Source: a virus. From it: a stretch of DNA of 22,720 nt. A model generated the notes under the pieces. It did no database searches. It was not told the DNA's origin and was given only the letters and a program-made list of their open reading frames with translations. Made by a program: the position numbers and the translations under genes. The stretch covers positions 1 to 22,720 of the IMG/VR virus record IMGVR_UViG_3300039149_000013, one strand, 5' to 3'. Of the stretch, positions 1 to 22,720 are shown one piece after another (the stretch's first letter is position 1; every line of letters starts with the position of its first letter).

Positions 1-54
1 AGCTAAGACACATATATGAAGTTGTATCTATATGTCGTAAAAAAGGATCTTAAG

Positions 55-453
55 ATGACTAGAAAAAGAACACCGCTCGACAAAGAACTCACTGAACAAG
101 AGATCATAAAAGCTTTAGTAACAAATTCAGGCTTAGTATCTAAAGCTGCTGAAACACTCGGAGTGCATTACTCACATATATATAGAGCTTTGGATAGCTA
201 TGGAATTCGCGATAAGCTGAAGACAATTAGAAAAGAAGCTCGCGAAAACTGGTTGGATACGGCAGAGTGCAATCTCTCCAAAATAATTAACCTCGTCGAA
301 ACACGTCCAGACATTGCTCTGAAGGGCATTCAGTACTTCCTTGATAACCAGGGACAAAGTCGCGGGTACGGGGACGCCGCGTCTTCAGACGTTTCAGACG
401 TGCGAGAGGCATTTCGTTCATTTAATATAAACGTATCAACTAAGTCTAACTAA
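55..453 (+). CDS. Small terminase subunit-like HTH protein
   Basis: This 132-residue protein resembles the small DNA-packaging subunit (TerS) that recognises phage DNA and hands it to the large terminase. The N-terminal third holds a Fis/HTH_8-like helix-turn-helix, with the pattern LVSKAAETLGVHYSHIYRAL. It is followed by a helical part (EARENWLDTAECNLSKII) and the segment ALKGIQYFLDNQGQSRGYG, which is typical of phage TerS-like HTH proteins, where a similar FFLKTQGKKRGY motif recurs. The frame is open from an ATG at 16, but I chose the ATG at 55 because AAGGA sits 7 nt upstream; the earlier ATG has no ribosome site. Unusually, it is separated from the large terminase by 3.4 kb of mostly opposite-strand genes. 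It could instead be a transcription regulator of the same fold. Confidence 0.65.
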   Translation: MTRKRTPLDKELTEQEIIKALVTNSGLVSKAAETLGVHYSHIYRALDSYGIRDKLKTIRKEARENWLDTAECNLSKIINLVETRPDIALKGIQYFLDNQGQSRGYGDAASSDVSDVREAFRSFNINVSTKSN

Positions 454-480
454 AGTCAAACTAACTTTCGTTCTCTTTAC

Positions 481-508
481 CGGCGAGCCGTCTCGCCGTC
501 AAGTTTTT
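481..508 (+). terminator. Probable terminator after the terS-like gene
   Basis: A perfect 7-bp GC-rich stem CGGCGAG/CTCGCCG (481-487 with 492-498, loop CCGT) is followed 5 nt later by a run of five T (504-508). It lies 28 nt after the terS-like stop codon and reads in the same direction, as expected for an intrinsic terminator. The short spacer before the T-run lowers certainty. Confidence 0.55.
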
Positions 509-545
509 ATTTAAATGAAATATTAAATTATAATTAAGTATCAAA

Positions 546-563
546 CTAAAGTTTTAACTTTAG
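546..563. other. Inverted repeat, 7-8 bp, AT-rich
   Basis: CTAAAGT (546-552) pairs with ACTTTAG (557-563) around a TTTA loop. It lies between two GC-rich hairpins. It could be an operator or an RNA hairpin; nothing decides between these. Confidence 0.4.
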
Positions 564-576
564 GGGAGGTAACAGA

Positions 577-592
577 GGGGCGCCGTCGCCCC
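577..592. other. GC-rich hairpin with CCGT loop
   Basis: GGGGCG (577-582) and CGCCCC (587-592) form a perfect 6-bp stem around the same CCGT loop as the hairpin at 481-498. No T-run follows on the plus strand, so it is not an obvious terminator. Confidence 0.45.
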
Positions 593-795
593 GATTAGGT
601 TCCATCGAGGAAGGAAGAATATATATACACCCTCCCCAAACTAACCAAACCCCCCATAAAAAACCCACATCAAACCAACATCAATGTATTCAATGTAATA
701 AACGATCCCCCCTACAAAAAATTTCTACCAAAAACAACATCCTTATCATCATCTTGATAAGTAAAGTTATCCCTGAACAACCAAATGTTTTTATG

Positions 796-974
796 AAAAA
801 GATCGGTTAACGGATCGGTTATCTGTTGAATACATAGGTTTTATGACCTTCCGATTGGTTCCTTACTAAGGAGCTAATCTATGTAGATCTTTGAACTATG
901 AGCGATATTGTAACTATGAACGATTCTTGAATCGGAAGGTCTACTTTATGTTGTCGCTCTGCGACTTAGTTCCT
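796..974 (-). ncRNA. Candidate structured small RNA
   Basis: No gene lies here, yet a promoter-like signal at 981-1010 points leftward into it. The predicted RNA would start near 974. Its first element is a 5-bp hairpin GTCGC/GCGAC (953-965). Next is a long domain closed by a perfect 12-bp stem (930-941 with 845-856), which holds a small hairpin (TCCTT/AAGGA, around 860-872) and a near-perfect 13-nt direct repeat, AACTATGAGCGAT (894-906) and AACTATGAACGAT (912-924). Downstream on the minus strand, an imperfect palindrome GATC-GTTAAC-GATC (801-816) runs into five T (plus-strand A at 796-800), a weak possible end. Both boundaries and transcription are inference. It matches no RNA family I recognise. 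Confidence 0.35.
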
Positions 975-980
975 GTTGCT

Positions 981-1010
981 ATTTTAATAACAAACATGCT
1001 CATTTGTCAA
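981..1010 (-). promoter_or_regulatory. Candidate sigma-70-type promoter, minus strand
   Basis: On the minus strand a perfect TTGACA (1010-1005) is followed, 18 nt later, by TAAAAT (986-981), one base from TATAAT. It lies just beyond the stop codon of the last minus-strand gene and so faces into the gene-free region, not into a protein gene. The spacer is one base longer than ideal. Confidence 0.45.
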
Positions 1011-1034
1011 GCTTTATTTTAAGTTTTACCTAAG

Positions 1035-1229
1035 TTACTTATTGTTAGGATCAGATTCATACACCGATTTACCTATCTTTTTATAACAAAAAGAAGATAT
1101 TAGATCTAAACTCTGTTCGATATCTCTTACATGGGAGTTAACATGAAGGTCAACGATCTTCTTAAGGCTAACCCTTATCTCATTAACTACATCTAAAGTA
1201 TGATAATGATCGCAATCAGTTAACTTCAT
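1035..1229 (-). CDS. Small hypothetical protein
   Basis: A 64-residue, probably helical protein of unknown function; I recognise no family. It contains charged and hydrophobic stretches (EIRVSLKKIVDLHVNSHVRDIEQSLDLISSF) and two cysteines, but no clear motif, signal peptide or membrane segment. The open frame extends upstream to 1280, but the ATG at 1229 has GGAG 5 nt upstream. It also overlaps the end of the preceding membrane-protein gene by 14 nt, which suggests translational coupling. It is the last gene of the minus-strand block. Confidence 0.6.
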   Translation of the reverse strand: MKLTDCDHYHTLDVVNEIRVSLKKIVDLHVNSHVRDIEQSLDLISSFCYKKIGKSVYESDPNNK

Positions 1230-1440
1230 TATTTCTCCATTTGTAAAAACCGTTAGTAGCCATTGTAAAACTGACTCCATGCCACAGACTTTGAGACATG
1301 AAGCCAGTGGACCAACCTCTACAGATCCAATAAGCGATACAAACCATACTAAGAAGCCAACCTAAAGATTGTTTCTTGATCTTTAGAAGATTAGCTACCT
1401 GAATCATAAGCCCGCATAAAAAGTCGGTGTATTCATTCAT
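1216..1440 (-). CDS. Small membrane protein, PnuC-like half
   Basis: A 74-residue protein with two likely membrane helices, about residues 25-46 (SLGWLLSMVCIAYWICRGW) and 51-68, ending in the basic segment YKWRNN. The layout, with KIKK before GWLL, then an aromatic first helix and a closing GFYKWR, resembles one repeat of PnuC-type (nicotinamide riboside transporter) membrane proteins and the short phage proteins of that shape. That resemblance is inference, and a transport role for a two-helix protein is unproven. It starts 10 nt after the lipoprotein stop codon. No strong ribosome site is visible; a small inverted repeat (GGTAA/TTACC, 1444-1455) covers the start region, so expression may depend on translation of the upstream gene. 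Confidence 0.55.
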   Translation of the reverse strand: MNEYTDFLCGLMIQVANLLKIKKQSLGWLLSMVCIAYWICRGWSTGFMSQSLWHGVSFTMATNGFYKWRNNEVN

Positions 1441-1450
1441 TAAGGTAAGA

Positions 1451-1636
1451 TTACCCTACACAGCCACTTCCGTCAACTGTATAAGTATCTCCATCAGGAC
1501 AAATAACAACACAGGCAATATCAAATTGAGGGTCAAGTTCATTCTTAGTAGGCTTCATAGTAACTACCTCAGTTTTTGGATATACACACGATGTACAAGC
1601 CATAGCTAGTAAAGCTAGTAATAATAATTTCTTCAT
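1451..1636 (-). CDS. Small lipoprotein
   Basis: A 61-residue protein with a typical lipoprotein signal: two lysines, a leucine/alanine-rich core (LLLLALLAMA) and candidate lipid-modified cysteines at residue 14 or 17. The mature part is about 45 residues and contains three further cysteines. It would be exported and anchored in a membrane of a Gram-negative-type cell. Small phage lipoproteins are known to serve in superinfection exclusion (for example T5 Llp) or as outer-membrane spanins. The sequence is not proline-rich like Rz1 and no partner spanin is beside it, so exclusion is the likelier guess. AGGAG lies 6 nt upstream of the ATG. It sits between a 35-residue gene and a small membrane-protein gene in the minus-strand block. 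Confidence 0.65.
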   Translation of the reverse strand: MKKLLLLALLAMACTSCVYPKTEVVTMKPTKNELDPQFDIACVVICPDGDTYTVDGSGCVG

Positions 1637-1661
1637 AGTTTTCTCCTATTGTTTTTGGTGT

Positions 1662-1769
1662 TCAAAATGGTCTAAAATGGTCATTCCTAGCATCATAATC
1701 TCTTTGTCGCTGTATAGCAGCATGAATCGGACAAGGAGCTAAGAGCCAAGTAAAAAATCTTTTAATCAT
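1662..1769 (-). CDS. Tiny hypothetical protein (35 residues)
   Basis: This short frame begins MIKRFFTWLLAPCPIHAAI and ends in a charged tail rich in Arg, Asp and His. AAGGA lies 6 nt upstream of the ATG, as good a ribosome site as those of its larger neighbours. It fits exactly between tRNA-Cys (17 nt upstream) and the lipoprotein gene (25 nt downstream). The hydrophobic N-terminal third could touch a membrane but is too short to be sure. I recognise no family. Its existence rests on the ribosome site and the tight gene spacing. Confidence 0.5.
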   Translation of the reverse strand: MIKRFFTWLLAPCPIHAAIQRQRDYDARNDHFRPF

Positions 1770-1786
1770 AGTATATCCTTTATAAT

Positions 1787-1851
1787 AAGCGGTGATGGGA
1801 ATCGAACCCATGTTTCTGGTTTTGCAGACCAGAGGTTACCCTGACACCGCT
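1787..1851 (-). tRNA. tRNA-Cys (GCA), shortened D-arm
   Basis: The acceptor stem AGCGGTG/CACCGCT is perfect, and the discriminator is U, as expected for tRNA-Cys. The anticodon stem CTGGT/ACCAG carries the loop CTGCAAA with anticodon GCA. The T-arm is ATGGG-TTCGATT-CCCAT. The D-arm is only about 10 nt (AGG-GTAA-CCT), so the gene is 65 nt long and lacks the usual G18-G19 pair. No CCA end is encoded. It lies 5 nt from tRNA-Gln. Confidence 0.8.
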
Positions 1852-1855
1852 ATTT

Positions 1856-1928
1856 TTGGAAAGGGGGGATTCGAACCACCGACCCACGCATTCAAAGTGC
1901 GTTGTTCTACCAACTGAACTACTTTCCA
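1856..1928 (-). tRNA. tRNA-Gln (TTG)
   Basis: The acceptor stem TGGAAAG/CTTTCCA is perfect. The anticodon stem ACGCA/TGCGT carries the loop CTTTGAA with anticodon TTG. The D-arm is normal (GTTC...GAAC). The T-arm GGTGG/CCCCC has one internal U-C mismatch, around the normal loop TTCGAAT. The CCA end is not encoded. Confidence 0.88.
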
Positions 1929-1930
1929 TT

Positions 1931-2069
1931 TAATGGGTATAGGATTCGAACCTATGAAGCCCAGTTAAAACACAGTGTGCTTACTACTGTACAATAACTT
2001 CAAGCTTGTAGGGTAAGTTTAAGCTATTTCTAACTCCTACTGCATTAAGCCAGACTCTGCCAACCCATT
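1931..2069 (-). tRNA. tRNA-like element, anticodon unresolved
   Basis: The ends are those of a tRNA: a perfect 7-bp acceptor AATGGGT/ACCCATT (2069-2063 with 1938-1932), a D-arm GCA...TGC with GG in its loop (2060-2042), and a perfect T-arm ATAGG-TTCGAAT-CCTAT (1955-1939). The middle is not normal. Immediately after position 26 a perfect 5-bp stem GTAGG/CCTAC (2040-2036 with 2012-2008) holds a 23-nt loop instead of 7. The region where the variable loop should be is 52 nt long and folds as a long arm: AAGC/GCTT, AGTTA/TAACT and ACAGT/ACTGT. The whole is 139 nt, against about 73-95 for tRNAs. It could be a class II (Ser/Leu/Tyr-type) tRNA with insertions, an intron-bearing tRNA, or a tRNA mimic. 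I assign no anticodon. Confidence 0.6.
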
Positions 2070-2100
2070 GTATTTTTCTTTTTTATTCGGCATTCTTGAT

Positions 2101-2520
2101 CTACAAACAGGGGATTTTTTTTGGTAACTCCATCCAAAATGCAATTACCTTTGTTTCTCCAGACCAAGAACATTCTTTTACGTCAGCCATACTTTGTCCA
2201 CCGCAATAAATACAACTTTCCCATCCCTGTGTATTCCATCGCTCGGTATCATTTTCATATTTCATTACTGCTTGTTGACCATTTTTTAACTGAACTAATA
2301 TAGGACGGTCTTTTGGTGGCTCTTCTTTTGCAACGTCTATCCACTCACTTGGGTTTTCAGTTTCTTTTGGTTCATCACGTTCTAAAATATATTCTGCAAG
2401 AAAATTTAAAAGGCGATTTCTTCTAGAAGTAAACTCTATAGGATCGCATATCAATTGAGTACGTTCGTAAGCTATTTTTAAATATTCATAACTTAAACTA
2501 TTTATACATTTTTTTTTCAT
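2101..2520 (-). CDS. DUF551-like phage protein
   Basis: A 139-residue protein. Residues 60-133 follow the DUF551 pattern: WIDVAKEEPPKDRPILVQLKNG near the beginning and a closing aromatic segment VIAFWMELPK, where the family usually has a WxPLP-type end. The first 50 residues are a helical, basic N-terminal extension. A C-x-x-C pair (residues 103-106) lies inside the domain. DUF551 proteins are common in phage accessory regions and have no known biochemical function. No strong ribosome site precedes the ATG at 2520; a GGA lies 12 nt away. It follows the zinc-ribbon gene by 21 nt in the same direction, so it may be read from that transcript. Confidence 0.7.
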   Translation of the reverse strand: MKKKCINSLSYEYLKIAYERTQLICDPIEFTSRRNRLLNFLAEYILERDEPKETENPSEWIDVAKEEPPKDRPILVQLKNGQQAVMKYENDTERWNTQGWESCIYCGGQSMADVKECSWSGETKVIAFWMELPKKIPCL

Positions 2521-2541
2521 AAATCAATTCAATCCGGCATA

Positions 2542-2694
2542 TTAAGAATTAAGCTCCATTAAAATAGCTTTTTTCTTATTTTGTTTTACCTTTGGCATTT
2601 TTTTACCACAAACATGACATTTTTTACCCCTCTCTACGATTGCTCTATCACAGCCTCCGCAAAAAGTTTTGAACCTTTCGTACCCTTGTTTCAT
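2542..2694 (-). CDS. Small zinc-ribbon protein (50 residues)
   Basis: The protein has two C-x-x-C knuckles, CGGC at residues 12-15 and CHVC at 26-29, followed by a lysine-rich tail (KKMPKVKQNKKK). This is the layout of a single zinc ribbon that could bind nucleic acid or a protein partner. The function is unknown. It starts 7 nt after the stop of the preceding gene in the same direction and lacks a clear ribosome site, so translation may be coupled. The cysteine pattern makes chance unlikely. Confidence 0.65.
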   Translation of the reverse strand: MKQGYERFKTFCGGCDRAIVERGKKCHVCGKKMPKVKQNKKKAILMELNS

Positions 2695-2701
2695 ATTAAA
2701 T

Positions 2702-3094
2702 TTATGAATCAAAACCTATAAGGATTCTGACTTTCTTCTTATCATCATCACTTACACACCATCCTTTGTCAACAAAACGCGGAAGTACATACCTGCAAAA
2801 GATACAGAAATAGGATTCCTCGAGATTAGCCTTCTTCCAAGGAGCATGTATCAACTCATATAAGGTGGCATGAGTAAAGGAATGATCTCCTAAATCTGCT
2901 TGGTTAACTTCAGAATCACCAGGAAAACCACGGTCTTGTATCTTTCCCCATTTAGAGTATCCCCTTACGCCTGCTAAGAAGGCAAACACCTCATAGTCTC
3001 TATCATCAGGTAATAAAAGCTCATCAATAGGAAAAGCCTCCCATCTACCTTCTTTGTTCTTCTTCTCAATATGTAAATGAATATCACTTCCCAT
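2702..3094 (-). CDS. Conserved phage protein, MGSDIH family
   Basis: A 130-residue protein beginning MGSDIHLHIEKK. The pattern continues DYEVFAFLAGVRGYS, then DRGFPGDSE and GDHSFTHATLYEL. I recognise this layout (GSDIH start, YE..A.LAGVR, RG.P.D, GDHS) from a widespread family of uncharacterised phage and bacterial proteins. The conserved D, H and C residues could bind metal, but no activity is known to me. AAAGGAG lies 5 nt upstream of the ATG, one of the best ribosome sites in the block. It sits between tRNA-Ile and the zinc-ribbon gene. Confidence 0.7.
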   Translation of the reverse strand: MGSDIHLHIEKKNKEGRWEAFPIDELLLPDDRDYEVFAFLAGVRGYSKWGKIQDRGFPGDSEVNQADLGDHSFTHATLYELIHAPWKKANLEESYFCIFCRYVLPRFVDKGWCVSDDDKKKVRILIGFDS

Positions 3095-3110
3095 AATTAC
3101 TCCTTTAAAT

Positions 3111-3183
3111 TAGGCAATCCTGGAGTCGAACCAGGTACTTTCACCATATCAGGGTGAACTTCTAACCGTTGAATTAATTGCCC
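3111..3183 (-). tRNA. tRNA-Ile (GAT)
   Basis: The acceptor stem GGGCAAT/ATTGCCT has one terminal G-U pair. The anticodon stem TCACC/GGTGA carries the loop CTGATAT with anticodon GAT. The T-arm CCTGG-TTCGACT-CCAGG is perfect and the discriminator is A. The CCA end is not encoded. It lies between two protein genes with only 1 nt separating it from the HD gene stop codon, so it must be cut from a longer transcript. Confidence 0.88.
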
Positions 3184-3184
3184 A

Positions 3185-3610
3185 TTATTCATAATTCCAA
3201 AATCTACTTTTCTTAAGATGCTGCTCTTGTCTCTTAGGACTCCATGATTCCATACGGGAAATATTGGATAGACGATCAGCAAATTTAATCATGATGCCTT
3301 CTTTAGTCTGAAGCCTGGGAAAGTAAAAACCTTTATTATCAGCTTTACCCTCATGTGTAACTTCCATAACCATGTTAGCTATTCTTGCACCAAACTCACT
3401 AAGCAACTCTTCATAGGTAGTATTAGTATCTTCAAGGGTATCATGTAGATAGGCTGCTGCTAATATATCATGTTCTTCGGTAACATGGGTTAAAATCTTA
3501 ACGACAGGTATAATATGAGTAAGAAACATATTCTTACCATCATCATCTAACTGATCTTTATGCTTGTTGATAGCAAATAGCATTGCTTTTACGTCAATTC
3601 TTTCAGACAT
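3185..3610 (-). CDS. HD-domain hydrolase, SpoT/MESH-like
   Basis: A 141-residue single-domain protein with the signature of (p)ppGpp hydrolases of the RelA/SpoT and MESH type. It has a metal-binding H32, H56-D57 inside LHDTLEDT (the HDxxED motif), the segment TYEELLSEFGARIANMVMEVTHEG, and D112 in KFADRLSNISRM (family form LKLADRLHN). There is no synthetase domain. The likely reaction is removal of the 3' pyrophosphate from ppGpp or a related alarmone. In a phage this would dampen the stringent response, and it is encoded among tRNA genes that would also support translation. AAGGA lies 5-6 nt upstream of the ATG. The family call is strong; the exact substrate is inference. Confidence 0.8.
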   Translation of the reverse strand: MSERIDVKAMLFAINKHKDQLDDDGKNMFLTHIIPVVKILTHVTEEHDILAAAYLHDTLEDTNTTYEELLSEFGARIANMVMEVTHEGKADNKGFYFPRLQTKEGIMIKFADRLSNISRMESWSPKRQEQHLKKSRFWNYE

Positions 3611-3623
3611 ATTATTCCTTTTT

Positions 3624-3695
3624 TGAGCCTACCGGGATTTGAACCCAGCCTCTCGGATTGAAAACCCGATGTACTAACCACTATACTATAGACCC
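3624..3695 (-). tRNA. tRNA-Glu (TTC)
   Basis: The acceptor GGGTCTA/TAGGCTC contains G-U pairs. The anticodon stem TCGGG/TCCGA carries the loop TTTTCAA with anticodon TTC. The T-arm is CTGGG-TTCAAAT-CCCGG. The discriminator is A and the CCA end is not encoded. It lies 2 nt from tRNA-Asn. Confidence 0.88.
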
Positions 3696-3697
3696 TA

Positions 3698-3769
3698 AGG
3701 ATCAAGATGGGATCGAACCATCGACAATCCACTTAACAGGCGGACGCTCTACCCCTGAGCTATTGATCC
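3698..3769 (-). tRNA. tRNA-Asn (GTT)
   Basis: The acceptor GGATCAA/TTGATCC is perfect. The D-arm is GCTC...GAGC. The anticodon stem TCCGC/GTGGA carries the loop CTGTTAA with anticodon GTT. The T-arm GATGG-TTCGATC-CCATC is perfect. The discriminator reads U, whereas bacterial tRNA-Asn usually has G. The CCA end is not encoded. It is the first gene of the minus-strand block. Confidence 0.88.
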
Positions 3770-3783
3770 ATTACTTTCTTCTG

Positions 3784-3836
3784 AATCTATCATTTTTCCT
3801 TGGATAGATTTTTAGCCATTTGATTATTTATTACAA
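3784..3836. promoter_or_regulatory. Divergent control region with 8-bp inverted repeat
   Basis: This lies between the start of the minus-strand tRNA block and terL. AATCTATC (3784-3791) and GATAGATT (3803-3810) are perfect inverted copies, with an 11-nt gap. On the minus strand TTGTAA (3836-3831) and TAAAAAT (3814-3808) are 16 nt apart and form a weak promoter candidate for the tRNA block; the repeat overlaps its -10 and start. It could be an operator. As an RNA hairpin followed by five T (3809-3813) it could instead be a weak plus-strand terminator, but no plus-strand gene precedes it. Confidence 0.35.
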
Positions 3837-3884
3837 GGTTTAAAAATTTAGGTATTATTAAAAAAATTGATATATCTAAAAAAG

Positions 3885-5153
3885 ATGACTGCTTTTAGAG
3901 AATTATCACCAAAACAGATTAAATCCTACAATGAAGCAGACGCTCGTATCAACATCTGGGCTGGTGCAGTCCGTTCGGGTAAATCTTTTTCTGCACTCTT
4001 AAAATTTATCAACTTTATCGATAACGGCCCTCCAGGTGACATGGTGATCGTGGGAAGAACCACCGATGCTCTTAAAAGAAACGTTATCGGTCCCATGATA
4101 GATCTTTTAGGAGTGGATGTTAAATATAAATCAGGTCTTAGAGAAATTAAGATGTGGAATAGGGTTATCCATGTTGTCGGGGCTAATGATGAAAGAGCAG
4201 AAGGTAAGATCAGGGGTTCTACCTTTGCAGGTGCTTTAATAGATGAAATAACTCTTCTTCCAGAGTCTTTTTTTAAGATGCTACTTTCGAGGCTTTCCGT
4301 ACCGGGAGCAAAGCTTTTTGGTACAACCAACCCAGATTCTCCTTTCCATTGGCTTAAGAGAGATTTTCTGGACAACGAAAAGGTCAATCGGAAGCTATTT
4401 AACTTTAACTTATATGACAACCCTAGTCTTACCCCTGAATATATCAAGTCTATTACATCAGAATACTCCGGATTATGGTATCAGAGGTTTATTGAAGGAA
4501 AATGGGTCTTAGCTGAAGGCTCTGTTTTTGATATGTTTGACAAGGATCAGCATGTAATTACTTTTCCCCCTGGTGTTGCAGAATATTATTTAGTAGGTAT
4601 CGACTATGGCACGGCCAATCCCACAGCGTTTTCTCTTATCGGTTTTTCGTCAAGAACGTTTCCGAACTGCTGGCTTGAGAAAGAATATTATTGGGACTCA
4701 AGAAAAGAGCAAAAACAAAAAACTGACGCAGAATATGCCAGAGACTTAAAAACATTCATAAGTGGATACAATGTAAAGCAGATTTACATGGACCCATCTG
4801 CTGCTTCCTTGCAAGCCGAGTTAAGACATCACGATATTTCAGCTATTGAAGCGAATAACGATGTTTTAGAAGGTATTAGATATCACGCAACCATGCTTCA
4901 ACAGGGCGGTTTCAAGATATGTGGAAGATGCATCAACACTATTAAGGAATATGGCTCTTATCGTTGGGACCCTCAAGCACAAAACCGAGGGGAGGATAAA
5001 CCTATTAAAGAGCATGACCACATGCTCGACTCAATCAGATATGTTCTTATGTCACATTTTTACCATAAAAGTGGAAAGAGCCTGTCTATAGAAGATCTAC
5101 AACTTTTGAAAAATGAAGCATGGGGAATAGATGGGGACGGAGCCTTCTGGTAG
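3885..5153 (+). CDS. terL: Terminase large subunit
   Basis: The packaging motor ATPase and headful or cos nuclease, of the PBSX/Terminase_6-like type. From the ATG at 3885 (422 residues) it shows Walker A GAVRSGKS at residues 27-34, Walker B with catalytic glutamate LIDE near 118-121, and the coupling motif TTNP at 147-150. The RNase H-like nuclease has acidic residues in GIDYGTANP (D240), YMDPSA (D303) and DHMLDSIRY (D382). The usual length and all key residues are present. The frame continues 18 nt upstream to a TTG at 3867; neither start has a good ribosome site, and I prefer the ATG. It overlaps the next small gene by 23 nt. Confidence 0.95.
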   Translation: MTAFRELSPKQIKSYNEADARINIWAGAVRSGKSFSALLKFINFIDNGPPGDMVIVGRTTDALKRNVIGPMIDLLGVDVKYKSGLREIKMWNRVIHVVGANDERAEGKIRGSTFAGALIDEITLLPESFFKMLLSRLSVPGAKLFGTTNPDSPFHWLKRDFLDNEKVNRKLFNFNLYDNPSLTPEYIKSITSEYSGLWYQRFIEGKWVLAEGSVFDMFDKDQHVITFPPGVAEYYLVGIDYGTANPTAFSLIGFSSRTFPNCWLEKEYYWDSRKEQKQKTDAEYARDLKTFISGYNVKQIYMDPSAASLQAELRHHDISAIEANNDVLEGIRYHATMLQQGGFKICGRCINTIKEYGSYRWDPQAQNRGEDKPIKEHDHMLDSIRYVLMSHFYHKSGKSLSIEDLQLLKNEAWGIDGDGAFW

Positions 5154-5349
5154 AGATCAAAACTACTATAGAAAAAACTGGACCAAAGCATCTGAGGAAA
5201 AACCCCGTACCCCTTACGACCTTTGTTTACTTAGGGATGTAAACGGAAGAGTTCAACCGGGTTGGTGGACAGGGAAAGAATGGGATTATGGTTTAAGGAA
5301 GATCATAAAGGAAGTTTACGAATGGAAGCGTGAGCAAGAATTTCTTTAA
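5131..5349 (+). CDS. Small DUF551-like protein
   Basis: A 72-residue protein starting inside the 3' end of terL. GGGGA lies 4 nt before the ATG. The core WTKASEEKPRTPYDLCLL, then NGRVQPGWWTGKEWDY, resembles the beginning of DUF551 domains: a tryptophan, then A.EE.P, a beta strand, NG and an aromatic strand. It therefore resembles, distantly, the larger protein at 2101-2520. The C-terminus is a charged helix (KIIKEVYEWKREQEFL). Its function is unknown. Its position between terL and portal suggests it is expressed with the packaging genes, but that does not show it is a virion protein. Confidence 0.65.
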   Translation: MGTEPSGRDQNYYRKNWTKASEEKPRTPYDLCLLRDVNGRVQPGWWTGKEWDYGLRKIIKEVYEWKREQEFL

Positions 5350-5352
5350 AAA

Positions 5353-5372
5353 CCCCGGCCCGTAGGCCGAGG
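5353..5372 (-). terminator. Terminator-like hairpin on the minus strand
   Basis: Read on the minus strand, CCTCGGCC and GGCCGGGG pair over 8 bp with one U-G pair. The loop is UACG closed by C-G, a very stable UNCG tetraloop. Five T follow (plus-strand A, 5348-5352). On the plus strand the same stem has an A-C mismatch and no T-run. It would therefore stop transcription coming from the right on the minus strand, where I find no gene. It may be a bidirectional terminator that has lost its plus-strand half. Confidence 0.5.
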
Positions 5373-5435
5373 ACAAGGAATATGTATAGACATACTAATA
5401 TATAGCCGATTTTATTTCTAGGTACTAATTTTTTC

Positions 5436-5455
5436 TTTAAATACTATGCGGTTTA
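5436..5455 (+). promoter_or_regulatory. Promoter-like motif ahead of portal
   Basis: The sequence reads TTTA, 2 nt, TA, 2 nt, then ATGCGGTTTA. The same motif, identical at 16 of 20 positions, lies at 20363-20382. Here the ATGCGG core begins 25 nt upstream of the portal start codon; at the other site the distance is 23 nt. It lacks standard -35 and -10 boxes, so it may be a promoter for a phage-specified polymerase or sigma factor. Confidence 0.45.
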
Positions 5456-5470
5456 GATTCAAAGGATAAT

Positions 5471-7582
5471 ATGTCTTTATTTCCAATTTTAGATACCGGT
5501 TATCAAATAGATGGAGATCGTTCAGTTCAGGAAATGATGGAGTATTATTACTCTCAATCAATTCAAATTAACCAATCTTTTTGGTCTGAAGCAGATATTG
5601 ACACTAGATTCTTAGCTGGAGATCAAACCCTTTGGAATGATATCTATGGGAATCTGCCTGCTAACCGAAGAAAGCAGTTCAACTTCAACCGTATCCGCCG
5701 TGTCATCAATATGATTACGGGATACCAAAGACAACATCGCCTTTCGACTATCGTTACACCTACAGAATCTTCCGATCAAGATGTTTCCGATCAGCTATCA
5801 AAAGCTCTTTTTTGGGCTAACAGAAATGCCAATACTTTAGAAAACATATCAGATGCGTTTTATGGTTCATGCACTACTGGGATGAATCTTTTATCCATTT
5901 GGATGGACTATAGAGATGATCCCATAAACGGAGATATTAAGGTTGACAATGTCGCTTATAATGAGTATTTAATTGATCCGTACTTCAAAAAAAAAGATTT
6001 GTCAGATTGTCGGTTCTTATGGAAGAGAAACTGGCTTTCTAAAACAGAAATTGCCTCTATCTTACCCGATAGAGCGAATGAAATTGAAGATATGCAGTCT
6101 AGAGGATGGAGAGATGGCAAGTTTCAGTACATGCCTCAATCCTACAACTACGCTATGCAGGATCTTTTAACCTATGACGAATTTTGGTATTTAACCTATC
6201 GAAAGAGAAAGCTTTTAGTAGATAGAGAAACAGGTCAAACAATGGAGTGGACTGGTGATGATGACAACTTGGCCTTGTATAAGAGACATTTCCCTTCTAT
6301 CACTACAGTGGATCAACAATGCCCTACTGCTAATCTTGCTATTACTGTCAACGGTAGGACTATGTATAATGGGTCTAATCCTATGGGCATTGATAGGATG
6401 CCTTTCGTCCCTGTTTTGGCTTATTACATGCCTGAAATCCCTTATTTTCCATATCGTTGTCAAGGGGTGGTCAGGGGATTACGGGATTCTCAATACCTTT
6501 ATAACCGAAGAAAAGTAATTGAGCTTGATATCCTTGAAAGTCAGATTAACTCTGGTATTAAGTTTGCTGATGATGCACTTGTAAACCCGAAAGATGCCTT
6601 TTTAACAGGTCAAGGCAGATCTCTTGCTATTAAAGGGGAAGCTGTTATTAAATATGGTGGCCTAGATGGTGCTGTTAAGGAAATTCCCGCACCTTCCGTT
6701 CCTAGCTCTATGATGGAGCTTTCTTCAATGTTAGCTAAAGAAATCCAAGAGATTTCAGGTATTAATGAAGAGCTTCTTGGTACTGCTACCGATGATAAAG
6801 CTGGTATTCTCTCTATGCTTCGTCAAGGAGCTGGTTTAACCACCCTTCAGATCCTATTCGATCAATTAGATTTCGCCCAGAAGGAAGTTGGGAAGATATT
6901 CATTGACCTGATACAAAAGAATTTTTCACCCGGAAAGATTCAAAGGATCATTAATGAGGAACCAGCGCCTGAATTTTATAATCGAAATTTTGGGAAATAC
7001 GATTGTGAAGTTGAAGAAGGTCTTAACACGGCTACTCAGAAACAGCTCCAATTTGCTCAACTACTTCAACTCCGTCAGCTGGAAGTTCCTATCCCAACTT
7101 CTCTCCTTATCGAAGCTTCTACTCTTCAGAACAAAAAACAACTTATCGAAGCATTACAGCGACAAGAGCAACAGGCTTCAGAAATGGAGAATGAGAAGAA
7201 AAAACTAGAGATGTTAATCAACCAGGCCAAGATCGAAATGATGGAAGCAAAAGCTACAGCCGATCAAGGACTTGGTATAGAAAGATTGGCACGTGTTCAA
7301 GAAAATAAAGCCCTTGCCGTCGAAAGAATGGCTAATGCGGATAAAGATCTCGCCGATTCAATTCTTACTAGAGTTAAAGCAGCTAAAGAGATTGAAGAAA
7401 TGGATATTCTTAACGCTGAAAGAATACTTAAGATCGTGGATACCTTAAAAAGACAAGAAGAAGCTGAAAACGAAGCCTCTATCCAACAATCTCAAAATTT
7501 AGGACAAAATCTATTTAATGAGATAACAAATTCAGGGAACCAAACAAATAACCAACAACCTACGGAACAACAGGTGATGTGA
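5471..7582 (+). CDS. Portal protein, P22-like
   Basis: A 703-residue protein that would form the twelve-fold portal ring at one head vertex, through which TerL pumps DNA and to which the adaptor binds. The N-terminal 550 residues have the look of P22-type portals: a long alpha/beta wing domain with FNFNRIRRVINMITGYQRQHR near residues 70-90 and an ISGINEELLGTATDDKAG stretch near 430. Residues of about 553-660 are a long charged coiled coil (NKKQLIEALQRQEQQ to KRQEEAENEA), matching the barrel extension of P22 gp1, which is 725 residues long. A glutamine/asparagine-rich tail follows. AGGA lies 4 nt before the ATG. Confidence 0.85.
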   Translation: MSLFPILDTGYQIDGDRSVQEMMEYYYSQSIQINQSFWSEADIDTRFLAGDQTLWNDIYGNLPANRRKQFNFNRIRRVINMITGYQRQHRLSTIVTPTESSDQDVSDQLSKALFWANRNANTLENISDAFYGSCTTGMNLLSIWMDYRDDPINGDIKVDNVAYNEYLIDPYFKKKDLSDCRFLWKRNWLSKTEIASILPDRANEIEDMQSRGWRDGKFQYMPQSYNYAMQDLLTYDEFWYLTYRKRKLLVDRETGQTMEWTGDDDNLALYKRHFPSITTVDQQCPTANLAITVNGRTMYNGSNPMGIDRMPFVPVLAYYMPEIPYFPYRCQGVVRGLRDSQYLYNRRKVIELDILESQINSGIKFADDALVNPKDAFLTGQGRSLAIKGEAVIKYGGLDGAVKEIPAPSVPSSMMELSSMLAKEIQEISGINEELLGTATDDKAGILSMLRQGAGLTTLQILFDQLDFAQKEVGKIFIDLIQKNFSPGKIQRIINEEPAPEFYNRNFGKYDCEVEEGLNTATQKQLQFAQLLQLRQLEVPIPTSLLIEASTLQNKKQLIEALQRQEQQASEMENEKKKLEMLINQAKIEMMEAKATADQGLGIERLARVQENKALAVERMANADKDLADSILTRVKAAKEIEEMDILNAERILKIVDTLKRQEEAENEASIQQSQNLGQNLFNEITNSGNQTNNQQPTEQQVM

Positions 7583-7770
7583 TGAAAAGCTTCGGAGCAG
7601 ATAAAGGATCTTTTGCCAATATGCCTAAAGATGTAAAGATGGAAAATTACCCAAAAAATCCTTCTTATCTTCGAGACGGCAATCTTGACGATTCGATGTC
7701 AAAAGTAGATAATGCTAACTCTATGACAAAAAATCGTCTAAATGCAAAAAGACCTAAATCAATGTATTAA
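7582..7770 (+). CDS. Small head-region protein (62 residues)
   Basis: This start overlaps the portal stop codon in TGATG, with AGGTGA just upstream; a GTG one codon earlier is also possible. The sequence is polar and has a conserved-looking core, FANMPKDVKMENYPK, then DDSMSKVDNANS. I recall similar short proteins next to portal or capsid genes in other podoviruses but know no function. A virion or assembly role is inferred from position only. Confidence 0.65.
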   Translation: MKSFGADKGSFANMPKDVKMENYPKNPSYLRDGNLDDSMSKVDNANSMTKNRLNAKRPKSMY

Positions 7771-7772
7771 TT

Positions 7773-7955
7773 TTGATTGATTATTCATTTTTAAAAAATC
7801 TAGGGGATAAAGAAATCGCTGAAGGCGACTATGTAACCCTAGAAAGAAATATAATCGGAAGAAATGCAGACGAAACGATCATGACGTTTAGTGGCATTCG
7901 GATTAAAAGGATGGTTCCACTTGCCTTCAATGCCACGCCCCTCTCCCAAAAGTAA
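7773..7955 (+). CDS. Possible small protein, start uncertain
   Basis: The open frame of about 60 residues (FLKNLGDKEIAEGDYVTLERN, then ETIMTFSGIRIKRMVPLAF) has good codon use and begins right after the previous stop codon. The only early start is a TTG at 7773, without a ribosome site; the first ATG is at residue 37. A non-standard start, coupled re-initiation or an artefact are all possible. I recognise no family. Confidence 0.4.
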   Translation: MIDYSFLKNLGDKEIAEGDYVTLERNIIGRNADETIMTFSGIRIKRMVPLAFNATPLSQK

Positions 7956-8055
7956 AAAGATAATCGATAGGATTTTAAAACCTAATCCTGAAGGTTCTGA
8001 TAAAACTAGCAAAGAGATATTAAAGAAAAATGCCAGAAACTCCCAAGTTAGGTAA
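7930..8055 (+). CDS. Possible tiny basic protein (41 residues)
   Basis: The frame begins MPRPSPKSKKIIDRILKPN and continues EGSDKTSKEILKKNARN. It overlaps the preceding frame by 26 nt and the following gene by 26 nt. The composition (lysine, arginine and proline with an amphipathic middle) looks protein-like, but no ribosome site precedes the ATG. It is more likely real than the neighbouring shadows because it fills the gap between two genes exactly. Confidence 0.4.
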   Translation: MPRPSPKSKKIIDRILKPNPEGSDKTSKEILKKNARNSQVR

Positions 8056-8488
8056 CGAACCTAAAAAAGAAACTGTTGGTGCCGCTTCTTTAAGACTTCA
8101 AAGTCAAGGCGATCAAAAACAAGGCGTCGTCGATACCCAGAAAGAGATGCTTAAAGGGTATATGGACAATCTTATCGAGTGCGCCATGAATGCTAAGAAT
8201 GTACATCCTGATGTAAATCCGCTTTACATTTGCGTTCAGACACGTAGAGAAAGAACGATGGTAAACGTTTTAAGAAATCTATTTTATTACCGTCAAACTA
8301 GACCTAGACCCGAGTATGATATGGCTCTTTATACTTTTGATCCTACGACTGAAGAGTTGAAGTTTGAATGGCAAATTCCAGATAAAGAGACGTGTAATGA
8401 GATGGCAGCACACCCTTTAGATGTGCCACCCGAAGAGTCTACCCTTCTTAACATGGTATTGGCGTTTAAGTCTGGGAATTTAGTCTAA
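8030..8488 (+). CDS. Conserved phage protein of the head module
   Basis: A 152-residue protein. The first 40 residues are polar and probably disordered (QGDQKQGVVDTQKEM). The rest is compact: LYICVQTRRERTMVNVLRNLFYYRQTRPRPEYDMALY, then LKFEWQIPDKETCNEM. The IPDKETC segment and the arginine-rich helix resemble a family of uncharacterised phage proteins that sit between portal and scaffold genes. The function is unknown. The ribosome site is weak (AAAGAG upstream). Its end overlaps, tail to tail by 23 nt, a minus-strand gene. Confidence 0.65.
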   Translation: MPETPKLGNEPKKETVGAASLRLQSQGDQKQGVVDTQKEMLKGYMDNLIECAMNAKNVHPDVNPLYICVQTRRERTMVNVLRNLFYYRQTRPRPEYDMALYTFDPTTEELKFEWQIPDKETCNEMAAHPLDVPPEESTLLNMVLAFKSGNLV

Positions 8489-8636
8489 GATTCTCAATTT
8501 CTTGATCTAATTCTTGAAGAAATTCTAAATTATCCTGAACGATAATGTTAATCTCATCTAATTCTTTACTTAGAAATTTCATGTTATTTTGAGCTACTGA
8601 AATTCCAAGACGTGTAAGTCTAAATTTATCTTCCAT
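8466..8636 (-). CDS. Isolated antisense coiled-coil protein (56 residues)
   Basis: This is the only minus-strand gene inside the structural operon. AAGGAGG lies 4 nt before the ATG, the strongest ribosome site in the window. The protein starts MEDKFRLTRLGISVAQNN, and from about residue 18 it is a heptad-like helix (LSKELDEINIIVQDNLEFLQELDQEIENL). It may form a small coiled coil and could bind another protein. Promoter-like boxes precede it. The frame is open further upstream on the minus strand (to 8822) but has no start with a ribosome site there. The function is unknown; a late-inserted accessory gene (moron) or a regulator of the head genes are both possible. Confidence 0.72.
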   Translation of the reverse strand: MEDKFRLTRLGISVAQNNMKFLSKELDEINIIVQDNLEFLQELDQEIENLRLNSQT

Positions 8637-8655
8637 ACAACCTCCTTTTTTTAAA

Positions 8656-8685
8656 ACAATAACAAACCATGATTTTTTATGTAAA
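8656..8685 (-). promoter_or_regulatory. Candidate promoter for the antisense gene
   Basis: On the minus strand TTTACA (8685-8680), one base from TTGACA, is followed 18 nt later by TATTGT (8661-8656), which matches TATAAT at four positions. The start codon at 8636 would be about 14 nt from the expected RNA start. It is the only signal in this interval that could drive the minus-strand gene. Confidence 0.4.
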
Positions 8686-8750
8686 GTGATAAACCTCTTG
8701 GGTTTTAAAAATAAATTGTTAATGTGAAGAAAAAGAAACAAAAGGTAAAC

Positions 8751-9440
8751 ATGGAAGAAGAAGCTGTATCGGAAGAAGTAGTGACCGAAACCACAGAATC
8801 CCAAGAACCAGAAGTTAATCAAGAAGAAACATCCACAATACCTGAAGAAACACCTGCCGATAAAAATTGGAAAGAAGCCAGAAAGAAAATGGCTGAGTTA
8901 AACCGTTCTTTAAAAGAAAGAGATAGACAACTCGAAGAGCTTAGAAATGAATTTAGAAACTCTAAACCGAAAGAACCAGAAGAAGAGTTAGGGGATAATG
9001 ATTACATTCAAAAGAAACATCTTCAAAAAAATCTTACTTCTCATGAAAAAAAGATTGCTCAGCTCGAAGCTCAACTTATGCAGCAATCGATTAAGACTAA
9101 GTTTACTGATTTTGATGATGTGGTTACCGATGAAGCTGTCGAATATCTCAATGAGCATGAGCCTGAACTTGCTTTATCCATAAAAGCTCTTGCTCACGAT
9201 CCTTATAACCAACATATATTGGCTTACAAAATTTTAAAGAGAACCGATATGTCAAAAGAAAAAAATTATGATAAGAACGATCAAATAATCCAAAAAAATC
9301 TGTCAAAGCCAACCAGTGTTCAAGCGGTAAAAAAAACAAATGCCTTGGCTGATGCTAATAAATTTGCGAATGGATTGACACCAGAACTTAAAAAAGCCTT
9401 ATTCAAAGAAATGAATGATGCCGCTAAAAGGAACCACTAG
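8751..9440 (+). CDS. Capsid scaffolding protein
   Basis: A 229-residue, highly charged protein. The first 40 residues are very acidic (EEEAVSEEVV and similar). Predicted coiled coils follow at about 39-72 (ARKKMAELNRSLKERDRQL) and 92-113. The C-terminus is basic and helical (LTPELKKALFKEMNDAAKRNH), as in scaffold proteins whose tail binds capsid subunits. The position just before the capsid gene supports the role: it would guide procapsid assembly and then leave. AAAGG lies 5 nt before the ATG at 8751. An in-frame GTG at 8724 has no ribosome site. Confidence 0.75.
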   Translation: MEEEAVSEEVVTETTESQEPEVNQEETSTIPEETPADKNWKEARKKMAELNRSLKERDRQLEELRNEFRNSKPKEPEEELGDNDYIQKKHLQKNLTSHEKKIAQLEAQLMQQSIKTKFTDFDDVVTDEAVEYLNEHEPELALSIKALAHDPYNQHILAYKILKRTDMSKEKNYDKNDQIIQKNLSKPTSVQAVKKTNALADANKFANGLTPELKKALFKEMNDAAKRNH

Positions 9441-9698
9441 ATGAAAGAATATAACGATTTTTTATCTGATGAGATCGAAAGAGAGTATGGTAAATTCTTG
9501 CGTTGCAAGGATCTGATTGATTTAGGTCTTTATAGCTCACCTGCAGCCGTTAGTTTATCCATTAAAAATGACAATGCACCTCCTTATATCAGGATTTCAC
9601 CCCATAAACTACTTTTTCCTAAAGTCACCCTTCTTGCATGGCTTAAAAGTAAGTTTATTATAGAAAAAGCTTTTCGTCCTAAGCCCCCTGAGTCTTAA
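9441..9698 (+). CDS. AlpA/excisionase-like HTH protein
   Basis: An 85-residue protein. Residues 19-70 (FLRCKDLIDLGLYSSPAAV, then PPYIRISPHKLLFPKVTLLAWLKSK) follow the winged-helix pattern of AlpA and excisionase-type DNA-binding proteins, where the family form is a YL...E...LGLS..TV...I....FP.PI.IS.....W....V..W. The usual arginine-rich recognition segment is less clear here. It starts 0 nt after the scaffold stop codon, with AAAGGA upstream. A DNA-binding regulator between scaffold and capsid is unexpected; it may act on the long capsid leader that follows. It could alternatively be a virion protein that has kept the fold. Confidence 0.6.
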   Translation: MKEYNDFLSDEIEREYGKFLRCKDLIDLGLYSSPAAVSLSIKNDNAPPYIRISPHKLLFPKVTLLAWLKSKFIIEKAFRPKPPES

Positions 9699-9886
9699 TA
9701 ACTCTGGTATTTCATTTTTAAATCAATTAATTCAATTTTTTTAGTTTAAATTAAAACTTCTGATTAAATGCGGATAAGCGTAAGGAAGATCGCTTCTCTA
9801 TGACGTAGTGGAATCGTCACCACGTTGGGCTGTTAAAGAGTTTCGCCCCCTCGAAAAAAGATTAAAAACTTTATTTCGAGAGAAAA
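9699..9886 (+). promoter_or_regulatory. Structured leader of the capsid gene
   Basis: This 188-nt gap holds no gene. A partial copy of the ATGCGG motif lies at 9758-9777 (ATGCGGATAA). A hairpin with one mismatch (CGTAGTG/CACCACG, around 9801-9821) follows. An 11-bp stem with one bulged A (CTCGAAAAAAG, 9850-9860, with CTTT and TTTCGAG, 9869-9880) then ends 6 nt before the capsid ATG. The stem's 3' strand contains the only purine-rich sequence that could act as the ribosome site (GAGAG), so folding would limit translation. A leader that sets capsid output is a reasonable reading but is inference. Confidence 0.5.
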
Positions 9887-10834
9887 ATGACTACAACTAC
9901 TTCAAGCTTGCCAGCACCCGTGCAGCAAAGCTTTAACTACAAGCTGCTTTCAGTTCCTGTTCCTTACATGATTCACAAAACTGCTGCTATGCAAATGGCT
10001 ATGCCTCGCAATGGTGGTACGACTCTACGTATGAGACGGTACAATCCTCTGAATACAGCTATCGTTCCGCTAGGTAATAGTGGAATTACACCGCCTCCTC
10101 AACAGCTAACCGCAGTAGATATTGATGCCAAGATGGATTTCTATGGTACCTATATTTATTTGAATGAGCAGGTGACACTTCAAAACCAAGACCCAGTCCT
10201 TAATGAGGCTGCAAAGCGTTTAGGGGTGTCTTTAAGACAATCTGAAGATGAGTTAACACGTAATATGTTGGCCTCTACAGCTTCCTTTATTAACTGTACT
10301 GGGGGAACTAACGGAGATAATCCGACCGATCCTTCAAGAAATGATGTAAACCGTATTATTCAGACACTTTTGGGTAATGATGCTTATACCATTGAATCAG
10401 GTGTTGAAGGCGAAGACCGTTTTGGAACCGCTCCAGTGCGCGATGCTTTCATCGCTATGGGTTCAACCGATTTGATGTCTTCTATTGAAAACATCCAAGG
10501 TTTTATCCCTAAGTGGTCATATCCGAATCAAAATTCTACGTTGATGGCCGAATGGGGTTCAGTATCCAATTTGAGATTCCTTCTTTCATCTATTGGATCA
10601 AAAACTCTTAATGCTTCTGCTTTAGGAAACGACGTTTATAACGTTTTTGTAGCTGGTCTTGAAGCTTATGCTTGCATCGAACAAGATGGATATTCGTCCC
10701 AGTTCATCTATAGACCACCTATTTATGATGGTCCTTTAGCCTTGAATGCTTCTTGTGGTTACAAGTTTGCTGAAGTACCACGTATCACGAATGATGCTTG
10801 GATCATCAATCTTAGAATGACAAGGGGGGTATAA
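9887..10834 (+). CDS. Major capsid protein, N4-gp56 family
   Basis: A 315-residue HK97-fold shell protein. Typical N4-gp56 family features are the early segment MPRNGGTTLRMRRYNPL, then QQLTAVDIDAKMDFYGTYIYLNEQVTLQNQDPVLNEAAKRLG near residues 82-123 and LRQSEDELTRNMLAS, followed by the domain that contains FIAMGSTDLMSSIENI. It is shorter than N4 gp56 (about 400 residues). It follows the scaffold and the HTH gene and is preceded by a structured leader with a weak ribosome site (GAGAG), which is odd for what should be the most abundant virion protein. Confidence 0.88.
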   Translation: MTTTTSSLPAPVQQSFNYKLLSVPVPYMIHKTAAMQMAMPRNGGTTLRMRRYNPLNTAIVPLGNSGITPPPQQLTAVDIDAKMDFYGTYIYLNEQVTLQNQDPVLNEAAKRLGVSLRQSEDELTRNMLASTASFINCTGGTNGDNPTDPSRNDVNRIIQTLLGNDAYTIESGVEGEDRFGTAPVRDAFIAMGSTDLMSSIENIQGFIPKWSYPNQNSTLMAEWGSVSNLRFLLSSIGSKTLNASALGNDVYNVFVAGLEAYACIEQDGYSSQFIYRPPIYDGPLALNASCGYKFAEVPRITNDAWIINLRMTRGV

Positions 10835-10836
10835 CC

Positions 10837-11832
10837 ATGTCTATTTTTTTAAATAATCAAATCGGTGGGAAGTTTACTTCGGCCGGTACTGCTGTCATCC
10901 TGAATATTCCTTGTGATCTTGATCACATAGAAGTTTTGAATGCAACTCAAATGGCTACAACCCAAGCAACAGGTCGTGGTGTTAAATTTGAATACTATAG
11001 AGGAATGGCCAATGATACTGGTGTTAAATACGGTAAAGAAGACACTTTGAGTACTCTTAATGGTACAACTCTTGCTTCAGGTGGATTTACTATTGTTAAT
11101 ACCTCTGAAGATCTAGTAGGTCCTCTTGTTACAGCATCTGGTGCAAATTCGGTAACGAATGCTGCCCCTCCTGTTGTAACAGCTGCCACTACTGGATTAG
11201 TTGATGGTGATGTCGTTCGTATCTTTGGAACAACAGGTGCACTTCAAATTGCGGGTATGGATTTCACTATCGGTAGCGTTAGTGGAACAGACTTTGAGCT
11301 TGCCTATATGGGTGCTCCTGGTTCTGCTGCTTCAGCCGTAAGTTATAGAAAGGTTCTTTACGATCCTATCTATTATCCAGCACGTCTTTTCATTACCAAT
11401 ATTACCAAAGCTGCACAAGCTGTAGTCACTTTATCTGTTACCCATAACCTTACTGTAGGTCAAGTGGTTCGGATGCATGTAACTGCTAACTTTGGAATGG
11501 TTGAGATGGAAGGTCTTGAAGGACGGATTGTAGCGATTAATACTACTACAAACACCATCACTTTAGATATTGATTCCACAGGCTTTACAACCTTTGCATT
11601 CCCAACGAGTGCCGTGGCTGCTGCTGGTATCACTTTCCCACATGTAGTTCCTTTTGGCGATCTACCTCTAACTCTAGCAAACCTTCTAGCAAACCAATCA
11701 GTTCTTGATGGTGCAACTAGAAACGTAGCTATTCGAGGAGTAAGACTTGCCGCTGGTGTTAACTCACCTGCAGGTTCGGAAAATGATGTGATCTACTGGC
11801 AAGCAACTAAGTTCAATCAGTACACCCTATAA
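10837..11832 (+). CDS. Virion protein with FCCH-like beta modules
   Basis: A 331-residue protein rich in threonine, alanine, valine and glycine. Two regions, about residues 108-160 (GLVDGDVVRIFGTTGALQIAG, then SVSGTDFELAYMG) and 187-250 (HNLTVGQVVRMHV, then EGLEGRIVAINTTTNTITL), follow the beta-module pattern often annotated as E1-FCCH-like in phage tail and head proteins. It starts 2 nt after the capsid stop codon. The N-terminus (SIFLNNQIGGKFTSAGTAVILNI) is compact. Probable roles are a head decoration or a second capsid-associated protein; position supports this but no motif proves it. Confidence 0.6.
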   Translation: MSIFLNNQIGGKFTSAGTAVILNIPCDLDHIEVLNATQMATTQATGRGVKFEYYRGMANDTGVKYGKEDTLSTLNGTTLASGGFTIVNTSEDLVGPLVTASGANSVTNAAPPVVTAATTGLVDGDVVRIFGTTGALQIAGMDFTIGSVSGTDFELAYMGAPGSAASAVSYRKVLYDPIYYPARLFITNITKAAQAVVTLSVTHNLTVGQVVRMHVTANFGMVEMEGLEGRIVAINTTTNTITLDIDSTGFTTFAFPTSAVAAAGITFPHVVPFGDLPLTLANLLANQSVLDGATRNVAIRGVRLAAGVNSPAGSENDVIYWQATKFNQYTL

Positions 11833-11838
11833 CAATTA

Positions 11839-11860
11839 GCCCCCCTAAGTGGGGGGCATT
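11839..11860 (+). terminator. GC hairpin after the capsid operon part
   Basis: GCCCCCC (11839-11845) pairs perfectly with GGGGGGC (11851-11857) around TAAGT, followed only by ATTT. It lies between the stop codon of one gene and the ribosome site of the next. The T-run is too short for a strong terminator, so partial termination or an RNA-stability role is possible. Confidence 0.45.
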
Positions 11861-11872
11861 TACAAGGATTTT

Positions 11873-12349
11873 ATGGCTAGAAAAATTAATGAAGAAGAAA
11901 GATCTGATGAACCAGTGGAATCAAATGGTTCCGGGATCTTAACAGAGCTTTACGCAAAGATCGATTCTCTTATAGGGAAAGCTAAACAAGAATTTTGCCG
12001 GACATTAAACGCCGATCAAAAGAAAGGTTATCTTGCCTATTTAAGAGAAAAAGACATGACTATGGTTAAAGGTGTTTTCAAATGCTTTGAGCCTGTAGGC
12101 GGTTTCTTGAAAATGAGCTGCGCACCTTGGCCTGGAGTCGAAAAGACTTACGAGTTCTTTCACGGTGAAGAATACGAAGTCCCTGCTTTCGTAGCAAAAC
12201 ATCTTGAGACTGGATGCTACTACCCAACGCACTCTTATCTACTAGATGATAGGGGTCAACCTGTACCTCACGTAGGCAAGAAGAATTTTCGTTTCAGTTT
12301 CAATACAGGTACTTACCGTAGCACTAACGAATATGTAACTTTGAGATAA
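11873..12349 (+). CDS. Conserved phage head-region protein
   Basis: A 158-residue protein. The first 40 residues are acidic and helical (KINEEERSDEPVES), then comes a compact part with MTMVKGVFKCFEPVGGFLKMS, a run containing YEFFHGEEYEVPAFVAKHLE, and CYYPTHSYLLDDRGQPVPHVGK. The VPAFVAKHLE/P-x-H segment recalls a family of unassigned proteins next to capsid genes in several podoviruses. The function is unknown. A GTG start at 11849 is open but lies in a hairpin; AAGGA 4 nt before the ATG at 11873 decides the start. Confidence 0.65.
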   Translation: MARKINEEERSDEPVESNGSGILTELYAKIDSLIGKAKQEFCRTLNADQKKGYLAYLREKDMTMVKGVFKCFEPVGGFLKMSCAPWPGVEKTYEFFHGEEYEVPAFVAKHLETGCYYPTHSYLLDDRGQPVPHVGKKNFRFSFNTGTYRSTNEYVTLR

Positions 12350-12353
12350 TCAT

Positions 12354-12370
12354 GGGGGGTAAAGCCCCCG
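12354..12370 (+). other. GC hairpin upstream of adaptor gene
   Basis: GGGGG (12355-12359) pairs with CCCCC (12365-12369) across TAAAG, with GTTT following. It sits just before the AGGA ribosome site of the adaptor gene. It resembles the hairpin at 11839-11857. Confidence 0.4.
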
Positions 12371-12382
12371 TTTAGGAAATTT

Positions 12383-13309
12383 ATGACTGCACCTTTAACG
12401 GCTTTAGAACAGATTCAGATTAAAGTTAGAAGAATCACTAAGATGCCCTCGGTCAATCAGATTACCGATGCTCAGATCAATGACTACATAAATACATTCT
12501 ACCTTTACGATATGCCTGAAGAGCTAAGGCTATTCCAACAACGTGTTAATTACTCTTTCCAAACACTTCCCAATGTGGATACCTATGATGCACCAGTTCA
12601 AGATTATATTACATTTCATCAGCCATTATATATCGCTGGTTATGAAAGCTATCTTTCTCAATCTGAAACAGAATTTTTTAGACAATACCCTAAACTAAGA
12701 CAGATTCAAACTGTCGGATCTGGAGATGGAGGAACTTTTAACTTCCCCTTTACCGTAATGAATATCCCAATCATTGCGGGTATGGTTCTGGTTAGTGCTG
12801 GAGATCAATATGTGACCGATGATGGTTTAGGAGTGTTATCAGGAACAGGTACATCTTCTGGAACTGTAGACTATATCACAGGTGCTTTCAATGTTACTTT
12901 TACCTCTGCACCCTTATCAGGAGAAGATATTGTTGCTCAAGTAGTGCCTTATGTCGCATCGCGTCCTGCTGCCCTGCTCTATTTTGACACAACTTTCACT
13001 CTTCGACCTATACCCGATCAGGTCTACACCGTAACTATGGATGCTTATCAAAAGCCTACCGCACTTTTACAAAATAATGACGACCCTAAGTTAAAAGAAT
13101 GGTGGCAGTACATAGCAATGGGAGCGGCTATAAAGATATTTGAAGATCGAGGAGATTTTCAACTTATTCAAAGCTTTGGTCCCCTCTTTGAAAGATATAA
13201 AAATTTAATCAACCGAAGAACCCTTGTACAACAATCTGAGATGAGATCGGCAACGATCTACACCGAGCAATACCAATATCAGCAAGGGAATTACTTTGGA
13301 ACATTTTGA
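12383..13309 (+). CDS. Head-tail adaptor-like protein
   Basis: A 308-residue protein. The N-terminus is helical (LEQIQIKVRRITKMPSVNQI, then DAQINDYINTFYLYDMPEEL) and the C-terminal third is helical (EWWQYIAMGAAIKIFEDRGD, then LFERYKNLINRR), as in gp4-type adaptors that bind under the portal. Inserted at about residues 129-193 is a beta module (GDQYVTDDGLGVLSG, then TVDYITGAFNVTF) also found in the next large protein. It lies between head genes and the hub gene, consistent with a joining role. AGGA lies 5 nt before the ATG. I rate the adaptor role as moderately likely; a tail-tube-A-type protein is the alternative. Confidence 0.6.
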   Translation: MTAPLTALEQIQIKVRRITKMPSVNQITDAQINDYINTFYLYDMPEELRLFQQRVNYSFQTLPNVDTYDAPVQDYITFHQPLYIAGYESYLSQSETEFFRQYPKLRQIQTVGSGDGGTFNFPFTVMNIPIIAGMVLVSAGDQYVTDDGLGVLSGTGTSSGTVDYITGAFNVTFTSAPLSGEDIVAQVVPYVASRPAALLYFDTTFTLRPIPDQVYTVTMDAYQKPTALLQNNDDPKLKEWWQYIAMGAAIKIFEDRGDFQLIQSFGPLFERYKNLINRRTLVQQSEMRSATIYTEQYQYQQGNYFGTF

Positions 13310-13327
13310 TGTAAAGCCGTTTTACAT
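13309..13327. other. Perfect hairpin between adaptor and fibre genes
   Basis: ATGTAAA (13309-13315) and TTTACAT (13321-13327) pair around GCCGT. It overlaps the adaptor stop codon and lies 9 nt before the next start codon. There is no T-run, so a translation or RNA-processing role is likelier than termination. Confidence 0.45.
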
Positions 13328-13336
13328 GAGGAAAAC

Positions 13337-13948
13337 ATGAGCACATTTACCCCTGGAATACCCGCTGCTGGGAACAGGCCATCCCAAGATCAACCGTTAA
13401 TGTTGGGAAACTTTACCGCTATTCAAGAAGATTTAGATTTTGACCATGTGGCTATCTCAGATGTAACTAATAGGGGTAAACACAATAAATCAACGTATCC
13501 TGTTCAAGCGGGAACTCCTCCTACTATCATTGGTGAAAGTCTTATGTTTGGTAAGGATTATGCTTCGCGATCTGAACTTGCCATGATAAGGGATGGGACT
13601 ACAAATATTTATCGGTTAACCACTACTCCTGATGCCGATCCTAACTACTACACGAGGTTTGGTACAAATACTAACTATGTAGGTACTCAAGTAGGTGGGT
13701 GGACCTTTCTTCCAGGTGGTCTTATTTTACAATATGGTAGAACTTTAACGACTGGACATTCAACTACCATTAACTTTCCACTTCCTTTTGCAGCGAACCC
13801 TTATTCACTAAGTGCCATTAGAGTTACGTTTAATGGTTCACTTTATAAGTTCGCTTTTTCTGATGTAACTCCTTTTAGCTTCAACTTTGAAAATGAAAGT
13901 AATACCGCAGGAAGAGCTATCCGATGGATGGCTATAGGAATCGGCTAA
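13337..13948 (+). CDS. Tail fibre-type protein
   Basis: A 203-residue protein. The N-terminal half contains SQDQPLMLGNFTAIQEDLDFDH and GKHNKSTYP, a layout common to attachment domains of phage fibres. The C-terminal part is the tail fibre C-terminal (gp53-like) pattern: GWTFLPGGLILQYGRTLTTG, INFPLPFAANPYSL, and the ending IRWMAIGI. This domain usually trimerises and binds the host surface. AGGAAAAC precedes the ATG. It overlaps the hub gene start in TAATG. Confidence 0.7.
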   Translation: MSTFTPGIPAAGNRPSQDQPLMLGNFTAIQEDLDFDHVAISDVTNRGKHNKSTYPVQAGTPPTIIGESLMFGKDYASRSELAMIRDGTTNIYRLTTTPDADPNYYTRFGTNTNYVGTQVGGWTFLPGGLILQYGRTLTTGHSTTINFPLPFAANPYSLSAIRVTFNGSLYKFAFSDVTPFSFNFENESNTAGRAIRWMAIGIG

Positions 13949-16491
13949 TGCAACCTAAGTTTATTGGACCTTGGGATGTAGCCGCACAAAAGAATCTTAA
14001 GCCGTTCATGCTTCCTGAGAAAGCTTTTCAAACCATGACGAATGCCTATACATTCCGTGGTCGCGTACGTAAAAAGCCAGGATATACCCTTTTAGGTAGA
14101 CTATCCCGAACCATAGAAGATGAGTCTTTAGGACTCACGGTTGCGGCTCAACAGATTTACAACTTTAACCTGCTTACTACTTATCTAGCTAATGAGCCTA
14201 ACGCTGCTTTAAAGCCAGGAACCGTAGTCATCACAATTTCAACATTTGATGATGCTACCTTTACAGATAATGGACAAGGTGGTTTTACCGTTACAGGTTT
14301 AGGGGTTTCCGCAGGAAGTTCCATTAATTATGTCACGGGTGCTGTAGTTATAGTTTTAGGTCCTGGTGTAGCCGTAGGTGGCGGGGATATTACCGTTACT
14401 TACTCCTACTTCCCGAATCTTCCTGTCATGGGTCTATTGATGAGAGAGCTTTCAACCGATATCTCCATTAATAATGAGCAAACAATTGCCTTCGATACCA
14501 GATATGCCTATATATTTATCCTTCCTAATGGGTGGATTGAAGCCCCTTCAACACTGCCAACAGTATGGACAGGAGATGATTACAACTTTTTTTGGCCTTG
14601 TAACTACTTTAAAGATCAAGCTGACTTAGATTTGTTCTGGGTGACCAATAACATCCCGGGACAACATACCTATACATTAACAACTGTAGGTGGATATGTC
14701 GCAGGACCTCCTACCACCGCTAATTTAACTACTTCAGTTGCTAATAATTTTCAAGTCGGAGATACATTTTATCTTATCAATAAAACTGCTGGTGCTGGAA
14801 ATTTACCTACTAATGTTCTTGGTACTGTAACAGTTGCCGGTAACCCATTTACAGCCGTATTTCCTGATGGTACCCCTGGAACTAATGGACTCATGACGGC
14901 TATAATTGTCCCACAAAATATAAATATCGCAGATCAAGATGGTATCCGTTACTACAACGGAATTACTTGGCAAAACGCAATGCCTGCCACTAACACCATT
15001 TCTTTTGTAGCAGGATGTTTGATAATCCTAACCTTTAAAGGACGACTTTTACTTTTAAATACCCTTGAAACCAATGCCTCTAACATGGTGATAAATTATC
15101 CCCAAAGATTGAGATGGTGCCAAAATGGAACACCATTAGATTTTGCACAAGGTTGGAGAGATGACCAAGTAGGCTATGGAGGATTTGTTAATGCCGCTAC
15201 CAATGAGAGGATAGTAGGAGCCGCCCCTTTAAAAGATGAGATTATCGTTTACTTTGAAAAATCTACTTGGAAAATAGTTTATACCGGTAATGATGTCCTT
15301 CCATTTGTATGGCAACGAATTAACGCTGAACTTGGTGCAGAATCCACTTTTTCATCAGTTAGATTTGATAATGGTGTTGTTGCAGTTGGTAATAACGGTG
15401 TACATACAACCAACGGACAATCAGTTGCTAGAATAGATGAAACCATACCCGATACCGTCTTTCAGATTAAAAACGACACGGAAGGAACCCAAAGAGTCTA
15501 TGGAATTAGAGACTTTTACTTGGAATTATCCTACTTCACTTACCCTGAATTTAATCCCTCTTTCACTCAGAATAAATTCCCTAATAAGGTCTTAACCTAT
15601 AACTATAGAGATAATTGCTTCAGTTTCTTTAATGAGTCTTTTACCTGTTACGGATACTTCCAAAGAACCGTGGATTATATCTGGGCAACCCTTCCTTATC
15701 AAACATGGACTGAGTGGGAAGTTCCATGGAACTCGGGACAAGACCAGGCTAGATTTAACATGATTATTGCTGGAAATCAGCAGGGTTTTGTGATGCAACT
15801 TAATCCTACTGATAACGGAGTTGACCAAACAAGGTATATCTCCTCATTTTCTTCTAGTGGATCAGGTCCTTATACTATTACGGTAACGTCTCCCGACCAC
15901 AACGTCCTAAATACTGATATCATCTATATTTCGGGAGCTATAGGAATTACCCAGTTTAATGGCCAAGTCATTCAGTTAAGGACTACACCCACAGCCGATA
16001 CCTTTACCTTTCAAAGTACGGTTCCTTTAAGCGGGACTTATTTAGGTGGTGGAGTTTTTGAAGTGCTTCAGAATATCAATATCATCACTAAGCAGTTTAA
16101 CCCTTATTGGGAAAGTGGGGATCAAGTTTCCTTAGTAAAAGCGGATTATCTTCTTGATAGAACTGCTAATGGGGCCATTTCTGCTAATGTTTATGTGAAC
16201 ATGGATAATCAGTTGCCGATGAATAATACTGATGAAAACATAACGATAAATCCTTTGATACCCTTGGGAAGTAATGTCATTTCTACAGCTCCGGAAGTTT
16301 TATATCCTATCCAGCTTTCACAGCCCCAGATTTGGAAAAGGCAATATTACCAAGTGATCGGAGATACCTTTCAACTTCAGTTAAAGATGACTAACGAGCA
16401 GATGATGGATCAGGATCGTAAATATGTCAATTCTAGTATTATCCTTCATGGCATTGTTCTTCACTTTGAACAATCAGGTACTTTCTTATGA
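13948..16491 (+). CDS. Hub/stabilisation protein, P22 gp10-like
   Basis: An 847-residue protein. The opening FIGPWDVAAQKNLKPFMLPEKAFQTMTNAY, then GRVRKKPGYTLLG, is typical of phage proteins that resemble the P22 gp10 tail hub, which plugs the portal channel and carries the tail spikes. The central part (RLLLLNTLETNASNMVINYPQRLRWC, then GAAPLKDEIIVYFEKSTWKI) looks like beta-propeller repeats. Two inserted beta modules are visible, at about residues 90-158 (TDNGQGGFTVTG...YVTGAVVIV) and 634-700 (FCCH-like, DIIYISGAIGITQFNG). AGGA lies 8 nt before the ATG at 13948; an in-frame ATG at 13924 lies inside the previous gene. Confidence 0.65.
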   Translation: MQPKFIGPWDVAAQKNLKPFMLPEKAFQTMTNAYTFRGRVRKKPGYTLLGRLSRTIEDESLGLTVAAQQIYNFNLLTTYLANEPNAALKPGTVVITISTFDDATFTDNGQGGFTVTGLGVSAGSSINYVTGAVVIVLGPGVAVGGGDITVTYSYFPNLPVMGLLMRELSTDISINNEQTIAFDTRYAYIFILPNGWIEAPSTLPTVWTGDDYNFFWPCNYFKDQADLDLFWVTNNIPGQHTYTLTTVGGYVAGPPTTANLTTSVANNFQVGDTFYLINKTAGAGNLPTNVLGTVTVAGNPFTAVFPDGTPGTNGLMTAIIVPQNINIADQDGIRYYNGITWQNAMPATNTISFVAGCLIILTFKGRLLLLNTLETNASNMVINYPQRLRWCQNGTPLDFAQGWRDDQVGYGGFVNAATNERIVGAAPLKDEIIVYFEKSTWKIVYTGNDVLPFVWQRINAELGAESTFSSVRFDNGVVAVGNNGVHTTNGQSVARIDETIPDTVFQIKNDTEGTQRVYGIRDFYLELSYFTYPEFNPSFTQNKFPNKVLTYNYRDNCFSFFNESFTCYGYFQRTVDYIWATLPYQTWTEWEVPWNSGQDQARFNMIIAGNQQGFVMQLNPTDNGVDQTRYISSFSSSGSGPYTITVTSPDHNVLNTDIIYISGAIGITQFNGQVIQLRTTPTADTFTFQSTVPLSGTYLGGGVFEVLQNINIITKQFNPYWESGDQVSLVKADYLLDRTANGAISANVYVNMDNQLPMNNTDENITINPLIPLGSNVISTAPEVLYPIQLSQPQIWKRQYYQVIGDTFQLQLKMTNEQMMDQDRKYVNSSIILHGIVLHFEQSGTFL

Positions 16492-16955
16492 ATAATACCT
16501 CAAGCCAGACTATCCAGACGACCTTTGTTCCGACATTCAAAAACTATACGCTTGATAATGAGCAGATGCAAGGAGTGCTTCAGAGTAGCCATACCGAGAT
16601 GGCTAATGCCGTGAATAACCGTACAATCTCGACTTACGATCTTGTAGAAATCCAAAATGGAAATCAGTTTTTTTCAGATCAACCACAAAAAAAAAGACAA
16701 GCTTTTAGGAAAGTTTTTCAAGTTTCAGATGCGAATCTAACTTTCAATCACAATATTACTGGGGCAGTTATTTTCTATAAAATATCTGGTGGAGGAACTA
16801 ACGGAACTATCTTCTTTCCTTTACCTTATGTTAGTACAACATTAGCTAATCAAATACAATTGGATGTAACTAGCACTCAAGTTATAGTGACGAAAGGAGG
16901 CGGTGCACCTGCGATAACTTCAGGGATAATCGTTTTAGAATATCTTAAAAATTGA
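16488..16955 (+). CDS. Virion protein of the tail module
   Basis: A 155-residue protein. The N-terminal half (FVPTFKNYTLDNEQMQGVLQSSHTEMANAVNNRTISTYDLVEI, given in pieces: KNYTLDNEQ, TEMANAVNNR, STYDLVEI) is a pattern found in short fibre-associated or tail-adaptor proteins. The second half (KKRQAFRKVFQV, then ISGGGTNGTIFFPLPY) is beta-rich and resembles a fibre tip. It overlaps the hub stop by 4 nt (ATGA), so it is translationally coupled to it. The exact role is unknown. Confidence 0.55.
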   Translation: MNNTSSQTIQTTFVPTFKNYTLDNEQMQGVLQSSHTEMANAVNNRTISTYDLVEIQNGNQFFSDQPQKKRQAFRKVFQVSDANLTFNHNITGAVIFYKISGGGTNGTIFFPLPYVSTTLANQIQLDVTSTQVIVTKGGGAPAITSGIIVLEYLKN

Positions 16956-16961
16956 GGAATT

Positions 16962-17606
16962 ATGGATTGGGGTAGCGTAGGATCAGGTGCAGTGTCAGGG
17001 GCTTCAACAGGTTCAATTTTTGGACCTTGGGGCGCTGCTGCCGGTGGAGTCCTTGGTGCTTTAGGAGGAGGAATTTTTGGAGGTAAAGACAAGAAGCCTA
17101 AAATCAAAAACTATCCCTTATATAATCCTGAACAAATGAAGTTAATAGGCTCTTACAATCAAGGAGCCTCAGAGTTAAATCCCGAAGCTTTCGACTACAT
17201 CAAAAGCATTTTAAGCAACGATCCCAAAGCTTTTGAAGATTTTGAAAGACCGATGATGGAGCAGTTTAATACCAGAACCGTACCTCAATTAGCCGAACGA
17301 TTTTCTGGAATAGGTGCACGAGACTCTTCAGCTTTTAATCAATCCTTAGCTCAAGCAGGACGCGGCCTTTCAGGGGATCTGGCTACGATGAGAGCAAACC
17401 TACGTGATTCTGCTATGAATAAGCTAATGCAATATAATAACTTAGCGTTAACACAGACAACCTCTCCTTACATGCAAGAGGGTAAACAGTCCGCTCTTAA
17501 CGCAATGGTTCCAGGAGCCGCTACCAACTTAGCTAACGCCGCTAAAGGCTGGAATGGTGAAGATATGTTATGGGATATTGCTAATCTATTTGATAAAAGG
17601 ATTTAA
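16962..17606 (+). CDS. Ejection-type internal virion protein
   Basis: A 214-residue protein. Residues of about 1-42 are a glycine/alanine-rich hydrophobic stretch (GSIFGPWGAAAGGVLGALGG) ending in KDKKPK. This is the usual start of podovirus internal virion or DNA-injection proteins (P22 gp7, T7 gp14-like). The rest is helical with RFSGIGARDSSAFNQSLAQAGRGL and TMRANLRDSAMNKLMQYNN, where the SGIG.R.SSAF.Q.L..AG..L pattern is common in these proteins. It would travel in the head and enter the cell envelope with the DNA. It begins 6 nt after the previous stop codon. Confidence 0.65.
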   Translation: MDWGSVGSGAVSGASTGSIFGPWGAAAGGVLGALGGGIFGGKDKKPKIKNYPLYNPEQMKLIGSYNQGASELNPEAFDYIKSILSNDPKAFEDFERPMMEQFNTRTVPQLAERFSGIGARDSSAFNQSLAQAGRGLSGDLATMRANLRDSAMNKLMQYNNLALTQTTSPYMQEGKQSALNAMVPGAATNLANAAKGWNGEDMLWDIANLFDKRI

Positions 17607-18830
17607 ATGTTTACGATGCCAAGAAATCCTAACGTTTGGGCTGAAGCCGGTAAAAACGTCATGGAGAAAATCGGTGAGAACATCGAATCTAAAAATCGTG
17701 AAAGAATTTTTGATTCAGCTCTTTCCTCTTTAGAAAAGAATGGAACCGATGATCCAATCAACTTTTTAAAATCCGTTCAAAAAGCTTCCCAAGAAGATCA
17801 AAAGCTTTTAATAGCAGGCTTTGAGGCTAAAAAAGCTGAACAAGCTTTATTGAAAGACAAAGTCGCTGCTCAACAAATTGGTCAACAAGAAGGTATTAAG
17901 GTTCCTGAAGGTTGGGGAACTAAAGATTTGATGGAGTACATGAAGACCAAAACGGCTCAAACTAAAGCCAATAAAGCAGCTTCTGGAGGTAAGACTTCGG
18001 ATATTTTACCGACTGAACAAACCGAAGCAGTTAAAAATATCATTGAAAATAATCCTGATATACGTCCTGAAGATTTGCAAGCTGAACTTGTAAGACCTTT
18101 AGATAAAGGGGGAGCTGGTTTATCTCCTGCTCAAGCAAAAACTATAAGCGATCAAAGAGCTAAGACGCAAGAAAATACCACTAAAGAATTTGATAGAAGT
18201 TATGAAAGATCGAAAGACTTTATTCAAGATACTTCTTCTGCTTATAGAAGCTGGATAAGTGATACGAAACCTAAAATACAACAGCTTCAGAAATTAAATA
18301 CTGATGAAGAACTTATATCGCCTAGTGCAGCTACATTTTTAGAAGCTTTTGATATACCGATCGGCGTTGTAGACAGCCCAACTTCAGAAGTTTATGAAAA
18401 AACTTCTCAAGACCTTTTAAAAGGTTTACCAGACACTTATGGTAGTAGAATTTTAAAAGTTGAAGTGGATAACTTTTTAAGAACTATTCCTAGGCTTGTT
18501 AATAGTCCTGAAGGTAGACGAATGATTGCCTCTAATCTTCTAAAACTTGGAGAAATGAAAGAAGTTTTTTACAAAGAAATGAGAAGTTTAGAAAAATCTT
18601 ACCAAGAAAAAGGGAAAAATTATCCAATAGATTTTGAAAGAGAAGTTTTAGATAATGTTGAACCTCAATTAAATAAGATATCTGATGAATTTAGAAAAAT
18701 AACAGAAATAAAAGCCGTTCCCCCTAATACGGTACCTTTTTTTAACCCTCAAGGTGGTATTTCTTTCGTGCCCAACGATCCAAAATCAATAGAATTTGCG
18801 GAAAAAAATCAAGGTAAAAGAATATGGTAG
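17607..18830 (+). CDS. Large helical internal virion protein
   Basis: A 407-residue, strongly helical and charged protein with no recognised motif. AAGGA lies 5 nt before the ATG, which directly follows the previous stop codon. Residues 25-160 are rich in lysine, glutamine and glutamate; the middle (TKEFDRSYERSKDFIQDTSSAYRSW) and the C-terminal half (LLKLGEMKEVFYKEMRSL) look like long helices. It sits between two proteins of ejection type, so I infer a second ejection protein (comparable in place to P22 gp20 or T7 gp15). No lysozyme or other enzyme domain is visible. Confidence 0.55.
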   Translation: MFTMPRNPNVWAEAGKNVMEKIGENIESKNRERIFDSALSSLEKNGTDDPINFLKSVQKASQEDQKLLIAGFEAKKAEQALLKDKVAAQQIGQQEGIKVPEGWGTKDLMEYMKTKTAQTKANKAASGGKTSDILPTEQTEAVKNIIENNPDIRPEDLQAELVRPLDKGGAGLSPAQAKTISDQRAKTQENTTKEFDRSYERSKDFIQDTSSAYRSWISDTKPKIQQLQKLNTDEELISPSAATFLEAFDIPIGVVDSPTSEVYEKTSQDLLKGLPDTYGSRILKVEVDNFLRTIPRLVNSPEGRRMIASNLLKLGEMKEVFYKEMRSLEKSYQEKGKNYPIDFEREVLDNVEPQLNKISDEFRKITEIKAVPPNTVPFFNPQGGISFVPNDPKSIEFAEKNQGKRIW

Positions 18831-20239
18831 AGCCTAGTTGGGAAAGCTTTCAAAATTTGAATAGTGAAGAAAACACTTTAGAAAACAAAGGTATTCCTTT
18901 TAAAGAAAAAGAACAAAGTGAGGAAGAAAAACAATTAGATTGGAGTAGTTTTCTTAATAACGATACTTATAGGTATAAAGAAGAACCCGGACAATTGGAA
19001 AACTTTGTGCAAGATTTATCTGGATTAGCTGCAACTGCTTTTTCTTATGCTAATCCTGTAACGCGTGCAGGTGATGTTCTTGCATTCGCTGAAAACACTT
19101 TAGCTAAAATTCCAGATAGTGACACAGGTTTAGGTGAAGCTATAAGAGATTTTATCGGTAAAGAGAGATGGGAAGATTTTGTTTATGGAACTTCTAATGC
19201 AACAACTAGTTTACCCCCCAGTTCTCATAAATTAAAAGAAGGAATTGATGTCGTTACGGGAGGATATACAAAACCACGTGGTAAATGGACAAGTATTGCC
19301 CAAAATACTGCTGCCGATATAGCAGCTTTGAGAGGTAGAGGGGGAGGTACAACAACTTCAAGAAGATTAATAAATAATGTTGGTATTCCTGTTGCAGCTA
19401 ATGCAGCTAAAGAAACCGTGGAAGGTTTAGGTTTTAATGAAGAGAAAGGGGATTGGGCTAAATTAGCTACTTGGGTGTCTTTAAACTTGGCGACAAATAT
19501 CAATGGTTCAGGTTTTGCAGCGGAACTTATGAATGAAGGGAGACAGGGTTTTAATAATAATGTTAGAGCTAATGTCCCTAGGATGCAAAACACACTAAAC
19601 AATATTCAAAATAATTTTTCTGCTGGTGATCCAAGGTCTGCATTAGCAGCCCAAACTATAGATAATATCCGAATAGATATTCAAAATGGACAGATAGGAA
19701 TAAACGATTTAATGCGCCGATATGATGCAATTAATGCAGCTAAAAGAGATCGAGGACTTTTCCAACTTAATAGAGCCGATAGAAGAGCTGCTGTCCGAAA
19801 TATAAATCAAGTTCGGGATGCTGTTAGAGAAGAAATACATGCGATTGGGAATCCTGTTAATCCTAATGCCATAAGATCATGGCAAAATGGGGTAAACGCT
19901 TTTTCAGCTATTCATCGAAGTGAGGCAATAGGAAATTTCACAAAAAATTTATTTAACAGTCCAAACGCAAAATTAGCTGCTACCCCATTAGCTGCTCTTT
20001 TTGGATATGGCGGGGCAAAGTTAGCAGGATTACCTGCTGCTATTACTGGTGGTGCAGCGGTAGTAGCGCCGGCGGCTTATAAAACAATGCAAATTGCACA
20101 AAGAGTTTACAGCGACCCTAATTTAGCTAGATATTACTGGCAGGCTATGTCAGCTGCCGCAGCTGAAAATTCAGAGGTTTTTTTAAAAAACTATAATAAA
20201 CTAAATAGTAATTACGAAAAGAAATTTAAAGATAAATAA
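18824..20239 (+). CDS. Ejection-type protein with hydrophobic C-terminus
   Basis: A 471-residue protein starting 7 nt inside the preceding gene. The first 60 residues are acidic and disordered-looking (EEEKQLDWSSF). A helical middle part has NINQVRDAVREEIHAIGN near residues 326-343. Residues of about 384-420 are hydrophobic and glycine/alanine-rich (LAATPLAALFGYGGAKLAGL, then GGAAVVAPAAY) and could insert in a membrane. Together with its neighbours this fits a set of three ejection proteins. There is no peptidoglycan hydrolase motif. A role in DNA transfer is inferred from position and composition. Confidence 0.55.
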   Translation: MVEPSWESFQNLNSEENTLENKGIPFKEKEQSEEEKQLDWSSFLNNDTYRYKEEPGQLENFVQDLSGLAATAFSYANPVTRAGDVLAFAENTLAKIPDSDTGLGEAIRDFIGKERWEDFVYGTSNATTSLPPSSHKLKEGIDVVTGGYTKPRGKWTSIAQNTAADIAALRGRGGGTTTSRRLINNVGIPVAANAAKETVEGLGFNEEKGDWAKLATWVSLNLATNINGSGFAAELMNEGRQGFNNNVRANVPRMQNTLNNIQNNFSAGDPRSALAAQTIDNIRIDIQNGQIGINDLMRRYDAINAAKRDRGLFQLNRADRRAAVRNINQVRDAVREEIHAIGNPVNPNAIRSWQNGVNAFSAIHRSEAIGNFTKNLFNSPNAKLAATPLAALFGYGGAKLAGLPAAITGGAAVVAPAAYKTMQIAQRVYSDPNLARYYWQAMSAAAAENSEVFLKNYNKLNSNYEKKFKDK

Positions 20240-20349
20240 TGCCTAGAGCTACCTATCCTGAAGACCCATACGGTAAAATTAAAAAATCTAAAAGAAAACG
20301 TAAACTACGTCGATTAAAAAATAAAAATAAAAAACTAAATAATATTTAG
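20239..20349 (+). CDS. Tiny very basic protein (36 residues)
   Basis: This starts at TAATG overlapping the previous stop codon. After MPRATYPEDPYGKIKK it is almost entirely lysine, arginine and asparagine (SKRKRKLRRLKNKNKKLNN). The net charge is strongly positive, so it may bind DNA or RNA, perhaps packaged DNA, but low-complexity AT-rich sequence can mimic this. The tight start overlap favours a real gene. Confidence 0.55.
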   Translation: MPRATYPEDPYGKIKKSKRKRKLRRLKNKNKKLNNI

Positions 20350-20362
20350 CTCATATTCTTCG

Positions 20363-20382
20363 TTTACCTAACATGCGGTTTA
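20363..20382 (+). promoter_or_regulatory. Promoter-like motif ahead of fibre gene
   Basis: TTTA, 2 nt, TA, 2 nt, ATGCGGTTTA: the second strong copy of the motif seen at 5436-5455. Its ATGCGG core begins 23 nt before the ATG at 20396. The gap 20350-20395 is one of the few between tail genes, as expected for a promoter that starts a new transcript. Confidence 0.45.
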
Positions 20383-20395
20383 AAACGAGGTTAAT

Positions 20396-21562
20396 ATGAC
20401 TGCATACCCCAATGTCTCTCCTAACGGGCTAGCTTATACAGGGGTAAAAGCCCCAACACCCGGTAATGTTCAAGTTTTTCTAAGAGCACCCATCTCAAGC
20501 GATTTTCAAGGTTTTAGTCTTGGGGATATCTGGATTTACAAAAACGGTTCAGCTTCTGAAATTTATCAGTTAGGTGACGTGGTTGCTAACTCTGCCACAT
20601 GGATTTTAGTAGGTGCCTCCACTGGTGGCGAGATTGAAACCATTAACTCTAATGCCGGTGTTGCAGGTAACTACGATCTTGTCGGTACTGCCGATCAGAT
20701 TACGATTACAGAAACCGCAGGAACTTCAACTTTTACCATTCCAGCTGTTTTTATCGCTCCTGGTTCCATTGAAGCTACTACATCCATTACAGGTGCTTCT
20801 TTAGATATTGATAACATCAATATTGATGGAAATACAATTTCATCTACTGATACCGATGGAGATATAAATTTAACACCTGATGGTACAGGTGCGGTCGTAG
20901 CAGCAAATCTAACATTAACTAGTCAATTAACTGTACCTAACGGTGGTACAGGCTTACAAACCATTACAGATCATGGCGTAATGGTAGGTTCAGGAGTTGG
21001 CGCAGTTACACCTTTAGCCGTTGGTACAGATGGTCAAGTTTTAGTTGGTTCAACCGGTGCAGACCCTGTTTTTGCAACTATTACCTCAACAAATTCATCT
21101 GTTGCTACAACATTAGGCGCTGGAACTTTAAACTTAGAAATTGATGAAAGCTACCTCCAAACAGCTACCGTAACTATTGCAACAGGAGATGTTCTAACTT
21201 TAGCAACTACTCCCGTTGAATTAGTGGCTGCCCCTGGTGTGGGTCAATATATTGAATTTCTTTCAGCTCAATTTATCTTAGATTACAACAGCATTGGTTA
21301 TACCGAAGCAGGGGATAACCTAGGTATTAAATATACCGATGCTGCGGGTGTACAAGTTAGCTCAACGGTTGAATGCACAGGATTTATCGACCAAACCGCT
21401 GACACCATAACAAATGCTATTCCTGCCGCTGATGCAATTGTTGCTGCTTCAGCAGCTGATAATGCCGCATTAGTATTAGATAACTTGGGAAGTAACTTTG
21501 GAGCTGGAAACAGTCCTTTGATTGTAAAAGTTTCCTATCGCGTAATCACTTCAGGTTTATAA
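20396..21562 (+). CDS. Fibre or decoration protein, low complexity
   Basis: A 388-residue protein. The N-terminus has GFSLGDIWIYKNG, common in phage appendage proteins. From about residue 130 it is a repetitive beta-rich stalk (NIDGNTISSTDTDGDINLTP), then residues around 181-225 carry the NGGTG...TDHGVMVGSGVGAVTPLAVGT...STGADPVF pattern often seen in long fibres from environmental phages. The last 130 residues form a compact threonine/alanine-rich C-terminal domain (EAGDNLGIKYTDAAG, then LIVKVSYRVI). GAGG lies 5 nt before the ATG. A surface appendage role is likely; the receptor is unknown. Confidence 0.65.
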   Translation: MTAYPNVSPNGLAYTGVKAPTPGNVQVFLRAPISSDFQGFSLGDIWIYKNGSASEIYQLGDVVANSATWILVGASTGGEIETINSNAGVAGNYDLVGTADQITITETAGTSTFTIPAVFIAPGSIEATTSITGASLDIDNINIDGNTISSTDTDGDINLTPDGTGAVVAANLTLTSQLTVPNGGTGLQTITDHGVMVGSGVGAVTPLAVGTDGQVLVGSTGADPVFATITSTNSSVATTLGAGTLNLEIDESYLQTATVTIATGDVLTLATTPVELVAAPGVGQYIEFLSAQFILDYNSIGYTEAGDNLGIKYTDAAGVQVSSTVECTGFIDQTADTITNAIPAADAIVAASAADNAALVLDNLGSNFGAGNSPLIVKVSYRVITSGL

Positions 21563-21579
21563 AAAACAAGGGTTAATTG

Positions 21580-21693
21580 ATGAAAAGACAAGGTAAGAAA
21601 GCTAAAAAGGATGAATCCAAAGGCATGAAGTATGCAGATGAAAAGCAGGATAAAGCTTTAATCAAAAAAATGATGAAAGGTAAGAAAAAATAA
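21580..21693 (+). CDS. Tiny lysine-rich protein (37 residues)
   Basis: AAGGG lies 7 nt before the ATG, and the stop codon overlaps the next start in TAATG. The sequence is KRQGKKAKKDESKGMKYADE followed by KALIKKMMKGKKK. I have seen similar short proteins with a YADEK...LIKKM core next to structural genes in other phages. The function is unknown; a charged virion or DNA-binding peptide is possible. Confidence 0.6.
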   Translation: MKRQGKKAKKDESKGMKYADEKQDKALIKKMMKGKKK

Positions 21694-22034
21694 TGACGAT
21701 TAACCTTTCAAGACTAGCCGAATTAGGAGAAGAGTTAATCATTGACTCCGCCGGACTAACAGGTTCAGCCGATCTAATAGGGACGCTACTTCATAATCCC
21801 GTACATATTGTTTTTGACAATCAAAGTACAGTGGCTATTTCTATCGGAAATAAAGAAGATGAAGTCTGGCATACCTTCCCAGCAGGTGAAGCCTTGGTTT
21901 TAGATATGCGGGCTAATCACGGCATAGCCGACAATTATACCTTCCGTCAAGGCATGTCTTTTTTTGCCACTGGTGCCGCTGGTACTGGTGATTTTTCTAT
22001 TTCTTATACTTACGCTGTCCCACAGGGAGTATAA
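21693..22034 (+). CDS. Small virion protein of the fibre cluster
   Basis: A 113-residue, beta-rich protein: HNPVHIVFDNQSTVAISIGN, then VWHTFPAGEALVLDMRAN and GMSFFATGAAGTGDFSISYTY. The layout (a strand, NQST..ISIG, a PAGEALVLD strand and a closing GDFSISY) resembles small jelly-roll proteins found beside fibre genes. Start and stop overlap both neighbours by one base (TAATG), so translation is tightly coupled. The role is unknown. Confidence 0.6.
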   Translation: MTINLSRLAELGEELIIDSAGLTGSADLIGTLLHNPVHIVFDNQSTVAISIGNKEDEVWHTFPAGEALVLDMRANHGIADNYTFRQGMSFFATGAAGTGDFSISYTYAVPQGV

Positions 22035-22573
22035 TGAGCCAGATTTATAAAAATCTAAACGGAATCTCACCTCCCACTATTCCTATAACCTTCCAAGCCG
22101 ATTCAGGTACAGCAACTGCCGCAGTTAATGTTATTAATGTTTTTGGAGGAAGCTCCGAAGATAATAATATCCTAGGCATTCAGACGACAGCTTCAGGTAA
22201 CACGATTACTTATGAGCTTACCAATCGACTATATAATGCTGTTCCCGTTCCTGTTACAGGTGCAGTAACTGGAGATATCATTACTTTTGATTTAGGAGCT
22301 TCTGCCGCAGTTTACCGCTTCAGTTTCGATGTTACGGGCAGAGATACTGCAACGGGTGATGGTGTCGGTTATAACGTTTTTGGTTCTGCTAGAACAGACG
22401 GAGCAACTGCAACAGTGATTGCTTCAGCATTTGTAGATAACGACGAGGATGCAACTTTATTAGCCGCTAGCATGAACCTTGTTGCTTCAGGTAATGACAT
22501 TATACTTCAAGCTTTAGGCGTCGCAGGACAAACAATCAATTTTAACGCCGTAGGATATTACGTAAAAGTATGA
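22034..22573 (+). CDS. Fibre-like beta-rich virion protein
   Basis: A 179-residue protein. It opens PTIPITFQADSGTATAAVN and has a recurrent environmental-phage pattern: VYRFSFDVTGRDTATGDGVGYNVFGSARTDG, given in parts here as FSFDVTGRDT and VFGSARTDGA, closing with LQALGVAGQTINFNAVGYY. This beta-sandwich type of C-terminal domain is common at the ends of fibres. It is the last gene of the tail operon, since a new promoter follows 3 nt downstream. The binding partner is unknown. Confidence 0.6.
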   Translation: MSQIYKNLNGISPPTIPITFQADSGTATAAVNVINVFGGSSEDNNILGIQTTASGNTITYELTNRLYNAVPVPVTGAVTGDIITFDLGASAAVYRFSFDVTGRDTATGDGVGYNVFGSARTDGATATVIASAFVDNDEDATLLAASMNLVASGNDIILQALGVAGQTINFNAVGYYVKV

Positions 22574-22575
22574 CG

Positions 22576-22604
22576 TTGTTAAACCCTTCCATAAATGATA
22601 TAAT
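22576..22604 (+). promoter_or_regulatory. Strong sigma-70-type promoter
   Basis: TTGTTA (22576-22581) and a perfect TATAAT (22599-22604) are separated by exactly 17 nt. It lies right after the last tail gene and about 20 nt before the ATG of the final, partial gene. Confidence 0.75.
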
Positions 22605-22620
22605 ACCTATAAAAGGTATT
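22602..22620. promoter_or_regulatory. Operator-like inverted repeat
   Basis: AATACC (22602-22607) and GGTATT (22615-22620) are inverted copies around TATAAAA. They overlap the end of the -10 box and the expected RNA start, the usual place for a repressor site. As RNA it would also form a small hairpin that covers the AGG of the ribosome site. Confidence 0.45.
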
Positions 22621-22623
22621 AAT

Positions 22624-22720
22624 ATGCGAAAATTGAAGGATTTAACAGGTTTTATATTTGGTCGATTGACCATTTTAGAAAGAACATTATTTGAAAAACT
22701 TAAACCACATTGGTTAGCTT
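22624..22720 (+). CDS. HNH/AP2-type protein, start only (cut by window)
   Basis: The visible 32 residues begin MRKLKDLTGFIFGRLTILER and end in PHWLA. This DLTG-x-x-FGRLTVLE start, followed by a W-L-C-type strand, is characteristic of phage HNH homing endonuclease and AP2-domain proteins, where a CxCG zinc knuckle normally follows; that part is outside the window. It has its own promoter and an operator-like repeat, unlike the virion genes before it, so it is probably an independent accessory gene. Confidence 0.6.
   Translation, partial: MRKLKDLTGFIFGRLTILERTLFEKLKPHWLA

Follow-up and report, generated by a model that had tools for sequence, protein, structure and literature searches.

The virus record analyzed here, taken at its full length of 22,720 bases and referred to below as the window, carries terminase, portal and head genes and a tRNA cluster in which ARAGORN calls tRNAs for Gln, Ile, Glu and Asn. 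Within this cluster, on the minus strand, lies an oversized tRNA-like element (Table 1). A normal tRNA-Gln(UUG) begins only 2 nt past its end and, hence, a transcript shared by the two would have to be cut as a tRNA is, right at the 3' side of the element. ARAGORN does not call the element in the window, and comparison with covariance models, as proposed in the preliminary description of this locus, places it below threshold for the Rfam tRNA model; at a relaxed threshold its T-arm alone scores, with 14 bits. No Rfam tmRNA match was obtained in the window, which bears out the earlier statement that the element lacks a tmRNA layout and led us to reject that identity; one viral contig considered below (L092) does carry a tmRNA according to Rfam. 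An Rfam match of the element to Bacilli-1 (E 0.45) was judged to be due to chance. Also on the minus strand, positions 1787-1851 of the window hold a Cys-like tRNA (GCA) with its D-arm shrunk to about AGG-GTAA-CCT, which is found by Rfam with a D-arm deletion and missed by ARAGORN.

Table 1. The tRNA-Ser-like element, its predicted parts and the adjoining tRNA gene, in window positions.
Feature	Position	Strand	Basis or remark
Normal tRNA-Gln(UUG)	1856..1928	-	ARAGORN, Rfam
Whole element, tRNA-Ser-derived, 139 nt including discriminator A at 1931	1931..2069	-	sequence and fold
5' acceptor strand AATGGGT	2063..2069	-	7/7 Watson-Crick with 1932-1938
D-arm GCAGAGTCTGGCTTAATGC	2042..2060	-	with T8 G9, a 21-mer as in normal viral tRNA-Ser; similar to annotated phage tRNAs
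Anticodon-position stem, 5' strand GTAGG	2036..2040	-	partner CCTAC 2008-2012
Inner hairpin AGTTA-GAAA-TAGCT, GNRA loop, inside former anticodon loop	2022..2035	-	fold
3' bulge, 9 nt, TAAACTTAC; final five CTTAC (2013-2017) complementary to V-arm loop	2013..2021	-	
Anticodon-position stem, 3' strand CCTAC	2008..2012	-	sequence and fold
V arm, 52 nt, three segments AAGC/GCTT, AGTTA/TAACT, ACAGT/ACTGT	1956..2007	-	sequence and fold
Apical loop of V arm AGTAAGCAC; GTAAG 1980-1984, proposed kissing partner of CTTAC 2013-2017	1977..1985	-	
T-arm ATAGG-TTCGAAT-CCTAT	1939..1955	-	sequence; T-arm match at relaxed Rfam threshold
3' acceptor strand ACCCATT	1932..1938	-	sequence

Read along the minus strand, the element has T8 and G9 after the acceptor, A26 between the D-arm and GTAGG, and a single unpaired C in the V arm ahead of the T stem. 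Every pair of the acceptor and T stems is Watson-Crick, and the features of a decoding tRNA that can be recognized comprise the acceptor, D- and T-arms, T8, the GG of the D-loop and the TTCRA of the T-loop. A 7-nt anticodon loop with U33 and an anticodon was looked for as well, and 23 nt (AGTTAGAAATAGCTTAAACTTAC) were found in its stead between GTAGG and CCTAC. RNAfold reproduces the acceptor, the anticodon-position stem, the three-segment V arm and the T-arm, and draws the D-arm somewhat differently. The preliminary description had reported intact, paired acceptor, D- and T-arms with a 5-bp stem at the anticodon position, a 52-nt variable region in three segments and no readable anticodon in the normal place; all of this holds on the minus strand, the variable region both by direct reading and by RNAfold. 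The 23-nt anticodon loop reported at the same time is correct in length and can be refined in structure, for it need not be open and can fold into the inner hairpin and the 3' bulge of Table 1. The fold energy of the whole element is ordinary for its composition (RNAfold, z -1.27, with 22 of 200 shuffles equally good), and the V arm alone gives a z of -1.18.

The 21-mer made up of T8, G9 and the D-arm (TGGCAGAGTCTGGCTTAATGC) is present in exact form in nine other viral contigs and belongs, in all nine, to an ordinary tRNA-Ser gene, whose V arm is short and whose anticodon loop is ordinary as well. A segment of 29 nt, comprising the acceptor end and the D-arm, matches an annotated phage tRNA at 96.6% identity (blastn, E 8e-4). 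Judged from these matches, descent of the element from a tRNA is beyond chance, and since the 21-mer always lies within a normal tRNA-Ser in the nine contigs, the element is built on a phage tRNA-Ser. With the class II tRNA-Ser of bacteria and phages it shares a D-arm identical to that of the nine viral genes, a 7/5 acceptor-T branch and a long V arm; unlike them, it lacks an anticodon arm with a 7-nt loop, has a V arm of 52 nt instead of roughly 14-18, and carries A as its discriminator, where G is usual, making its serylation doubtful. A long V arm also likens it to allo-tRNA, selC-type tRNA-Cys and tRNA-Sec, non-canonical class II tRNAs in which the V arm and the anticodon stem are lengthened (PMC7609411). 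These, however, possess 8/4, 9/3 or 13-bp branches together with a readable anticodon (PMC7609411), and allo-tRNA and tRNA-Sec were rejected as identities for the element on account of its 7/5 branch, theirs having 12 or 13 bp divided as 8/4, 9/3 or 8/5.

Close relatives of the element were sought by several routes, and none was found in the viral-contig scans. A terminase-based scan of viral contigs returned no relatives, the portal relatives (best 63% and 50% identity) contained no odd tRNA-like element, with no tRNA whatever in these two, and blastn against annotated phages, with either the element or two related oversized elements as query, recovered only D-arm and T-arm pieces of tRNAs. 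The homologue search envisaged in the preliminary description thus failed in respect of close relatives and succeeded in revealing oversized tRNA-Ser-like elements in unrelated phages. These came from scans for viral contigs in which the D-arm and T-arm of a tRNA-Ser are spaced too widely for a normal tRNA. At spacings of <=83, just 37 stretches were detected in 2.9 million viral contigs; wider spacings also pick up tandem tRNAs, and tRNA gene fragments and rearranged tRNAs (e.g. L165 and L180) are likewise among the matches. About 25 distinct oversized elements remained in viral contigs once only those with acceptor and T stems paired perfectly, or nearly so, were retained, and some oversized relatives score with the generic Rfam tRNA model. 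The matches from one scan of genome contigs comprise tRNA-Ser genes of archaea with introns of the ordinary kind, some tRNAs that are rearranged or masked, a Bacteroidales prophage copy (L187) and a family from Streptomyces and Saccharothrix. Rare as they are, the oversized elements are shared by unrelated phages, by a Bacteroidales prophage and, in Streptomyces, by linear plasmids and 29 of 247 genomes. In many of these elements the apical loop of the V arm is complementary to the region that replaces the anticodon loop.

Several arrangements among these matches may be recorded in their own right. Contig L006 has three oversized tRNA-like elements in a row ahead of normal tRNAs (7086-7515, plus strand), the third holding a Cys-like GTTGCAAA hairpin, and L007 is nearly the same. 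The prophage-like contig L187 bears two adjoining oversized elements beside an HNH-like gene (1855-2112, minus strand); a AGGAGTTA / GGGAGTTA..(A)TAGCCC-like hairpin is common to the second of these, to L049 and to the window. A separate family of oversized, class-I-like tRNAs occurs in viral contigs (L119 8292-8406, L134 5929-6043, L145 4886-5003, L074 8391-8506 and L054 12196-12314). Its members show a hairpin that is displaced, for instance ATCCTGTTAAGGAT, and a GACAGCA motif that recurs. Odd anticodon loops were also encountered in class II tRNAs of the serine type (L060 650-749, L077 5559-5662, L051 742-846 and L297 on the minus strand), the loops presenting GUC (Asp codon), GGU (Thr codon) and, twice, CGA without U33. 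Finally, L086 (843-1156), L085 (2694-2800) and L062 (5830-5937) have an identical acceptor and an almost identical T-arm (AGTCAGG..CAGGTTCGAATCCTGTCCTGACT) and differ in their D-arms, as if an outer module of acceptor and T-arm had been exchanged.

The complementarity between loops is best documented in Streptomyces, where a stand-alone tRNA-Ser-like RNA gene, mostly in one copy per genome, is found in the 29 genomes and in linear plasmids (loci L266-L295, L186, L210, L219, L223, L238, L241, L258 and L262-L265); two viral contigs, L091 and L051, are placed in this family by score. Its members have about 12 bp in the stem at the anticodon position, and the 6-nt loop of this stem is complementary to that of the V arm. 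With a covariance model (R1) built without this kissing contact, 39 sequences were found and aligned, in which 96.9% of the cells of the kissing helix are paired and five of its six pairs undergo two-sided changes (e.g. AGGTCC/GGACCT, AGGGCC/GGCCTT, AGACTC/GGGTCT, GTGCCT/GGGCAC and AGGCTC/GAGTCT). This pair count constitutes strong evidence for the contact. The 5' hairpin of the Streptomyces-type RNA (GCGGGA..TCCCGC) is conserved, about five covarying pairs lengthen its acceptor helix, and its gene is preceded by a TACCCT-like promoter motif. This RNA resembles the window element in its tRNA-Ser-like core and in the pairing of its anticodon-loop region with the V-arm loop, and differs from it in the 12-bp stem, the extended acceptor helix and the 5' hairpin; model R1 gives no match to the window element up to E 1.

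A second type, from phages, comprises nine elements (L086, L128, L151, L176, L166, L170, L063, L169 and L092), all of them devoid of an anticodon stem, in which the V-arm loop pairs with the 5-7 nt that directly follow the D-stem. Seven different complementary pairs are seen in this type (CTAGG/CCTAG, TTAGG/CCTAA, CTAGG/CCTGG, CATACA/TGTATG, AACCG/CGGTT, CTCAAT/ATTGAG and GCAACA/TGTTGC), so that covariation of the contact is encountered in two sub-types, and the viral element L299 has the loop pair GCGATA/TATCGC. Across 18 lineages, with the window left out, loop complementarity exceeds that of shuffled loops with a Fisher p of 2e-10, a value that is only indicative because loops were assigned by eye from predicted folds after the pattern had been seen and because lineages of one type are in some cases related.

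Within the window element, CUUAC of the 3' bulge is complementary to GUAAG of the V-arm loop, a pairing of 5 bp, the least accepted for such a contact, for which, in this single sequence, p is 0.012-0.014 if the 9-nt bulge is considered and 0.026 if the whole 23-nt loop is allowed, in which case GCTTA/TAAGC scores slightly above CTTAC/GTAAG. The same layout is present in the L006 element L006b, with an outer stem, a GAAA hairpin, a 3' bulge ending in GAGGT and a V loop with ACCTC; RNAfold favours a different nested fold for it. L177, L179 and L301 have the stem layout of the window with unconvincing loop complementarity. For this 3'-bulge sub-type closest to the window (L006b, L177, L179 and L301), and leaving the window itself out, complementarity is not significant (Fisher 0.18). 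Practically no loop complementarity exists in L006a and L179, and L006a, at first considered the nearest relative of the window element, was set aside since its loop complementarity is not significant. A kissing contact in the window element is plausible by analogy with its relatives. This likely contact, like the recurrence of oversized tRNA-Ser-like elements in other genomes, had escaped the preliminary description.

These comparisons bear on whether the element is a decaying pseudogene, that is, a phage tRNA-Ser whose anticodon loop and V arm took up insertions and which is now drifting. The unexceptional fold energy is in keeping with such a history, as are the tRNA fragments and rearranged tRNAs among the scan matches and the fact that the window element has neither a close relative nor covariation of its own. 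Yet its acceptor differs from those of the nine tRNA-Ser genes at most positions while keeping 7/7 pairs, which speaks against simple decay; the T stem is perfectly paired too, the insert folds into ordered helices, and unrelated phages contain oversized elements of related plan, two sub-types of which show covariation. We consider a pseudogene unlikely, and the view of the preliminary description that a decayed tRNA is the less likely case is upheld by the acceptor, which does not suit a simple broken copy.

Were the element instead a dedicated aminoacyl donor, charged by SerRS or LeuRS and feeding a non-ribosomal reaction as cell-wall pseudo-tRNAs do, the retention of acceptor, T- and D-arms and of a V arm set off by a single unpaired nucleotide would be accounted for. 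Against this, A73 and A1-U72 are poor serine signals, no aminoacyl-transferase gene was recognized among the window genes searched, and a comparison of the gene neighbourhoods of the Streptomyces elements revealed no shared, conserved neighbour gene, which together render the proposal improbable. Pseudo-tRNAs of this sort are known (PMC3399842), and the pseudo-tRNA tRNA-Other of Bacillus cereus resembles the window element as a tRNA-like element with roles outside translation; it differs in having a Trp anticodon, and no oversized V arm or arm-to-arm contact was seen for it in the text consulted (PMC3399842).

Decoding, whether conditional or after splicing, finds less room still. A tunable tRNA, with a hidden anticodon masked by the V-arm loop and freed by a factor or a modification, would agree with the position of the masked segment within the former anticodon loop and with the nearly normal aspect of some elements from the same scans (L051, L297). 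It is nonetheless quite improbable: the window element cannot form a 7-nt loop with U33, elements of the L086/L063 type have no anticodon stem at all, and the Streptomyces type has one of 12 bp. The unusual decoding contemplated in the preliminary description finds no support for the first two of these reasons. An intron-containing tRNA that yields a normal tRNA-Ser on splicing, be the intron of the bulge-helix-bulge kind or small and of a new type, is very improbable. A drawing is possible in which AGTT/AACT form a 4-bp helix flanked by the 3-nt bulges AGA and TAC, and archaeal tRNA-Ser genes with true introns turned up in the same scan; those introns look different, however, and the best bulge-helix-bulge drawing leaves a spliced loop AGTTAGC with G, and not U, at position 33. 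Splicing would also leave a V arm of 52 nt, and an intron cannot account for the phage type that has no anticodon stem. The earlier suggestion of a new type of intron tRNA is accordingly unsupported, while its companion remark, that the element is too short for a group I intron, is correct: 23 nt is far below the size of group I or II introns, a reading rejected on that ground.

The element keeps the parts needed for RNase P, for 3' trimming, for CCA addition and for recognition of the tRNA shape, and the codon-reading part is absent, from which we infer a stable, non-decoding tRNA mimic. Our preferred reading, to which we assign a probability of about 0.45, is that it is a non-decoding RNA derived from tRNA-Ser, matured like a tRNA and probably engaging a tRNA-binding host protein or a tRNA-targeting defence. 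By its sequence, the element retains the acceptor, D- and T-arms of a phage tRNA-Ser, lacks an anticodon arm with a 7-nt loop and U33, and has a V arm enlarged to 52 nt. As covariation shows in related elements, the segment in place of the anticodon loop would pair, in the window too, with the V-arm apical loop (CUUAC with GUAAG), so that the arms may dock and no anticodon is presented. The RNA would be co-transcribed with the tRNA cluster, excised by RNase P and 3' processing, provided with a CCA that is not encoded, and persist as a stable tRNA-shaped molecule. During infection it might then occupy a tRNA-binding host protein, this being the least certain step; the most likely target would be a tRNA-targeting defence nuclease or toxin, for which the mimic would compete with its V-arm loop paired and the usual anticodon-loop target replaced. 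The comparative evidence agrees best, among the options raised in the preliminary description, with a mimic engaging tRNA enzymes. A regulatory RNA that owes its stability to tRNA ends is also possible.

Defences that cut tRNAs cleave either the anticodon loop or, in tRNA-Tyr, the V loop (retron-Eco7 and Septu), and phages counter them with tRNAs of their own (PMC11555353, PMC13096335). Like these, the window element would be a phage-made tRNA from a tRNA cluster, with a V loop of the sort that nucleases can attack; the anti-defence tRNAs (PMC11555353, PMC13096335) are ordinary decoding tRNAs, whereas the element would be a non-decoding mimic. Rfam 15 contains no family for a contact between anticodon region and V loop, and no tRNA-like RNA with such an arm-to-arm contact is described in the open-licence full texts searched; relative to that literature, there is a real chance that the class of tRNA-like RNA with this pairing is new. 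The recurrence of similar RNAs in unrelated phages and Streptomyces suggests tRNA look-alikes of an undescribed and probably non-decoding kind. A bolder reading, which we hold to be less likely than not, is that the window element belongs with them to a widespread undescribed class in phages and in accessory or mobile DNA of bacteria, whose members have a V-arm kissing contact that either takes the place of the anticodon arm or locks it, and would act as uncleavable tRNA mimics in conflicts over tRNA.

Standard tools overlook such genes, as the silence of ARAGORN and Rfam on the window element illustrates. The Streptomyces family, with its covarying contact and mostly a single copy per genome, offers a model system for a direct test. 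Phage tRNA clusters are usually taken to supply codons or to replace tRNAs cut by host defences; if the reading proposed here is true, a recurring tRNA shape that keeps its processing features without a codon reader would mean that some phage 'tRNA genes' are not for decoding.
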